The notes below the pieces were generated by a model, which searched no databases, was not told the DNA's origin, and saw only the letters and a list, made by a program, of their open reading frames with translations. This document shows, in pieces, positions 1-64,000 of a stretch of DNA of 64,000 bases. The DNA lies in contig JAHEGY010000005.1 of assembly GCA_024644875.1 (NCBI GenBank), forward strand, positions 1 through 64,000. The letters run 5' to 3'. Position 1 is the stretch's first letter; the number at the start of each line of letters is the position of its first letter. The translations under genes were made by a program, and so were the position numbers. The stretch is from Cyclobacteriaceae bacterium (GTDB taxonomy: Bacteria; Bacteroidota; Bacteroidia; Cytophagales; Cyclobacteriaceae).

Positions 1-15
1 TTAAAAGTACTATAT

Positions 16-696
16 ATGAAACACCATTACAGGTTTATTATTCTTATCAGTCTTGTTGTATTGGTTAATTCCGGATCATTGCAGGCCCAGGACAAGAGCT
101 ATTGGTCAACAGGGTTTGAGACGTTGTTCTCCTTTGCGGATATTCAGCAGGATGGCATTAGTAAATCCTCCATTATCAGATGGGCGCCCGTAATAAACGT
201 ACAGACTTTCTTTAACTATGATGCTACAAAACGTTTTGGACTGTTCTCAGGCATAGGTGTAAGAAATGTTGGATTTATTTATGATCAGAGCGATGCCATC
301 AGGAAGAAATACAGAACATATAATGTAGGCGTCCCAATTGGGCTGAAAGTTGGAAACTTTGAAAAAACTTTTGTCTATGCCGGTTATGAAATAGAATTTC
401 CATTTAATTACAAAGAAAAAACCTTTGAAAATGATGTAAAATCAAAGTATACCGAATGGTTTACCGACAGGACACCTACGTTATACCATACAGTCCTTAT
501 TGGCATACAATTACCCAGAGGGGTAAATATAAAATTCAAATACTATCTAACAGGATTTTTTAATCAGGATTTTGTTGAGATCGATGGAACTACAGGAGAT
601 CCTTATCAACCATATGAAAATCTTGATGTCAATGTATTCTTTTTCTCGATTGGCTTTAACCTGTTCAGAGACAAAGAGCTCTATTTCACCGATTAA
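16..696 (+). CDS. Outer-membrane beta-barrel protein, function unknown
   Basis: The 226-residue product starts with a clear signal peptide (charged MKHHYR, a hydrophobic stretch, then AQ-D near residue 25). The rest alternates polar and aromatic residues (for example FGLFSGIGVRN and TVLIGIQLP) and ends in a strand-rich F-x-F-x-I-G-F-N pattern typical of small 8-12-strand outer-membrane barrels of the PorT/outer-membrane-protein-beta-brl type. No catalytic motif is visible. The start is the ATG at 16 because the signal peptide begins there. It is convergent with the OmpH-like gene. The barrel call is structural inference; no specific function can be assigned. Confidence 0.7.
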   Translation: MKHHYRFIILISLVVLVNSGSLQAQDKSYWSTGFETLFSFADIQQDGISKSSIIRWAPVINVQTFFNYDATKRFGLFSGIGVRNVGFIYDQSDAIRKKYRTYNVGVPIGLKVGNFEKTFVYAGYEIEFPFNYKEKTFENDVKSKYTEWFTDRTPTLYHTVLIGIQLPRGVNIKFKYYLTGFFNQDFVEIDGTTGDPYQPYENLDVNVFFFSIGFNLFRDKELYFTD

Positions 697-734
697 TCGG
701 AAATAAAGCGCTTTTATATTATTTGAATTATTCC

Positions 735-1379
735 CTAGTTTGAGGAAGTTGTGTCAGATTCAATTGCAGGAACCTGAGGTATTGCATCTCCTGCATTATA
801 TTCCTCATTCAGGCCTTTTACGATGATATCAGTGATATCCATACTTTTGTCACCATAAAGAATGGCATTTCCCCGTTTTACATTTAAGATTAAAGCAAAT
901 CCATTTTCGTTTGCATATTCCTCCAGATAGCCGGATACTTTATCATACAATTGTGTGTTTACTTCGGCTTCAGCCCTTAAAAGATCCTGGCCCATTTTCT
1001 CCTGAAGCATCATCAGGTTCTGTCTTTTTTGCATAAGGTCTTCTTCCACCGCCCTGGCTTGATTCATGGTCATATTTCCGGCTGTTCTTTGAAAACCTTC
1101 GAATTCCTTTTGTAATCCCTGTGCTTTCATTGTATAATCATTTTCCATAGCCTTTCTTTTCTCCTCAAGATCAGCGGCGAGTTCCTGGAAATATTCATAT
1201 TTACTCAGAAGGGTATCTTCCAGCACATAAGCGATCCCAATATCGACCGGCATGGCCAATGTATCAGTTTTTTCAGTTCCGGAAATTTCTTTTCCTTTCG
1301 GCATGGAGAAATATAATACATACAACACAATTATGGCTATTGCCAGTACAAAGTTCAGGATAATCGAGAAATATTTCAC
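735..1379 (-). CDS. OmpH/Skp-family periplasmic chaperone-like protein
   Basis: An N-terminal membrane anchor or signal segment (KYFSIILNFVLAIAIIVLYV) is followed by a long Glu/Lys/Gln-rich coiled coil (KYEYFQELAADLEEKRKAME onward). A C-terminal globular part contains YANENGFALILNVKRGNAIL, the usual OmpH ending. Skp/OmpH proteins hold unfolded outer-membrane proteins in the periplasm. The frame is open up to an ATG at 1451, but a TATATTTG -7 box at 1408-1415 lies inside that extension. The GTG at 1379 immediately before KYFSII is therefore a better start. A Thr/Ser-rich tail (ESDTTSSN) ends the protein. Confidence 0.75.
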   Translation of the reverse strand: MKYFSIILNFVLAIAIIVLYVLYFSMPKGKEISGTEKTDTLAMPVDIGIAYVLEDTLLSKYEYFQELAADLEEKRKAMENDYTMKAQGLQKEFEGFQRTAGNMTMNQARAVEEDLMQKRQNLMMLQEKMGQDLLRAEAEVNTQLYDKVSGYLEEYANENGFALILNVKRGNAILYGDKSMDITDIIVKGLNEEYNAGDAIPQVPAIESDTTSSN

Positions 1380-1407
1380 TTTTTGCTGTTTTTGGTTTAA
1401 CTGGTCG

Positions 1408-1415
1408 CAAATATA
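1408..1415 (-). promoter_or_regulatory. Bacteroidota -7 promoter box (TATATTTG) for the OmpH-like gene
   Basis: Read on the minus strand this is TATATTTG, a perfect TAnnTTTG match. It lies about 29 nt before the GTG at 1379 and downstream of the ATG at 1451, so a transcript starting here could not use that ATG. No convincing -33 TTG was found. Confidence 0.5.
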
Positions 1416-1472
1416 AAAAAGATATATATATACTGCGCTAAGAAGGATCAATAAATAACAGGATGGGATCCA

Positions 1473-2165
1473 TTACTTATCCTGATAGAAATATCTGATT
1501 GATTTATTTTTTCCTGCGGTATGGGATATGTTTTGCGTAGGCTGTGGCATTTCATGTCTTTCATGCTGCAACTCAGCATTTACTTCTGTCTCTCCGAGGT
1601 AGATACGTGTACTTTTAAAGTAGAATGCCAGAAAAATACCTGCAACCGATCCCATAATATGGGATTCCCACGAAATAGATTCATCAAACGGGAAAAGGCC
1701 ATATATCATTCCACCATACAGGAAGAATATGATCATGGATATGGCAAGTGATCTTGGATTCCTCCTCAGGATGCCTCCCCAGAATATGAACATAACCAAA
1801 CCATAAACCAGGCCGCTGGAACCTATATGGTAAGCTTCACGACCTATGATCCATACCCAGAAACCCGAGGCCAGGTATATCCATAAAAATACTTCAATGG
1901 CTATTTTATGATAAAAATAAAACAATCCCACCCCGAGAATGATCAATGGAATGGTATTTGACATTAAATGAATGGCATCCCCATGGATCAAGGGGCCGGT
2001 AACTATCCCGAGGCTTCCTTTTACGGTTCGCGGTAATATCCCGTATAAACCCAGGTCAAGATGACTGGCCCATTCCACTGATTTTATAACCCAGAGGATC
2101 AATACAAATGACAGGGTAAGATAAACCCCCCTTTGTAATATTTTAAATTCTTTTGATTTGAACAT
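1473..2165 (-). CDS. Rhomboid family intramembrane serine protease
   Basis: A polytopic membrane protein with the rhomboid signature. HLMSN gives the H-x3-N loop, GSSGLVYGLV holds the catalytic GxSG serine, and SHIMGSVAGIFLAF holds the catalytic histidine followed by a small-residue GxxxG-type helix. It should cleave substrates within the inner membrane; the substrate is unknown. The ATG at 2165 (MFKSKEFKIL) is preferred over the one at 2192 because the extra nine residues are uncharacteristic. The Lys/Arg-rich C-terminal tail is cytoplasmic by the positive-inside rule. It is divergent from the sugar transporter. Confidence 0.88.
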   Translation of the reverse strand: MFKSKEFKILQRGVYLTLSFVLILWVIKSVEWASHLDLGLYGILPRTVKGSLGIVTGPLIHGDAIHLMSNTIPLIILGVGLFYFYHKIAIEVFLWIYLASGFWVWIIGREAYHIGSSGLVYGLVMFIFWGGILRRNPRSLAISMIIFFLYGGMIYGLFPFDESISWESHIMGSVAGIFLAFYFKSTRIYLGETEVNAELQHERHEMPQPTQNISHTAGKNKSIRYFYQDK

Positions 2166-2303
2166 TGTACAGGAATCAAACCGGCAAAACAACTAATTCT
2201 GACAAGTTGCTTTAAAGGTGTGGAATTCCTTAATAAAGTTAATCAAATATACTGTTAGTCTAAATTCCATTTCATACAATAAAATAAAAATTTACTTTTA
2301 ACT

Positions 2304-2311
2304 TATATTTG
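2304..2311 (+). promoter_or_regulatory. -7 promoter box (TATATTTG) for the sugar symporter
   Basis: Perfect TAnnTTTG match, 34 nt before the ATG at 2346, in the A+T-rich divergent spacer. No clear -33 element. Confidence 0.5.
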
Positions 2312-2345
2312 GTTATCATTTAACGTAATCGCAGAACAATCACTA

Positions 2346-3668
2346 ATGAAAAAATATCTCTATTTTGTAACTTTTGTCGCAGCCCTGGGAGGGTTCCTTT
2401 TTGGCTTTGACACAGCTGTTATTTCAGGAGCTGAGCAATCTATACAAATGCTATGGAAACTTGATGAGTTACAACACGGGCTTACCGTTTCCATCGCTCT
2501 TTTTGGAACGATAATCGGTGCGCTGTTTGGAGGCTTCCCCTCTGACAGGCTGGGAAGAAAGAAAACCTTATTCTGGATAGGTTTGCTTTATTTTGTTTCT
2601 GCGGTTGGATCCGCCCTTGCTACAGGCTGGTATACTTTTTTATTTTTCCGTTTTATCGGGGGGGTGGGTGTTGGAGCCTCGTCAGTTGCAGGTCCTATGT
2701 ATATATCCGAGATATCCCCTGCCAGAATGCGGGGCAGGCTGGTCGCTTTATTTCAATTCAATGTAGTCCTGGGAATTCTTATAGCCTATTTTTCGAATTA
2801 TTTACTTGGGGGCAGCGGAGAGAATGCCTGGAGATGGATGCTTGGAGTTGAAGCAATCCCGGCTTTTGCATTTCTTTCCCTGGTACTGTTCATTCCTGAA
2901 AGTCCCAGATGGTTAATCTTCAAAAAGGGACTTGTAGACAATGCCAGATTGGTATTATCAAAGATCGGGCATGAGGATGTTGAAGAGGAACTCCAGTTAA
3001 TTATTTCCACACACCAACAACATTTGAAGCTATCGAAAAAGGAAAAATTCTTTTCCCGGCAATATAAGTTCCCCATTATGCTGGCGGTCATGTTTGCTAT
3101 CTTTAACCAGGTCTCAGGCATTAATGCAGTTATCTATTATACGCCAAGGATCTTTCAGAATGCAGGTTTAGAAACCAGTTCTGCATTGCTTTCAACGGCC
3201 GGGATTGGTCTGATCAATTTCATTTTTACAATTCTTGCCATCAGTTTTATCGACCGGTTTGGAAGAAGGTTCCTGATGATACTTGGTTCTTTTGGTCTTA
3301 TCATTACGCTGGCCATGACTTCATTGTCCTTTTATTTTTCCATTGGCGGCGAACTTGTTGCCATAAGCCTTTTTATTTATATAGCCTTTTTCGGATTTTC
3401 CCAGGGAGCTGTGATCTGGGTATTTATTTCAGAAGTATTCCCCAACGAAGTGCGTGCAAAAGGGCAATCTCTTGGAAGTTTTACCCACTGGTTCATGGCT
3501 GCATTCATTACATTTCTTATCCCTTCTGCTGAAAAAATCGGATTTGGCCCGACTTTCCTGTTTTTCTCAGTTATGATGGTATTTCAATTGTTATTCGTCT
3601 GGAAGATTATGCCGGAAACAAAAGGCATACCACTTGAGGAATTGGAGGATATTATGATCAAGAAATAG
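2346..3668 (+). CDS. MFS sugar porter (sugar:H+ symporter, xylose/arabinose type)
   Basis: A 440-residue, 12-helix major facilitator of the sugar porter family. N-terminal GGFLFGFDTAVISGAE, the loop 2-3 motif DRLGRKK (67-73), PESPRWL (184-190) and QVSGINAVIYY in helix 7 are all present, and the protein ends in the family motif PETKGIPLEELE. Members import xylose, arabinose, galactose or glucose with protons across the inner membrane. The xylB-xylA genes 10 kb away make xylose a reasonable guess, but the sequence alone does not fix the substrate. The GT39-type gene starts at the very next base after its stop codon, so the two are likely cotranscribed from the -7 box at 2304-2311. Confidence 0.93.
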   Translation: MKKYLYFVTFVAALGGFLFGFDTAVISGAEQSIQMLWKLDELQHGLTVSIALFGTIIGALFGGFPSDRLGRKKTLFWIGLLYFVSAVGSALATGWYTFLFFRFIGGVGVGASSVAGPMYISEISPARMRGRLVALFQFNVVLGILIAYFSNYLLGGSGENAWRWMLGVEAIPAFAFLSLVLFIPESPRWLIFKKGLVDNARLVLSKIGHEDVEEELQLIISTHQQHLKLSKKEKFFSRQYKFPIMLAVMFAIFNQVSGINAVIYYTPRIFQNAGLETSSALLSTAGIGLINFIFTILAISFIDRFGRRFLMILGSFGLIITLAMTSLSFYFSIGGELVAISLFIYIAFFGFSQGAVIWVFISEVFPNEVRAKGQSLGSFTHWFMAAFITFLIPSAEKIGFGPTFLFFSVMMVFQLLFVWKIMPETKGIPLEELEDIMIKK

Positions 3669-5336
3669 ATGAATTTAAGAGCAAATAAGATCGATTCCCA
3701 GAGTTGGATTACAATTATTATCTTGTTCTCTTTGGTTGTATATGCGGTTGGTATATTTATAACGCTGATGGAGCCTGATGCAGCAGTGTATGCGGATATT
3801 TCAATGGAGATGGCAAAAAATAATGATTTCTCTGAGATAAAATTAAAAGGTTCAGACTGGTTGGACAAACCTCATTTTCAGTTCTGGGTAACCGCCATCT
3901 TTATCAAGGTATTTGGGATCAATAATTTAGGGTATAAATTACCGGCGATACTTTTTTCACTACTCGCAGCATATTATGTTTACTTGTTTGGGAAACGGTT
4001 TTATTCAGCAAAACATGGAATAATAGCGGCGATTTTCCTTATGACCGCCGAACACATCATCATTTCAAACAATGACGTTCGTGCTGAGCCTTACTTGACT
4101 TGTTTTACCATTTTCTCCCTGTATTATTTTGCTGTTTACCTTGAAGGCAAGAAAATGATGCACTTAATACTGGGATCATTTGGACTGGCTGTTTTATTGA
4201 TGACCAAGGGGTTATTCAGCATTCTTCCAGTTGCTTCCGGTATAGGGCTGGCATTGATCCAAAAAAAGAAATGGAAAGAGATACTCAGCTGGCAGTGGCT
4301 TCTGGTAATTGGCTTAACTTTATTGATGATATCACCGACACTCTTTGCCTATTATTTTCAGTTTGATGCGCATCCTGAAAAGGAAATGTTTGGGTCAAAG
4401 GGGGTATCAGGTATTAAGTTCTTCTTTTGGGACAGCCAATGGGGCCGGTTCACCAATACGGGCCCAATAAAGGGCCATGGTGATCCGTTTTTCTTTATTC
4501 ACACCATGCTTTGGGCATTTGCACCATGGGCCCTGCTGGCATATGCGGGTATATTCCGGAAGGTCAAATATATCATAAACAGAAAGAATACTTTTGAGTC
4601 TTATACGGTTTTTGGATTTGTTTTCACTTTTATAATTTTTTCACTCTCCAGTTTTCAGCTTCCACATTATCTGAACCAGTTATTCCCCTATTTAGCTATA
4701 TTAACGGCTTTTGTATTGCTGGACAGGTCCCGGGATTATAGATTTTTAAGGATCCATTATATTTTGATGAACGGAATAAGCATAATATTCATTGTTTTGG
4801 TGGTATTGCTTCATCTGTTCTATTTTAACAATATCCCGCGTATGGATGTGGTCGTAGTTTTACTTACGGGAATCACCGCATCCCTATATTTTATAGTTCA
4901 TAACCGCACATTTATTAAAAGAGTGATAATCCCTCCGGCTATTATTATTTTGTCGGTAAATTATTATTTGAACCGGCAATTTTATCCGGACCTTTTAAAA
5001 TATCAATCTGAAAGTGAACTGGCCTTTTACATGATAGATGAACAACTTCCAACAGATAAACTTGTTATTTTCGAGAAGTTGCAGTGGAGTACTCAGTTTT
5101 ACTTGAAGAGAATAATTCCTTCAGTCACTGAGGAAGAATTATCACGGATCAAATTACACGACCTCCTGGTTTTTACTGATGCGGACGGATTGAAAAAACT
5201 TGACCAATACGGGTACACCCTTAAGACAATCAAGGAGTTTAAAGATTTTCATGTAACTGGCCTAAATATAAAATTCATAAATTCAGCTACGAGGGAAAGT
5301 ACTTTGACAAAAACATATCTTGTTTCTATTCAATGA
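3669..5336 (+). CDS. GT39/ArnT-like integral-membrane glycosyltransferase
   Basis: A 555-residue multi-spanning protein of the GT-C fold (dolichyl-phosphate-mannose mannosyltransferase / ArnT-like PMT family). The first periplasmic loop has the acidic pattern EPDAAVYADISMEMA followed by LDKPHFQFWV, the usual polyprenyl-phosphate-sugar and acceptor site of PMT-2 proteins. A run of about ten hydrophobic helices and a C-terminal soluble domain follow. Such enzymes transfer a sugar from an undecaprenyl-phosphate carrier to lipid A, glycan or protein on the periplasmic face. The ATG abuts the stop of the preceding symporter. Its 3' end overlaps the convergent GT9 gene by 7 bp. Confidence 0.85.
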   Translation: MNLRANKIDSQSWITIIILFSLVVYAVGIFITLMEPDAAVYADISMEMAKNNDFSEIKLKGSDWLDKPHFQFWVTAIFIKVFGINNLGYKLPAILFSLLAAYYVYLFGKRFYSAKHGIIAAIFLMTAEHIIISNNDVRAEPYLTCFTIFSLYYFAVYLEGKKMMHLILGSFGLAVLLMTKGLFSILPVASGIGLALIQKKKWKEILSWQWLLVIGLTLLMISPTLFAYYFQFDAHPEKEMFGSKGVSGIKFFFWDSQWGRFTNTGPIKGHGDPFFFIHTMLWAFAPWALLAYAGIFRKVKYIINRKNTFESYTVFGFVFTFIIFSLSSFQLPHYLNQLFPYLAILTAFVLLDRSRDYRFLRIHYILMNGISIIFIVLVVLLHLFYFNNIPRMDVVVVLLTGITASLYFIVHNRTFIKRVIIPPAIIILSVNYYLNRQFYPDLLKYQSESELAFYMIDEQLPTDKLVIFEKLQWSTQFYLKRIIPSVTEEELSRIKLHDLLVFTDADGLKKLDQYGYTLKTIKEFKDFHVTGLNIKFINSATRESTLTKTYLVSIQ

Positions 5337-6532
5337 GCTGAACTAAGAAAAAGACCAAGTTTCTCATAAACACTTTCAGGGCTAATACCACTAATGCAAG
5401 GTCTGGTGATACAGGTCGTTTTTCTATGGTTGGCCGCACTAACGCATGGCGAACAAGGCAAACCCAAATAAAATACCTCCGCATTTCCAAGCGGGCCATA
5501 TAAGACAGGGGTTTCGGGGCCCATAATAACAAAAACCTTTAAAGGGGTTACGGAGGAAAAATGGGCCGGGCCGGAATCATTTGTCAGCATTAATTCCGAA
5601 AGAAGATACAAGGGGATCAGTTCCAGGAAATCAAATATACCGGCTGAATTTACACATCTTTCATTATCGATCTCATCAACTACTTTCTGAACATACTCTT
5701 TTTCTGATGGAGCTCCGGTGGCTATTATCAAAACATCTTCGAAATTTTTCAGGATTTCCCTGCCAACGGATACAAAGTACTCTGGCAGCCATCTTCGTTG
5801 TGGCAAGAGATCCGAAGCATTGGGATTGATCAATACAATTCTTTTTTTATTCCAGTCTTTATCTAAATCACTTAGCTTTTCTTTAACCCGATTTATATCA
5901 AAGTGCCCGGGAACAGCCTGGGCAATCTTCAACTGATCGGGATCTACCTGAATGGTCGGATATGGATTACTGTACTGATTGAGCGCCCTTTGTACAAGGG
6001 ATATAAAATTGATGGCGATATGAACATGAGGATTGTACCTTACCGGGTAATTTATAATAAAACCCCTGTACATTCCCTCATCGTGAAATTGTGAAAAACC
6101 AATTCGCGAACCGGCACCGCTAATCCCGGATAAGATGGCTGTAAATCTTGAAAAAAGCTCCATGTCAATTACTGCTGATATCTTCTTTGAGCGGCACCAA
6201 ATAAAAAACCGAAATACATCAATACCCAAATTAAATAGATTATCGGACCGCATCTTAAATATATGGTCCTCTTTCACTGTATTCAGAATCTGCAGGCTCC
6301 GGTAGTTAGATTCAAAAATTGCAAAGAACAATTGCCCTCCTCCCATGTGCCGTAATGATCTCATGGCAGGATCGGCCAGCACAGCACTTCCCATTTCAGA
6401 TAACTCAATGAACAAGGTGTTAGAAAGGTCGGGATTATTTTTTCTGCGGAAGGTGAATAGTTCCAGGATCCAGAGCAAAACACTCAATATAAAAACAAGT
6501 GGAATCCCGGCCCACTTATCAATAAATCTCAT
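5330..6532 (-). CDS. Glycosyltransferase family 9 (ADP-heptose:LPS heptosyltransferase-like)
   Basis: About 400 residues. An N-terminal membrane-associating segment (RFIDKWAGIPLVFILSVLL) is common in Bacteroidota members. The GT-B fold shows NPNASDLLPQRRWLPE in the second Rossmann domain, TNDSGPAHFSSV (the GT9 nucleotide-sugar signature), GPETPVLYGPLG, and a Cys-containing C-terminal segment. The family adds heptose or related sugars to the LPS core or to surface glycans in the cytoplasm. The start is taken at the ATG of MRFIDKW; an ATG five codons upstream (6547) is equally readable. It is convergent with the GT39-type gene. Confidence 0.85.
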   Translation of the reverse strand: MRFIDKWAGIPLVFILSVLLWILELFTFRRKNNPDLSNTLFIELSEMGSAVLADPAMRSLRHMGGGQLFFAIFESNYRSLQILNTVKEDHIFKMRSDNLFNLGIDVFRFFIWCRSKKISAVIDMELFSRFTAILSGISGAGSRIGFSQFHDEGMYRGFIINYPVRYNPHVHIAINFISLVQRALNQYSNPYPTIQVDPDQLKIAQAVPGHFDINRVKEKLSDLDKDWNKKRIVLINPNASDLLPQRRWLPEYFVSVGREILKNFEDVLIIATGAPSEKEYVQKVVDEIDNERCVNSAGIFDFLELIPLYLLSELMLTNDSGPAHFSSVTPLKVFVIMGPETPVLYGPLGNAEVFYLGLPCSPCVSAANHRKTTCITRPCISGISPESVYEKLGLFLSSAH

Positions 6533-6687
6533 GGTATCTACCTTCATATCAGGATCTTTGTAAAAGATAAAGATAGAAAAATGCCTGGCTAATAGTCATG
6601 AAATTCCAGCTTCTTTAAAAAAATGCTGAGGATAATAATGTATTTGCGGATTCCTGAATTAAAAATAGAATGGAATCATATTAAAAT

Positions 6688-6709
6688 AAAAAACCCCGGA
6701 TCGCCGGGG
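6688..6709 (-). terminator. Rho-independent terminator of the trx-grx/groES operon
   Basis: On the minus strand a 6-bp CCCCGG/CCGGGG stem with a 4-nt loop (6694-6709) is followed by six T residues. It lies just past the groES stop codon at 6718. Confidence 0.8.
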
Positions 6710-6717
6710 TCATTGCA

Positions 6718-7008
6718 TTATATCTCTTCAGTTTCGACAAGTTTTGCCAGTACATCAGCATAAGGCACCACCAGGAATTTACCATCATCCAGTTCAATTT
6801 CGGTTCCTGAATATTCTTTATAGAACACAACATCGCCAACAGCGATTTCCGGACCTTCTATATTGCTTAAGGCAACAACCTTGGCAAATTTGGGTTTTTC
6901 CACAGCAGCTGTGTCAGGTATAATTATCCCGCCAGCTGTTTTCTGCTCACTTACCTCTTCTGATACATCCAGTATCACATTTTGATTTACAGGTTGTAAT
7001 TCTCTCAT
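6718..7008 (-). CDS. groES: GroES-family co-chaperonin (Hsp10)
   Basis: A 96-residue protein of normal GroES length. The mobile loop that binds GroEL is intact (EQKTAGGIIIPDTA, compare the usual ETKTAGGIVLPD), as are the core strands (KVVALS, VGDVVFYKEYSGTEIELDD) and a C-terminal FLVVPYADVLA. Co-chaperonins cap the GroEL folding chamber. No groEL lies beside it, unlike the standard operon. Its partner is instead the thioredoxin-glutaredoxin gene 1 nt upstream. This may be an additional GroES linked to redox or stress; whether a standard groESL exists elsewhere cannot be seen here. Confidence 0.88.
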   Translation of the reverse strand: MRELQPVNQNVILDVSEEVSEQKTAGGIIIPDTAAVEKPKFAKVVALSNIEGPEIAVGDVVFYKEYSGTEIELDDGKFLVVPYADVLAKLVETEEI

Positions 7009-7009
7009 A

Positions 7010-7594
7010 TTAATTCGCTTTTATTTCCAATAATTGATTTAATTTCTTTTGATCAAAACCTATCACCATCTGCCCGTCAATCTCTGTTTGAGGCACACCT
7101 TGCTGGCCACTTTTGCTAACCATACTCTGTGCTGCTCCCTGGTCACTGGCTACATCCACCTCTGAATACCTGACCCCATTTTTTCTTAAATAGTTCTTAA
7201 CCGTTGTACACCAGGGGCAAGTCGGGGTCGTATATACCGTAACATTTTTCTGAGGGCGTTCAGCCGCCTTGGCCTCATAAATTATATGATCCAGCAGCGT
7301 CTGATAAAAATCCTCTTTATGGCATCCTTTAAAGGTATTCTTAAATTCGCCAACTTCAAATTCAATAAGTGCAGGAACGGTAGTGATATTATAATTTTCG
7401 TGAATATCACGAACATTCTTAACATTAGCTACAAATATATGAGCTTCTGAATTTTTATCAGCAACTGCTTCAATATTCTTTTTGGCACATTCGCTTTGTT
7501 CAGAGCCTTCCTTGTATAACAACAGATATGATCTCTTTTCCCTTTTGATCTTATCTATTAATTCTGCATGTGAGTTTAATGTTTCAACCGACAT
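7010..7594 (-). CDS. Thioredoxin-like / glutaredoxin two-domain fusion
   Basis: Two thioredoxin folds in 194 residues. Residues 1-105 form a thioredoxin-like domain in which the WCGPC site is replaced by GSEQSEC (only Cys36 left), although the cis-proline loop TTVPALIEF is kept. Residues about 116-194 are a glutaredoxin with a CPWC active site (Cys126, Cys129) and GVPQTEI as the cis-Pro loop. It should be a cytoplasmic dithiol oxidoreductase whose N-domain has become a binding or monothiol module. groES starts after 1 nt, so the two are cotranscribed. A TAAATTTG -7 box precedes it. Confidence 0.82.
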   Translation of the reverse strand: MSVETLNSHAELIDKIKREKRSYLLLYKEGSEQSECAKKNIEAVADKNSEAHIFVANVKNVRDIHENYNITTVPALIEFEVGEFKNTFKGCHKEDFYQTLLDHIIYEAKAAERPQKNVTVYTTPTCPWCTTVKNYLRKNGVRYSEVDVASDQGAAQSMVSKSGQQGVPQTEIDGQMVIGFDQKKLNQLLEIKAN

Positions 7595-7612
7595 TTATGA
7601 TATTTTTTTGTA

Positions 7613-7620
7613 CAAATTTA
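7613..7620 (-). promoter_or_regulatory. -7 promoter box (TAAATTTG) for the trx-grx/groES operon
   Basis: Minus-strand TAAATTTG fits TAnnTTTG exactly and sits 18 nt before the ATG at 7594, implying a very short leader. Confidence 0.5.
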
Positions 7621-7799
7621 TTACACATGAACAACTCTTCATAAATAATGCCAATTAAATTTTGATTTAAAAATGTCAGTTTTACAGGTCAAAATGTCAT
7701 AGTAAAAGACTATGTCTCTGAGCAGCTGATTCAATTTGTCATGATAAAAAAATTGACAATTGATATATGTAGATCAGGAAGGCAATAATTATTCGATGT

Positions 7800-10055
7800 T
7801 TAGAACCGGGTGAAATTAAATTCTGCTCTTCTGTTCATGCGGATTTCTTCACTATCCATATTGGCTATGATCGGCATCTTTTCCCCAAATCCGAGAACTT
7901 TTATCCGGGACCTCTCAACACCCTGGTCAATCATGTACTGTCGTACTGATAATGCTCTTCTTTTTGATAAATCTATATTATAATAATAATCACCTATATA
8001 ATCCGTAAATCCACCAATCTCCAGGTTTATATCCTGATGTTTAAGCAGGAAAGCAGCGATGGCATCCAGGATCGGATAAGATGGGGGCAGAACAACATCA
8101 GAATTGAAATTGAATATTACCAGGTTTTCCAAGCTCGATCCTCCGGAAGAATAAGACCTTGTTTCCGGAGCAGGATCTGAATACTCCTGAACATTGCTTT
8201 GAAATTCCTCAGCTGTAACCTCTTCAAAATCCTCCTCGGGTATTTCTTCATATTCCTCTTCAGCCACTGCTGTTGCTTCAATAACTTGATCTATTTCGCC
8301 CAGATCTTCCTGAGGCTCCGCTTCCACATCAATTTCTTCTGTTTCATAAGATTCAATTCCTTCGCCTATCGCCATTACATCCGCCACTAGTTCCGGTTCG
8401 GATTCCGCCAGATCCCTGGACAGGAAAATATTAAGATCGAATGTATAGGGTTTGTTCTTATTTTCTAATTCGAATGGCATCTCTACCGGTTCATAGCCTT
8501 TCTTTTCCCCAACAAGTTTGTATTTGTAACCTGACCTGAGAAATATCTGGTAATTACCTGACATTTCATTAGAAAATGTTGTACCATATATTTCATTTGA
8601 CGGTTCAACAAGAAGTGATAATAAGGCATTTACTGGCGTAGCGGATTGTTCATCCATAACCTTACCTTTCACAACCACAAGCGGGTTGGCATCCATAAAC
8701 TGAGGCCTGTCTACTCTTACTATTCGCATCATCCCATCCTGCGTTCCCTGGGCCAGATAAGCATAGGAATCTTTTTCATCGAAATAAAAGTAATGGTCAT
8801 TGTAGGGTGTATTAATATCTTCACCAATATTTTCGGGTTCTGCCCAGTTCTGCCATGAATCATCCAACCTTTTAACCCTGAAAATATCGCTGCCTCCCAA
8901 TCCGGGATAGCCTTTTGAAGTAAAATACAATGCATTCTCTTCCATAGAAAAGAAAGGTGCATATTCATCCTCTTGCGTATTCAGGCTTCCTATATTTACC
9001 GGCGTACCCCATTTGTTTTCCCCCTCTTTTAAGGACACATAAAGATCTGTTCCACCCAGTGTACCTTTTAATTCACTTGATAGGATCAATACATTGCCAT
9101 TATCTGTAATCGTATAATCCGCATCAACAGGGATTTCACCCGCACCTTTGATTTTCTGAACTTCCGCTGATGTCCATGATCCGTTTTCTTTGGTGACAGC
9201 TGACAGGTTCGCTCTTACCTTATTGGCACTTCCACTTACATTACCGACCATCAAACGTGGATTGCTCCCCTCGTTGTAGATAGAATTCGAAGTATTAAAT
9301 CCAATATTATTGATTTTCTCACCCAGCCTTACAGGATCGGAGTATCTGCCGTTATCAAAAGTTGAAAACCATACATCACCGGGATCATTTATACCTCCCA
9401 CATTTCCTTCGCTGAATCCCCTTGTGAAAAACAACGTTCTTTCATCTTCAGAATAGACCGGACGAATATCTGATTCTTCGCCTGATGCATTAAGATCAAT
9501 ATTTCTTTTTGACAATCTTGGATTCAGGCGATATGCGAATCCTTCCCTGAACCGAATGGGGACTACCGAAGTTGATACCCCGATTGCATCTATAGAATTA
9601 GCACCCGGAACCATGCTGCCGTCCAGTACAACTTTAACGGCTGTGATATTGAAATCATAGGTGGGAAGGAATACATTTAATATGCGGTTATTAACTTCAA
9701 TTGGGCCGGGGATAAAAGATCCTACAAGATGCGCATCCTTGTTTTCATCATACACATAGATCATTTCTATTGCTCCAGGATTGCTGGATTCCACAATGGC
9801 TATCTGACGAATCTTCATCGGACTGCCAAATCCAACCACCATGTATTCGGGTGAATCAGGGGAACTGGCCATCCAGGCCATCGGATCCTTTCCTCCAAAT
9901 TTAAAGGCATCGGGAGGACCGGTAACCTGGGCAGCAGAAAAATCCCTGCCGGAAAATTGCGAGGAATACTCTATTACTTCGCTGGCCCATATAACTTCTT
10001 GTGCATAACTATAACATGTAATAAGTGAAAACACTAAAACCAAATACGTTTTCAT
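7800..10055 (-). CDS. OmpA-family envelope protein with discoidin-like, PD40 propeller and CRD domains
   Basis: 751 residues. Signal peptide 1-18. An N-terminal discoidin/F5-8C-like beta-sandwich (about 20-170) contains WASEVIEYSSQFS and VKVVLDGS. A WD40-like PD40 propeller (about 190-440) has repeats such as RPVYSEDERTLFFTRGF and YAPFFSMEENALYFTSKGY. A carboxypeptidase-regulatory-like domain (about 455-540), an acidic Glu-rich linker and an OmpA C-domain follow. The latter has GFTDYIGD and NIDLSKRRALSVRQYM, so the peptidoglycan-binding Asp and Arg are present but the usual GHTD His is Phe. The PD40-CRD-OmpA order recalls type IX secretion PorE, without its TPR part. It is paralogous to the next gene upstream. 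Confidence 0.85.
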   Translation of the reverse strand: MKTYLVLVFSLITCYSYAQEVIWASEVIEYSSQFSGRDFSAAQVTGPPDAFKFGGKDPMAWMASSPDSPEYMVVGFGSPMKIRQIAIVESSNPGAIEMIYVYDENKDAHLVGSFIPGPIEVNNRILNVFLPTYDFNITAVKVVLDGSMVPGANSIDAIGVSTSVVPIRFREGFAYRLNPRLSKRNIDLNASGEESDIRPVYSEDERTLFFTRGFSEGNVGGINDPGDVWFSTFDNGRYSDPVRLGEKINNIGFNTSNSIYNEGSNPRLMVGNVSGSANKVRANLSAVTKENGSWTSAEVQKIKGAGEIPVDADYTITDNGNVLILSSELKGTLGGTDLYVSLKEGENKWGTPVNIGSLNTQEDEYAPFFSMEENALYFTSKGYPGLGGSDIFRVKRLDDSWQNWAEPENIGEDINTPYNDHYFYFDEKDSYAYLAQGTQDGMMRIVRVDRPQFMDANPLVVVKGKVMDEQSATPVNALLSLLVEPSNEIYGTTFSNEMSGNYQIFLRSGYKYKLVGEKKGYEPVEMPFELENKNKPYTFDLNIFLSRDLAESEPELVADVMAIGEGIESYETEEIDVEAEPQEDLGEIDQVIEATAVAEEEYEEIPEEDFEEVTAEEFQSNVQEYSDPAPETRSYSSGGSSLENLVIFNFNSDVVLPPSYPILDAIAAFLLKHQDINLEIGGFTDYIGDYYYNIDLSKRRALSVRQYMIDQGVERSRIKVLGFGEKMPIIANMDSEEIRMNRRAEFNFTRF

Positions 10056-10375
10056 AGGTGATCAGATCGAAGGTTTAGCCAAGATAAAAAAATTAATCGT
10101 ATTATATCAAATACAAATAGAACTTTATTTCAGCCTGTATTTTAGGAATTTAGCTGTTTTAGGGCTGTTTTTTTGAAAATTTCTTAATTTATTAATTTAA
10201 GTGGAATTGGTTAAATTTCTTTGTATCAATCAATTAAAAAAATTGTTGCAGATTATGCTGATTGGAAGCCGATTGTAAGCTCAAGCCTGAAAAAAAATAT
10301 CTGAAATGAGCGTAAAAGGGTAAATCCAAACAAATAACCCATTTCAATGCTGATCACCAGGTTCTTTGTATTTCC
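10056..10375. other. 320-nt A+T-rich spacer between the two OmpA paralogs
   Basis: No coding signal was found on either strand. Apart from the candidate promoter next to the 751-residue gene, the spacer is A+T-rich with poly-A/T runs and no strong hairpin. It separates the downstream paralog from the two upstream genes, so the downstream gene probably has its own promoter. Confidence 0.4.
10079..10111 (-). promoter_or_regulatory. Candidate -33/-7 promoter for the 751-residue OmpA-family gene
   Basis: On the minus strand TTTG (10108-10111) is followed 21 nt later by TATCTTGG (10079-10086), which differs from TAnnTTTG at one fixed position. It lies 23 nt before the ATG at 10055. Confidence 0.35.
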
Positions 10376-12463
10376 CTATCTGGTAAAATTATATTCAACC
10401 CTACGGTTCATCTTAAGATCTTTTTCATCATCCACGCCATATACAGCAGTCATTCTTTCCCCGAATCCCAGAACAGTGATCCGGTTTGATTTTATCCCTT
10501 TGTCGGTCATATACTTTTTAACGGCAGATGCCCTTCTGAGCGCCAGTTCATTATTGTATTTTTCATCACCAATATGGTCGGTAAAACCTGCTAATTCAAT
10601 ATCCATATCTGGATTATTTTCCATGAATACCACCAGTAAGTCTATAACGGGGTATGACTCTTCGGTAATCTTATCGGAGTTGAAGTCAAAAGTAATATCA
10701 TAAGCATCGCCTGAGGTCCTATCCGTATCGGCCACTGGTCCGGGTCTGACTTCAGGTTGTTCAGGCGGCTCATCGGTGGCGGCAACCACCTCATCAGGAA
10801 CGAGTACACCCAGTCCCATTTCTATATCAAGGTTATACGTATACTCAGTATTCCTGTTTTCAAGAGCCAGGGATGTTTCAAAAACCTCAAATCCTTCTTT
10901 TTCACAGAACAAAACGAATTCATTCCCGGAGGGTACCATGATTTCGTAGGCACCAGTGGTCTGGTCTGAAATCGTCATTCCATAGGTCCTTTCCTCCGGT
11001 AATATCAATACTGAAATTACCGAGTTTACAGGCCTGTCAGTTTCCCTGTTAACAACATTCCCCTGTAACGTGACCATAGGGGTTTTCTCCAAAAATACCG
11101 GTCTTTCAACCCTGATTATGCCAAAAGTACTGTCTATATTCATCCTTGTAAAAAATGCGTATTCATCAGCATCGTCAAAGAAAAAATAATTCTCATCTGT
11201 ATCAGTATTGATGTCTCCGCCAAGATTTTCAGGCGTGGTCCAATTGGTCCAGGAATCACCTATCCTTGTAATCCGGAATATATCACTTCCCCCAAAACCA
11301 GGATATCCATTTGAAGCAAAATACAGAGATCGCTCACTTTCAGAATAATAAGGTGAATATTCATCCAGTGTGGTATTTATATCTCCCCCCATGTTCACAG
11401 GTTCTGACCAGCGGTTCCCATTTAACTGTCTGATCATGTAAAGATCCCTTTCACCTTCAGTATCGTATCGTAATGTGGAGAGGATGATAATAGAATCACC
11501 CGGAACGATGGTATAGTCGGCATCGATAGAGGCAATTCGACTGTTTTGAATTTTTAGTTCCTTGACATCACCCCATTCCCCATCAGTCCTGGTGGTCATT
11601 ATCACATTTTTAGCTGCAGTACTGGTTTTACCGGAAATATTGCCCAATAGCAGTGTAAGGCTACCCTCGGCATACATCACATCATTAGTACTATTATATC
11701 CAATATCATTGATCCCTTCTCCCAGTGAAACTCCTTCCTGAAATCGGCCACTGGTCTCATCGTACGTTGACTGCCAGATATCACCCGGATCATCAACTCC
11801 GCCAATGTTTTGCGGGCTATATGCCCTTGTGAAATACATTGTATTCAGGGATTTTACATATACCGGACGGGATTCCGACACATCTAATCCGGCTCCGAGA
11901 GATAAAAACTGGTTTTCAAGACCCGGATTTCGCCGAAAAGCGATTTCTCTTTCCGCCGTTATAGGCACAGTTGATCCGGAGATCCCAATAGCATCGATGC
12001 CATTATACCCTGGCACCTGGCTTCCATCAAGTACAATTTTAAGGGCGCTGACCGCATATTCTGTCTCCGAAAGAAATATGTTCAGCAATCTCCCTTCAAC
12101 ATTCAATTCCCTGGGAATAAAAGTATTCAGAAGATATTCCCTGTCGTTTTCATCATATAGAAATACCTGGTATAAAGCACCCGGATTAAAAGATTCTCCT
12201 ATGGCAATCTGCCGGACGTGCATGGGTTGCTCAAAGCCCACTTTTACGAAGGACATTCTGTTGGGCCTGGAGGGCAGCCATGCATTGGGATTATCCCCAT
12301 AGTCAGGAAGCACATCAGGTTTGCCAAGAACCTGTGTTGCAGAATATTGATATTCCGATAATTGGGTAGAAAAATCCAATACACTTGAGGCCCACTGGAC
12401 TTCCTGGGCTATGGCAATATTGGCCATCAGCATCAATGCAGATGCCAAGAAAATTCGCTTCAT
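10376..12463 (-). CDS. OmpA-family envelope protein, paralog with PD40 and CRD domains
   Basis: 695 residues with the same layout as its downstream neighbour. Signal peptide (MKRIFLASALMLMANIAIAQ); discoidin-like N-domain (WASSVLDFSTQLSEYQYSA, LKIVLDGSQVPGYNGIDAIG); PD40 propeller (RPVYVKSLNTMYFTRAY, YSPYYSESERSLYFASNGY); CRD around residues 470-545. The C-terminal OmpA domain has GFTDHIGDEKYNNELALRRA. The shared blocks, including GSQVPGYNGIDAIG against GSMVPGANSIDAIG, show a tandem duplication. The acidic linker is shorter than in the paralog. It probably sits in the outer membrane or periplasm and contacts peptidoglycan. It lies 58 nt downstream of the small OmpA gene. Confidence 0.85.
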   Translation of the reverse strand: MKRIFLASALMLMANIAIAQEVQWASSVLDFSTQLSEYQYSATQVLGKPDVLPDYGDNPNAWLPSRPNRMSFVKVGFEQPMHVRQIAIGESFNPGALYQVFLYDENDREYLLNTFIPRELNVEGRLLNIFLSETEYAVSALKIVLDGSQVPGYNGIDAIGISGSTVPITAEREIAFRRNPGLENQFLSLGAGLDVSESRPVYVKSLNTMYFTRAYSPQNIGGVDDPGDIWQSTYDETSGRFQEGVSLGEGINDIGYNSTNDVMYAEGSLTLLLGNISGKTSTAAKNVIMTTRTDGEWGDVKELKIQNSRIASIDADYTIVPGDSIIILSTLRYDTEGERDLYMIRQLNGNRWSEPVNMGGDINTTLDEYSPYYSESERSLYFASNGYPGFGGSDIFRITRIGDSWTNWTTPENLGGDINTDTDENYFFFDDADEYAFFTRMNIDSTFGIIRVERPVFLEKTPMVTLQGNVVNRETDRPVNSVISVLILPEERTYGMTISDQTTGAYEIMVPSGNEFVLFCEKEGFEVFETSLALENRNTEYTYNLDIEMGLGVLVPDEVVAATDEPPEQPEVRPGPVADTDRTSGDAYDITFDFNSDKITEESYPVIDLLVVFMENNPDMDIELAGFTDHIGDEKYNNELALRRASAVKKYMTDKGIKSNRITVLGFGERMTAVYGVDDEKDLKMNRRVEYNFTR

Positions 12464-12521
12464 TTAGGAATCAGGTTGGTTAACCGGGACAATTTAAAAA
12501 ACTTAAAGGGACTAATGCAAA

Positions 12522-13223
12522 TCAGATCGAAAGAATTCTGATTTCCACCCTTCTATTTATTTGTCTTGATTCTTCGGTATTTTCAGTAGAGATAGGCTTG
12601 CTGCCCCCAAAAGCAGCGGTTTTTACCCTTTTGTGGTCAATCCCATGATTAACTAAATACTTCTTTATTTCCAATACCCGATTCTCGGAAAGCTCTATAT
12701 TTGCTCTTCTTCCCCCGAGCCGGTCAGTATGCCCTTCGAGCTGTATTTTCATGTCAGGATACTGGTTGAGCAACATTACGAGTTCGGAGATTTCCTGAAG
12801 TGACTGGTCAAGTATTTTGTAGTCTCCCTGGGCAAAATAAATATTGTACAATCTTAATAATTGCCCTGGCTTGACAGATAGCAGCTCGAAATTCAAACCA
12901 CTTTGATTTCCCCCGATCAGCACCGTGTCGATCTCGGGTTTATAATTATCCGAGGTAACTTCAACTACGTACTTCTGGTCTGTTCGTATGGTAACTTCAA
13001 ATGCACCATCAGTGTTGCCAGAACCAGTGATATACACATCTGAGGCATCCGGCACACTTTCAAAAACCAGGGTCGCATTGATAGGTTCCTTGGTCAATGC
13101 ATCCGTGATCGTTCCTCTTATCTTGTAGTCCTTATAAAGCTGATATCCAATCTGACCAAAAACATTGAATGCCATAGTCAGGAATACCAGCAACAGAATT
13201 ACTGGTAATCTTACAGATTTCAT
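12522..13223 (-). CDS. OmpA-family protein with N-terminal CRD domain
   Basis: 233 residues: a signal peptide or anchor (LPVILLLVFLTMAFNVFGQ), a carboxypeptidase-regulatory-like domain (IRGTITDALTKEPINATLVF, about 35-110) and an OmpA peptidoglycan-binding domain (about 120-233). The last has a complete LEGHTDRLGGRRANIELSEN motif and RQINRRVEIRI near the end. Unlike the two large relatives it keeps the canonical GHTD histidine. It is the first of three same-strand OmpA-family genes and starts 48 nt after xylA stops, so partial cotranscription with xylBA is possible. Confidence 0.85.
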   Translation of the reverse strand: MKSVRLPVILLLVFLTMAFNVFGQIGYQLYKDYKIRGTITDALTKEPINATLVFESVPDASDVYITGSGNTDGAFEVTIRTDQKYVVEVTSDNYKPEIDTVLIGGNQSGLNFELLSVKPGQLLRLYNIYFAQGDYKILDQSLQEISELVMLLNQYPDMKIQLEGHTDRLGGRRANIELSENRVLEIKKYLVNHGIDHKRVKTAAFGGSKPISTENTEESRQINRRVEIRILSI

Positions 13224-13271
13224 TTATCATTAACGGTTTCCTAAAATAGAAACGCTCAAATTTGATTTCAA

Positions 13272-14585
13272 TTACATAAATTGATTCAAAATATTTTCGT
13301 ACAACTCCTGCTTTCCACTGGTAAGACTCGGCTCACCCACTTCTCCTGCAATTTTTTGCAGGTCTTCCAGTTTCAGCCTGCCAGCTTCAAAAGCTGCACC
13401 ATTTCCTGAATCAAAAGAAGCATAGCGCTCTTTTCTTAATTTTCTATAATCAGAATTCTGAAGGATTGCATCTGCTACTAGCAACGATTTGGCAAACACA
13501 TCCATACCACCAATATGTGCATGGAACAAATCTTCCAGATCCGTAGAGTTCCTTCTTGTTTTAGCATCAAAATTTATGCCACCTCCTTTAAATCCACCAG
13601 CCTCCAGTATTACAAGCATAGCTTCCGTAATTTCATACACATTATTGGGAAACTGGTCGGTATCCCATCCATTCTGATAATCACCCCGGTTTGCATCGAT
13701 ACTTCCTAGTAATCCTTCATTAGCAGCTACCTGCAGCTCGTGCTGGAAAGTATGTCCGGCCAAGGTGGCATGATTTACTTCAATATTCAATTTAAAATCA
13801 TCCATCAGGTCATATTTCCTCAAAAATCCTGTAACGGTAGCCACATCGTAATCATACTGGTGCTTGGTGGGTTCCATGGGCTTTGGTTCTATGAAAAAGT
13901 TACCTTTAAATCCTTGTTTACGGGCATAATCCTTAGCCATATGAAAGAAAGTGGCAATATGATCCTGCTCTCTGCCCATATCCGTATTCAAGAGGCTCAT
14001 GTAACCTTCTCTTCCACCCCAGAATACATAGTTTTCCCCACCCAGTTCTATAGTAGCATCCAGGGCATTTTTTAACTGCGCCCCGGCATAGGCTACAACA
14101 GAAAATTCCGGGTTTGAAGCAGCACCATTCATGAAACGTGGATTTGAGAAGAGGTTCGAAGTCCCCCATAATAGTTTTACACCTGTTTCCTGCTGTTTTT
14201 GTTTCGCATATTCGATGATGGTTTTGAGACGCTTCCCGGATTCAGCAAGCGAATTTCCCTCGTCGATAAGATCGAAATCATGGAAACAATAATAAGGTGC
14301 CCCTATTTTTGTGATAAATTCAAAAGCAGCATCCATTTTATCTTTAGCCCTGGTAAGCGGATCGGCATTGGCATCCCAGGGGAATACTTTGGTACCCGGC
14401 CCAAACGGATCATTACCTGTGCCACAGAATGAATGCCAATAGGCTATGGCGAACCTGAAATGATCCTTCATCTTTTTCCCGGCCACCACTTTCTCGGGAT
14501 CATAATATTTAAATGCCAATGGGTTATCAGATTCTTTTCCTTCAAATACAACTTTATTCACTCCTTTGAAATACGTATTGCTCAT
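13272..14585 (-). CDS. xylA: Xylose isomerase
   Basis: 437 residues, the length of the long class II xylose isomerases that convert D-xylose to D-xylulose in the cytoplasm. Signature segments are [16 protein letters not shown], the catalytic [13 protein letters not shown] (His102, Asp105), [30 protein letters not shown] (metal-site Glu) and [14 protein letters not shown]. Its ATG overlaps the xylB stop as ATGA, indicating translational coupling. Together with the sugar symporter it suggests use of xylose from plant or algal glycans. Confidence 0.98.
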
Positions 14586-16069
14586 AATATTTTTTTATTT
14601 AATATATTCAACCACTTTTGATATTTCTCTTCGTACTGGTCTATCAATTTTTGATCAGGGTCATAGCGCTGTTTTATTTCCAGCCCCTGGAAAGCCTCTC
14701 CAAAATCTTTATATAATCCTGCTCCTACGCCGGCCGCCCTGGCAGCGCCCTGGCTTCCATCCGTATTATACAGTTCCACAACCACATTATTGGTATGCAC
14801 AAATCCTTCCCTGAATATGGGGCTTAGGAACATATTTGCCTCTCCGGCCCTCACTATATTCATTTTCATGCCCATATCTTTCATTACATCAAAGCCAAAA
14901 CGAAGGGCAAAAACAATTCCTTCCTGGGCGGATCTCAGCACGTGCCCTCTGTTATGCCTGTTGAAATTCAGGCCATATGTGCTGCCCCCTACATCTTTAT
15001 TCCCAAGGACCCGTTCAGCACCATTTCCAAATGGAAAGGTATATAAGTCGTCTGAACCTATCGGAATTTCAGATGCCAACCGGTTCATTTCCGGATAGTC
15101 CATGTCTCCCGTATTATGCTTTAGCCAGCTATTCTGAATACCTGTACCATTAATACATAAAAGCACGCCATAACTCCGACTTTCAGCCTTATGATTAACA
15201 TGCACGAATGTATTGACCCTTGATTTGGGATCATAATTAGCCTCATCGATGATCCCGTAAACAACACCCGATGTCCCGGCTGTTGCGGCTATCTCACCTG
15301 CATGTAATACATTTAATGAAAATGCGTTGTTTGGTTGATCTCCTGCCCTGTACGCAACAGGTATTCCTTCAGCAAGCCCCAATTCCCCGGCGGCTTTAGA
15401 AGATACGGTCCCCTGTATAGAAAATGTGGGTGTTAATTCCGGGACATGGTCATTGTTCAGTTCATACTGTTTCATAACCAGGGCAGACAAATCATTTGCC
15501 TTAAAATCCCACAATATTCCCTCTGAAAGGCCCGAGGCGGTTGTCCGGATATCGCCGGTAAATCTCATAGCGATAAAATCACCTGGAAGCATGAATTTAT
15601 ATACTTTATCGTAGATATGAGGTTCATTATCTTTTACCCACTTCAGTTTTGAGGCCGTAAAATTCCCGGGTGAATTAAGCATATGACTCAGACACAATTT
15701 TTCTCCCAATGATTCAAATGCCTGCTCTCCTATATCAACGGCCCGGCTATCACACCAGATGATTGATGGTCTCAACACATTTTTATCTTTATCGATCAAA
15801 ACAAGTCCATGCATCTGATATGAAATTCCTATTGCCCCAATATCCTCCGGGTTTAAGTTTGTTTTCGATTTGAGATCCTGCACAACCTGTTTGACGTGAA
15901 ACCACCAGGTTTCCGGATCCTGTTCTGCCCATCCCGGATGATCACTCATGATCTCCATCTCTTTTTCAGGCGAAGTGGCTGATGAAACTACCTTTCCGGT
16001 TTCAATTTCAAGCAGGGAAGCCTTAACAGAGGAGCTACCGATATCCAGTCCAATTAAAAAAGCCGACAT
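14582..16069 (-). CDS. xylB: Xylulokinase
   Basis: 495 residues of the FGGY carbohydrate kinase family. The N-terminal phosphate-binding loop [16 protein letters not shown], the sugar-site segment [13 protein letters not shown], the hinge [14 protein letters not shown] and the C-terminal nucleotide-site segment with the [13 protein letters not shown] context match bacterial XylB. It phosphorylates D-xylulose to xylulose 5-phosphate for the pentose-phosphate pathway. It is the first gene of xylB-xylA, with a 4-bp overlap. No XylR-type regulator lies beside it. Confidence 0.96.
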
Positions 16070-16214
16070 GTATAATTAAAAAGTTTAAATTGGGTATTAA
16101 AAATAAATAATATTAGGCAAATTGTAAGGATTTCCGATGAATTAAATATGCCTTGGAAACCTGCCATGAAACTATTTAAATCAATGGCGACCATATTACA
16201 GAAAAACACATCAA

Positions 16215-16706
16215 TCAGCCCAGGGTATATTCTATGAAACTATAGTCGTATCGGTTTTGATCGTCTTTCTTATGGAAGTCCTGCCGTAACAATCTCCATT
16301 GAAGATGATTAATTTCAGGAAAATAAGTATCTCCCTGAATATGGGCATGGATAAGGGTTAGATAAATGTGATTTGCTATAGAAAGCGACTGACGGAAGAC
16401 CTCTCCCCCACCCAGAATGAAAATTTCCTTTTCTTCAGTCAGGATGCTCAGGGCCTCTCCGAGGCTTTCGGCCCTTATGCAATTGTGAGGCAGACGGTCT
16501 GTGGTATGGTGGGTCAGTATTATGGATAATTTATCAGAAAGCAGTTGATCTTCTGACAAGTAACTTTTTCGTCCCATTATAAACGGATGCCCTTTTGTGA
16601 TCTTTCTAAAATGTGCAAGATCGGCCGGCATCTTCCAGGGTAGTTTATTGTTTTTGCCAATTACCCTGTTTTCCGACATGGCAGCTATCAGTGAGATCCT
16701 TTGCAT
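16215..16706 (-). CDS. folA: Dihydrofolate reductase
   Basis: 163 residues, the standard bacterial length. SLIAAMSENRVIGKNNKLPW is the N-terminal signature, with the catalytic acid in PWKMPADLAHF. MGRKSY is the NADPH-binding segment and EIFILGGGEVFRQSL the glycine-rich loop. It reduces dihydrofolate to tetrahydrofolate with NADPH. No thyA lies beside it, although the pair is often adjacent in Bacteroidota. It is on the same strand as the ribosomal operon, after the tsf terminator. Confidence 0.95.
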   Translation of the reverse strand: MQRISLIAAMSENRVIGKNNKLPWKMPADLAHFRKITKGHPFIMGRKSYLSEDQLLSDKLSIILTHHTTDRLPHNCIRAESLGEALSILTEEKEIFILGGGEVFRQSLSIANHIYLTLIHAHIQGDTYFPEINHLQWRLLRQDFHKKDDQNRYDYSFIEYTLG

Positions 16707-16745
16707 TCCTGCAAACTAAGGCCCTTTCTTCAATTTTGCAAGGAC

Positions 16746-16770
16746 AAAAAAAATCCCGCCAATGGCGGGA
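16746..16770 (-). terminator. Rho-independent terminator after tsf
   Basis: A 7-bp TCCCGCC/GGCGGGA stem with a 3-nt loop (16754-16770) is followed on the minus strand by eight T residues. It ends the rplM-rpsI-rpsB-tsf unit. Confidence 0.85.
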
Positions 16771-16776
16771 ATCAAA

Positions 16777-17607
16777 TTATCCTATTACAATGCGTTTAAA
16801 CGCCGTAACTGTAAGTCCTTTATTAATGCTATCCAGGTACTTAGCAATTGTTTGTGAGCTATCTTTAACGAATTGCTGATTCAGCAGCGTATTTTCCTTA
16901 TAGAACTTATTCAATTTACCAGTGGCGATTTTTTCAAGAAGGTTGTCTGGTTTACCTTCGGCTCGTGCCTGTTCTTTACCAATTTCAATTTCCTTTTCGA
17001 CCACATCCTGGGGAACACCATCCTTATCAACAGCTACAGGATTCATAGCTGCTATCTGCATGGCAACATCTTTCCCGGCTTCGTCAACATCGGTACCATT
17101 AACACCCTTTAAGGCAACCATTACGCCAAGTTTATTATTAGCATGTATATATGATATCACCTTATCACCTGACAGTTCTTCATAGGCTGATATTTCTAGT
17201 TTCTCTCCTATTTTACCCATTAGTTCTTCGATTTTCTCAGCTACACTCAGGTTGCCATCTTTTATTGCAAGCAATTCTTCAATACCTGAAGGGTTGTTCT
17301 CCGCAGCCAGGTCGACTATGGTCTGACCTAATGTTTTAAATTCATCATTCTTAGCCACAAAATCTGTTTCGCAATTTAAAGCGACCAGAATACACTTTGA
17401 ATCATTATCGACGGATTTAACAAAAATTGATCCTTCTGAAGCTTTCTTTCCGGCCCGTGAAGCTGAAATCTTCTGTCCTTTTTTTCTTAAGATCTCCACG
17501 GCTTTATCAAAGTCTCCATTTGCTTCGGTAAGTGCCTTTTTGCAGTCCATCATTCCGGCACCTGTCATTTTTCGAAGTTTATTTACGTCTTGTGCTGTAA
17601 TTGCCAT
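16777..17607 (-). CDS. tsf: Translation elongation factor Ts
   Basis: 276 residues from the ATG at 17607. The N-terminal UBA-like domain begins MAITAQDVNKLRKMTGAGMM and continues DCKKALTEANGDFDKAVEIL. The core contains CETDFVAKNDEF (the TDFV motif that contacts EF-Tu). A second core repeat and the C-terminal segment follow. EF-Ts recycles EF-Tu from GDP to GTP. The frame is open 18 codons further to 17661, but that extension lies inside a hairpin terminator and lacks homology, so it is rejected. It is downstream of rpsB in the conserved order. Confidence 0.97.
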   Translation of the reverse strand: MAITAQDVNKLRKMTGAGMMDCKKALTEANGDFDKAVEILRKKGQKISASRAGKKASEGSIFVKSVDNDSKCILVALNCETDFVAKNDEFKTLGQTIVDLAAENNPSGIEELLAIKDGNLSVAEKIEELMGKIGEKLEISAYEELSGDKVISYIHANNKLGVMVALKGVNGTDVDEAGKDVAMQIAAMNPVAVDKDGVPQDVVEKEIEIGKEQARAEGKPDNLLEKIATGKLNKFYKENTLLNQQFVKDSSQTIAKYLDSINKGLTVTAFKRIVIG

Positions 17608-17633
17608 CTTTTTATGTTGTTTTATGCATGTAC

Positions 17634-17669
17634 AAAAAAATTGAACACCGATATAAATCAATGTCCAAT
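17634..17669 (-). terminator. Hairpin terminator/attenuator in the rpsB-tsf spacer
   Basis: On the minus strand a 13-bp stem (arms 17657-17669 and 17640-17652, G-U pairs allowed, no unpaired base) closes a 4-nt loop and is followed by six T residues. Only 26 nt separate it from the tsf ATG, with no TAnnTTTG box there, so tsf probably depends on read-through. Confidence 0.65.
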
Positions 17670-17697
17670 TTAGTTTTATATCAGATTATATATTTTT

Positions 17698-18717
17698 TTA
17701 CTTTTTATCAGCGTCTTCAGCTGCCTCAACGGTCTCCTTAGCTTTTTCTTCTGATTTTGTTTTAGTCTCAGCTGCAGGTTTTTCTTCTACTTTAGCTTCT
17801 ACCTTTTCTTCAGTTTTCTCAGGAGATTTTGCCGTATCTTTCTTTGCTACCGTTTTGGCTTCTGCCTTTGCCTCAACTTTAGGCTCAGATTTTTTCTCTT
17901 CCTTTGCTTCACTTACCTTCTTACCTTCGGTAGCGGGCTTTTCTCCTGAAACGGTTTCCGGTTGAGCACCTTCATCCATCTGGCGCTTCTCATCTTCTTC
18001 CTGCTGTAACCTCAACTCATCTTTATCTTTCTTTCTTTCGAGGAGTCCTTCTTCAACAGCTTTTGTAAGATATTTAACAATAATATCAATTGATTTATAG
18101 GCATCATCATTTGCCGGGACAGGGAAATCAGCAACAGTTGGATTTGAATTGGTGTCCACCATGGCAAATATCGGAATATTCAATTTCTGTGCTTCTTTAA
18201 CTGCTATATGCTCTTTCTTAACATCTACAATAAAAACAGCAGCAGGAAGACGGGTCAATTCAGAAATCCCTCCCAGGACTTTATTCAGCTTATCTTTCTC
18301 CCGTGTCACCATCAACCTTTCCCTCTTGGCCAGGTTAAGGTAAGATTCATCCTTCATGAGTTTCTCAATAGAAGATAACTTTTTTAAGGATTTTCTGATT
18401 GTGGTAAAATTTGTAAGCATACCACCCAGCCATCTTTCAGTTACATACGGCATTCGCAGTCTTTTAGCCTCTTCCTCTACAATTGATTTTGCTTGTTTTT
18501 TTGTCGCAACGAACAGTACCTTTCGTCCGCTCCTGACGATTGTCCTAATAGCGTTTGAAGCTTCATCGAGGGTAGCGAGGGTCTTATTCAGATCAATGAT
18601 ATGAATACCGTTTCGTTCCATAAATATATATGGAGCCATACGCGGATCCCACTTCCTCGTCAAATGTCCGAAATGGACACCAGCATCAAGTAAGTCTTTG
18701 TAAGTTAATTTAGTCAT
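17698..18717 (-). CDS. rpsB: 30S ribosomal protein S2 with long charged C-terminal extension
   Basis: Residues 1-230 are a normal S2 protein: LTYKDLLDAGVHFGHLTRKW, the RWLGGMLTNFTTI motif, LPAAVFIVDVKKEHIAVKEA and PVPANDDAYKSIDIIVKYL. The remaining ~110 residues are a low-complexity Lys/Glu/Ala-rich tail (for example KVEAKAEAKTVAKKDTAKSP), well beyond the usual S2 end. The tail is probably disordered and solvent-exposed on the small subunit. It is third in the rplM-rpsI-rpsB-tsf operon, 20 nt after rpsI. Confidence 0.97.
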   Translation of the reverse strand: MTKLTYKDLLDAGVHFGHLTRKWDPRMAPYIFMERNGIHIIDLNKTLATLDEASNAIRTIVRSGRKVLFVATKKQAKSIVEEEAKRLRMPYVTERWLGGMLTNFTTIRKSLKKLSSIEKLMKDESYLNLAKRERLMVTREKDKLNKVLGGISELTRLPAAVFIVDVKKEHIAVKEAQKLNIPIFAMVDTNSNPTVADFPVPANDDAYKSIDIIVKYLTKAVEEGLLERKKDKDELRLQQEEDEKRQMDEGAQPETVSGEKPATEGKKVSEAKEEKKSEPKVEAKAEAKTVAKKDTAKSPEKTEEKVEAKVEEKPAAETKTKSEEKAKETVEAAEDADKK

Positions 18718-18737
18718 TAAATATATTTATTAATTGA

Positions 18738-19124
18738 TTATCGTTTACTGAATTGGAATCTTCTCCTGGCTTTTCTTTTGCCATATTTCTTTCTCTCAAC
18801 CATCCTCGGGTCCCTGGTGAGGAAGCCTTCTTTCTTCAGGATCGGCTTATATTCTTCGTTCAGATCGACCAATGCTCTTGATAAAGCAAGACGTACGGCT
18901 TCAGCCTGTCCTTTAAATCCACCTCCTTTAACATTAACCTTTATCTCATACCCACCATCAAATTCGATGAACTCAAAAGGCTGCTTGCTGATAATCTGCA
19001 ATATCTCCGATTCGAAGTAGTCCTCTAACTTCTGCCCATTGATAGTGAAATCATCTTTACCAGGAATCATATACAACCTGGCAACACTTGTTTTTCTTCT
19101 TCCTATTGCGTTGATGTTATCCAT
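18738..19124 (-). CDS. rpsI: 30S ribosomal protein S9
   Basis: 128 residues, typical size. AIGRRKTSVARLYMIPGKDD at the start, VKGGGFKGQAEAVRLALSRA in the middle and the basic C-terminal tail KKYGKRKARRRFQFSKR, whose last residues contact P-site tRNA, identify S9. It follows rplM by 9 nt. Confidence 0.98.
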   Translation of the reverse strand: MDNINAIGRRKTSVARLYMIPGKDDFTINGQKLEDYFESEILQIISKQPFEFIEFDGGYEIKVNVKGGGFKGQAEAVRLALSRALVDLNEEYKPILKKEGFLTRDPRMVERKKYGKRKARRRFQFSKR

Positions 19125-19133
19125 AAGTGTTTT

Positions 19134-19580
19134 TTATTTTAGCTCTAGTACTTTAGGATTTTGTGCTTCATGCGGATGTTGATCTCCAATGTAAACATGC
19201 AGGTTCTTAAATAATTGCCTGCCCAGCCTGTTCTTCGGCAACATGCCCCTAACTGCATATTCAAAGATCCTTTCAGGTTTTTTCGCCATAACTTGTTTAG
19301 GGTTCAATCTTTTTTGTCCTCCTGGATAACCTGAGTGGGAGACATACTCCTTACTGTTCATTTTATCACCAGTCATCCTGATCTTTTCTGCATTGATCAC
19401 AATCACATTGTCCCCACAATCAATATGAGGTGTGAAAGAAGGCTTATGCTTGCCTCGAATTATTTTGGCAACCTCACTGGCTACCCGACCCAAAACCCTT
19501 GAATCAGCATCAACTATCCACCAGTTTTTCTCTACTGATTCCTTTTTGGCAGAAATGGTCTTATAACTTAAAGTGTTCAA
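19134..19580 (-). CDS. rplM: 50S ribosomal protein L13
   Basis: 148 residues. WWIVDADSRVLGRVASEVAK, the basic RGKHKPSFTPHIDCGDNVIV segment, HSGYPGG and AVRGMLPKNRLGR are the L13 signatures. It is the first gene of the rplM-rpsI-rpsB-tsf operon and is preceded by a good Bacteroidota promoter at 19633-19663, giving a leader of about 45 nt. Confidence 0.98.
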   Translation of the reverse strand: MNTLSYKTISAKKESVEKNWWIVDADSRVLGRVASEVAKIIRGKHKPSFTPHIDCGDNVIVINAEKIRMTGDKMNSKEYVSHSGYPGGQKRLNPKQVMAKKPERIFEYAVRGMLPKNRLGRQLFKNLHVYIGDQHPHEAQNPKVLELK

Positions 19581-19632
19581 TTTTTATTTATTTTAATTTT
19601 TACTTGAAATTGCATTCACGCAAAACGAGGCA

Positions 19633-19663
19633 CAAAAATAGAGCTAATGTTAAAGAAAAACAA
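19633..19663 (-). promoter_or_regulatory. Promoter of the rplM-rpsI-rpsB-tsf operon
   Basis: On the minus strand TTG (19661-19663) is followed after 20 nt by TATTTTTG (19633-19640), a perfect TAnnTTTG. Both elements and their spacing fit the Bacteroidota -33/-7 model. Confidence 0.6.
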
Positions 19664-19688
19664 TTATTCCAATAATAATTCCTTCGAT

Positions 19689-20408
19689 TCAGGTGTTTTT
19701 CTCAAGCTGCTGCAGCAATACCCTGAAATCTTTTGGATAGGGAGCCGTAACTTCTTCATATTCACCATTAAACAACCGGAATTTCAGGTGATATGCATGC
19801 AGTGCCAATCGTTGAATTAAAGGTTGTTCTTCTGCAAACTTACCAATTTTATAGTTTCTTTTTACAGAAGAGAGAAAGAATGGTTTACCACCATAATTAA
19901 TATCACCGGTTATGGGCGCTTTAAGGTAGGCCAGATGGACCCTGATCTGGTGCAATCTGCCGGTAATTGGTTTGCAATCAATCAGGGTATGTTTTTTATA
20001 TGCTCTTATAGAATTAAATATAGTAACAGATCGCTTTCCGAATCTTTCATCGATATGTGATGTGCCTTTAGGCATGGAGCTCAAAGCCTTTTCCAGTCGG
20101 AGCTTGGAAAAATGATGTAGCCCGTCAGAAACAGCCCTATATGTTTTTGTTACTGATCTCTTTTCAAATTCCTGGGTCATGAATTTATAAGCATCGGGGT
20201 GCTTGGATACAATAAGGGCCCCTGATGTATCCTTATCCAGTCTATGACATAATTGAGCACCATTATGATACATCCTGGCCAGTTTTAATACATTTATCTC
20301 CTCAAGGCGGTCTTCCAGGGATGATAGATACGGGGGTTTATTGATTATGATATAATCCTCGTTTTCAAATAAGATCATGGAACTAAAGGGAGGGATCTTC
20401 TTCTTCAT
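19689..20408 (-). CDS. RluA-family RNA pseudouridine synthase
   Basis: 239 residues with the RluA catalytic motif HRLDKDTSGALIVSK (the Asp is the nucleophile), the N-terminal YIIINKPPYLSS motif and the RLHQIRVHLAYLKAPITGD signature. No S4 RNA-binding domain precedes the catalytic part, so it is a short RluA/RluC/D-like form. It isomerises uridines in rRNA or tRNA; the target cannot be read from sequence. The Nudix gene is 6 nt upstream on the same strand. Confidence 0.9.
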   Translation of the reverse strand: MKKKIPPFSSMILFENEDYIIINKPPYLSSLEDRLEEINVLKLARMYHNGAQLCHRLDKDTSGALIVSKHPDAYKFMTQEFEKRSVTKTYRAVSDGLHHFSKLRLEKALSSMPKGTSHIDERFGKRSVTIFNSIRAYKKHTLIDCKPITGRLHQIRVHLAYLKAPITGDINYGGKPFFLSSVKRNYKIGKFAEEQPLIQRLALHAYHLKFRLFNGEYEEVTAPYPKDFRVLLQQLEKNT

Positions 20409-20414
20409 AATAAT

Positions 20415-21032
20415 TCAGTCAAACCGAGTTGGTGCTTCAGGGTTTTGTCCGTTTTCAAAAAGCAAATGTATCTGTTCCAGAGTATTTCTTTCCGCAGAAA
20501 GATCTGGAAGTTCATCCTGGCTGAAAAAAGCAACTTCTGAAGTCTCCATACCAGGTTCAAGGTTTCCGCCGGTGATGTGACAAAGAAAGAACATTTTGTA
20601 CACATGTAAAGCACTGGGAGGGTGAGCATGGCGTTTTTTATCTAACACAGCCATCAGCTTCATTGGCTTCACATCTAAACCAGCCTCCTCTTTAACCTCT
20701 TTCACGACTACTTCTGAGGGTGTATATCCTATATCAGCCCAGCCACCGGGAAGTGACCACAGGCCATCTGTTTTTTCTTTGACAAGCAAAATCTGATCTT
20801 TCTGAAGAACCACGCCACGGATGTCCACTTTTGGTGTTGGATAACCATTTTCCTTTGCAAACAATTCCCGGATTTTTTCAAGGGGAGCTTCAGTGTAATG
20901 CTTAAATATCGTATGACTTATTTCACGGATCTCCTGATACCGTTCCTTATCGTAGTCATCCTTAGAATAAGTAAACCCTGTTTGGGCAATAGCTTCTAAC
21001 CTTTTGGCAATATTCAGCCAGTCAAATGTCAT
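20415..21032 (-). CDS. Nudix hydrolase with N-terminal Nudix_N-type domain
   Basis: 205 residues. Residues 1-65 form a small helical domain (MTFDWLNIAKRLEAIAQTG) found before some Nudix enzymes. The catalytic Nudix box reads GWADIGYTPSEVVVKEVKEE followed by AGLDV, matching Gx5Ex7REUxEExGU except that the Arg is Lys. It probably cleaves a nucleoside diphosphate derivative such as ADP-ribose; the substrate is not resolved. It overlaps the upstream DinB gene by 4 bp and precedes the RluA gene by 6 nt, so the three form an operon. Confidence 0.88.
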   Translation of the reverse strand: MTFDWLNIAKRLEAIAQTGFTYSKDDYDKERYQEIREISHTIFKHYTEAPLEKIRELFAKENGYPTPKVDIRGVVLQKDQILLVKEKTDGLWSLPGGWADIGYTPSEVVVKEVKEEAGLDVKPMKLMAVLDKKRHAHPPSALHVYKMFFLCHITGGNLEPGMETSEVAFFSQDELPDLSAERNTLEQIHLLFENGQNPEAPTRFD

Positions 21033-21538
21033 GCTGCCAGGTAACGCTTCTTTATTATTTCGATATGATGGCGGGTATGCCCGGCCAGTATATATCCGAT
21101 TGATTTGACAGAAAATTCCTGTCCGCTTGCCCTACCGGTCCTGTCCAGAAATTTAGGATCAATATTCTTATAAAACAGAATTGATGATTCTCTCAAAGAA
21201 GTCCACTCACTTAGCAGATTTCGATATGGAATTTCATCCAGTGAAGTGGCCTCAAGATAATACTCTTCATCGAAACCTGGCAGATCAATGGGATCAAGGC
21301 GTGAGAACCGTAATGCACGGTATATAAAAATCCTTTCAACATCATTGAGGTGCTGGAGGATTTCTTTTATCGACCATTTGCCGGGTGCATAATAATAATC
21401 CTGTTTTTCTTTCGAGATCTTCTCAAAAAAGGAGAGCCCACTTTTATAATCCTTTTCCAGAAGAGTTATAACATTATACTCTTTTACCCATTTCACATAC
21501 TGCTGAAACACAGGGGGGATATATTCAAGATCTATCAA
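21029..21538 (-). CDS. DinB-family protein (DinB_2 four-helix bundle)
   Basis: 169 residues, all-helical. The conserved metal-binding histidines occur in EILQHLNDVERIF and in HTRHHIEIIKKRY near the C-terminus. SIKEILQHLND and RSIGYILAGHTRHH match the DinB_2/YfiT pattern. The family includes bacillithiol or mycothiol-dependent transferases and uncharacterised metalloproteins. Its function here is unknown. It overlaps the downstream Nudix gene by 4 bp. Confidence 0.85.
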   Translation of the reverse strand: MIDLEYIPPVFQQYVKWVKEYNVITLLEKDYKSGLSFFEKISKEKQDYYYAPGKWSIKEILQHLNDVERIFIYRALRFSRLDPIDLPGFDEEYYLEATSLDEIPYRNLLSEWTSLRESSILFYKNIDPKFLDRTGRASGQEFSVKSIGYILAGHTRHHIEIIKKRYLAA

Positions 21539-21541
21539 GTC

Positions 21542-21892
21542 TTAAGAATTTTTAGTCATCAGGGATACTTCATCGGCAATCTTCCTGTTGTAATCAAAAG
21601 CCAGGGTTTGATAATTAACCAGGTCAACGATTGTTCCAATAAGACATAAACCACCGGTAAATAGGTAAAGCAGTCCCATTCCTATCTGGTTAACAAGAAA
21701 CCGCTGCACCCCTGCAATTATAAAAAATCCCAGTATGGTGGTAATCAAGATCAATTGTGGATCACGTCTCCTTGTTCTGTAAATATTTGCAAATAACTGG
21801 GCTTCATCATCGGCCATTGGCTTGATCAGGTCCTGTATATAAGACATTTCCTGGCCTTGCAGTTCTGGTAAAAGTTTTAATACACTTGCCAT
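21542..21892 (-). CDS. TM2-domain membrane protein
   Basis: 116 residues. A cytoplasmic helical N-terminus (DEAQLFANIYRTRRRDPQL) is followed by two transmembrane helices: ILITTILGFFIIAGVQRFLV and, after a short turn, GMGLLYLFTGGLCLIGTIVD. This is the TM2 domain pattern. The molecular function is unknown. It is 4 nt downstream of the DUF2752 gene, a pairing often seen in Bacteroidota, and 3 nt before the DinB gene. Confidence 0.85.
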   Translation of the reverse strand: MASVLKLLPELQGQEMSYIQDLIKPMADDEAQLFANIYRTRRRDPQLILITTILGFFIIAGVQRFLVNQIGMGLLYLFTGGLCLIGTIVDLVNYQTLAFDYNRKIADEVSLMTKNS

Positions 21893-21896
21893 AATC

Positions 21897-22223
21897 TCAA
21901 TAATTAAGTTTTAACCTTTTTATATAATCTATAGTCGACTTATAAATTCTGAAAAACAGTATTATCACGGCTGGAATACCTGCCGGGTGTGCGGAGAAAG
22001 ACATAACAACATCCCCGTGCAGAAAATATGAAATAGATCTCCCCAGTCCGCAGCCGGGGCAATACTTGAATCCCACATTATTAAATACGCACATGGACAT
22101 ATGTTCTCCATCATGCGGATTAAATAGCGCCAGGATCAATAAACCCGCACTCCAGACTAAAGCTTCAATAGGAAGGTGAAAGGTTATCCGGCGGTAGAGG
22201 TATTTAATCCTGTTAAGATACAT
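21897..22223 (-). CDS. DUF2752 membrane protein
   Basis: 108 residues with the DUF2752 signature FKYCPGCGLGRSISYFLHGD and two or three hydrophobic segments (ALVWSAGLLILALF, PAGIPAVIILFF). The CPGCG motif could bind metal. The function is not known. It is the first gene of a run DUF2752-TM2-DinB-Nudix-RluA on the minus strand. Confidence 0.88.
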   Translation of the reverse strand: MYLNRIKYLYRRITFHLPIEALVWSAGLLILALFNPHDGEHMSMCVFNNVGFKYCPGCGLGRSISYFLHGDVVMSFSAHPAGIPAVIILFFRIYKSTIDYIKRLKLNY

Positions 22224-22290
22224 TCATTATTCTTTTACCTAAAAATAACATAATTCTGATAAACTCAAAATGATGTCGCGTCAATACCAT

Positions 22291-23541
22291 TTAATTTTCC
22301 CTGATCTGACCCTGGCCGGTCACTATCCATTTATAGCTGGTAAGTTCTTTAAGTGCCATAGGTCCCCTGGCATGAAGTTTTTGAGTGCTGATCCCAATTT
22401 CAGCTCCCATTTCAAACTGGGCTCCATCGGTGAAGGCTGTAGAAGTATTTGCATATACCACGGCTGCATCTACTTCCTTGCAGAACCTGCTGATTATTTC
22501 CTGGTTTTCTGAAATGACAGCCTCGCTGTGTTTTGAACTATATTCAGCAATATGATCAAGTGCCCTGTCTACACTTGGTACCGTTTTGATGGATATCTTT
22601 TTTGCCAGAAATTCTGTTCCAAAATGGCTTTCAAGGGCCGGGAATAACAGCTTATCTGGATAATTACCCTTTAAAACCGTATAGGCATCTTCATCGGCGT
22701 ATACTTCAACACCACCTTTGGCGAGCTCCTCACACAGATTCGGAAGATCTTGTAGCCTGGAAGCATGGATGATAAGGCAATCGAGGGCATTACATACACT
22801 TACTCTTCTTAATTTGGCGTTTGTTATGATGGTCTTCCCTTTTTTTATATCAGCATCCTGATCGTAATAAGTATGTACTATTCCAGCCCCTGTTTCAATT
22901 ACAGGGACTTTGGAATTATGTCTGACAAAGTCGATCAATCCCTGGCTCCCCCTTGGGATAATTATGTCAATATAATCAGAGGCATTCATCATTTCAGCTG
23001 TTGCTTCCCTGTCGGGGGGTAAGAGCTGGACAATGTTTTTATTAAGACCTGACTTCTCCAATACGCCGTGCAGGATCTGAATAATAGCAAGATTAGAAAA
23101 ATGCGCATCACTACCACCTTTTAACAGACATACATTCCCTGACTTCAGGCATAATGAAAATACATCAAAGGTCACATTGGGTCTTGCTTCATAAATAATA
23201 CCGACCACACCCAGTGGAACACGAATTTTTTCAAGTTGCAATCCGTTTTTCAAGGTCCTTTCTTCTATTATTTCTCCCAGAGGAGATTCAAGGCCTTTTA
23301 CATTCAATATGTCGGCGGCGAGGTTCCGGATTCGTTCCGGATTAAGCTTAAGCCGGTCTAATTTTGGGTCATCCTCCGGCATCCTGTCAAGGTCCTTTTT
23401 GTTTTCCTCAATCAGATGATCAGTTGCCCTGATGGTTTCAGCAGCTAATTGTTTCAATATTTCTGTAACCTGCCCGTTTGTGAAATGTATGATGTCTCTA
23501 CAAGCCTTCCTGGCATGATCAAATATCTCCTGATTTTTCAT
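22291..23541 (-). CDS. proA: Gamma-glutamyl phosphate reductase
   Basis: 416 residues of the aldehyde dehydrogenase superfamily. [19 protein letters not shown], the nucleotide-site segment [25 protein letters not shown] and the catalytic cysteine in [15 protein letters not shown] identify ProA. It reduces L-glutamyl 5-phosphate to glutamate 5-semialdehyde in proline synthesis. It lies 2 nt after proB. Confidence 0.97.
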
Positions 23542-23543
23542 AG

Positions 23544-24623
23544 TTAAAACATAAATAAGTGATCATAGTGAATAACCGGCCGTTGATTTTTCATTCCAAT
23601 CCCAGTCCTTGCTTTCTCATCGCTATATCTGGCTATACCCAGGCCGACCTGGGTTCTTTTTTCATCATAGATCATGATGACATCTCCCTTTTTAAAATGT
23701 CCTTCTATATAAGTAATTCCTACCGGAAGCAAACTAATGGCCTTCTCTGATCTCAAAGCTTTCAAAGCACCCTCATTGATCACAACGGCCCCTTTTTCAA
23801 AGCCTCTAGCATGGGATAACCACTTTTTTATAGTTGACTTCCCGGGAGAGGGAATAAACCGGGTACATTGTGAAGAACCTTCGAGCACAGCATTGATTAT
23901 TCCACTTTTAAGGCCATTGGCAATTACCACTTCTATCCCATGTGACGCTACCTTTGCGGCCATATGTGCCTTGGTAAGCATTCCACCTTTCCCAAAGGCT
24001 GATTTTTCGGTATTGATATGTTTCTCGAATTCACGGTCACCAGCATGGATCCGTGGGATCAGGGCCGAGTCATCCTGTTCAGCCATATTCATAATCCCAT
24101 CAACTGAAGTTAAAATGATCAAAGGATTCAGGTTAAGCATTCCGGCAACCAAACCTGCCAGTTCATCATTATCCGTAAACATCAATTCTGTTACGGAAAT
24201 AACATCATTCTCATTGACTATTGGGATAATATTATTCTTCAGTAGAACCTGAAAGCAATTTTTCATGTTTTGAAAATGGTCCCTTGACCTGAAATCATCC
24301 CTGGTTACAAGCACCTGTGAACAGATAAGTCTCTGATCTTTAAAAAGCCGTGAATAAGCTTCAATTAACCTTACCTGTCCCAGGGAGGACCACATCTGCC
24401 GAAGTCCAACCGCGTCGAATTTATTCTTGGGTTGGTAAATGGAACGCCCTGCGGCCACCGCCCCTGATGATATCAATACAACATCATATCCGGATTTTTT
24501 TACCTCTGCGACCTGTAATACAAGATCCTTTATCCGGGATTGGTCCAGCAGACCCTGGGAATCCGTCAGCACATTTGATCCGATCTTTATACCAATCATT
24601 CCCTTCTGTTTCCCCGGGTTCAT
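23544..24623 (-). CDS. proB: Glutamate 5-kinase
   Basis: 359 residues: an amino-acid-kinase domain (about 1-255) with [30 protein letters not shown] and [15 protein letters not shown], followed by a C-terminal PUA domain (about 270-350) with [18 protein letters not shown]. It makes L-glutamyl 5-phosphate, the proline-regulated first step. It is operonic with proA and starts 4 nt after the stop of the GH29 fucosidase gene. That tight spacing is odd for unrelated functions. Confidence 0.97.
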
Positions 24624-24627
24624 ATGA

Positions 24628-25950
24628 TTATTTTATTTTTACAACAACGATCGTATCGATTTCCTTCCGGACTTCAAAAGGCACATTAATGACCGTTCCG
24701 AATTTATCCTGTTTGAACTTTAATTTTGAGCCATCATCATACAGTGAAACAGATTCGATTTTATCGGTAAAATTTGGCAGAAAAACGGCATCATCCCTCA
24801 AATTCATGACATGAACATAAACAGTATTGCCTTTTTGAGTGGTAGCCCCCCATTCACGTGGAGGCACCGGACCTTTTCTTGTTCCATAATAGGATTCCCC
24901 ATATTTCTCAAGCCAATTCCCGATTACCTTCAAAGTATCCATATTCTCTGCCTGTAATTTTCCATTGGGCTGTGGGCCATTATTCAGCAGGAAATTGGCG
25001 CCATACCCTGCGGCTTTAACCATGGTTTGTATTAACTGCTTTGTTGATTTAAATCTTCTGTCCTTAATATTGTATCCCCATGAACCATTCATCGTTTCGC
25101 ACATCTCCAGAGGTAGTGCGGAGATAGCGGAGGTTTGATTGAAGCCCATGGTATTTTCACCGGGAAGGTCTCTTTCAAACATCTGAAAATCTTCGCCGGG
25201 TAAAGGTGCTTTGTGGTGATTACTTCCTATCAGGGTTCCCGGTTGTAATTTATGGATCAGGGCATACGTTTTATCCAATTGCCAGTCCGCATTCCACTGA
25301 TCCCACATCCCATCAAACCAGATCCCTCCGATATCGCCATAGTTGGTCAGCAATTCTGTTAACTGGGTATTCATAAAATCAATGTACGTATCCCAGTCAC
25401 CGGAATCGGGACGCCCTGTATATCCCTGTCCTGTCCGTCCTCTTGGATAGTAATCGGGATGGTGCCAGTCTAATTGCGAATAATAGAAGAATAGTTTTAT
25501 CCCTTGTTTATCACATTCCTCTTTTAATAGTTTAAGCACATCTTTCCCGTATTGTGTACGATCTACAATATCCCAGTTGCTTACCTCGGAATCATACATG
25601 GCAAATCCATCATGATGCTTACTGGTTATGGTGATATATTTCATCCCTGCTTCTTTTACCACGGAAACCCATTCTGCAGGATCAAATTCGAAAGGATTAA
25701 AATAATTCGGAAGATCTTCATAGGCCACGATAGGGATCTCTTTTTGGTTCATAATCCATTCAGCAATACCCATATCACCACCACCAGCCATGACCGAGTA
25801 CACTCCCCAGTGCAAAAACATACCGTATTTCGCATCCTGAAACCACTCCCTGTTTTTCAGGTTTTCTTCTGTTGGCTGATATCCAGTTTGAGCAAGATCG
25901 GGGATTGAGAATATCGAAAGCGTTAATAATATTAAAAGAAATCTTTTCAT
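24628..25950 (-). CDS. Alpha-L-fucosidase, GH29 (canonical active site)
   Basis: 440 residues with an export signal (RFLLILLTLSIFSIPDLAQ). The GH29 TIM barrel has FLHWG (His47), SKHHDGFAMYD (His112, His113) and the nucleophile in GGIWFDGMWDQW (Asp213), all expected for retaining exo-alpha-L-fucosidases. A C-terminal beta-sandwich follows (KGNTVYVHVMNLRDDAV). It should release L-fucose from glycans in the periplasm. Unlike the three short GH29-like genes 5-9 kb upstream, it keeps the full set of substrate histidines. A DUF1080 gene is upstream and proBA downstream. Confidence 0.93.
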   Translation of the reverse strand: MKRFLLILLTLSIFSIPDLAQTGYQPTEENLKNREWFQDAKYGMFLHWGVYSVMAGGGDMGIAEWIMNQKEIPIVAYEDLPNYFNPFEFDPAEWVSVVKEAGMKYITITSKHHDGFAMYDSEVSNWDIVDRTQYGKDVLKLLKEECDKQGIKLFFYYSQLDWHHPDYYPRGRTGQGYTGRPDSGDWDTYIDFMNTQLTELLTNYGDIGGIWFDGMWDQWNADWQLDKTYALIHKLQPGTLIGSNHHKAPLPGEDFQMFERDLPGENTMGFNQTSAISALPLEMCETMNGSWGYNIKDRRFKSTKQLIQTMVKAAGYGANFLLNNGPQPNGKLQAENMDTLKVIGNWLEKYGESYYGTRKGPVPPREWGATTQKGNTVYVHVMNLRDDAVFLPNFTDKIESVSLYDDGSKLKFKQDKFGTVINVPFEVRKEIDTIVVVKIK

Positions 25951-26029
25951 TTTATAAAAATTTTAAAACCCTATAATTATATAATGCGTGTATTTTATTC
26001 CAAAATTAGAAGGAGTTTGAACTTTAAAC

Positions 26030-26827
26030 TCATAAAGCCTTGATTTCAATATCTTTATAAAAAACTTCTGCGGCTTCTGACTGAAATTGAATTTTCCCTT
26101 TTGTTAAGGGAACCAGTTTTCCATTGATCGACTGGCTGGAGTTTGTGGCTTTGAGGACCACATTCCCATTCATAATGTGCGTAATATTACCGTTATCTAC
26201 GATAAGTTCCATTTCATTCCACTGGCCTGTAGGTTTTTCGTAGGTGCCGGATTTGATCACCCTCTGATGCACACCTTCTAACAAATGCCCTGTTTCTGAA
26301 TATTTCAGATTGATGCGGCCATCGATTTCAACCGAATCCACATGTACATCTATCTGAGCTCCATCAAGGCTATGATAGTCCCCGCAATCACCTTCCATGA
26401 TCTGGCTTTCGTGGCTTCGCATCCAGTGATCGCTTTGAGCGCCGTGCGGACCCACACAATGATAAAGTAATCCACTATCCCGTTTTTCATTTTCCCTGGG
26501 TGGATATCTCTTCTCCCCCCATTTAAACTTAAAACGTAAGTGATAATTTTCGAATTCCTCAACGGTAGTGAGTGCGCCCCATATGCGGCCATCTATCCTG
26601 ATGTTTCCATCCACCACTGAGAAGATATTATCCGGATCTTTATTAACACCAATAATTTCCTCATTCCCGGAACCTGGCTGATAACTGAGATACGTTTCCC
26701 AGCCATCCAGATTTTCACCATTGAATAGGGATACCCATTCCTGATCCTTTTCTTTTTCCGAGCAGGAAGTAAGAAATAAAGTTAACAGGAGCACTGAAAT
26801 TACATAATATAACCGATTCATGTTCAT
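26030..26827 (-). CDS. DUF1080 (3-keto-disaccharide hydrolase family) lipoprotein
   Basis: 265 residues. A lipoprotein signal peptide (LLLTLFLTSCSEKEK, lipobox Cys near residue 22) is followed by a jelly-roll with WVSLFNGENLDGW, the family start. FKFKWGEKRYPPRENEKRDS, GLLYHCVG and WNEMELIVDNGNITHIMNGN are typical of DUF1080. Family members have been linked to cleavage of 3-keto-glycosides made by Gfo/Idh/MocA oxidases. Such an oxidase lies at 33.6 kb. The specific substrate is unknown. Confidence 0.88.
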   Translation of the reverse strand: MNMNRLYYVISVLLLTLFLTSCSEKEKDQEWVSLFNGENLDGWETYLSYQPGSGNEEIIGVNKDPDNIFSVVDGNIRIDGRIWGALTTVEEFENYHLRFKFKWGEKRYPPRENEKRDSGLLYHCVGPHGAQSDHWMRSHESQIMEGDCGDYHSLDGAQIDVHVDSVEIDGRINLKYSETGHLLEGVHQRVIKSGTYEKPTGQWNEMELIVDNGNITHIMNGNVVLKATNSSQSINGKLVPLTKGKIQFQSEAAEVFYKDIEIKAL

Positions 26828-26874
26828 AAATTTAAGATCTCATTAATTTGTGTAAAATTAAACCATAAGAAATA

Positions 26875-27561
26875 TCAGGATCCATTACGCAGGTCCTCAA
26901 GTTTTTTATTCTTATAAACAATATCTTTAAATTCTGCTTCACAGCCCTCTCCGGTAGGCGATTGAGATAAAAACCCAGCATACACAGGATCATCTGTTTC
27001 CATATGGAAATACCTGACAAAGTGCCAGAACTTTCCATCCGATGAATAATGAAAAACATATGCTGTCCCCAGGCCAGATATACGAAGATATACTACAGAT
27101 CCCTCTATGACCGAACCATTAGCGTCATCAGAAATATTTCTTGTCACCACGGAAACAACCATAGGTTCGCCCTGTGGGGAATATTCAAAACACAATTTGG
27201 CCCAATGTGTATCATTTGCATACAATATCAATACCCCCGCATCATATTTTGATTCAAAGTTCACATGTACCTTTGCGGAAAGTTGAAAATAAGGAGTGGG
27301 CTGACAAACAGCACCAGGGGCATTTAAGACTTTATATTCACCCTGCGGATCAATAAACATATCTGTTTCAGGTCCTGAATGGATCTTCAGGATCCCGGAT
27401 TCAAAAGTGTAGCGCTCAGGTTGTTCTATCCATTCCAGTTTCCCGGGCAGGGATTCAATAGAGATTGAAGATATTTCCTGTGCCATCGAACTAATACAGG
27501 TAAAAAGTACAGAAACAAGCAGATAAATACGAATTGACATCCCTGAGAATATTTTATACAT
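26875..27561 (-). CDS. DUF1349 secreted beta-sandwich protein
   Basis: 228 residues with a signal peptide (IYLLVSVLFTCISSMAQ), then a concanavalin-like DUF1349 fold. Core segments are YFQLSAKVHVNFESKYDAG, VLILYANDTHWAKLCFEYS, DGKFWHFVRYFHM and VYAGFLSQSPTGEGCEAEF. The regulation-of-sugar or lectin-like role suggested for such proteins is unproven. Start choice is open: ATG 27561 or the ATG seven codons later (27540) both leave an intact signal peptide. It lies between the DUF1080 and PHP genes. Confidence 0.82.
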   Translation of the reverse strand: MYKIFSGMSIRIYLLVSVLFTCISSMAQEISSISIESLPGKLEWIEQPERYTFESGILKIHSGPETDMFIDPQGEYKVLNAPGAVCQPTPYFQLSAKVHVNFESKYDAGVLILYANDTHWAKLCFEYSPQGEPMVVSVVTRNISDDANGSVIEGSVVYLRISGLGTAYVFHYSSDGKFWHFVRYFHMETDDPVYAGFLSQSPTGEGCEAEFKDIVYKNKKLEDLRNGS

Positions 27562-27687
27562 AATTAGTTACAAATTCGATGATGTACAATGAATTTTTAG
27601 GAAAAGGATTCTTAGGACATAGATTTTCCGGGATAGAATCTGATTTGCTTTCCAGAATTCACTTCGGATTGATTGGATATAGCAGGA

Positions 27688-28827
27688 TCATCCGGCAGGC
27701 TTCAAAACAACTTTAAGCGTATTATCAGGTTCGGTTAAGAAATTCTCCACACTGATCCTTCGGGCATCCCGGACCTCATCGAACTGGATGATCAGGCTGC
27801 TGCGGGGAAGCAGATCCAGTTTTTCACGAGTATCAAGGTCCACCATATTAAAAATGAAATCAGAATTGTTTTTCAGATTATAATAGCTCCTTCCCCTGTC
27901 ATCTGTAAAGAAGGCTGCAGAGACTTCAATTGAATTATAAAAAAGAGGTTCGACATATTTCTCACGACCAATTACCATATTATTGAACCAGACAACAGAT
28001 CGCGCATCATCCAAAGCGTCTCTTATGCCTTCGGCAGACCTGGATTCGGCAAAAACCAGGGTGACCGGCCTGTGTTCCACCGTTGGACTACGTTCAAAAA
28101 ATGCCTCCGTCGAGTGTATATCCGAATTACTCAACATCGCCAGGTCATAGTCAAGGCACCATTGAAATGCCTCCGGATACCACTCACCCGAATTTGCTAC
28201 TTCAATTCCCTTAATCCAACCTTTTGAGATCAGTTCCTTATGAACATCATAGATCTCTATACCCTCGGGTGCCTGCGATGTCCATCCCGGGTGATTCCAG
28301 AACACAAAGCCACCCTGATCATTGGCTTCCCTAAGTGCATTCATATAATCTTTCAGTTCATGATCAATACTGTCCATGAAGTTAGAAGACGTTTTTGCAG
28401 AATGTTTTAACCTGATCAATTCAGTCTCGATCTTTGCAGCATTGTTTATAAAAATACCATTCAGGTGACCGGGGGGCATCTGCCTTGTGATTTCCGTTCC
28501 CTGTATAACAATGATATTCCGTCTTTTCCCATGGGGCATGGCAATTTCGTAACCAGCATTGTGCTGAACAGGGATATATTCTTTATGCGGCTGATATTCA
28601 ATATGGTCAGTAATGGAAATGGCATCATAACCCATTGTCCAGGCTTCCTCCACTCTTATGGTAGGCCAGACATTTCCATCAGAAAAAACCGTATGAATAT
28701 GGAAATCACATTTCAAGGTTTCGAATTCAAGGATATCCGGGACCATCATATCATTGCGGACCATCTGAGCCTGACTGAAAAGGCCAAATACTGTAAATAA
28801 AAATGCGGTAAAAAAAATCGTTCTCAT
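27688..28827 (-). CDS. PHP-domain phosphodiesterase, Sb-PDE-like, exported
   Basis: About 380 residues. The signal peptide is RTIFFTAFLFTVFGLFSQAQ. PHP metal-site motifs follow: CDFHIHTVFSDGNVWPTIRV (HxH), AISITDHIEYQPHKEY, VIQGTEITRQMPPGHLNGIF and SNSDIHST. These match the PHP phosphodiesterase group annotated as Sb-PDE family, which hydrolyses organophosphate diesters; the natural substrate here is unknown. A C-terminal beta domain follows. The ATG at 28827 is preferred over 28860 because the signal peptide begins there. Confidence 0.82.
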   Translation of the reverse strand: MRTIFFTAFLFTVFGLFSQAQMVRNDMMVPDILEFETLKCDFHIHTVFSDGNVWPTIRVEEAWTMGYDAISITDHIEYQPHKEYIPVQHNAGYEIAMPHGKRRNIIVIQGTEITRQMPPGHLNGIFINNAAKIETELIRLKHSAKTSSNFMDSIDHELKDYMNALREANDQGGFVFWNHPGWTSQAPEGIEIYDVHKELISKGWIKGIEVANSGEWYPEAFQWCLDYDLAMLSNSDIHSTEAFFERSPTVEHRPVTLVFAESRSAEGIRDALDDARSVVWFNNMVIGREKYVEPLFYNSIEVSAAFFTDDRGRSYYNLKNNSDFIFNMVDLDTREKLDLLPRSSLIIQFDEVRDARRISVENFLTEPDNTLKVVLKPAG

Positions 28828-29043
28828 AAGACCAAAAGTAAAAACAAAAAATAATTTCAATTTCTAAATAAAATTAACATAAAATTATTTCCTCAAACTT
28901 AATCTCAATCAATTTTATCAAAAAATTAACCTGATGAACAAAAATAACCTGAGTACCGAATTCTAAAATCCAGGTATTCCGTCCAAGTCCAGGTAACAAT
29001 CAGGATTCAGGAAAAATATGCCAATTAGATTGAGCAAAGGATT

Positions 29044-30048
29044 CTATTTCAAGTTCACCCGCAGCAAAAACATATCTGCTGTAATGTAAAGGGTCTTTTC
29101 CTCTGTATCAAATGCACAATTAGCGGTTGCCTGGGTAGTTTTAATGGTTCCCAGGTGTTTACCGTCAGGATTAAACACCCAGACACCCCCTGGCCCGGTA
29201 GCAAAGATAAATCCATCTTTACTAACTTTCAGGCCATCAGGAAGTCCCTTTTCCTGGCCAACCTTAGCGGTCGCATCATAAAATACTCGGCCTTCGCTTA
29301 CATTCCCATCACTCATTACATCATACACCATCCATATGGCTTTTTCCGGATCCGAATTGGCAACATACAATTTTTTTTCATCCGGTGAAAAGGCTATCCC
29401 ATTTGGCCTTGAGAGCTTATCATTCAGCAGAACAATCTGCCCTTCAGAAGTAAGTCTGTATACTCCCTGAAACTCAATTTCTTTTGCAGGATCGTTTACA
29501 TTCCCTTCCAGGCCATAGGGAGGATCGGTGAAATACAAATCGCCATTACTATGATAACAAGCATCATTCGGACTATTCAATCTTTTACCTTCATACATTC
29601 CGGCCAGGGTTTCGTATTCGGGCTTCGGATCATTCAGTGAGGCTTTCATTTCGGCTACGCGTCTGTCGCCATGCTGGCATAATACCAAAGCACCATCAGG
29701 GCTTAGCAGAAGGCCATTCGAACCAGGCTCTCCATTTCTAGGATCATTTCCGGTATAGCCCGATGGTTCCAGGTATATTGAAAGGCTGTCCTGTTGGCTC
29801 CACTTGTATACCCTATTGGGGGGGATATCGGAGAATATTAAAAAATTGCCCCGGGATATCCAAAGGGGCCCTTCCGACCATTCAAAACCTTCAGCAATCA
29901 CTTCAATTTCGGTGTTTTCGGCTATGATCTGGTTGAGTTCATCATCGTGACGCTCAATGCTGCCGATCGTTCTTTTCGTTTCTTGATTTTCCTGCATATT
30001 GCAGGACAGTAATAAGAAAGGGATCAGGAATAATTTAATGTTTTTCAT
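29044..30048 (-). CDS. SMP-30/gluconolactonase/LRE family lipoprotein
   Basis: 334 residues. A lipoprotein signal (KLFLIPFLLLSCNMQ) is followed by a six-bladed propeller of the SMP-30 family: EGFEWSEGPLWISRGNFLIF, RLNSPNDACYHSNGDLYFTD, SRPNGIAFSPDEKKLYVANS and LPDGLKVSKDGFIFATGP. Members hydrolyse sugar lactones with a divalent metal bound by Glu, Asn and Asp residues visible in those blades. A lactonase beside a sugar oxidoreductase and DUF1080 fits oxidative sugar catabolism (inference). It is 35 nt downstream of the GH29-like tandem. Confidence 0.9.
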   Translation of the reverse strand: MKNIKLFLIPFLLLSCNMQENQETKRTIGSIERHDDELNQIIAENTEIEVIAEGFEWSEGPLWISRGNFLIFSDIPPNRVYKWSQQDSLSIYLEPSGYTGNDPRNGEPGSNGLLLSPDGALVLCQHGDRRVAEMKASLNDPKPEYETLAGMYEGKRLNSPNDACYHSNGDLYFTDPPYGLEGNVNDPAKEIEFQGVYRLTSEGQIVLLNDKLSRPNGIAFSPDEKKLYVANSDPEKAIWMVYDVMSDGNVSEGRVFYDATAKVGQEKGLPDGLKVSKDGFIFATGPGGVWVFNPDGKHLGTIKTTQATANCAFDTEEKTLYITADMFLLRVNLK

Positions 30049-30083
30049 AATGTGTATCTAAAGCTAAATATATCTGAGATTAT

Positions 30084-31070
30084 TTAATGCCATAATGTTT
30101 CCAGCAGCTGTTTATCAACATCTCTCAGGGTTCCTTCAGGTGATATTGAGCAATTCAATACCAGGTTTGCCTCATGTCGGCCTGCCAATTCAAGCCACCG
30201 GTAAATCCTTTCCTGTTCCGGGCAGGATTCATCATTTTCATGCCAATACCAGTTGCCGGGATTAAACTTCCCGGAATCCTTTCCGGAAAGGTTCATAGTA
30301 ATCTCCAGTGGAAGATAAGATTCCCTCCCCTGCCATTCCCAGAATTTCTCATCTACCACCACATAGGATACATTCACCCCGGACCTGGCATCCACAGGAT
30401 GAAGCGGGACACCCACGAAATCGTTGGTAGCATCGTTCAATACGATGCATTCAGGTTGCCAGTGCTTAATATTTCTGTACAGATAATCCATTTTTAACCT
30501 GAATGCCCCTTCATTTCTCCAGGCAAGTATGAAGTCCGTTGGTGACAGGTTCCAGCCACTGGATTGTTTCTCCCAGAAACCGTCAAACCACAACTCAACG
30601 ACTTCCCCGTAATTGTTAAGAAGCTCATTTATTTGAAGAAATATCAATTCGGCAAACCGTTCATCGTCCTTATAATATGAAGTATAAGAATCCAACAAGG
30701 AATAATATAGGCCTAATTTCAAGCCATTTTTAGAACACTCCTCTGCCAGAATATTTAAAATATCACGGTTGAACGGCGTATTCATGATGTTATAAAAGCC
30801 ATGCTGAGTATTCCAGTTACAAAATCCATCATGATTTTTGGCAGTGAACACACAGTATCGCATTCCCGCATCTATTACTGTATTTACCCATTCTGCAACG
30901 TTTAACTTATCAAGCGTAATTATTGATGGATCGAGAGATCCATTGCTGGATTCGACGTCATAAAAGGTGTTAATACCCAGTGTAAGCCTTGCACCAAACT
31001 GGTAATCCATCCATTTCCTTTGAGCGGCGGTGAGTTCTTCCGGTATACGCAATGTGGATTTTTTCTGCAT
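30084..31070 (-). CDS. GH29-like protein (tandem copy 3), substrate histidine lost
   Basis: 328 residues, shorter than canonical GH29, with no signal peptide. The nucleophile motif is kept (ELWFDGFW, Asp163), as is the NHDGF motif (His80; the preceding His is Asn79). The first active-site motif FxHWG, however, reads ARLTLG, with Thr30 where the fucose-binding His should be. Shared family blocks include EPILDA-like barrel strands, NWYWHENDES and ANLVLNCSISPEGTLR. It may act on a different sugar or be a non-catalytic paralog. The GH29-like fold is well supported; alpha-L-fucosidase activity is not. It starts 2 nt after copy 2. Confidence 0.8.
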   Translation of the reverse strand: MQKKSTLRIPEELTAAQRKWMDYQFGARLTLGINTFYDVESSNGSLDPSIITLDKLNVAEWVNTVIDAGMRYCVFTAKNHDGFCNWNTQHGFYNIMNTPFNRDILNILAEECSKNGLKLGLYYSLLDSYTSYYKDDERFAELIFLQINELLNNYGEVVELWFDGFWEKQSSGWNLSPTDFILAWRNEGAFRLKMDYLYRNIKHWQPECIVLNDATNDFVGVPLHPVDARSGVNVSYVVVDEKFWEWQGRESYLPLEITMNLSGKDSGKFNPGNWYWHENDESCPEQERIYRWLELAGRHEANLVLNCSISPEGTLRDVDKQLLETLWH

Positions 31071-31072
31071 AT

Positions 31073-32089
31073 TTAGTTGGTTTCGAATCTCAGCAACACT
31101 TTTTCATCTTCCGGGCGAAGCCGACCATTTACCATAGGTCCGACATTCAGGACCAGGTTCGCCCCAAGTTTCTCGGCATTTTTCCGCCAATTTCTGATTT
31201 TCCACTTTTTTGCAATGGAATTATCAGACTGATGCCAGTACCAGTTACCATCAACATACGCATCTTTACCTTTTTGCGAAAGGGTTGTCTCAATCTGTAA
31301 AGGTAGAAAAACATCTTTTCCAAGCCATTTCCAGATATTGTTGTTACTCTCCAGGTCCTCTCCTTTTTCTGCCGCCCGGCCATCAACGGGCAGTAAGGGC
31401 AAGCCCCTGAATAATCGGGTGGGATTATTGAATATCAGGCAATCTGGCTGGAGGGATTTACAAGTGGCATATAGATAATCCCATTTCCAGCGAAAAGCGC
31501 CTTCCCTTCTCCAGGTTTGTATAAACTGTTCAGGGGAGACAGCGAATCCACTTTCTGCCTTCCATCCAAAATCCTGCCTGTGCCAGAATCCATCGAACCA
31601 CAATTCAACCAGTGGTCCGTATTCAGTAAGAAGCTCATAGACCTGGTTTAAAATGTACTCATTGTAGACCTCATCCATGAGGGCTTTACTGAAAATATGG
31701 TTGTCCCATAAAGAATACGAGAAACCTACCTTCAGGCCATATTTATTCGCACTGTTCACCAATTCAGCAAGGATGTCAGTTTTGAAAGGAGTATACTGAA
31801 CCGTATAATTTGAATACTTACTGGGCCAGTTGCAAAATCCATCAACTGACTTTGCTATAATTACGATATATTTCATCCCGGAATTTCTGGCTGTCATACA
31901 CCATTGATCTGTATCTACTGATTCCGCATTGAAACTTTGGAGGGGAAGATCTCCCTGACTGATTTCTACGCCATGAAAAGTGTTGATCCCGTAATGTACA
32001 AACATGCCAAATTTCAGTTCAAGAAATTGCTTCTGTGCCTTTGCTGGCAGTATTTCTACATTTTCCTGGGTAATACTAGCCTGTTTCAC
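31073..32089 (-). CDS. GH29-like protein (tandem copy 2), HH motif lost
   Basis: 338 residues, no signal peptide. FGMFVHYGINTF keeps the first histidine (His32) and LVELWFDGFWHR keeps the nucleophile (Asp166). The paired-histidine motif KHHDGF is replaced by KSVDGFCNW (Ser81, Val82). The tail carries GNWYWHQSDNS and ANLVLNVGPMVNGRLRPEDE, as in copy 1. Loss of different substrate residues in copies 2 and 3 argues for divergence of specificity. It lies 3 nt after copy 1 and 2 nt before copy 3, clearly one operon. Confidence 0.8.
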   Translation of the reverse strand: MKQASITQENVEILPAKAQKQFLELKFGMFVHYGINTFHGVEISQGDLPLQSFNAESVDTDQWCMTARNSGMKYIVIIAKSVDGFCNWPSKYSNYTVQYTPFKTDILAELVNSANKYGLKVGFSYSLWDNHIFSKALMDEVYNEYILNQVYELLTEYGPLVELWFDGFWHRQDFGWKAESGFAVSPEQFIQTWRREGAFRWKWDYLYATCKSLQPDCLIFNNPTRLFRGLPLLPVDGRAAEKGEDLESNNNIWKWLGKDVFLPLQIETTLSQKGKDAYVDGNWYWHQSDNSIAKKWKIRNWRKNAEKLGANLVLNVGPMVNGRLRPEDEKVLLRFETN

Positions 32090-32092
32090 AAA

Positions 32093-33226
32093 TCAATTAT
32101 TTAAATCCTGCAAGACTTCCTCATCTTCAGGCCTTAACTTTCCAAGATAGTCGGGGCCGACATTCAATAAAAGATTAGCCCGTGCTGCCTTCGCCTTCTT
32201 CAAATGATCCATGATCTCTTCCTTTGACAGCGCGGAATGGTCCCATTCATGCCAGTACCAATTCCCGGAAGGAAACCTTTGATTCCCCTTGGCAGACATT
32301 GTTGTTTCGATCTGTAAAGGCATATATATTTCTTTCCCCAGCCAGTTCCAAATTTTCCGGTCATGCTCAAGATCGATATATCTTTCCCCTGTCCGGGCGT
32401 CCACCGGGAATAAAGGGACTCCCTTAAAAGCGCTTGTGGAATTATTCAGTAGCAGGCAATCCGGCTGTATACTTTTGACAAAATTATAGATGTGATCCAT
32501 TTGCCACCGGTATGCTCCTTCCATTCTCCAAGCGTTGATAAAATTTTCGTCACGTTCTTTAGGATCGGTTGTGCTTTCTTCCCCTTCCTGCGGGTCTTCA
32601 CTGATTTTTGTCCATCCACTTTGTTGCCTTTTCCAGAATCCGTCGAACCAAAGTTCCACGATGGGTCCGTATGTGGTCAATAATTCTTCCAGTTGGTTCT
32701 TAATAAAGTCAAGCATATGCCAATCATCATCATTTATGTAAGCTTGATGCTGGTCCCATAGGGAATAATAAAATCCTACTTTAAGACCAGATTTTTCGCA
32801 AGAATTTACGAGAGAGCCAACTAGATCACGCGTATATTGACTCCTGGCAATGGTATAGTCTGTATATTTACTGGGCCAGAGACAGAATCCATCATGATGT
32901 TTGCAGACGATCACAATATATTTCATGCCGGCTTCCAGGGCTGTCCTGCACCAGTCCATGGTATTTAAACCGGTCGGATTTACCCTATAGGGATCTAAAG
33001 TGCCATCACTCCATTCTTTATCATAATAAGTATTTACACCAAAGTGAATAAACATACCGAATCCGAGATCCATCCAGGATTTTTGCACATAGGAAGGACT
33101 TATTTCAAAATTAAACGCTGGGAATAATGAGGTTCCTCCAAATGATGGAGAGACCAGCGGTGCTGAAATTATTCCGGCTCCTGTTATACCGGCATTTTTT
33201 AAAAATGACCTTCTGTCCTTATTCAT
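32093..33226 (-). CDS. GH29-like protein (tandem copy 1), Tat-exported
   Basis: 377 residues with a twin-arginine signal (NKDRRSFLKNAGITGAGIIS). All three GH29 landmarks are present: FGMFIHFG (His61), KHHDGFCLW (His110, His111) and IVELWFDGFWKR (Asp195). It has an insertion of about 20 Glu/Asp-rich residues after the nucleophile loop (EDPQEGEESTTDPKERDENF) absent from the other copies. The C-terminus has NWYWHEWDHS and ANLLLNVGPDYLGKLRPEDE. It is probably the active ancestor-like copy of the trio, acting outside the cytoplasm. First gene of the island operon. Confidence 0.85.
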   Translation of the reverse strand: MNKDRRSFLKNAGITGAGIISAPLVSPSFGGTSLFPAFNFEISPSYVQKSWMDLGFGMFIHFGVNTYYDKEWSDGTLDPYRVNPTGLNTMDWCRTALEAGMKYIVIVCKHHDGFCLWPSKYTDYTIARSQYTRDLVGSLVNSCEKSGLKVGFYYSLWDQHQAYINDDDWHMLDFIKNQLEELLTTYGPIVELWFDGFWKRQQSGWTKISEDPQEGEESTTDPKERDENFINAWRMEGAYRWQMDHIYNFVKSIQPDCLLLNNSTSAFKGVPLFPVDARTGERYIDLEHDRKIWNWLGKEIYMPLQIETTMSAKGNQRFPSGNWYWHEWDHSALSKEEIMDHLKKAKAARANLLLNVGPDYLGKLRPEDEEVLQDLNN

Positions 33227-33616
33227 TGTTCCAAATCAATTCAAACCAAGATTCGAACTAATTTAAAACAAATATTAATGAAAGGAAATTATATTTTTTT
33301 ATTGTACGAATACAATCATTAAAAAGTGTTCGGCATATATTAAAAATGCAAAAACAGATTCATTCATAAATCAAAGATCCGCAATTACATTTCCTTTCTA
33401 TTGACAGAAATGTTTTCTGCTTTTTTTTGAAACCTTTTTGATGCAATCAACATAATTGTCGATATTATGATTGCCGAGGTAATTATTAGAGGTGCCATAG
33501 TGGTTAAAATTTTATAAATACCTGTTTATCAATAAATTACATAGCCTTGTAAAAAGTAACACTTAAATTTAGGAAAATATTTCGAATAATCTAGGAAAAA
33601 TTAAAAAAAATCATAT
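33227..33616. other. Divergent intergenic region between GH29-like operon and Gfo/Idh gene
   Basis: 390 nt, A+T-rich. It must hold the promoters of both flanking units. An AATATTTG sequence, one base off TAnnTTTG, precedes the GH29-like operon on the minus strand. A possible 37-codon ORF lies within it on the minus strand (listed separately). No strong hairpin or repeat was seen. Confidence 0.4.
33385..33498 (-). CDS. Possible small single-span membrane protein
   Basis: 37 codons from ATG to TAA encode MAPLIITSAIIISTIMLIAS followed by a basic stretch KRFQKKAENISVNRKEM. That gives one transmembrane helix with a positive cytoplasmic tail. No ribosome-binding site or clear promoter is visible and the region is A+T-rich, so chance is quite possible. 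Confidence 0.3.
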   Translation of the reverse strand: MAPLIITSAIIISTIMLIASKRFQKKAENISVNRKEM

Positions 33617-34603
33617 ATGTGTACAAAATCTTTTAAATGGGGTATTATGGGATGTGGTAATATCGCAGGTCAATTCGCCACTTCCCTGCAATCAGTTTCC
33701 GGCGCGGTATTACATGCTGTTTCTTCCCGCTCAGAAAAAAAGGCGAATTCATTTGGCCGTAAATACAATGCTATAAAGTCGTATGATGATTATGAAATGC
33801 TGGTACAGGATCCGGAAGTTGATGCCGTCTATATTGCCACACCGCATAACCTGCATTTGGAAAATACTATGATGTGCCTGAAGCACAAAAAGGCGGTTTT
33901 ATGTGAGAAACCCCTGACAGTCAATGCTATTGAGGCTAAAAAGTTGATTGAACAAGCCAGGAAAAGTGAAACTTTCCTGATGGAAGCCGTCTGGACCCGC
34001 TTTCTGCCTTCTACTGTAAAACTCAATCAACTGCTGAACGAGGGGATCATAGGCACATGCCGGTTGGTGCAAGCCGATTTCGGGTATAACATGCCATTTG
34101 ATGCAAGCCACAGGTCATATAATCCGGATCTGGCTGGTGGGGCCTTATTGGATGTGGGCATATATCCCATCAATTTTGCACAGATGATCTTCAGGGAGCT
34201 TCCACTGGAAATAAGTTCTGCCTTTGTTCCTTCAATTACAGGCGTGGACGAGCAGTCAGCCTACATATTCAAATATCCTTCAGGCTCACTTGCCGTGATG
34301 AACTCAGCGGTAAATGTTGAAACCCAACATAATGCATGGATTTATGGAAGTGAGGGATTTGTTCACATGCCTGATTTTTTTCACGCCACAAAAATTCATA
34401 TTCAGGGAAAAGATGGAAAGTCTGATACCATATCTGTTCCTTTCGAATCGACCGGATATGGTTATGAAGCTATTGAAGTTATGAATTGTATTAATTCAGG
34501 GAAAATCGAATCCACGATTATGCCTTTATCCGAATCATTGGAAATCATGGAACTTATGGACACTATTCGAGGCCAGTGGGGATTAAAATATCCAGGAGAG
34601 TAA
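33617..34603 (+). CDS. Gfo/Idh/MocA family NAD(P)-dependent oxidoreductase
   Basis: 328 residues. The N-terminal Rossmann motif is WGIMGCGNIAGQFATSL, with AVYIATPHNLHLENTMMCLK and the family signature AVLCEKPLTVNA. The C-terminal GFO_IDH_MocA_C domain (about 130-328) includes DVGIYPINFAQ and the basic and aromatic residues near the sugar site. No export signal, so cytoplasmic. It resembles dihydrodiol dehydrogenase/sugar oxidoreductase members. It is divergent from the GH29-like operon, so it could supply or reduce 3-keto or lactone sugars for the island (inference). Confidence 0.9.
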   Translation: MCTKSFKWGIMGCGNIAGQFATSLQSVSGAVLHAVSSRSEKKANSFGRKYNAIKSYDDYEMLVQDPEVDAVYIATPHNLHLENTMMCLKHKKAVLCEKPLTVNAIEAKKLIEQARKSETFLMEAVWTRFLPSTVKLNQLLNEGIIGTCRLVQADFGYNMPFDASHRSYNPDLAGGALLDVGIYPINFAQMIFRELPLEISSAFVPSITGVDEQSAYIFKYPSGSLAVMNSAVNVETQHNAWIYGSEGFVHMPDFFHATKIHIQGKDGKSDTISVPFESTGYGYEAIEVMNCINSGKIESTIMPLSESLEIMELMDTIRGQWGLKYPGE

Positions 34604-34611
34604 TTAGAACA

Positions 34612-34735
34612 GGCAAGCAATACTTAATGAAAAGGAATACTTGTTGGCAAGCAATACCTACAGGCAAGCAATACTTAATGGAAAGGAATACTTGCTGGCA
34701 AGAAATGCCTGCTGGTTAACAATACCTATAAGTAA
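34612..34735. repeat. 51-bp imperfect tandem repeat, about 2.4 copies
   Basis: Copy 1 is 34612-34662, copy 2 34663-34713, followed by a degenerate partial copy. Each unit starts GGCAAGCAATACTTAATG and has an internal second GGCAAG block, so a 12-bp GGCAAGCAATAC motif recurs. Copies 1 and 2 differ at a handful of positions. Short CTTG/CAAG complementarity could form small hairpins. No reading frame runs through all copies. Confidence 0.8.
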
Positions 34736-34842
34736 TTAAGATATATAATCCCAGTTTTTTTCAAAGACCCGAAGATATTCATTCAGCAAATTGATCAAAT
34801 ATCAGAATAGTGATATCTTTATTATCCATATTAATTCATATT

Positions 34843-35451
34843 ATGAAAGCGACATTTCTACTTTTTTTCTTTTGCATTTTTTTATTGACACCAGGCTGTA
34901 ATAATGAACGTAAAGAAACCAATACAAATGACGAGGAGTTAGAAGAAATGGCTGTTGCCAAGGGGGATATGATCAGCCAGATCGCCCAGATGGCCCTGGC
35001 ATCTAAATTAAAGGAAGTCGTACAGGAAGAAGGCATAGCCGAGGCGCTAAAATTTTGTAACGTTAACGCTTATCCTATAGTCGATTCATTAGAAGAAGTA
35101 TACAATATTCAAGTTAAAAGGGCGAGTTCACGTACCAGAAATCCAGGGGACACCCCAAATAAAATGGAAGGAGAAATAATTGAAAAATACTCCCGGGATA
35201 TTGCAAAAGGTTTTACACCAGAGGTTAAGATCATAATGGATGATGACATGGCTCATTATTTCAAACCCATTATCCTCTCGGCAGAATTATGCCTGAAATG
35301 TCATGGACAGGTAGGTACGGATCTCCTGGACGAAAATTATAAGATCATCAAGGAACTCTATCCGGATGATAATGCTACCGGTCATAATTTAGGTGATCTG
35401 AGAGGAATCTGGAGCATTTCATTTAAAAAAGATGCCCTTTCAAAAAATTAG
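34843..35451 (+). CDS. DUF3365 (Tll0287-like) c-type heme lipoprotein
   Basis: 202 residues from the ATG at 34843. Lipoprotein signal (KATFLLFFFCIFLLTPGC, lipobox Cys19), then a helical sensor-like DUF3365 domain with KFCNVNAYPIVDSL and RASSRTRNPGDTPN. The c-heme motif CLKCHG (Cys150, Cys153, His154) follows late in the chain. Such domains are exported heme-binding redox or sensor modules. A GTG 11 codons upstream (34810) gives no better signal. It precedes the psr operon by 262 nt on the same strand and could donate electrons or sense redox state there (inference). Confidence 0.88.
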   Translation: MKATFLLFFFCIFLLTPGCNNERKETNTNDEELEEMAVAKGDMISQIAQMALASKLKEVVQEEGIAEALKFCNVNAYPIVDSLEEVYNIQVKRASSRTRNPGDTPNKMEGEIIEKYSRDIAKGFTPEVKIIMDDDMAHYFKPIILSAELCLKCHGQVGTDLLDENYKIIKELYPDDNATGHNLGDLRGIWSISFKKDALSKN

Positions 35452-35604
35452 TATTTTGATTAAGCCAAGCTGAATTTTAAATATTAAAACCTTTGGTCAG
35501 ATTGATATCAAGCCGATAATTTTTCTGGCAATTGGATCAGACATTTTCATTCTTATTCATAATCTATCACAGATTAAAAGTTACTGATAAATATCATGTT
35601 TAAT

Positions 35605-35620
35605 TGTGATGCGAATCAGA
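35605..35620 (+). promoter_or_regulatory. CRP/FNR-like operator upstream of psrA
   Basis: TGTGA-N6-TCAGA (35605-35609, 35616-35620) matches the TGTGA-N6-TCACA consensus at 9 of 10 positions. A near-consensus -7 box GACATTTG is at 35642-35649. A start about 5 nt later would put the operator centre near -42, the usual activating position. The 10-mer ATCAGACATT covering its right half also occurs at 35536-35545. Confidence 0.5.
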
Positions 35621-35713
35621 CATTCTGTACGATAAAAAAGGGACATTTGCACCAATACAAATATGTTGTTATCCTTATATGATCATATGTTCATTTTATA
35701 ACAAAAAACTAAT

Positions 35714-37954
35714 ATGAGATCCAATCGAAGGGACTTTATAAAAATATCATCGATGGGTATCGGCGGGGCTGCAGTAGCTGCTCCGGCTTTTAACTGGGCT
35801 GAAGGAGCTATAAAAGCCGACAATAAGAAACCGGGTGCGGAGTACAAACGGACATCTACTTATTGTGAAATCTGTTTCTGGAAATGTGCCGGATGGGTAT
35901 ATTCAAACGACGAAGGACATATCTGGAAAATAGAAGGCAATGCCGACGATCCTCATTGTAATGGGAGACTTTGCCCCAGGGGGACAGGCGGTGTAGGAAT
36001 GTACAACGATACTGACCGTCTCAAGACACCACTGATCAGGAAAACGAAAAATGGCAAACAGGTTTTTGAAGAGGCCACATGGGATGAAGCCCTTGATGTG
36101 GTTGCTGAAAACCTGAAAAAAATCGCTAACGAACATGGTCCCGAGTGTGTAGCATTGTTTACTCATGGCTCAGGAGGTAAATTTTTTGGCGACTTGCTGA
36201 AAGCGACAGGCTCAACAAATATAACGGCACCATCTTTTGCACAATGTCGCGGGCCAAGAGAAACAGCATTCCTTGCTACCTATGGAGAAATTATTGCATC
36301 GCCGGAATTTACAGATATCAGAGACACCAAATGCCTGGTGCTGATCGGCTCTCACCTGGGAGAGAACATGCATAACGGCCAGGTTCAGGAAATGTCTGAA
36401 GCCATAGATAAAGGAGCTACTATTATTACAGTTGATCCAAGATATTCCACTGCAGCCAGCAAGTCCAAACACTGGCTTCCCATTAAACCTGCTACCGATC
36501 TGGCCTTGTTGCTGGCCTGGATAAACGTTCTGATAACTGAAGAATGGTACGATAAAGATTATGTGGAAAGATATACATATGGATTTGATCAGTTGAAAAA
36601 CCATGTTCAGTCATTTACTCCTGAGTGGGCTTATGGCATCACCACCCTGGCCCCTGAGATGATCAGAGAAACTGCAAAGGAAATGGCCAATGCCTCTCCG
36701 GCAGTTATCGTACACCCGGGAAGGCATGTCACATGGTACGGGGATGATACACAACGATTGAGAGCTGTTGCCATATTAAATGCCCTGCTCGGTTCATGGG
36801 GCAGAAAAGGTGGCTTTTATTCACCTGAAAAAAAATCCCTCCCATCCTACCCGCATCCTGAATTCCCAAAACCAAAGCGGACCTGGCGGGATGCACATCC
36901 CGGGAAGTATAACCTGGCGCTGGAGGTTGTTTCCAATGACATTTGTGATTCCACGATCCCTAGTCCTGACAGGGCATGTAATTTTAAAGGATGGATCGTT
37001 AATGGTACCAACCTGATCTCAACCCTGCCTGACCTGAACAATACGCTTGAGGCAATTCAAAACCTGGAATTCATGGTGGTTATTGACACTATGCCTATGG
37101 AGATCACAGGCTATGCGGATGTTGTTTTGCCTGAATGTACTTATCTTGAAAGATATGATTATTGCCGGACAGATCAGCACAGGGAACCTAACATTGCCCT
37201 GAGAATGCCGGCTGTTGAGCCAAAATATAACACCAAGCCCAGTTGGTGGATGGTCAAGAAACTGGCCAGTAAAATGGAACTTGATGATTTCTTCCCATGG
37301 AAAGATGTTGAGGAACTGCTGGACTGGCAGTTAAACCAAGTTGGATCTTCATTGGAAGAGATGAAACGCCTTGGGGTGAAAAAATTCCCAAGGGAATACG
37401 ATGACCTGTATTTTTTCAAAAACCAGGAGGTCGAATTCAATACGAACACCGGAAAAATTGAGCTATATTCTACTGACCTGGCAGCGGAAGGATTTGATCC
37501 TATGCCAGTATATACCAAACATAAGGAACCACCTCCAGGTTTTTATCGCCTGAATTATGGCAGGTCCCCGGCACATACTTTCAGCCGTACTGCGAACAAT
37601 CCAAATCTCACAGATCTGGTAGATGAAAACGTTTTATGGGTTAATCCACAGGTAGCTAAAGACTGGAGTCTTAAAAACGGACAACCCATCTGGCTCGAAA
37701 ACCAGGATGGCGTTAAATCAAAATTCCCGATAAAAGTGAGAATTACAGAACGGATCCGGTTTGACTCAGTATATATGGTACACGGATTCGGTCATTCTAA
37801 CAAAAAGCTATCCAGGGCCTATGGTAAGGGAGTCAGTGATTCAGAGTTGATCACCAAAGTGCTCCTTGATCCGGTCATGGGTGGAACAGGCATGCGTGGC
37901 AATTTTGTTACTTTCAAATTAGAGAATCCCAATGAAGAGGAGGTGATGTCATGA
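35714..37954 (+). CDS. psrA: PsrA/PhsA-type molybdopterin polysulfide/thiosulfate reductase, catalytic subunit
   Basis: 746 residues. A Tat signal (RSNRRDFIKISSMGIGGAAV) precedes a [4Fe-4S] site formed by Cys51, Cys54, Cys58 and Cys87 (YCEICFWKC and GRLCPRG). The molybdopterin domains follow, with a cysteine at the usual Mo-ligand place (SFAQCRGPRETAF, Cys178), LIGSHLGENMHNG, VDPRYSTAASKSKHWLPIKP and a C-terminal dinucleotide-binding domain (NYGRSPAHTFSRTANNPNL). It is exported folded and reduces an oxidised sulfur compound. Polysulfide and thiosulfate cannot be separated by sequence; related Mo enzymes such as tetrathionate or arsenate reductases are less likely given the neighbours. The psrB start overlaps its stop as ATGA. 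Confidence 0.9.
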   Translation: MRSNRRDFIKISSMGIGGAAVAAPAFNWAEGAIKADNKKPGAEYKRTSTYCEICFWKCAGWVYSNDEGHIWKIEGNADDPHCNGRLCPRGTGGVGMYNDTDRLKTPLIRKTKNGKQVFEEATWDEALDVVAENLKKIANEHGPECVALFTHGSGGKFFGDLLKATGSTNITAPSFAQCRGPRETAFLATYGEIIASPEFTDIRDTKCLVLIGSHLGENMHNGQVQEMSEAIDKGATIITVDPRYSTAASKSKHWLPIKPATDLALLLAWINVLITEEWYDKDYVERYTYGFDQLKNHVQSFTPEWAYGITTLAPEMIRETAKEMANASPAVIVHPGRHVTWYGDDTQRLRAVAILNALLGSWGRKGGFYSPEKKSLPSYPHPEFPKPKRTWRDAHPGKYNLALEVVSNDICDSTIPSPDRACNFKGWIVNGTNLISTLPDLNNTLEAIQNLEFMVVIDTMPMEITGYADVVLPECTYLERYDYCRTDQHREPNIALRMPAVEPKYNTKPSWWMVKKLASKMELDDFFPWKDVEELLDWQLNQVGSSLEEMKRLGVKKFPREYDDLYFFKNQEVEFNTNTGKIELYSTDLAAEGFDPMPVYTKHKEPPPGFYRLNYGRSPAHTFSRTANNPNLTDLVDENVLWVNPQVAKDWSLKNGQPIWLENQDGVKSKFPIKVRITERIRFDSVYMVHGFGHSNKKLSRAYGKGVSDSELITKVLLDPVMGGTGMRGNFVTFKLENPNEEEVMS

Positions 37955-38484
37955 GATACGCAATGGCAATAGATACTAAAAAATGTGTGGGCTGTGCCGA
38001 CTGTGTCGTTGCATGCCAGACAGAAAACAATGTCCCCATAGGACATTGCAGGGACTGGATCGTGGAGAACACTGCCGGAACTTATCCACAACTTGAACTG
38101 GAAATCCGCTCGGAGCGATGCAATCATTGCAAGAACTCCCCATGTGTACGATGTTGTCCAACTGGAGCAAGTCATTACTCGGAAGGCGGTATTGTCCTGG
38201 TAACCGGTGATGACTGCATAGGATGCGGGGCCTGTATAGCTTCCTGTCCTTATGATGCCCGGTATCCTCATCCTGAAGGATATGTGGACAAATGTACATT
38301 TTGCGATCACCGGGTTAAAAACGGTCAGAAACCTGCATGTGTGGATGTTTGCCCGACACATTGCATGTATTTTGGCGATCTGGATGATCCAAACAGCGAA
38401 GTATCCAATATTCTTAAAAAGAGAAAATATAAAAGACTTATACCGGAAGCCGGTACAGATCCTCAATTGTATTTTTTAATATAA
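37951..38484 (+). CDS. psrB: PsrB-type four-cluster ferredoxin subunit
   Basis: 177 residues with four [4Fe-4S] motifs. CVGCADCVVACQTEN is at the start; CNHCKNSPCVRCCPTGA, CIGCGACIASCPYDA and CTFCDHR...ACVDVCPTHC follow. This is the DMSO-reductase/NrfC/PsrB electron-transfer subunit. It passes electrons from the membrane subunit to PsrA; it has no own signal and would be exported with PsrA. Translationally coupled to psrA by a 4-bp overlap; psrC starts 12 nt later. Confidence 0.95.
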   Translation: MRYAMAIDTKKCVGCADCVVACQTENNVPIGHCRDWIVENTAGTYPQLELEIRSERCNHCKNSPCVRCCPTGASHYSEGGIVLVTGDDCIGCGACIASCPYDARYPHPEGYVDKCTFCDHRVKNGQKPACVDVCPTHCMYFGDLDDPNSEVSNILKKRKYKRLIPEAGTDPQLYFLI

Positions 38485-38496
38485 ATCGGAAGCATA

Positions 38497-39438
38497 ATGA
38501 TGGAAGAAATTATCACAAGTGGCAGGATGAACTATAAGATAGACCCCCAGTTGCATATCTGGGGATGGGAGATCCCGCTATATTTATTCCTCGGGGGCCT
38601 CGCTGCCGGTATTCTGTATTTCGCCTCTTATTATTACCTGAGGGGGAAGGAAAAAGATATGCCTACAGCTATCAAGCTGGCTCCGATGATAACGCCAATA
38701 TTGCTTGTTATCGGTTTAGTTGCCTTGTTACTGGACCTCAATCATAAACCCTATTTCTGGAAACTGTATACGACTATAAAACTCGAAAGTCCGATGTCAT
38801 GGGGTGCCTGGACACTGATGGTTGTCACACCGGTTTCAATTATCTGGTCTGCATCTTATCTCCGTGAGATCTTTCCAAACTGGGACTGGAAATTTAAATG
38901 GTTATATGCCCTGGAATCCTATTTTATCAGAAACAGAAAGTCATTGGCTTGGATCATGATCTTCTTTTCGGTAATTCTGGGTATTTACACTGGCATTCTC
39001 TTATCGGCCTTTAATGCCAGACCATTATGGAATACTTCGATTCTGGGACCATTATTCCTGGTATCCGGCCTGTCGGCAGGCGCAGCAACCATAATGATGA
39101 TGTCAAAAGATAAGCTTGAAAGGAATATGTTCAGCAGAATGGACCTGGTATTGATCGGGATCGAGATTTTCCTTGTCATCCATATGTTTATGGGTTTTCT
39201 AGCCAGCTCGCAGGTTCAGATCGAGGCTGCTCAACTTTTTCTTGGAGGCCCTTATACGCTCCCATTCTGGACCATTGCAGTATTCACTGGCATGATCCTT
39301 CCGGGAATTCTGGAATTCCTGGAAATACGTGGCCGGCATATACCGGCTTATATCCCAGGATTACTAATCCTGATAGGCAATATATCATTAAGATTTATTA
39401 TAGTTTATGCCGGACAGGCAAGCAGATATTTATATTAA
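38497..39438 (+). CDS. psrC: NrfD/PsrC-type membrane quinol-oxidising subunit
   Basis: 313 residues with about eight transmembrane helices. WGWEIPLYLFLGGLAAGILY is the NrfD/PsrC signature, followed by SPMSWGAWTLMVVTP, YTGILLSAFNARPLWN and LFLVSGLSAGAATIMMM. It should oxidise menaquinol and deliver electrons to PsrB. An NrfD-type rather than cytochrome-b-type anchor is why the complex is called Psr rather than Phs. Spacing to the next gene is 1 nt. Confidence 0.93.
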   Translation: MMEEIITSGRMNYKIDPQLHIWGWEIPLYLFLGGLAAGILYFASYYYLRGKEKDMPTAIKLAPMITPILLVIGLVALLLDLNHKPYFWKLYTTIKLESPMSWGAWTLMVVTPVSIIWSASYLREIFPNWDWKFKWLYALESYFIRNRKSLAWIMIFFSVILGIYTGILLSAFNARPLWNTSILGPLFLVSGLSAGAATIMMMSKDKLERNMFSRMDLVLIGIEIFLVIHMFMGFLASSQVQIEAAQLFLGGPYTLPFWTIAVFTGMILPGILEFLEIRGRHIPAYIPGLLILIGNISLRFIIVYAGQASRYLY

Positions 39439-39439
39439 T

Positions 39440-39961
39440 ATGAAGGAGAATTTAAAACAACCTAAACCGTATATGAATCCCTATTTGGCAGGGATCGTGT
39501 TGGGTTTTGTGCTTCTGGCTTCTTTTTACCTTACTGGAAGAGGGCTTGGAGCAAGTGGTGCCACACGCAGCGTGGTCATCGGTGCTGTAACTAGCGTGAC
39601 ACCGGAACATGCAGAAAACTCAGGTTATTTCAGTAAATACCTGGGAGATAATCAGATGAAGACCTGGCTGGTGCTTGAAATTGCAGGTGTTATAATAGGC
39701 GGATTTCTGTCCGGAGCATGGGCAGGAAGGTTAAAAATCCGCGTTGAGCATTCTCCGGGGATCTCAAAACGCAAAAGGATTTACATGGCAACCCTTGGTG
39801 GCCTTTTGTTTGGCTTTGGATCACAATTGGGAAGGGGCTGTACAAGCGGAGCCGCATTAACAGGCATGTCGGTAATGTCACTGGCAGGATTTGTTACCAT
39901 GATGGCGATTTTCGGAACCGCCTTTGCACTGGCTTATTTTTTTAGAAAAAACTGGATATAA
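39440..39961 (+). CDS. YeeE/YedE (TsuA-like) sulfur-compound transporter, N-half
   Basis: 173 residues from the ATG at 39440 (MKENLKQPKPYMNPYLAGIV). Hydrophobic helices, GFGSQLGRGCTSGAALTGMS with a single cysteine (Cys134), then GTAFALAYFFRK. This is half of the YeeE/YedE fold; full-length TsuA imports thiosulfate through conserved Cys residues. An earlier in-frame ATG (39407) lies inside psrC and is rejected. The second half is encoded 2 nt downstream, so the transporter is split in two chains. Confidence 0.88.
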   Translation: MKENLKQPKPYMNPYLAGIVLGFVLLASFYLTGRGLGASGATRSVVIGAVTSVTPEHAENSGYFSKYLGDNQMKTWLVLEIAGVIIGGFLSGAWAGRLKIRVEHSPGISKRKRIYMATLGGLLFGFGSQLGRGCTSGAALTGMSVMSLAGFVTMMAIFGTAFALAYFFRKNWI

Positions 39962-39963
39962 TT

Positions 39964-40566
39964 ATGGGACCTTTAGTACCACTACAAAATATTTCAAATG
40001 AATTGAACCTGCTGATCGCATTTGTGATCGGATTAGGATTTGGCATTGCCCTGGAGCAGGCAGGTTTTTCATCCAGTCGTAAACTTGCAGGGATGTTTTA
40101 CGGATATGACACGACCGTATTGAAAGTTTTCTTTACCGCCGCTATTACAGCGATGCTGGGTCTGATATTCCTGAACTTTGTCGGACTGATCGATCTGGAT
40201 ATTGTATATGTAAACGAATATTATGTGTATTCCGCAATAATCGGTGGTATCATTATGGGAGCTGGTTTCATAATCGGTGGATTCTGCCCGGGCACCAGCT
40301 TTACGGCCGCTGCGATAGGCAAAATAGATGCCATGTGGTTTATCCTGGGGAGTATGATCGGGATCTTTATCTTCGGGGAAACATTTGTTTTCTGGAAAGA
40401 CCTGTATATGAGTGGATATAAAGGAGCTATCAAGATCTCTGATGTTCTTGGAATTCGTGATGGGTATTTTGCTTTGCTCCTGATCCTTGTGGCCACACTT
40501 ATGTTCTGGGTAGCAGAAATGGCTGAGAAGAAATTTAAACGTGAAGATATTACTAAAGAAATATAA
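39964..40566 (+). CDS. YeeE/YedE (TsuA-like) sulfur-compound transporter, C-half
   Basis: 200 residues, polytopic. LGFGIALEQAGFSSSRKLAG, a conserved start of this half, is followed by GAGFIIGGFCPGTSFTAAAI with its only cysteine (Cys108), then SMIGIFIFGETF. It pairs with the preceding gene; each half carries one membrane cysteine in a G-C-x-(S/G)-type loop. Predicted to move thiosulfate or another sulfur species across the inner membrane, feeding or clearing the Psr reaction (inference). Confidence 0.88.
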   Translation: MGPLVPLQNISNELNLLIAFVIGLGFGIALEQAGFSSSRKLAGMFYGYDTTVLKVFFTAAITAMLGLIFLNFVGLIDLDIVYVNEYYVYSAIIGGIIMGAGFIIGGFCPGTSFTAAAIGKIDAMWFILGSMIGIFIFGETFVFWKDLYMSGYKGAIKISDVLGIRDGYFALLLILVATLMFWVAEMAEKKFKREDITKEI

Positions 40567-40576
40567 ATAGCAGACT

Positions 40577-41191
40577 ATGAATACCCGAGTTATATTAAGT
40601 ATCATTTTAATTTCATTTGGAAGCATAGCAGCTATCCTTCCAAAACAGAAAACTTCATCGGTTCAATTGAATGCAGATGAACTTTTACGGGAGATCAGGC
40701 TGGAGACCAACCTGGTATCTACAGATGAACTGGCTGATCTTTTAATAAACCTGGATCCCGGGATTATGCTGATCGATGTACGGGATTCTATAGAATACAG
40801 TAAATATCATCTCCCGGGAGCAATCAATATCCCCTTGAAGCAATTGCTGGATGAAAAATGGATGCCCTATATTGATCAGATATCCAAAAAAAACATTTTT
40901 TATTCAAACGGCACCACACTTTCCAGCGAAGCATGGATACTCACCAGACAGTTGGGATATCAAAATAATTATGTTCTATACGGAGGATTAAACAGGTGGT
41001 TCGAAACCATTATCAAACCCAGTCACCCGGGGTCTATGGCGACATCTGTTGAGATCGAATGGTTCAACAAAAGAAAAGCGGCAAGTATGTATTTTACGGG
41101 CAGCAGCAATGCAACGGATTTGAGCAGTGCTCCGGCACTTCCCCCGGTACCCAGAAAAAAGAAGAAAAGAGTAGCAGGAGGATGCAGTTAA
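40577..41191 (+). CDS. Rhodanese-fold protein lacking the catalytic Cys, with penultimate C-terminal Cys
   Basis: 204 residues. N-terminal membrane anchor (VILSIILISFGSIAAIL), helical linker, rhodanese domain about 46-150 with IMLIDVRDSIEYSKYHLPGA (CDC25-like first motif) and LGYQNNYVLYGGLNRWF. The catalytic loop, normally C-R-x-G-x-R, reads FYSNGTTLSSEAW, with Ser110 in place of Cys. A Pro/Lys-rich tail (PPVPRKKKKRVAGGCS) ends with Cys203, the sole cysteine of the protein and its penultimate residue. A sulfur-carrying swinging tail is conceivable; classical sulfurtransferase activity is not expected. Confidence 0.85.
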   Translation: MNTRVILSIILISFGSIAAILPKQKTSSVQLNADELLREIRLETNLVSTDELADLLINLDPGIMLIDVRDSIEYSKYHLPGAINIPLKQLLDEKWMPYIDQISKKNIFYSNGTTLSSEAWILTRQLGYQNNYVLYGGLNRWFETIIKPSHPGSMATSVEIEWFNKRKAASMYFTGSSNATDLSSAPALPPVPRKKKKRVAGGCS

Positions 41192-41202
41192 AAATTGATA
41201 TT

Positions 41203-41730
41203 ATGAAACATTTGAATTTATTAATACTAGGAGGCATTGTAATCATCTTAAGCATCATATTCGGTATAGCTACTATAAAAGTAACGGGAAAATACCTGTT
41301 TAAACGAAGTGCCTCTGAGATGTTGACCAGGGTAAATACGCAATCTCAACTTCTGAATATCTCGAGGGCAAAGGAATTGGTACAGAGCGATACTGTGGTA
41401 TTTATCGATATAAGAACACCCAAGGAGTTTGTAGGATATCATATTGAGAATGCACGGAACATCCCTTTTGACCGCTTACTCGATGATAATTACATTGATA
41501 TTCTGGAGAATGATCAGATGAAGATCCTGTACGGGACCAATTCAGTAGGATCAAATGCTGCATGGATGGTATTGACCCAGTATGGATATGATAAACTTTA
41601 TGTGCTGGATGGAGGTGTGCAGGACTGGATAACTCAGGTAGAAACCAGTGATATTTTTAAAGGTGCCTACAAGAGTGATGAAGCTCCTTTATACAACTAC
41701 AGTGAAGTTATGGATCCTGAGTCGGATTAA
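41203..41730 (+). CDS. Membrane-anchored rhodanese-fold protein without any cysteine
   Basis: 175 residues from the ATG at 41203 (MKHLNLLILGGIVIILSIIF, an N-terminal helix). The earlier in-frame ATG at 41059 lies within the preceding gene and gives a Cys-containing nonsense extension. The rhodanese domain has VVFIDIRTPKEFVGYHIENA and YGYDKLYVLDGGVQDW. The active loop reads ILYGTNSVGSNAAW, Gly111 at the Cys position, and the chain has no cysteine at all. Paralogous to the gene 11 nt upstream. Probably a binding partner or scaffold, not a sulfurtransferase. Confidence 0.85.
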   Translation: MKHLNLLILGGIVIILSIIFGIATIKVTGKYLFKRSASEMLTRVNTQSQLLNISRAKELVQSDTVVFIDIRTPKEFVGYHIENARNIPFDRLLDDNYIDILENDQMKILYGTNSVGSNAAWMVLTQYGYDKLYVLDGGVQDWITQVETSDIFKGAYKSDEAPLYNYSEVMDPESD

Positions 41731-42602
41731 TCAATCCCATATTCTTTCTTCTTTTCAGCAATACGGCTGGGGCTGTCAATGATCATGACCAATGCCTGCT
41801 TTAGGGAGCGTGATTTTCTAACATCACGGAAGATGTCCATCCATTCATGAAAATTCAAATAGATTGGATTATAGCTATTAACTGGTGTAGTAATTCCGTA
41901 ATCAGGTTTTTCTACCTCAGGCTCGAATGAATTGAAAATTCGATCCCAGATAATAAAAGTAGATCCATAGTTTTTATCCAGGTATTGCTTATTTCGCCCG
42001 TGATGTACTCGGTGATGAGAAGGTGTAACGAATATGTATTCAATAGGTTTGGGAAGCTTTCGGATATATTCAGTATGGATCCAGAACTGGTATAATACCT
42101 CTATCTGATGACAGATAAAAAAAGTGACCGGATCAAAGCCCACCAGAGCAACAGGTATAAAGAAAACGATCTTAATATGCTGGGTCCAGCTTAAGCGAAA
42201 TGATACTGAAAAGTTATATTTTTCGGAATTATGATGTGTAACATGCGTTGCCCACCAGAAACGACAGGTATGGGCTATCCTGTGTGACCAGTAACGCCAG
42301 AAATCAATCCAAATTAAACACAGAATAAATCCCCACCAGGATGGCTCTATTTTAAATGGAGCCAGGTTATAAAAAAATATAATTATTCCGAACGTAGCTA
42401 TCTTTATTGCTGCGGTAATCAGCAGATTGATAACTCCAATAGCAAAAGCGGCAAGTGTATCTTTATTATCATAGGTCTTCCGATGTTTGTATTGACTTAT
42501 ACCCCACTCCAGTAAGGTAAATGCAATCATTACAGGTGCTGCATAAACAATAATATTTGGCAAATCCATTGCTAATACCTGCTCATAAGTAAGTTTCTCC
42601 AT
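41727..42602 (-). CDS. Sterol desaturase / fatty-acid hydroxylase family membrane protein
   Basis: 291 residues with four or more transmembrane helices. The histidine clusters of the di-iron family are present: SHRIAHTCRFWWATHVTHHN (HxxxH and HxxHH) and SHHRVHHGRNKQYL (HHxxHH). Members hydroxylate or desaturate lipids with O2. An O2-dependent enzyme beside a sulfur-respiration cluster suggests a facultative lifestyle, or simple adjacency. Its 3' end overlaps the rhodanese gene by 4 bp in convergent orientation. Confidence 0.9.
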   Translation of the reverse strand: MEKLTYEQVLAMDLPNIIVYAAPVMIAFTLLEWGISQYKHRKTYDNKDTLAAFAIGVINLLITAAIKIATFGIIIFFYNLAPFKIEPSWWGFILCLIWIDFWRYWSHRIAHTCRFWWATHVTHHNSEKYNFSVSFRLSWTQHIKIVFFIPVALVGFDPVTFFICHQIEVLYQFWIHTEYIRKLPKPIEYIFVTPSHHRVHHGRNKQYLDKNYGSTFIIWDRIFNSFEPEVEKPDYGITTPVNSYNPIYLNFHEWMDIFRDVRKSRSLKQALVMIIDSPSRIAEKKKEYGID

Positions 42603-42692
42603 CAGCGCTCGAAATATTATATTTTAGTCAGAATTACAGTTGGATGTGTAAATAAACACTTATTTTTAATAAAAGATAAAGAATTATAATAA

Positions 42693-43643
42693 ATGTCAAG
42701 ATATAATCTTATAACAATACTGGGGCCCACAGCCAGTGGAAAGACATTTTTTGGTGCCAACCTGGCATACAAGTTTAATGGCGAAATCATTAGTGCTGAT
42801 TCACGGCAAGTTTACCGTGAAATGGACCTGGGGACGGGAAAGGATTATGAAGATTATATTATTCAGGATTATTCGGTCCCTGCGCATCTTATCGATATCC
42901 ATGATGCGGGGTATAAATATAATTTATTTGAATACCAGAGAGATTTCCACAGAGTGTTTGAGGAGATCCGCAGCCGGGGAAATCTCCCATTTCTGGTAGG
43001 AGGAACAGGAATGTATATTGAAGCGATATTAAATAGGTATGAACTGGTCAAAGTACCCCCAAACGAGGAACTTCGTAAGAAGCTTGAAAAACTGAACCAT
43101 GGGGAACTTATACATGTACTTCAGAATTATAATTTCAGTCTGCATAATACCTCCGATTTGAAAATAAGAAAAAGGACGCTCAGGGCAATCGAAATAGCTG
43201 ATTATTACAGCAGGGAAAAACTTCTTCAGAGTAATCTCCCGGAGATCAATTCCCTGATCCTGGGTGTTAAATATGACCGGATTTCCAGAAGGAAAAGGAT
43301 TTCAGAACGGCTTGAAGCAAGGATAAAGGAAGGATTAATCGATGAAGTAAAAAATTTACTTGAGAAGATCAGCACAGAAGATCTGCTCTATTACGGATTA
43401 GAGTATAAATTCATTACCCTTTATCTGACAGGACAGTTGGATTATAAAGAAATGTTCGGGAAACTGGAAGTGGCTATTCACCAGTTTGCCAAAAGGCAGA
43501 TGACCTGGTTTAGAAGGATGGAGCGAAATGGATTTAAGATCCATTGGCTTGATGGGCATATGTCCCTGGAAGAGAAACTGACCAGGTCGAGGAATATAAT
43601 CAACAAGGAAGCCCCGGAAATAATAGAAAAGTCCTGGAAATAA
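42693..43643 (+). CDS. miaA: tRNA dimethylallyltransferase
   Basis: 316 residues. P-loop GPTASGKT (11-18), ISADSRQVYREMDLGTGKDY, LPFLVGGTGMYIEAIL and the C-terminal zinc-less RQMTWFRRM segment identify MiaA. It adds a dimethylallyl group to A37 of tRNAs reading UNN codons. The mobA frame begins directly after its stop. Confidence 0.97.
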   Translation: MSRYNLITILGPTASGKTFFGANLAYKFNGEIISADSRQVYREMDLGTGKDYEDYIIQDYSVPAHLIDIHDAGYKYNLFEYQRDFHRVFEEIRSRGNLPFLVGGTGMYIEAILNRYELVKVPPNEELRKKLEKLNHGELIHVLQNYNFSLHNTSDLKIRKRTLRAIEIADYYSREKLLQSNLPEINSLILGVKYDRISRRKRISERLEARIKEGLIDEVKNLLEKISTEDLLYYGLEYKFITLYLTGQLDYKEMFGKLEVAIHQFAKRQMTWFRRMERNGFKIHWLDGHMSLEEKLTRSRNIINKEAPEIIEKSWK

Positions 43644-43673
43644 TTGGGAAGACCCGGGAATAATGCAGAAATA

Positions 43674-44243
43674 ATGGGTGTAAGTGGAATTATATTATCT
43701 GGAGGTAAAAGTACCCGGATGGGCCGGGATAAGGGATTGATCAAATTGAATGGCAAGCCCATGATCCAGCACGTTATCGACCACATTGAACCAATATGCG
43801 ATCAGCTCCTGATAAGCGCCAATGATAAATCCTATAAAGATTTTGGTTTTCCTGTTTATCATGATGAAATAGATGAGATCGGACCAGCTGGCGGAATACT
43901 TTCCTGTTTCAAGCATTCAAAGCATGAAAAGAACATCATTATCTCCTGTGATCTGCCTTTTGCTTCAACACAATTTATCCGGAAGTTACTTGACCTGTCA
44001 GGGGATTATGAAATTACCCTTCCAATGTCCGGCACACATTATCAACCATTATGCGCGGTTTATTCCAGGCAGGTATACCCGGTTTTCGAAAAAACCGTAA
44101 ACAAAGGGATCTTTTCTTTAAAATCCATTATCAAATCGTTCCGGATCCAGGTTATCAAGCCAGAGGATATCCAGGGATACGACCTGTCCAGAGAATTAAG
44201 GAATATAAATTCCCCGGATGATCTTAAAAAAATAAGGCAATAG
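43674..44243 (+). CDS. mobA: Molybdenum cofactor guanylyltransferase
   Basis: 189 residues from the ATG at 43674. MGVSGIILSGGKSTRMGRDK is the nucleotidyltransferase signature, ISCDLPFASTQFI the metal-binding motif, and LPMSGTHYQPLCAVYSR the C-terminal part. It converts Mo-molybdopterin to the bis-guanine dinucleotide cofactor needed by PsrA, which gives the location 6 kb away functional sense. A TTG start at 43644 is possible but gives an extension without homology. Confidence 0.9.
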   Translation: MGVSGIILSGGKSTRMGRDKGLIKLNGKPMIQHVIDHIEPICDQLLISANDKSYKDFGFPVYHDEIDEIGPAGGILSCFKHSKHEKNIIISCDLPFASTQFIRKLLDLSGDYEITLPMSGTHYQPLCAVYSRQVYPVFEKTVNKGIFSLKSIIKSFRIQVIKPEDIQGYDLSRELRNINSPDDLKKIRQ

Positions 44244-44244
44244 A

Positions 44245-45375
44245 TCAAACTTTCTTACCAAGAGCTGCCCTTCCAACGAAGTTCAAGGTTCCGATCAATC
44301 CCTCCTTCTCATACAAGATCTTTTTATACATATCCTTGGAATCTTTTGGCGGAGTAAATTCCTTGTCCTTTTTCAACAAGCTAATGGCCTTATTTTTACA
44401 TACCGGAATACAGAGCCCGCACCCAATGCAGCGATCATTATTGACTTCCATATGGCTGTTAACCCTGTCAATGGCTTCCATCTGACAGATATTCTGGCAA
44501 TCCTCACAAGCATCGCATTTTTCAGCCAATATATCGGCATAGAAATTGGAGTGGACAAATTCAGCTGGTTTCTCAAATTTTTTTGCTCCAGTCAGAATTC
44601 CACAACAGCAACCACAACAAAAACAAATAAATGAAGGATTCTGGTTATTTTCAGGTTGAATCACCATGCCTTCTTTTTTTGCTCTGGTCATCATCTTCAT
44701 CACCTCTTCCCGTTTTACCTGTCTTCCAACACCTCGTCTCACCATATGTTTTGCAGAATGTCCCAGCGTCAAACAGGCTTCCCGTACATCTGTTTGCTGA
44801 CACGGTGTTCCCATCTTATCTCTTGCCTGCCGGCAAACACAATTCATTACTGCAAAGGGTCCGGGAGATTTATTCACGATCTCCTTCATATTATCGTAAT
44901 TGCCAATATGAAATTCCGGATCGATTTTAACATTTACCGGAATGGTTCGCATCTGCTTTGTATCAGTGCTGACAATTTCATCAGCAAATGCTTCATCTTC
45001 ATAAGCAAAGAAATCTTCAGCAAGACCTTTAGTAACACGGTCAACCTGGAATTCAAACATCCCAATTGCCAAAGGGACACGGCCGTAAATCATTTCAGGG
45101 TCCTTACTGCTTTTCTTGGTGCTCAGTATCGATCCCTTTTTTGCCAGATTATTCAAATGGACTTTTAATTCCTCAAGGCTTATTTCGCCCTTTTTAAACC
45201 GCTTATGAATCTTTTCAGCAGATTCAGGCATCAGACTAAGGTTGACGGCCACCTTTGCTTCTTCTTCAGTAAAAAGATGCTTAAGCAGCCTTAATTCTAC
45301 ACCGGATTTGGTAGGGGGAAATCCTACAGGTGCTCTGTCGAAGTGTTTCTGGAGTTGGCGGTATATATCTTCCAT
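44245..45375 (-). CDS. Cys-rich 4Fe-4S protein with N-terminal winged-helix-like domain
   Basis: 376 residues. Residues about 30-90 look like a winged helix (EEEAKVAVNLSLMPESAEKI and LEELKVHLNNLAKKGSIL). Then come isolated cysteines (179, 181, 192, 201), a striking cluster CFCCGCCCGIL (251-258) and two ferredoxin motifs CDACEDCQNIC (287-297) and CIGCGLCIPVC (316-326), 18 Cys in all. No signal peptide. It resembles uncharacterised ferredoxin-like proteins of anaerobes and could sense or transfer electrons. Convergent with mobA. Confidence 0.8.
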   Translation of the reverse strand: MEDIYRQLQKHFDRAPVGFPPTKSGVELRLLKHLFTEEEAKVAVNLSLMPESAEKIHKRFKKGEISLEELKVHLNNLAKKGSILSTKKSSKDPEMIYGRVPLAIGMFEFQVDRVTKGLAEDFFAYEDEAFADEIVSTDTKQMRTIPVNVKIDPEFHIGNYDNMKEIVNKSPGPFAVMNCVCRQARDKMGTPCQQTDVREACLTLGHSAKHMVRRGVGRQVKREEVMKMMTRAKKEGMVIQPENNQNPSFICFCCGCCCGILTGAKKFEKPAEFVHSNFYADILAEKCDACEDCQNICQMEAIDRVNSHMEVNNDRCIGCGLCIPVCKNKAISLLKKDKEFTPPKDSKDMYKKILYEKEGLIGTLNFVGRAALGKKV

Positions 45376-45597
45376 GATGGCGTAATTTATTGAATATCAG
45401 GATGAAAACTCAAATTAATAAAAATATGATACATGAAAAATGATATTTATACATATATTTCCCTTTTTAGTTCCAATAGACCATCAGACAGTTTCGGGTC
45501 TATATATTTCGAGAAAATCCTTTAAATATTTTTTAGAAATTTAAAAATTGAATTGATTAGAATATTATTGCGCATGGAATCAATTAAAAATGAAAGT

Positions 45598-46536
45598 ATG
45601 AAAATAGTTTTTCTCGATAAAAGTACGGTTGGCAATGTCTCCAATCTTAAGATTCTTGAGGAATTTGGAGAAGTTGTTTATTATGCTGAGACCAAGCCGG
45701 AGCAAACCATTGATAGATCATCTAAGGCAGATATAATAATTACCAATAAGGTAGTAATAGACAGAAAGGTGATGGATGCCAATCCGGGGATTAAACTTAT
45801 CTGCATCGCAGCAACCGGCATGAACAATGTCGACCTCGAGTATGCTGCTGAAAAAGGCATTGCGGTCAGGAATGTAACCGGATATTCGACCCATTCTGTT
45901 ACTCAATCTACTTTTGCCATGTTATTTGCGCTGCTGAATTCCATACCTTATTATGACTTTTATGTTAAATCAGGATCCTATTCAAAAAGTCCTATTTTTA
46001 CCCATCATGGTCGCGAATTTGTTGAAATAAGAGGAAAAACCTTTGGAATTATAGGTCTGGGTGTAATTGGTCAGTCTGTTGCTAAAATAGCAGATGCTTT
46101 CGGATGCAGGGTAGTGTATTATTCCACCTCCGGGAATAACAAGAAACAAGCCTTTCCTTGCCTGGAACTCGATGAATTATTATCCACGTCTGACATTGTA
46201 TCCATTCATGCGCCATTGAACGAGAAAACCCATGATCTCATTGATCTCAGCAGTTTAAGGTCCATGAAACCGACTGCAGTATTGATCAATGCAGGACGTG
46301 GTAATATCGTCAATGAGCAAGATCTTGCATTTGCTATTGACAGCGGGATTATAGCCGGGGCCGCGCTTGATGTATTTGGAAGGGAACCTGTTCAGGCTGA
46401 TAATCCACTGTTAGGTGTTAAAAATAAGGAAAACCTAATTTTGGTGCCGCATATTGCCTGGGCGAGTAAAGAATCGAGAGAAATGCTGATAAAGGGCATC
46501 TATCAGAATATTGCTGAATTTGTCGAAGGGATATAA
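45598..46536 (+). CDS. D-2-hydroxyacid dehydrogenase (NAD-dependent)
   Basis: 312 residues from the ATG at 45598 (MKIVFLDKSTVG). Nucleotide motif GIIGLGVIGQSVAKIADAFG; catalytic Arg in NAGRGNIVNEQDL, Glu in DVFGREPV and His in PHIAWASKESRE form the standard triad. Substrate among glycerate, pyruvate, glyoxylate and similar cannot be told. A TTG 15 codons upstream (45553) extends the frame but adds an unrelated segment. Confidence 0.92.
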   Translation: MKIVFLDKSTVGNVSNLKILEEFGEVVYYAETKPEQTIDRSSKADIIITNKVVIDRKVMDANPGIKLICIAATGMNNVDLEYAAEKGIAVRNVTGYSTHSVTQSTFAMLFALLNSIPYYDFYVKSGSYSKSPIFTHHGREFVEIRGKTFGIIGLGVIGQSVAKIADAFGCRVVYYSTSGNNKKQAFPCLELDELLSTSDIVSIHAPLNEKTHDLIDLSSLRSMKPTAVLINAGRGNIVNEQDLAFAIDSGIIAGAALDVFGREPVQADNPLLGVKNKENLILVPHIAWASKESREMLIKGIYQNIAEFVEGI

Positions 46537-46542
46537 GAGGTT

Positions 46543-47613
46543 TTACTCAATGATCTCGTCCTGAAGGGCTTCTTCCTTAATTCCTTTATCCAGCGAAAAG
46601 GTAAAAGAGGAGCCCGCTCCCATCTGACTTTCAACATGGATGCGTTTATTATGTGCTTCCAGTATATGCTTTACGATCGCCAACCCAAGGCCTATCCCTC
46701 CCCTGTCTTTGGCTCTGCTTTTTTCAACCCTGTAAAACCGCTCAAATATCCTGTAAAGATCTTCACGGGGTATCCCTACCCCATTATCTTTGACTTCGAT
46801 ATTGATCAGATCATTATCCTCTTTAATGGTTACCACAATCTCACTTTTTTCCTCTTTGGTATAATTGATGGCATTCAGGACAAGATTCAAAAAAACCTGA
46901 AATATTTTCTGCTTATCAGCATGCACATACACATCCTCCTGTGAGTCTTCACCAAATCGCAGTTTTAATGATTTTTTATCAGCTTTATTCTCCAGTTGAT
47001 CAAACACTTCATTCACAAGATGATAGACATTAAAATGTGTATATGACATTTTAATAGTGCCAGTTTCCATTTGTGAGATGACCAACAGGTCCTGAACGAG
47101 TTTATCAAGTCTTGAGAGGCTTTTACCTGCTTTTTTCAGGAACCTGTTCCTTACATTTTTGTCACTGATCGCACCATCCAATAGGGTATGTATGAATCCC
47201 TGAGCAGCAAATAAAGGTGTTTTCAATTCATGTGACACATCTGCCAGAAATTCCTTCCGGTAAGATTCCATTTTCTTGAGTTCCTTGATCTCCTGCTCCT
47301 TTAATTTTGCATATCGAGATATCTCCTTGCTTAATTTCTTAAAAGGATTATTTGGGCTATCCACTTCTTCTATGGAAAAACTAAGATCCTCATCTGTGAT
47401 CTTTTCTAGAAGTTGGTTAATACGCTTGATCTCATCAAAAATAAAATACCGATATGTCAGGTAGATTGTAAGATAAGCAATAGAAAAGGAGATTAAACCA
47501 GCAACGATCAGGGCTAACAGGGGAACCTCTTCAAATAAGGTCAGAAAGGCAACGGTAACGAAGGATATCGATATACCCAAAAGTAAAGCTACAGCCCTGG
47601 AGCTCGAGAACAT
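46543..47613 (-). CDS. PhoR-like sensor histidine kinase
   Basis: 356 residues. Two adjacent N-terminal helices with almost no periplasmic loop, a HAMP/linker helix, HisKA with phospho-accepting His in DVSHELKTPLFAAQGF, and HATPase with N-box VFLNLVLNAINYTKEE, G1 VKDNGVGIP, F-box FYRVEKSRAKDRGG and G2 GIGLGLAIVKHI. The short extracytoplasmic part implies that it senses a membrane or partner signal. It follows its response regulator by 2 nt. Confidence 0.92.
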   Translation of the reverse strand: MFSSSRAVALLLGISISFVTVAFLTLFEEVPLLALIVAGLISFSIAYLTIYLTYRYFIFDEIKRINQLLEKITDEDLSFSIEEVDSPNNPFKKLSKEISRYAKLKEQEIKELKKMESYRKEFLADVSHELKTPLFAAQGFIHTLLDGAISDKNVRNRFLKKAGKSLSRLDKLVQDLLVISQMETGTIKMSYTHFNVYHLVNEVFDQLENKADKKSLKLRFGEDSQEDVYVHADKQKIFQVFLNLVLNAINYTKEEKSEIVVTIKEDNDLINIEVKDNGVGIPREDLYRIFERFYRVEKSRAKDRGGIGLGLAIVKHILEAHNKRIHVESQMGAGSSFTFSLDKGIKEEALQDEIIE

Positions 47614-47615
47614 TA

Positions 47616-48305
47616 TCAGTTAGTTTCAAACTTATATCCTACACCCTTTAGGGTTGAAATATACCCCTCACCGATCTTTTCACGAACCTTACGAATGTGA
47701 ACATCTACTGTTCTTGCCAATACATATACATCCGAACCCCATATATTTTGAAGCAATTCGTCTCTTGTATGTACCTTGTTCGGATTTTGAGCAAGATAAA
47801 AAAGTAATTCAAATTCTTTTTTCGGCAGGGTGATATTCTTATCTCTCTGGGTAACCGTATAACTGGATTTATCAATTACCAGATCTTTGACCTTAATGGT
47901 CGATTTCTGGACTTTATCTGATCTTTTTCTTCTGAAGAGGGCAGTTATCCGACTCATTAATGCCCTTGGTTTTATGGGTTTGACGATATAGTCATCTGCT
48001 CCCACATCAAAGGCCGCGATCTCAGAATATTCTTCTGCACGGGCTGTAAGAAAAAGGATATAGGAATGCTGAAGGTCTGGTATTTCTCTGAGCTGACGAC
48101 AAGTCTCCACACCATCCTGGTTAGGCATCATTATATCCAACACAACCAGGTCAGGAATGTATGATTTTGCGATATCCACAGCCTTCATACCATTGGATGC
48201 TGTTTTAACATCAAATCCCTCTTTTTGAAGGTTATATTTTAATAATTCGAGAATATCTTCCTCATCATCTACTACCAATACCTTATACCCTCCTTTGGAG
48301 CTCAT
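47616..48305 (-). CDS. PhoB/OmpR-family response regulator
   Basis: 229 residues. Receiver domain with acidic pocket VLVVDDEEDILE, phospho-accepting Asp in PDLVVLDIMMPNQDG and Lys in DYIVKPIKPRA. A C-terminal winged helix of the OmpR class follows, with KEFELLFYLAQNPNKVHTRD and TVDVHIRKVREKIG. Gene order regulator-kinase with 2-nt spacing marks a two-component operon; the target genes are not visible. Confidence 0.94.
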   Translation of the reverse strand: MSSKGGYKVLVVDDEEDILELLKYNLQKEGFDVKTASNGMKAVDIAKSYIPDLVVLDIMMPNQDGVETCRQLREIPDLQHSYILFLTARAEEYSEIAAFDVGADDYIVKPIKPRALMSRITALFRRKRSDKVQKSTIKVKDLVIDKSSYTVTQRDKNITLPKKEFELLFYLAQNPNKVHTRDELLQNIWGSDVYVLARTVDVHIRKVREKIGEGYISTLKGVGYKFETN

Positions 48306-48415
48306 AATACGGAGTTATTGTTGAAAAGCTAAATTTATACAGAAATGCAATCTTTAAAAATAAACAATTAAAATTTAATAAAAACTTAATGTTGGAATTG
48401 AAAATTTCTTAATAT

Positions 48416-49444
48416 CTACCGTCCAAATTGAGTTTTAAGATCCACGATATATTCTGCCAGGCTACCATTATATTCATTCCGTAAAGTTTCCTCAAAACCA
48501 ACTTGCCCTCCCCTGTAGCGAAGATATGACATAAAAAATGTATTATCCGGCGTAAAATCATTGAAGAAATCCTTGTATGCTTTATTGTGAAATGGCAATT
48601 CCCGTGAACCTGCCATAAATTCTTCAATAGTTTTATGCTTCAATTCCAGTTTAGTTTCATGACTTATTTCTGAAGGAAATGAATTGTATAGACTATCCAA
48701 TCTGTCAGTGCCTTCCAATACATAAGCCGTGAAAATTTTTTGGTCTTTTATCCTGATATTAAAAGATTCAAGTTCAGAAGATAAATTACCATATCTATCT
48801 GACAAAAAGAGCCTGGCACCTTCATTCCCAATAAAAGTGGCCAGGTTTTCGTTGAATTCCAGACTATCTTTAAGAAATATGGTGCCGTGTGTTAACTCGT
48901 GAATAATCAGGTCAGCCAATGACCCCACATTCCTATCCAGCATGTTAGAAAGGATTGGATCTTTGAGAATGCCAAGGGTTGACCAGCCTCCGGCCGTGCG
49001 GATATTTGCATCGTATCCTTTTTTACGAAATTTATCCCTTTCTTTTTCAGCCATATCATATCTGAAAAACCCTTTGTAAGAAAAGCTGCCCAGAAACGGG
49101 AATCCCCATTTGTACGCTTCCAACTCAAAGGGTTTACAGGCTGATACCACCCACATAAGATCCTTTCCTTGTTGATCGTAAAACGTTGTATAGTTTTTTG
49201 CTCCTTTTAATCCTAATTCTTCAATCGCATACCTTTTTACATCCTCAATTACTTTCAACTTGGTTTTGAGTGAATCCGGGAAAGCGGGATCTTCCATAAT
49301 TTCCTGAACCGGTTTTGCATCGATTATAATTTTCAGCTGACCTTTGGCCTGAACATAGCCATAATATACCAGCTCATGTTTAATCACAATCAAGATAACC
49401 ATAAGCAGGGAGATTGTATACAGTAATATCCTACCCCAGCTCAC
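48416..49444 (-). CDS. DUF2265-type putative aminopeptidase (zinc metallopeptidase)
   Basis: 342 residues. An N-terminal membrane anchor (ILLYTISLLMVILIVI) is followed by a peptidase domain with the zinc motif IIHELTHGTIFLKDSLEFNE (HExxH). FNENLATFIGNEGARLFL supplies the downstream metal Glu. Matches the putative aminopeptidase family PF10023. Activity is unverified. Its ATG overlaps the stop of the outer-membrane gene upstream by 4 bp. Confidence 0.82.
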   Translation of the reverse strand: MSWGRILLYTISLLMVILIVIKHELVYYGYVQAKGQLKIIIDAKPVQEIMEDPAFPDSLKTKLKVIEDVKRYAIEELGLKGAKNYTTFYDQQGKDLMWVVSACKPFELEAYKWGFPFLGSFSYKGFFRYDMAEKERDKFRKKGYDANIRTAGGWSTLGILKDPILSNMLDRNVGSLADLIIHELTHGTIFLKDSLEFNENLATFIGNEGARLFLSDRYGNLSSELESFNIRIKDQKIFTAYVLEGTDRLDSLYNSFPSEISHETKLELKHKTIEEFMAGSRELPFHNKAYKDFFNDFTPDNTFFMSYLRYRGGQVGFEETLRNEYNGSLAEYIVDLKTQFGR

Positions 49445-50583
49445 TTTCGTTTTCCTTTATTAAGCAAAAAATCAGTATTATATCTCAGAAAAAGCACCTC
49501 CATATGGTCAAGGTTACTATTGCCGAGATCATAAACCGGTTCAAAACGAAAAGCAAGTGACAAACCGCCTTTGAATTCCTGTTCATACATGATCCTTAAG
49601 AACAATAATTCCCTGTCTTCTTCCGTATAACCACTGCTTGAATAATCCCACGCAACAGATTGATATATGGGAGTCCCCTGCGGAGCTATAAATCTGTGAC
49701 CATTCCAGTAGGAAAGCATTAGTTCAAAACCTTTATATATTCCTGATACATTTGCAAAAAAACCCTGTCCCTGCCCGTAAGGAAAATCTAATGGTTCGTC
49801 CCCGGTAAAATAATCTGCATAATAATTATCAGTGCGGATCTCATCCAACCATGTTATGCTATTCATAGGAAATATCAGACTAAATCCCAGGGCGGCATTG
49901 AAGTAAGTAATAGCCGGATTTGGATTGGTATCGATCTCGCCACCCACATGATTGGCCAGAAATTGAACCGGCAATTCAAGTTTAAAATTTCTGGAGTCAT
50001 ATAGCAGGTAATTAAAAGATAGCCCCACATTAAATTCTTCCTGTTCAGGATCCCCGAAACGTATCATATTCACCCAGTCAAGCCAGACATCTAAAAATAG
50101 CCTGTCGCTGGTCCATTTGAACTGGAAGCCATCTTCTATCCTGCGGTTAACAACCCTCTGGAGATAGTATAGGGGTTCGATCAGTCTATGAGATGCTGCA
50201 CCCTCGATCGATCCGAACAGGAATGCAAAATTCTTTTTTTTATATTTAATGGTTAGTATTGGTCGAATATCTGTAAAAGAACTATCCCCGAAGTCCTTCA
50301 TGAAAAACCCCCCAACATCAAGACGGATCCGGCCAGAGGGGTAGTAGCTGAAATAAGGTTTAAACTGGTAACCAAATAAAGTATAACCCGCTGCTATATC
50401 GGTAGCATATTCATTATTCCAGAAATATCCTGAAATATCCAGTCCAAATTTGATAGCCCCGGAATCCATTTCCTGGATCTGGTAATGATCAGAAAATATA
50501 GTGTTGTCAAGTTGCCCGAATGTGTACAAAAATGCACACTGACATATCGAATAAAAAAGGACAAAAGACTTCTTCATTTTCAT
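49441..50583 (-). CDS. Outer-membrane beta-barrel protein, function unknown
   Basis: 380 residues. Signal peptide KKSFVLFYSICQCAFLYTFG, then many amphipathic strands rich in aromatic residues (FKPYFSYYPSGRIRLDVGGF and LKLELPVQFLA-like). The last strand is near FLRYNTDFLLNK. No recognised catalytic motif. It looks like an exported barrel of the phylum-specific kind. Translationally coupled to the aminopeptidase, so the two may act together at the envelope. Confidence 0.7.
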   Translation of the reverse strand: MKMKKSFVLFYSICQCAFLYTFGQLDNTIFSDHYQIQEMDSGAIKFGLDISGYFWNNEYATDIAAGYTLFGYQFKPYFSYYPSGRIRLDVGGFFMKDFGDSSFTDIRPILTIKYKKKNFAFLFGSIEGAASHRLIEPLYYLQRVVNRRIEDGFQFKWTSDRLFLDVWLDWVNMIRFGDPEQEEFNVGLSFNYLLYDSRNFKLELPVQFLANHVGGEIDTNPNPAITYFNAALGFSLIFPMNSITWLDEIRTDNYYADYFTGDEPLDFPYGQGQGFFANVSGIYKGFELMLSYWNGHRFIAPQGTPIYQSVAWDYSSSGYTEEDRELLFLRIMYEQEFKGGLSLAFRFEPVYDLGNSNLDHMEVLFLRYNTDFLLNKGKRK

Positions 50584-50712
50584 TTCTCAGGCAATATAAA
50601 CCCTTCTACTAAAATTTAAAATCTTTTACTTTGTTTGTACAATTTAATTGTTGCTAATTCTGATCAATAATTGTACTTTCACATCTTTAACCATTTTACT
50701 ACTGTTAAAATT

Positions 50713-51726
50713 ATGAGTGATCAAGAACAAAAATTAAAAGCCCTTCAACTCACTATCGACAAGCTCGATAAAACTTATGGGAAGGGGACAATCATGAAGC
50801 TCAGCGATGATCAGGTAATGAATGTCCCTGCTATTTCAACCGGCTCCCTGGGTTTGGACATCGCTCTTGGTATCGGGGGTATACCCCGGGGTCGAATTAC
50901 CGAGATCTATGGTCCCGAATCCTCAGGGAAAACAACTCTGGCTATGCATTGCATTGCAGAGGCACAGAAAAAGGGCGGTATAGCCGCCTTCATCGACGCT
51001 GAACATGCCTTTGACAAACTTTATGCAGAAAAATTAGGTATCGATACCGAAAACCTTTTGATTTCTCAACCGGATAACGGAGAGCAGGCCCTTGAAATTA
51101 CGGAACATCTGATTCGTTCCGGAGCTATAGATATCATCGTTATCGACTCAGTGGCTGCCCTGGTACCCAGGGGGGAACTTGAGGGTGAGATGGGAGACAG
51201 CAAAATGGGATTGCAGGCCCGCTTAATGTCCCAGGCCCTGAGAAAACTGACAGGCACGATCAGCAAGACGAAGTGTTCATGTGTATTTATTAACCAGTTG
51301 AGAGAAAAGATCGGCGTTATGTTTGGAAATCCGGAAACAACAACCGGAGGCAATGCCTTGAAGTTCTACTCTTCAGTTCGGCTGGATATTCGAAGAATAG
51401 GGCAAATCAAGGAAAGTGCGGATAGTATCCTTGGAAACCGGACCAGGGTCAAAGTAGTCAAGAACAAAGTAGCCCCGCCTTTCAAGGTCGTTGAATTTGA
51501 CATCATGTATGGTGAAGGGATCTCAAAAGTTGGGGAGGTCATCGATCTTGGTGTTGAACTCAATGTGATCCAGAAATCAGGATCGTGGTTCTCCTATTTG
51601 GACAACAAACTGGGTCAGGGAAGGGATTCTGTAAAAGCCCTGCTTTCAGATAATCCGGAACTTCTTGATGAACTGGAATTAAAGATCAAAGGAAAACTTG
51701 ACGGTGAACCTGAAGAGGAGAACTGA
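50713..51726 (+). CDS. recA: Recombinase RecA
   Basis: 337 residues from the ATG at 50713 ([20 protein letters not shown]). Walker [12 protein letters not shown], the [13 protein letters not shown] motif, Walker [22 protein letters not shown] and [14 protein letters not shown] (loop L2 region) are all present, with the usual short acidic C-terminus. It drives strand exchange and DNA repair. An in-frame ATG at 50671 is upstream of the normal start. A terminator follows at 51767. Confidence 0.98.
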
Positions 51727-51766
51727 TCTTTTCTGAAAAAGGATTTACCTATCCAATGAATTTTGT

Positions 51767-51799
51767 ATGGTCCTGCCAATGCGGGACCATTTTTGTTTT
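51767..51799 (+). terminator. Rho-independent terminator after recA
   Basis: A 10-bp stem (51767-51776 with 51781-51790, one G-U pair) with a CAAT loop is followed by a T-rich tract. It lies 40 nt past the recA stop. Confidence 0.85.
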
Positions 51800-52059
51800 C
51801 TTCTTTAGTAATTCCTACTCAATCTATAACACTATGTATACTTCCAATTATTTATCAGGAGATATCATGTGCTAACAATTATTCGAGGAGGATCATATTA
51901 TTTTAAGTAAGAATCAAACGACTGTTAGCCTATGGATTAATAATCTTTATACCTGACGGGGGAGAAACAATTCTCATCACGATCTAATAAGGACGAAAAG
52001 TATCCTTGTTAGAGGGTCTCTAAAAACCAAAATATAGAATATAAACTGAAACGGGAAAT
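51800..52059. other. Non-coding spacer between recA terminator and ABC permease
   Basis: No plausible gene or promoter was found on either strand. A 7-bp inverted repeat GCTAACA/TGTTAGC (51871-51877 and 51923-51929) separated by 45 nt is the only structure seen. The region faces the 3' end of the permease gene, so no promoter is required here. Confidence 0.4.
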
Positions 52060-53313
52060 TTAACTGGTCCGTATCGCGATAACCGGATCAAGACGGGCCG
52101 CTAAAGCTGCCGGGACAATACCTGAGACCATACCTATAATACTAGACACACCCAGTCCCAGTATAATATTTTTGACACTCAGTACCAGTTCCAGTGAGCC
52201 TGTTGGAACCAGGATTGTGATGAGGTAGACCAGGAAGAGTCCGATACCACCACCGAGTAAACTTAAGAATATGGCTTCGAATAGAAATTGAAACAGGATG
52301 AAATAGTTTTTAGCCCCTAGAGACTTCTGAATGCCTATGATATGGGTCCTTTCTTTAACAGAGACAAACATGATATTGGCTATTCCAAATCCTCCTACCA
52401 GGATTGAAAAGCTACCGATCACCCAGCCGGCAATACCTATCACGTCAAATGTTGCACTAATGATATTTGCAAAGGCTTCCGGACGGTTTAGGGCAAAATT
52501 ATCTTCCTGAATGGGCCTGAGTCCACGCCGGCTGCGCATATAACCCCGTATTTCATTTTCCAGCTTTACAAGGCCGACATCATCGTCCCTACCCTTAACC
52601 GAGATGACAGATTCAATTCCCCATCTTCGACCACTGTAATACAATTTTTTAAAGCCAGTATATGGGATTATGCAAAAGTCATCATTACTTGGCGCATCGA
52701 TCAGGTTCTCTCCCTGTCGTTTCATTACGCCGATCACCGTAAATTTCAATCCTTTGATACTGATCTGTTTTCCGACAGGGTCCTTATCACCAAATACACC
52801 TGAAGCAATTTCTGCTCCCAGAATAGCAACATTATTCCCGAAATTTACTTCAGAGGGAGAGAAATATCTTCCCTTTTCAATAGGTGTTTCATAAACATCG
52901 CTATACCCATAGGTCACTCCAAAAAGCGCCGTACCTCCAATGCTGTTGTTCTCATGCTTAATAACCACATTCCCCCGTACTGCAAATAAGCAGATGCCAT
53001 TCTCCAGGGTTAGATTATCCTGGAGAAACTCGAATTCCTCAAAACTGGCCTGAGGTCTTTTATAATATTCCCACCATGCATAATTGTTAGAAAATATCCA
53101 GGGAAATTTTTCCACACGGATCACTTTGTCACCTATAAACGCGAGGCTGGCCTTCAAACTGCTTTCCAGGGAATCTACAACGGTGAGTACTCCGATAATT
53201 GCAAATATTCCAATGGTAACACCAAGTAATGAGAGTATTGTACGCATGAGATTTACCCGTAATTCATTGACGGCAAACCTGAAACTCTCAAATAATAATC
53301 TAACAAACAGCAT
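52060..53313 (-). CDS. MacB-like ABC transporter permease
   Basis: 417 residues. First helix in LMRTILSLLGVTIGIFAIIG, a long periplasmic MacB_PCD core domain (about 45-270), then three helices of the FtsX-like module (GSFSILVGGFGIANIMFVSV, LLGGGIGLFLVYLI and GMVSGIVPAALAARLDPVIA). The typical NIMFVSVKERTHIIGIQKSL coupling helix contacts the ATPase. No ATPase gene is adjacent, so its partner is elsewhere. The substrate is unknown. Confidence 0.9.
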   Translation of the reverse strand: MLFVRLLFESFRFAVNELRVNLMRTILSLLGVTIGIFAIIGVLTVVDSLESSLKASLAFIGDKVIRVEKFPWIFSNNYAWWEYYKRPQASFEEFEFLQDNLTLENGICLFAVRGNVVIKHENNSIGGTALFGVTYGYSDVYETPIEKGRYFSPSEVNFGNNVAILGAEIASGVFGDKDPVGKQISIKGLKFTVIGVMKRQGENLIDAPSNDDFCIIPYTGFKKLYYSGRRWGIESVISVKGRDDDVGLVKLENEIRGYMRSRRGLRPIQEDNFALNRPEAFANIISATFDVIGIAGWVIGSFSILVGGFGIANIMFVSVKERTHIIGIQKSLGAKNYFILFQFLFEAIFLSLLGGGIGLFLVYLITILVPTGSLELVLSVKNIILGLGVSSIIGMVSGIVPAALAARLDPVIAIRTS

Positions 53314-53384
53314 GCTTGAGTTAATATTTATATAATTATATCAACAATTGTTAAATTCAACAATATATATTCATTCAAATTATA

Positions 53385-53392
53385 TATTTTTG
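53385..53392 (+). promoter_or_regulatory. -7 promoter box (TATTTTTG) for queA
   Basis: TATTTTTG fits TAnnTTTG and lies 50 nt before the ATG at 53443. No distinct -33 element. Confidence 0.45.
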
Positions 53393-53442
53393 CAAACCCA
53401 TAAAAAATGGATAAAATATAATTTCTCGCTGTAATAATAAAC

Positions 53443-54489
53443 ATGAAATTATCAGAATTCAAGTATGATTTGCCCTCTGGTCTTATATCATTATATCCGG
53501 CAGAAAACAGGGATGAATCCCGTATGATGGTCATCAACCGGGAAGAAGGGACATTCAAACATAAAATCTTCAAAGACATAGTGGATTATTTTGACGACAA
53601 AGATGTGATGGTCGTCAATGATACTAAAGTTTTTCCGGCAAGGTTATATGGCAATAAGGAGAAAACCGGAGCTAAAATAGAAGTTTTTCTTTTGCGTGAG
53701 CTTAATAAGGAAATGCACCTCTGGGATGTCCTCGTAGACCCTGCCAGAAAGATCCGGGTTGGTAATAAACTATACTTCGGCGAAGGAGACCTTATCGCAG
53801 AGGTGATAGACAACACCACTTCAAGGGGAAGAACCATACGTTTCCTTTATGACGGTGAACATCAGGAATTTTACAATCTAATTGATTCACTCGGCGAAAC
53901 CCCCTTGCCAAAGTACATAGAACGGGATGTTGAAGCGGAGGACAGGGAAAGATACCAGACAATTTATGCCAAACATGTTGGTGCTGTTGCTGCCCCGACC
54001 GCCGGATTACATTTTACCAAGCAGGTAATGAAAAGGCTTGAAATAAAAGGAATAGACATATCCCCTATCACCTTGCATAGCGGACTGGGTAGTTTCAGGG
54101 CAGTGGATGTAGAAGACCTCACCAAGCACAAAATGGATTCTGAGAACTATTCTGTTAATGATGAAGCAGCAGCTCGTGTAAACAAAGCCCTTGATGAAAA
54201 GAGGAGAATTTGTTCAATTGGGACTACTTCAATGAGGACCCTGGAGTCTTCGGTTTCAGCTAATGGCAGGTTGAAAGCTAATTCGGGATGGACAGACAAA
54301 TTTATATTCCCTCCTTACGAGTTTAAAATTTGTAATGCTTTGTTAACTAACTTCCATATGCCTGAATCCACGCTATTAATGATGGCCTGTGCTTTCGGTG
54401 GATATGACCTGATCATGAAAGCTTACCAGGAAGCTATCAAGGAGAAATACAGGTTCCTTACCTATGGGGATACAATGTTAATCATTTAG
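53443..54489 (+). CDS. queA: S-adenosylmethionine:tRNA ribosyltransferase-isomerase
   Basis: 348 residues, usual length. [89 protein letters not shown] and [15 protein letters not shown] are QueA signatures. It makes epoxyqueuosine on tRNA. ispD follows 40 nt downstream on the same strand. Confidence 0.97.
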
Positions 54490-54529
54490 TTTCTCCCTGG
54501 AATAAATATTTGCATTTGACAGCAAATAC

Positions 54530-55213
54530 ATGACAATGAAACAATTTGCGGTGATCGTGGCCGGAGGATCTGGTTCACGGATGAACAGTGAGATCCCTAA
54601 ACAATACCTGCCGGTTAATGGGTTGCCTGTCCTAATGCATACCATCAGTGCATTCCATTTCTATAGTCAATCCCTTGAAATAATTGTTGTTTTACCCCCT
54701 AAGGATCTGGATTTATGGAAAGAACTATGTGAAAAATACAGGTTCAATCTCCCTGTTCAAATTGCACCTGGCGGAGAAACAAGATTTCAATCGGTAAAAA
54801 ATGGCCTTAAAAGGATCAGTTCGGATGGAGTTGTGGCCATACATGATGGTGTACGCCCTTTAGTAAATAAAGAGATCATTGCTGCATCTTATGAGATCGC
54901 CGCCTTACATGGTAGCGCCATTGCAGCGGTCAGGCTGAAAGAATCAATTCGAGTTACAGATAAGGACCAGACAAAAACAGCAGACAGGTCAAAATACAGG
55001 ATCATACAAACTCCTCAAACCTTTCAGGTGAGTCTGATCAAAGAGGCTTATAAGATCCCGGAAGACCCTCAATTTACGGATGATGCCAGTGTTCTGGAAA
55101 AAACAGGGCATAAAATTTCCCTGTTTGAGGGAAGCTATAAAAACATCAAGATTACAACACCGGAGGACCTGATTATAGCTGAGGCATTTTTAAAAAATCA
55201 ACTGCTGAATTAA
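54530..55213 (+). CDS. ispD: 2-C-methyl-D-erythritol 4-phosphate cytidylyltransferase
   Basis: 227 residues. AVIVAGGSGSRMNSEIPKQY is the nucleotide-binding signature, with VVAIHDGVRPLVNKEIIAAS, RYRIIQTPQTFQ-like KYRIIQTPQTFQ, FTDDASVLEKTGHKISLFEG and KITTPEDLIIAEAFL. It catalyses the third step of the MEP isoprenoid pathway. An alternative ATG lies two codons later. Its 3' end overlaps the convergent DUF2795 gene by 4 bp. Confidence 0.97.
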   Translation: MTMKQFAVIVAGGSGSRMNSEIPKQYLPVNGLPVLMHTISAFHFYSQSLEIIVVLPPKDLDLWKELCEKYRFNLPVQIAPGGETRFQSVKNGLKRISSDGVVAIHDGVRPLVNKEIIAASYEIAALHGSAIAAVRLKESIRVTDKDQTKTADRSKYRIIQTPQTFQVSLIKEAYKIPEDPQFTDDASVLEKTGHKISLFEGSYKNIKITTPEDLIIAEAFLKNQLLN

Positions 55214-55431
55214 TATTCATCTTCATTGAAGAAGAAATCTTCTTTGGTAGGATAATCAGGCCAGATCTCTTCAATATTTTCGTAGGGTTGACCGTCATCT
55301 TCAAGTTCCTGAAGATTTTCAACTACTTCAAGAGGTGCGCCTGATCGTATGGAATAATCGATCAATTCATCTTTGGTTGCTGGCCAGGGCGCATCCTCAA
55401 GATAAGATGCTAATTCTAATGTCCAGTACAT
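55210..55431 (-). CDS. DUF2795-domain small acidic protein
   Basis: 73 residues. MYWTLELASYLEDAPWPATK, DELIDYSIRSGAPLEVVENL and EEIWPDYPTKEDFFFNEDEY form a highly conserved small protein common in Bacteroidota. Strongly acidic C-terminus. Function unknown. It has its own good promoter 40 nt upstream. Confidence 0.88.
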   Translation of the reverse strand: MYWTLELASYLEDAPWPATKDELIDYSIRSGAPLEVVENLQELEDDGQPYENIEEIWPDYPTKEDFFFNEDEY

Positions 55432-55470
55432 AATAATTCTTTAATAAACTTTCCTATTTGTAAAGGCGTG

Positions 55471-55478
55471 CAAATATA
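55471..55478 (-). promoter_or_regulatory. -7 promoter box (TATATTTG) for the DUF2795 gene
   Basis: Perfect TAnnTTTG on the minus strand, 39 nt before the ATG at 55431. A TTTG lies 22 nt further upstream as a possible -33 element. Confidence 0.55.
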
Positions 55479-55763
55479 AAATCCTTTTTTTTTATAAAAA
55501 CAAATTGTACAATAAATTCTTGTAAATATTTTTCTGATATACTGAATTTGCCTCAAATTGGTTTCAAATAGGCAGTTCAGATGCCAAACATTACTAAAAG
55601 CTCGTCCTTTTATACCAATTATTCAGTAAAATCAAATAAGGTAACCCATTAAATATGGGAGATGTTAGAAAAAAATGCTCTATTTTTAATTTCTGCAACC
55701 CATTTCGTTTCATCTTAAATAATTTATTCGTTATTTATGAGACTTTAGATCCGGTAAACACAC
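55479..55763. other. A+T-rich divergent spacer upstream of the CotH-like gene
   Basis: No gene found. It carries the -33 region of the DUF2795 promoter at one end and presumably the promoter of the CotH-like gene at the other, but no clear TAnnTTTG for the latter was recognised. Confidence 0.35.
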
Positions 55764-56798
55764 ATGTATAAACACTATATAAAAATCCCGGCTGATCTGG
55801 TATTAATTTTAGTATTTCTTCAATTACTAATCGTTGATTCAAGGGGCAATGAAACTGACCAAACTTCTATCTTTAACATCGAGTCAGTTGTTGAAATGTC
55901 TATCCTGGCGGATATCAGTTATCTTATTAATAACAGGGAAGTTGAGGAACTTCCTGCAAAAGTGGTAGTGAGTTTCGATAACAAAAATCTGGAATTTATT
56001 GGTACAGTTGAGGTAAGGGGCAATTTCAGGAGAAATGCACAAAACTGCGATTTCCCTCCCCTCCGACTCCGGTTCGACGATTCAGAGATAAAGGGAACAA
56101 TATTGAATGGCAATCATAATTTGAAAATTGTAACGCATTGCAAGAACAAGTCAAATCAGTTTATCCAGTATATGGGAAAAGAGTATACCACCTATAAAAT
56201 ATTCAATATCCTAAGCCCCTATAGTCTTAAAGTAAAAATGGTAAATATCATATATATTGATGAACAAAATGATTTTAAACCTATCCAGAATAAAGCTTTT
56301 CTTATAGAGGATATAGATAATCTGGCCGACAACCACAATATGAAGGAATATGATGAGAAACTATCTGAAAGAGATGTAGATCCGGATATCCTGCTTCAAC
56401 TTTCTGTTTTTCAATTCATGATCGGAAATACGGACTGGATCATTCCATTAGCGAAAAACCTGAAATTTATCACTGATGGTGAAAGGTATATCCCGGTTCC
56501 TTACGATTTTGATTATACGGCTATTGTCGGTACAGACTACAGTATAGGAAGCACGCCTTCTATTCTTCAACCACCAGTAAGAAGATTCAAAGGCCCTTGC
56601 TATGACATAGACGACCTCCAGGTTGAGTTTGAAGAATTCAGGGACAAACAGGAATCCATTTTGAATCTAATATCTGCTTCCCCTCATCTAAAATCCAGCT
56701 CCGTGAAAAATATGAAAAATTATATCGAGGAGTTTTACGACATCATTAATTCAGATAATAAAATAGGCGAATACTTCCAAATCAATTGCGAACAATGA
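55764..56798 (+). CDS. Exported CotH-kinase-like protein, function unknown
   Basis: 344 residues with an N-terminal hydrophobic segment (PADLVLILVFLQLLIV). The order of blocks resembles CotH proteins: VEVRGNFRRNAQNCDFPPLR (acceptor-strand motif), LKIVTHCKNKSNQFIQYMGK, MIGNTDWIIPLAKNLKF and the YIPVPYDFDYTAIVG acidic motif. The kinase metal and catalytic residues are only tentatively placed. It may be a divergent CotH-like kinase or a pseudo-kinase; no neighbour points to a role. Confidence 0.5.
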   Translation: MYKHYIKIPADLVLILVFLQLLIVDSRGNETDQTSIFNIESVVEMSILADISYLINNREVEELPAKVVVSFDNKNLEFIGTVEVRGNFRRNAQNCDFPPLRLRFDDSEIKGTILNGNHNLKIVTHCKNKSNQFIQYMGKEYTTYKIFNILSPYSLKVKMVNIIYIDEQNDFKPIQNKAFLIEDIDNLADNHNMKEYDEKLSERDVDPDILLQLSVFQFMIGNTDWIIPLAKNLKFITDGERYIPVPYDFDYTAIVGTDYSIGSTPSILQPPVRRFKGPCYDIDDLQVEFEEFRDKQESILNLISASPHLKSSSVKNMKNYIEEFYDIINSDNKIGEYFQINCEQ

Positions 56799-56873
56799 AT
56801 ACTATAAAACCATTTTGATTTGCACTATTGTGAAAAAAATACAAAATTTATGGCTTAATAGAGTCTATAATTA

Positions 56874-58817
56874 ATGAAGCGGATTTTTCAACTGGCAGCT
56901 TTTCTCATTTTACTATATCCAATCAATAATGGGTTATTGGGTCAGGAAGCAATAGACAGCCTTGAGTCTGCCTTATTGACTGTGGAAGATGACCAGCATA
57001 AGCTCGAATTATATGAAGAACTCATCAGAGGATTAGCACAGCAAAATCCGGTTAAGGCAGTTCAGTTTGCTGAGGATGCCCTTGAACTGGCACAGGAATT
57101 TCCTGACAGTGTATTATTACCTGATCTTCATAATGCCGTTGGGATTGCCCATTATTATAAAGGCAATTTGTTGATATCCATTGAATACTTCCTGAAAGCC
57201 AGAGTCGGGTATGAGATACAGGGGCGGGATGACAAAGCAGCTAATGCATTAAACAATATTGGTGTAACCTATGAAGAAATTGAGAATTATGAAAAGTCCA
57301 AGGAGTTTTATTTTGAAAGCCTGAAAGTTCATAAAAGGCTTAACAACCTGGAGGTACAAACTGCTCTCTATAACAATATCGGATCTGCTTTCGAAGCATT
57401 GGATCAGCTTGATTCGGCCGAATATTATTATAATAAATCACTTGAACTGGCCAGGGACAACAATCCCGATAAGAACATGGCAAATGCCCTCGGCAACCTG
57501 GGTAATGTTTACTATAAAAGAGAGAAATATACAAAAGCTCTGGATTTTCAGAGAAGGGCGCTTAGATATGACCTTAAGAACAACAATACAATCGGTCTGG
57601 TAGAAACTTATAGTTCTATGGGATTGATCTACCTGGGATTGAACAATTATAACAGGGCCTACGAGTCCTTCAATGAAGCACTGTCGATATGTAAAGAACA
57701 TGACCTCAAAAGCCGGGAAGCTGAACTTTACGAGAACTTTAGTGACTATTATGAACAACTAAGCGATTTTCAGAATGCATATATCTTCTATTTGAAACAT
57801 ACACAACTAAAAGACAGCATCTTTACCCTCGAAATGAGGAAGCAAATTGAGGACCTGCAGTTGAGTTATCAGGCTAATAAAAGAGAGCAGCAGATTGCTT
57901 TGCTCAACGAAAGGAACAACCTCAAAGACACACAACTTCAATTGCAAACTACCAAAACACGACTATTACTCGTATTTACAATATTTACAGTATTTGTACT
58001 CGGATTATTGATCCTAAATGTAAGGGTGAAAGGGAAAGCCAATGCCTTACTGCAAAAACAGAATGAAAAAATACAGCAGCAGAATCAGGAATTGGAAGAC
58101 AGAAGCGTGAAACTTGAAGAACTTTCTCATGAAAAAGATAATTTTATCAATGTTGTTGCCCATGATCTGAAATCACCCCTAAATAATATTACCGGATTGG
58201 CAAACCTGATCAGGATCAATGGTAAATTAAGTGAGGAGCAACTGCATTACCTGAATTTACTGGATCAGGTATCCATTGAATCGAAAAATCTGGTTTCCAA
58301 TCTATTGGATCTAAACAAACTTGAATTGGGCCTTTTTGAACAGCAAATTGAAGATTTTGAAGTTAAGGATACCATCGATAAAATAATCCACAATTATGAA
58401 AAAGCTGCTTCTGAGAAGAATATAGTTTTGAAAAAAAGCTGTCCCGGGAATATATCGATCAGAAATAACCGGGAATTCATCCAACGCATTCTGGACAACC
58501 TGGTCTCTAATGCGATTAAATTCTCCCCTAATAACAAAGAGGTGTTTATTTCCTGCGATTATAATTATCAGTTTCTGGTCTTATCGGTTAAGGACGAAGG
58601 ACCCGGTATCAGTAAAAAAGAGCAGCAGGACCTGTTCAAGAAATTCATTAAACTCTCACCCCGGCCTACTGGAGGCGAGAGCTCAACCGGGTTAGGGTTG
58701 GCTATAGTTAAGTTGCTGGTCGATAAACTGGAAGGAGAGATTGAAGTGCTTTCAAAGGAGAAGAAAGGTACCGAGATCAGAATAAAATTCCCGGCATCAT
58801 TTTCATCGGATCTTTAA
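56874..58817 (+). CDS. TPR-containing sensor histidine kinase, orphan
   Basis: 647 residues. Signal peptide, about six tetratricopeptide repeats (60-330, for example NALGNLGNVYYKREKYTKAL), a transmembrane helix (RLLLVFTIFTVFVLGLLILN) and a coiled coil. HisKA with VVAHDLKSPLNNITGLANLI and HATPase with DNLVSNAIKFSPN, KDEGPGISKKEQ and SSTGLGLAIVKLLV follow. The periplasmic TPR part presumably binds a protein signal. No response regulator is adjacent. Confidence 0.92.
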   Translation: MKRIFQLAAFLILLYPINNGLLGQEAIDSLESALLTVEDDQHKLELYEELIRGLAQQNPVKAVQFAEDALELAQEFPDSVLLPDLHNAVGIAHYYKGNLLISIEYFLKARVGYEIQGRDDKAANALNNIGVTYEEIENYEKSKEFYFESLKVHKRLNNLEVQTALYNNIGSAFEALDQLDSAEYYYNKSLELARDNNPDKNMANALGNLGNVYYKREKYTKALDFQRRALRYDLKNNNTIGLVETYSSMGLIYLGLNNYNRAYESFNEALSICKEHDLKSREAELYENFSDYYEQLSDFQNAYIFYLKHTQLKDSIFTLEMRKQIEDLQLSYQANKREQQIALLNERNNLKDTQLQLQTTKTRLLLVFTIFTVFVLGLLILNVRVKGKANALLQKQNEKIQQQNQELEDRSVKLEELSHEKDNFINVVAHDLKSPLNNITGLANLIRINGKLSEEQLHYLNLLDQVSIESKNLVSNLLDLNKLELGLFEQQIEDFEVKDTIDKIIHNYEKAASEKNIVLKKSCPGNISIRNNREFIQRILDNLVSNAIKFSPNNKEVFISCDYNYQFLVLSVKDEGPGISKKEQQDLFKKFIKLSPRPTGGESSTGLGLAIVKLLVDKLEGEIEVLSKEKKGTEIRIKFPASFSSDL

Positions 58818-58866
58818 TCCGATCAAATTCTTTATCAAATCGAATGGAGATCTTTTCTCATTACAG

Positions 58867-60159
58867 ATGGAACAATTAAGTCTTTTGGATCTCAATAACA
58901 GAATAAAGAATTGTCTCAAAAACAATCTGGAAGATTCTTATTGGGTTGTTTCTGAGATTGGTGAAATGAGATTTAACCAGAAGGGGCACTGTTACCTGGA
59001 ACTGGTAGAAAAGAAGGATGATGAAATACTGGCCAAAAACAAAGCCACGATCTGGTCCTATACCTACAGGAACCTCTCCGGATGGTTTGAATCACTGACA
59101 GGTCAGACTTTAAAGCCAGGATTGAAGATCTTATCAAATGTGGTGGTGAGTCATCATGAAGTATATGGTTTGAGCCTGAATATTAAAGATATTGACGCTA
59201 GCTATACTTTAGGGGAGCGGGCAAAGAAGAGGTTGGAGATATTGAACAGGTTAAAGGAAGATGGCATCTCAGATATGAACAAGGAATTACCTCTACCTCT
59301 TGTCCCACAAAGGATAGCCATTATTGCATCATCAACATCAGCAGGTTATCTTGACTTCATAACTCAACTTGAAAATAACCCAGCAGGATATGCATTCAGG
59401 ATTTCACATTTTCAGGCTATCATGCAGGGATCAGAGGCAGAAGACTCTATAATCAAGGCCATTCTTGATGTGAATGCGGATATAGAGAGGTATGATCTGC
59501 TGGTGATAATAAGAGGGGGTGGTGCAACATTAGACTTAGAGTGTTTTGATACCTACGGCCTCGCTAGTCATATTGCTCAATTCCCTATCCCGGTCATTAC
59601 GGGTATAGGTCATGAAAGAGATGAAACTATTGCTGACATTGTAGCCAATACAAGTTTAAAAACACCCACAGCAGTGGCAGAATTCCTGATCAGTGGAATA
59701 AAAGATTTTGACGAATCTATTGATGCTCTGTATGCTGATATTTATGAATATGTGAAAGACACACTTAAAGAGAACCGTACCCATCTAGAATATCTATCGA
59801 AACATATAAAATATATTTCTGAGAATACATTGAAATCTCATTCAACTAAACTTTCAGCAATGAGCACTGGTATTCAAAGTGCTGCTAAAGGAAGGAAGAA
59901 AGTACTTGAGACCATGGTTCAGAATTATATTCAATCCTTAAAACTGAATGCCTATCGATACCTTGACCTCAAAAAGAAGGACCTGAAAAATATCTCGGAT
60001 GCTATGGGGCTCCTGGATCCCAAAAGCGTATTAAAAAGAGGATATAGTATTGTTCGTAAGGGGAACAAGATTATAAAGTCAGCTCGGAATCTGAAAGAAG
60101 GGGATCTGATAGAAAGTGAATTTACAGATGGAAGAAAATCAAGCAAAATTTTAAACTAA
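58867..60159 (+). CDS. xseA: Exodeoxyribonuclease VII large subunit
   Basis: 430 residues. N-terminal OB fold (VVSEIGEMRFNQKGHCYLEL), catalytic Exonuc_VII_L core with LVPQRIAIIASSTSAGYLDF, LLVIIRGGGATLDLECFDTY, VITGIGHERDETIADIVANT and KTPTAVAEFL, then a long helical C-terminus ending GYSIVRKGNKIIKSARNLKE. With XseB it degrades single-stranded DNA. xseB begins 2 nt after its stop. Confidence 0.96.
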   Translation: MEQLSLLDLNNRIKNCLKNNLEDSYWVVSEIGEMRFNQKGHCYLELVEKKDDEILAKNKATIWSYTYRNLSGWFESLTGQTLKPGLKILSNVVVSHHEVYGLSLNIKDIDASYTLGERAKKRLEILNRLKEDGISDMNKELPLPLVPQRIAIIASSTSAGYLDFITQLENNPAGYAFRISHFQAIMQGSEAEDSIIKAILDVNADIERYDLLVIIRGGGATLDLECFDTYGLASHIAQFPIPVITGIGHERDETIADIVANTSLKTPTAVAEFLISGIKDFDESIDALYADIYEYVKDTLKENRTHLEYLSKHIKYISENTLKSHSTKLSAMSTGIQSAAKGRKKVLETMVQNYIQSLKLNAYRYLDLKKKDLKNISDAMGLLDPKSVLKRGYSIVRKGNKIIKSARNLKEGDLIESEFTDGRKSSKILN

Positions 60160-60161
60160 TT

Positions 60162-60359
60162 ATGGCAAAAAATGATCTGAGTTATCAGAAGGCAATGGAT
60201 GAACTTGAAACCATTGTGAAGAAAATCGAGCAGCATGAACCTGATGTCGATGAATTGAATGACATGGTAGTCCGCGCTGTAAAACTGGTAAAATACTGTA
60301 AAACGAAACTTAAGACTACAGAAGAACAAATAAACAGTAACCTGGAGGAACTTGATTAA
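60162..60359 (+). CDS. xseB: Exodeoxyribonuclease VII small subunit
   Basis: 65 residues. DLSYQKAMDELETIVKKIEQ and VKYCKTKLKTTEEQINSNLE form the two-helix hairpin of XseB. Cotranscribed with xseA; its end overlaps the convergent membrane-protein gene by 4 bp. Confidence 0.93.
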   Translation: MAKNDLSYQKAMDELETIVKKIEQHEPDVDELNDMVVRAVKLVKYCKTKLKTTEEQINSNLEELD

Positions 60360-60709
60360 TTGCTCGCCAGGTTATTGAAAATAGTATTGATCAGGTAAAG
60401 CACCAGGCTGAATCCTAATGCCCACCAGAATCCTTCTACATAGAAACCCGGAATAACGGCGCTCGCCAGCAGGATGATCACTGCATTGATCACCAGTAAA
60501 AAGAGGCCCAATGTGAAAACCGTTATAGGAATGGTTATTATAACCATAAGAGGTTTTATGGTAACATTGAACAGCGCCAGCACCCCGGCAACAAGTAAAG
60601 CCCAGAAAAAATTTGTTACTTCAACACCTGGAAGCAGGTAAGCCGTTACCAATACCGCCAGGGCTGTTAATAAAAGACGTACAAAGAAATTATTTGAACC
60701 ATTCTGCAT
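60356..60709 (-). CDS. Phage-holin-family-4-like membrane protein
   Basis: 117 residues with four hydrophobic helices: LLLTALAVLVTAYLLPGVEV, FFWALLVAGVLALFNVTIKP, TVFTLGLFLLVINAVIILLA and WWALGFSLVLYLINTIFNN. This is the family annotated as phage holin family protein, but it is chromosomal and widespread; no phage genes are present. Overlaps the gamma-carbonic anhydrase gene by 20 bp. Confidence 0.85.
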   Translation of the reverse strand: MQNGSNNFFVRLLLTALAVLVTAYLLPGVEVTNFFWALLVAGVLALFNVTIKPLMVIITIPITVFTLGLFLLVINAVIILLASAVIPGFYVEGFWWALGFSLVLYLINTIFNNLASN

Positions 60710-61199
60710 ATTTTATATAATTATTTGCTGTTTTTTCAAATACTTCACCCAGTTCGTGCCCTACTTTTTTGATCTTTTTCGCAGGTTTCCCGGCATATAC
60801 ATATCCTGCTTCCACAATTGTATTGGCCAGCACGACTGCGCCTGCTGCGACAATAGATCCGGTTTCCACAACTGCATGATCCATAACGATCGCACCCATT
60901 CCAATTAAAACCCTATCTTCAATGGTACAGCCATGTACAACAGTGTTGTGTGCTATGGAAACTTTACTACCTATTACTGTGGGTGCTTTCTGATAAGTGC
61001 AATGAATTACAGCACCATCCTGGATGTTTGTTTTTTCCCCAATTTTTATAAAATGAACATCTCCTCTAACCACTGCATTAAACCACACACTACAGTTATC
61101 TCCCATTTCCACCTCTCCCACAATGGTGGAATTTTCTGCCAGGAAACAATTATTCCCAAACTTAGGATGAATGCCCTTAACAGGAAGAATTAGTGCCAT
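60690..61199 (-). CDS. Gamma-carbonic-anhydrase family protein (left-handed beta helix)
   Basis: About 169 residues from the ATG at 61199. Hexapeptide repeats (VGEVEMGDNCSVWFNAVVRG, IGEKTNIQDGAVIHC and ISIAHNTVV-like SIAHNTVVHGCTIEDR). Metal-binding His residues appear in VIHCTYQ, AHNTVVHGC. Members bind zinc or are gamma-CA-like without activity; hydratase activity cannot be confirmed by eye. An upstream ATG at 61226 is unlikely. Confidence 0.87.
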   Translation of the reverse strand: MALILPVKGIHPKFGNNCFLAENSTIVGEVEMGDNCSVWFNAVVRGDVHFIKIGEKTNIQDGAVIHCTYQKAPTVIGSKVSIAHNTVVHGCTIEDRVLIGMGAIVMDHAVVETGSIVAAGAVVLANTIVEAGYVYAGKPAKKIKKVGHELGEVFEKTANNYIKYAEWFK

Positions 61200-61278
61200 T
61201 TTATTCGTTTTTTCAAAAATAGGCAATATTTAACCTAAACTTTTTAAACTTAAAATATATTTTTACGTCTTGAAGGCT

Positions 61279-62031
61279 ATGATGGCAAAATTGAAAATAC
61301 CGTTTCGAGATTTAATTTATTTAATGACATTTCTGTCTGTTGCAGGATGTATGCAGGAACCGAAAAGTGACAATGCAGTTATTAAAGAAGCATTACCTGT
61401 TGAAGAAAAAAATTTTGGGATTGAATATAAGATCGATACAAGCAATAGTCTGGTTACCTGGGTTGGTACGAAGCCTACGGGACGCCATAATGGATTAATA
61501 AGAATAAGATCCGGATCTATTACTATTTTGGAAGAAGATACTGAACGTAGAATTAAAAAATTCAGTATCAATAATGCCAAGATCATAATTGACATGGAAT
61601 CTGTCAAGGTCCTTGATCTGATGGACGATCCGCTGCAGCGTGAAAAACTTGAAAATCATCTGCGTTCGGAAGATTTTTTCGATACAAAAACACATGAGAT
61701 CGCTGAATTTGAACTGATCTCATTTGAACTCATCGAAAATGATTCTTTAGTCAGAGATTATAACAAATATACTATTATTGATCCGACACATACCATGAGT
61801 GGGAATCTGACGATCAAAGGGAAAACCTTCAATATTGAAGTCCCTGTAAAAGCCGATTACAGAAATTTGAAATTTGAAGCTTCGGCCAAATTTAATATTG
61901 ATAGAACAGTTTGGGATATCACGTATAAAGATGAGAACAATCCGGTTGCCCGAGCCACAGATGGTTTTATTCACAATATTGTGAATGTAGGATTTGAGAT
62001 CATTGCCAGACCCGGGTCCAGCATGGAATAA
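61279..62031 (+). CDS. YceI-family lipoprotein
   Basis: About 250 residues from the ATG at 61279. Lipoprotein signal (LIYLMTFLSVAGCMQ), then a YceI lipocalin-like barrel: YKIDTSNSLVTWVGTKPTGR, GLIRIRSGSITI, EKLENHLRSEDFFDTKTHE, MSGNLTIKGKTFNIEVPVKA and FNIDRTVWDITY. YceI proteins bind isoprenoid or amide ligands in the periplasm. A TTG three codons upstream (61270) is possible but unnecessary. Confidence 0.9.
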   Translation: MMAKLKIPFRDLIYLMTFLSVAGCMQEPKSDNAVIKEALPVEEKNFGIEYKIDTSNSLVTWVGTKPTGRHNGLIRIRSGSITILEEDTERRIKKFSINNAKIIIDMESVKVLDLMDDPLQREKLENHLRSEDFFDTKTHEIAEFELISFELIENDSLVRDYNKYTIIDPTHTMSGNLTIKGKTFNIEVPVKADYRNLKFEASAKFNIDRTVWDITYKDENNPVARATDGFIHNIVNVGFEIIARPGSSME

Positions 62032-62040
62032 GTTAATATT

Positions 62041-63321
62041 TTGACCCGAAATCAGAAATATTTCCAGGTAAGCAATCTTTTTGAGGTTATCCCGGGGATA
62101 TTGCATTGGATTTACCAGCACAAGCATTTTTCCTTTTTTAACGGAAACCAATATGATTTACCCTATGATCCGTTTAAAACCTTTGTGGCTGCCGGTGCTA
62201 TAAAAACGATGATCCCCGATTCCATTGACCCCTTTACTGATCTGAAAAAATTTTACGATGGTCAGAATGACTGGATAATAGGCCAGTTAAATTATGATCT
62301 TAAAAATAACCTTGAGAATCTGACAAGTAATAATGCTGACCGGCTGAATTCGGACCTTATGTGTTTTTTCGTACCTGAGACCTTAATTTTTATCCAAAAT
62401 CAGGGTCTATTAATATCTACTGTTCATGATCCGGAAAAGGTTTTCGATGAAATTGCAAGATTCGAAATTCCTGACCATGTTGAGTCTTTACTGCACATAG
62501 AATGTGATACCTTAAAAAAAGAATATATAGATGCCGTCGGATCAATAAAAAGTCATATCATAAATGGGGATTTTTACGAATTGAATTATTGTATGGAGTT
62601 TTTTGCAAAAGTTAAAAACATCAACCTTGCAAACATCTTCCTGCAATTAAATAAAATTTCACCGATGCCATTTTCTGTGTTTATGGGGTTAGAAGGGCAA
62701 TACATTGTATCGGCCTCTCCGGAAAGGTTTCTGAAAAAAGCTGGCAGGAATATCATTGCACAACCTATAAAAGGCACCATGAAACGGGATGCGGATCCTG
62801 CTGCGGATGATAAATTAAAGCAACAACTGAGGTATAGTGAAAAAGAGATCGCTGAAAATATGATGATTGTCGATTTGATGAGGAACGATCTGGCAAAAAG
62901 TGCTGAGCCGGGAAGCATAATGGTGCCTGAGATGTTTGAAATTTACTCCTACAATCATGTTCATCAAATGATTTCCACTGTAACAGCCCGTCTTCGTCCT
63001 GACGTCCATCCAGTGGATGCGATCCGGAACGCTTTCCCGATGGGTAGTATGACTGGCGCTCCCAAAATAAGAGTAATGGAGGCTATAGAATACTATGAGA
63101 AAAGCAAAAGGGGGATCTTCAGTGGTTCTGCAGGATATATAACCCCTGAAGGGGAATTTGATTTTAATGTATTGATCCGAAGTATATTTTACAGTGCAAA
63201 TACCGGGTATTTAAAATTCAACGCCGGAAGTGCCATTACCTACGATGCCGATCCGGAATACGAATACCATGAATGCATCCTGAAAACCAAAAGTATGCGG
63301 GGAGCACTTGGTATTTCCTGA
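62041..63321 (+). CDS. pabB: Aminodeoxychorismate synthase component I
   Basis: 426 residues of the chorismate-binding family. DAVGSIKSHIINGDFYELNY, VSASPERFLKKAGRNIIAQP, IKGTMKRDADPAADDKL, NMMIVDLMRNDLAKSAEPGS and MGSMTGAPKIRVMEAIEYYE are PabB/TrpE core motifs, followed by GIFSGSAGYITPEGEFDFNV. Compact size and lack of trp neighbours favour PabB (folate) over TrpE. The start codon appears to be TTG at 62041; no better start is visible nearby. Convergent with the sulfatase. Confidence 0.88.
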   Translation: MTRNQKYFQVSNLFEVIPGILHWIYQHKHFSFFNGNQYDLPYDPFKTFVAAGAIKTMIPDSIDPFTDLKKFYDGQNDWIIGQLNYDLKNNLENLTSNNADRLNSDLMCFFVPETLIFIQNQGLLISTVHDPEKVFDEIARFEIPDHVESLLHIECDTLKKEYIDAVGSIKSHIINGDFYELNYCMEFFAKVKNINLANIFLQLNKISPMPFSVFMGLEGQYIVSASPERFLKKAGRNIIAQPIKGTMKRDADPAADDKLKQQLRYSEKEIAENMMIVDLMRNDLAKSAEPGSIMVPEMFEIYSYNHVHQMISTVTARLRPDVHPVDAIRNAFPMGSMTGAPKIRVMEAIEYYEKSKRGIFSGSAGYITPEGEFDFNVLIRSIFYSANTGYLKFNAGSAITYDADPEYEYHECILKTKSMRGALGIS

Positions 63322-63347
63322 AAAAGAGACACCTGAAGTGCCAGGCA

Positions 63348-64000
63348 TCACCTGTCCTGCCATGGGATTCTCCCACTTTTCTGTATATGACTTTGCAGTT
63401 CTTCACGAAGCCGGACAAAATCCCTGAATTTATCCGGATCTAGTGGATCCTTTTCCAGAGGATCATCCTTTAAATTATAGTATTGGTATGGCTCGAAGGC
63501 CGAGTTCTGCAGCATTTTATACGGGCCATATCGGGCAGCATAGTAAGACTGTCCGTTATATTTCTGTCCCCCCTCCCTTCGGACCCAGAACACATAACGA
63601 TTGTCTGTATTCTGTGGCTTACCGAGTATAGTTGGAGACACATCCACACCATCCACGTCATGATTCAGATCTGCACCGGCTATTTTACAAAAACTGGGAT
63701 AAAGATCCATCAACATTGCCATATTCTCTGTTTGACTGCCTGGCTGAATATTTCCCTTCCAAAAGGCCAATGCCGGGACCTTGATCCCTCCTTCGAACAT
63801 TTGCTGTTTTCCACCATGAAGGACTCCATTGCTTTGCGCATGCGGGATGGATCCCCCATTATCCGAAGTAAAGACCACAAGGGTGTTTTCTACCAGGCCG
63901 GTTTCTTCAAGGCATTTCATGATCTTGCCAATACTGTGATCCAGGTGTTCGATGAACGCCACATTTTTAGCCCGTTTTGCATCTAATGATTTCTCACGCG
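63348..64000 (-). CDS. Sulfatase, C-terminal part (5' end beyond the window)
   Basis: The frame stays open to the right window edge, so the N-terminal part with the formylglycine C-x-P-S-R motif is not visible. The visible part has FIEHLDHSIGKIMKCLEETG, the metal-site VVFTSDNGG, LHGGKQQMFEGGIKVPALAF, MLMDLYPSFCKIAGA and VDGVDVSPTI, all typical of type I sulfatases acting on sulfated glycans. A GTG at 63962 could be mistaken for a start but lies mid-domain. Together with the fucosidases it fits sulfated, fucose-containing substrates such as algal polysaccharides (inference). Confidence 0.92.
   Translation of the reverse strand, partial: REKSLDAKRAKNVAFIEHLDHSIGKIMKCLEETGLVENTLVVFTSDNGGSIPHAQSNGVLHGGKQQMFEGGIKVPALAFWKGNIQPGSQTENMAMLMDLYPSFCKIAGADLNHDVDGVDVSPTILGKPQNTDNRYVFWVRREGGQKYNGQSYYAARYGPYKMLQNSAFEPYQYYNLKDDPLEKDPLDPDKFRDFVRLREELQSHIQKSGRIPWQDR

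Follow-up and report, generated by a model that had tools for sequence, protein, structure and literature searches.

A rhodanese-like protein with a terminal cysteine beside a split YeeE transporter in Bacteroidota is probably an unrecognised sulfur-carrying arm

What might two rhodanese-like proteins without a catalytic cysteine contribute to an operon that encodes a molybdoenzyme and a split sulfur transporter? This question is raised by the window, the whole stretch of 64,000 nucleotides from a Cyclobacteriaceae bacterium that was analysed here. The genes for these two proteins, here referred to as P1 and P2, close a run at positions 35714-41730 that lies entirely on the forward strand. Ahead of them come genes for a molybdoenzyme, for a 4Fe-4S and an NrfD-type subunit, and for two YeeE/YedE proteins of half size. 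The first gene (35714-37954) codes for a PhsA/PsrA-like molybdopterin subunit (Pfam PF00384 and PF01568) with a twin-arginine-type (Tat) leader, RRDF, at its N-terminus; its top NCBIfam match is the thiosulfate reductase PhsA, with 467 bits below the cut-off of 694. It is followed by a PsrB/NrfC-like 4Fe-4S electron-transfer subunit (37951-38484; PF13247), whose best NCBIfam match, NrfC, also stays below cut-off, and by an NrfD/PsrC-like quinone-interacting membrane subunit (38497-39438; PF03916, 156.6 bits). YeeE1 (39407-39961) corresponds to the C-terminal half of the YeeE/YedE profile PF04143 (Sulf_transp; positions 176-309) and YeeE2 (39964-40566) to the other half (positions 10-160), with scores of 74.8 and 58.4 bits at a cut-off of 27. 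P1 (40577-41191) and P2 (41203-41730) complete the run. Just 5' of the molybdoenzyme gene lies a gene for a Tll0287-like protein (PF11845) with a CLKCH motif (34810-35451), which was found in three loci of an initial comparison. A MobA-like molybdenum-cofactor guanylyltransferase is encoded after the operon (43644-44243); relatives of it were encountered in ten loci of that comparison, in most cases close to the PsrABC-type operon.

A preliminary description of this DNA had reported the motifs of the rhodanese fold in both proteins and a catalytic cysteine in neither, and both statements hold. P1 (204 amino acids) contains VRD and GGLNRW, P2 (175 amino acids) contains GGVQDW, and both are membrane-anchored and match the Rhodanese family PF00581 (54.5 and 60.6 bits, respectively; cut-off 22.2). 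In an alignment with a live rhodanese of the same genome (loop IYCRSGNRS), the position of the catalytic Cys is taken by Ser in P1 (FYSNGTTLS) and by Gly in P2 (ILYGTNSVG). P2 is free of cysteine and has no tail. The only Cys of P1 is the penultimate residue 203 (codon at 41183-41185), which belongs to the C-terminal sequence KKKKRVAGGCS. The start of P2 was placed at the ATG at 41203, because a longer frame from 41059 overlaps P1 and the homologs align from 41203. The AlphaFold model of P1, built from eight sequences, consists of an N-terminal helix, which would anchor the protein in the membrane, a rhodanese domain with pLDDT above 90, an extra helix at residues 157-173, and a basic arm at residues 177-204 (41105-41188) that is predicted to be disordered (pLDDT below 50 at residues 177-186 and 192-204). 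Foldseek matched this model to solved rhodanese-like structures (E 4e-7).

Sequence comparison indicates that the P1/P2 pair is a lineage-specific tandem duplication. Tandem copies occur in several Cytophagales and Bacteroidales loci, and usually both copies are tailed (L046, L069, L070, L042). The counterpart of P2 in the sister genome (L040) is tail-less too, and the counterpart in another member of the same family (G398) has kept the tail. Since the tail is gone in both genomes of the genus that were seen, the window and L040, P2 is a derived tail-less paralogue and not a required half of the system.

The tail of P1 could be a peculiarity of one protein or a conserved trait. In a first survey with P1 as query, relatives were detected in 27 of 395 Bacteroidota genomes, and nearly all of them possess a basic tail with a GGC or EGC end; a scan of genome contigs with one protein returned just three close relatives. 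As the tail itself could bias a search based on P1, YeeE1 (39407-39958) was used as a second bait. This survey reached 64 of the 395 genomes, which represent 53 genera and 20 families. Together with seven loci from other searches, the 66 loci from this survey gave 73 YeeE1 loci that were read, and 72 of them contain an adjoining ORF with Cys as the last or second-last residue. At the 73rd locus (L136, genome G294) the rhodanese gene is frameshifted, owing to either an assembly error or a young pseudogene, and the downstream frame keeps the tail KKKKREGC. A matching arrangement is located on a plasmid of Gemmatirosa kalamazoonensis (Gemmatimonadota), where Lys is replaced by Arg in the tail end LRRRGC; among plasmids, the complete gene set was found only in this organism. 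In an alignment of 82 relatives the terminal Cys is present in all 80 tailed proteins. No other residue of the family is conserved so well; the Asp (97.6%) and the Arg (96%) of the D-x-R motif rank below it. No other Cys occurs within the C-terminal 240 residues examined in 58 of these 80 proteins. The residue preceding the terminal Cys is Gly in 77 and the tail is net positive in 78 of the 80, and the GG motif lies 51-83 residues ahead of the Cys.

A terminal Cys was seen in none of approximately 270 proteins from ten unambiguous neighbour-gene families of the same loci, and none of 45 ORFs neighbouring ordinary YedE1E2 pairs at 14 loci of the same class ends in this way (these pairs score only E 1e-6 to 1e-4). 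Hence, the conservation in 80 of 80 tailed relatives is not a matter of chance. The same 14 ordinary loci rule out that a tailed rhodanese is the partner of any YedE. The strict motif KKK[K/R]xGC-stop has 15 matches in the 395 genomes, namely 12 members of the family, one family remnant (G047), and two short chance frames. A general tail signal was ruled out, as the strict-motif matches are nearly confined to this family, and in the genome of the window P1 is the sole real protein with a basic tail, GGC or EGC, and a stop. At the level of sequence, the tail motif thus is specific to the tailed rhodanese family.

These patterns also bear on the possibility that the basic GGC tail is a C-terminal processing or sorting signal, which would be cut or modified as in thiocarboxylated -GG carriers or in anchors. 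The extra C-terminal residues of -GG carrier proteins are trimmed, and the GGC and GGCS ends bear a superficial resemblance to them. In the tailed rhodaneses, however, the Cys is invariant and the Gly two positions before it is not, being replaced by Glu or Met in 23 of the 80 proteins. Moreover, no hydrophobic stretch precedes the Cys, and neither the window's own genome nor the strict-motif matches in the 395 genomes include a second real protein with such a tail. A processing signal therefore is a very improbable explanation.

Loss of the catalytic Cys extends across the family. The catalytic column of the 82 relatives contains Ser in 33, Ala in 24, Gly in 20, Asp and Tyr in one each, and Cys in only three, so that 79 of 82 are non-Cys. 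Two of the three exceptions (L132 and L133) belong to one genus, one with the loop LLYCEDN and the other with LLYCENN, and retain the tail Cys alongside; the third is the second copy of L069. None of them recreates a loop of the CRxGxR type. The preliminary description had pointed to homologs near psrABC and YeeE as the place to look, and it is there that the non-Cys loop coincides with the tail Cys, which recurs at 73 of 73 YeeE1 loci if the frameshifted one is included. It had also considered simple degenerate copies, that is, sulfurtransferase remnants with no special role. The lost catalytic Cys would agree with this, as would the lost tail of P2 and its faster divergence (only 45% identity to the sister genome L040, compared to 68% for P1), and P2 alone could be degenerating. 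For P1, however, the idea fails: tail Cys and dead loop have been kept together over 20 families in 64 sampled genomes, which makes mere degeneration barely credible.

The unit that remains constant among these loci is YeeE1-YeeE2-rhodanese, often in fused form: in most octaheme-type loci the rhodanese-like domain is fused to YeeE2. The pore cysteines of the transporter (Cys145 in YeeE1 and Cys108 in YeeE2) are each kept in 73 of 73. The preliminary description had treated P1 and P2 as a paired system without a name; no named system was found indeed, but the tail loss of P2 is specific to its genus and the unit is a different one. The enzyme encoded in front of this unit is exchangeable. At 36 loci it is a cytochrome of the octaheme tetrathionate-reductase family (TIGR04315; 597.7 bits, cut-off 375), accompanied by a thiosulfate-reductase-like cytochrome b; PsrABC takes this place at 31 loci (L045 counted), and a tandem rhodanese of 3-mercaptopyruvate/thiosulfate sulfurtransferase type at seven (L138 and Gemmatirosa counted). 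The commonest partner in the survey thus is not the Psr-type membrane reductase of the earlier notion but the octaheme cytochrome. Six changes among the three enzyme types were counted on the YeeE1 tree, with a minimum of two, and the enzyme therefore was swapped repeatedly, with the tail Cys retained throughout. Sox genes did not form a recurrent family among the clustered loci.

Several other genes accompany these operons. A regulator of the MerR type, whose C-terminal part is rich in Cys and which may be a sulfane-sulfur sensor, is encoded before PsrABC-type and octaheme-type operons at 28 loci (upstream of PsrA in L047) and was not seen in the window; in some octaheme loci a MarR-type regulator takes its place. 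A multihaem cytochrome of approximately 630 amino acids with 12 CXXCH motifs adjoins PsrABC-type operons in ten loci (L045, L070, L047, and seven others). Two loci, L041 and L045, encode tailed domains without an adjoining YeeE, and a hand-over to YeeE is thus not obligatory at these loci. In L041, which contains neither YeeE nor PsrABC, a lipoprotein-like tandem rhodanese with a loop Cys (9368-10423) is encoded directly downstream of two tailed domains.

Because a single Cys at the tail end is kept phylum-wide beside a split sulfur transporter, we propose that the tailed rhodanese probably is an unrecognised sulfur-carrying arm. A carrier tail on a dead docking domain had already been suggested in the preliminary description; the conservation of tail and loop sequences lends support to the carrier tail, and the docking function of the domain would follow from the mechanism outlined below. 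Precedents exist for the individual steps. Import of zero-valent sulfur by split YedE1E2 depends on the Cys of both halves (PMC10812762), intermediates are carried by SoxY on a swinging-arm Cys (PMC5336275), and a hand-over from SoxY to the pore of SoxT has been deemed conceivable (PMC11582611).

The side of the membrane is decisive for the role of such an arm. Topology was assessed with a crude hydropathy method by counting Lys and Arg on either side of the hydrophobic segment that most closely precedes the domain. The counts are higher before the helix in 45 proteins, higher after it in 10, and tied in 17, which favours a periplasmic location of the rhodanese domain in most members, both standalone and fused; the count for P1 itself is ambiguous (none before and two after the helix). 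A cytoplasmic tailed domain would instead be an exit acceptor of the split YeeE, comparable to YeeD/TsuB, the "fourth cysteine" of full-length YeeE. YeeD, a known partner of YeeE, docks at the cytoplasmic face and holds thiosulfate on one Cys (PMC11073785), and the domain fusions to YeeE2 parallel YeeE-YeeD fusions. Furthermore, a search for the TusA family (PF01206) in the window's own, 97%-complete genome returned no match, with a control that responded in 11 of 14 cases, so that some other acceptor would be needed. However, the positive-inside counts place the domain outside in most members, and five YeeE2 segments plus one ahead of the fused domain are consistent with a periplasmic domain as well. 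The co-encoded enzymes also are periplasmic, as seen from the Tat leader of PsrA and the c-type octaheme cytochrome, and at L041 and L045 there is no adjoining YeeE from which sulfur could be accepted. An exit acceptor thus is unlikely.

Besides carrying sulfur, the terminal Cys could have a role in dimerisation, thiol redox, or with a metal. If it were a thiol-redox or structural residue, it would form mixed or inter-subunit disulfides, with tandem copies or with YeeE. A lone Cys on a flexible tail would be suited to this, tandem copies exist in several lineages with some of them two-tailed, and for SoxYZ, cross-linking via the arm Cys has been seen in vitro (PMC5336275). However, P2 and its L040 orthologue are tail-less while P1 keeps its tail, and at many loci the domain is encoded only once; a required disulfide between copies is therefore unlikely. 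The strictly terminal Cys with its preceding Gly is more reminiscent of carrier arms than of structural cysteines, and the neighbouring genes encode sulfur enzymes and not thioredoxins. On balance, we consider a disulfide function improbable.

The carrier reading itself builds on the dead loop, the invariant tail Cys, the modelled disorder, the gene partnership, the gene fusion, and the invariant YeeE cysteines. With somewhat better than even confidence, P1 can be described as a membrane-tethered, probably periplasmic sulfur carrier, in which Cys203 on a swinging arm relays sulfur to YeeE and the dead domain serves for docking; we infer that it lies in the periplasm, which sulfur cargo it bears, which way the sulfur moves, and that it is passed on. 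In this scheme the rhodanese domain, no longer chemically active, would be a docking module and the basic disordered tail of 25-30 residues the swinging arm. Cys203 would take up a sulfur unit, either a persulfide or an S-thiosulfonate, that is the product or the substrate of a periplasmic sulfur enzyme; this enzyme would be the PsrABC-type complex here and the octaheme cytochrome or the tandem (live) rhodanese in the relatives. The arm might then pass the sulfur to the split channel of YeeE1 and YeeE2 at its mouth, or receive it from there, so that sulfur might either enter the cell to be used or leave it to be reduced, and the two invariant YeeE cysteines would carry the relay on into the cytoplasm. 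P1 would thus be the entry-side counterpart of the exit-side YeeD, and P2 a duplicated docking partner, armless in this genus. A broader generalisation, to which we give slightly less than an even chance, is a phylum-wide class of extracytoplasmic carriers that combine a non-catalytic rhodanese with an arm Cys, are dedicated to split YeeE, and work with exchangeable sulfur redox enzymes; sulfur would then be fed in protein-bound form and not as a free ion. How sulfane sulfur gets across the inner membrane has yet to be settled even for the most thoroughly studied sulfur oxidizers, and both the species transported and the way in which it reaches a YeeE-type pore are described as unresolved (PMC11582611). 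A carrier that is fused or gene-linked to the pore and has one invariant Cys would make the membrane crossing of sulfane sulfur directly testable. If true, this would also assign a sulfur role to operons that 64 of the 395 Bacteroidota genomes in the sample contain next to genes for molybdoenzymes and octaheme cytochromes.

How does this unit compare with known systems? A literature search that covered few subscription journals found no paper that names a unit of YeeE1, YeeE2, and a tailed rhodanese. Likewise, no NCBIfam model scores above its cut-off over the rhodanese-like part of P1, of an EGC-type relative, or of a fused relative. The best NCBIfam match of P1 is TsoB (NF045694), a rhodanese/DsbD-like selenoprotein, which aligns over the rhodanese part only (34.9 bits vs. 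805); the Sec residues (PMC13188914) and the DsbD-like part of TsoB are absent from P1. The active rhodaneses GlpE, PspE, and YgaP have the fold and the signature PF00581 in common with P1 and P2, but in nearly all tailed relatives the loop Cys is replaced by Ser, Ala, or Gly and the conserved Cys has its place in the C-terminal tail. The preliminary description had drawn a parallel to DsrC, and DsrC/TusE indeed shares with P1 a flexible C-terminal tail whose second-last residue is Cys. Beyond this likeness DsrC is a poor analogue: it is cytoplasmic and carries two Cys on its arm, the other one some ten residues ahead of the penultimate Cys, whereas P1 lacks a second arm Cys, has an unrelated fold (no DsrC match in the Pfam scan), and likely resides on the opposite side of the membrane, so that SoxY is the closer comparison. 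The transporter resembles split YedE1E2 (PmpAB), which also consists of two half-size YeeE proteins with one essential Cys each and imports zero-valent sulfur (PMC10812762), but YeeE1 and YeeE2 form a separate subfamily in which a tailed rhodanese is the invariant partner. YeeD/TsuB, too, is a small and sometimes fused partner that extends the YeeE relay by one conserved Cys (PMC11073785); it has a TusA fold with a CPxP Cys and is cytoplasmic, whereas P1 matches Rhodanese only. The likeness to SoxY(Z) goes furthest, as this periplasmic protein bears a single Cys next to Gly on a flexible C-terminal arm, carries sulfane or thiosulfonate cargo, and has been proposed to feed the YeeE-type SoxT (PMC5336275, PMC11582611). 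A SoxY search of the window's own genome gave no match, with the controls likewise silent, and the Pfam scan of P1 yielded PF00581 only and not PF13501. In contrast to the GGCGG of SoxY, the tail of the P1 family is basic and ends in GGC(S), EGC, or MGC with Cys in the last or second-last position; its fold is that of rhodanese, and the tailed rhodaneses are membrane-anchored or fused to YeeE. By analogy, P1 thus is SoxY-like in its proposed action, but not a member of the SoxY family.
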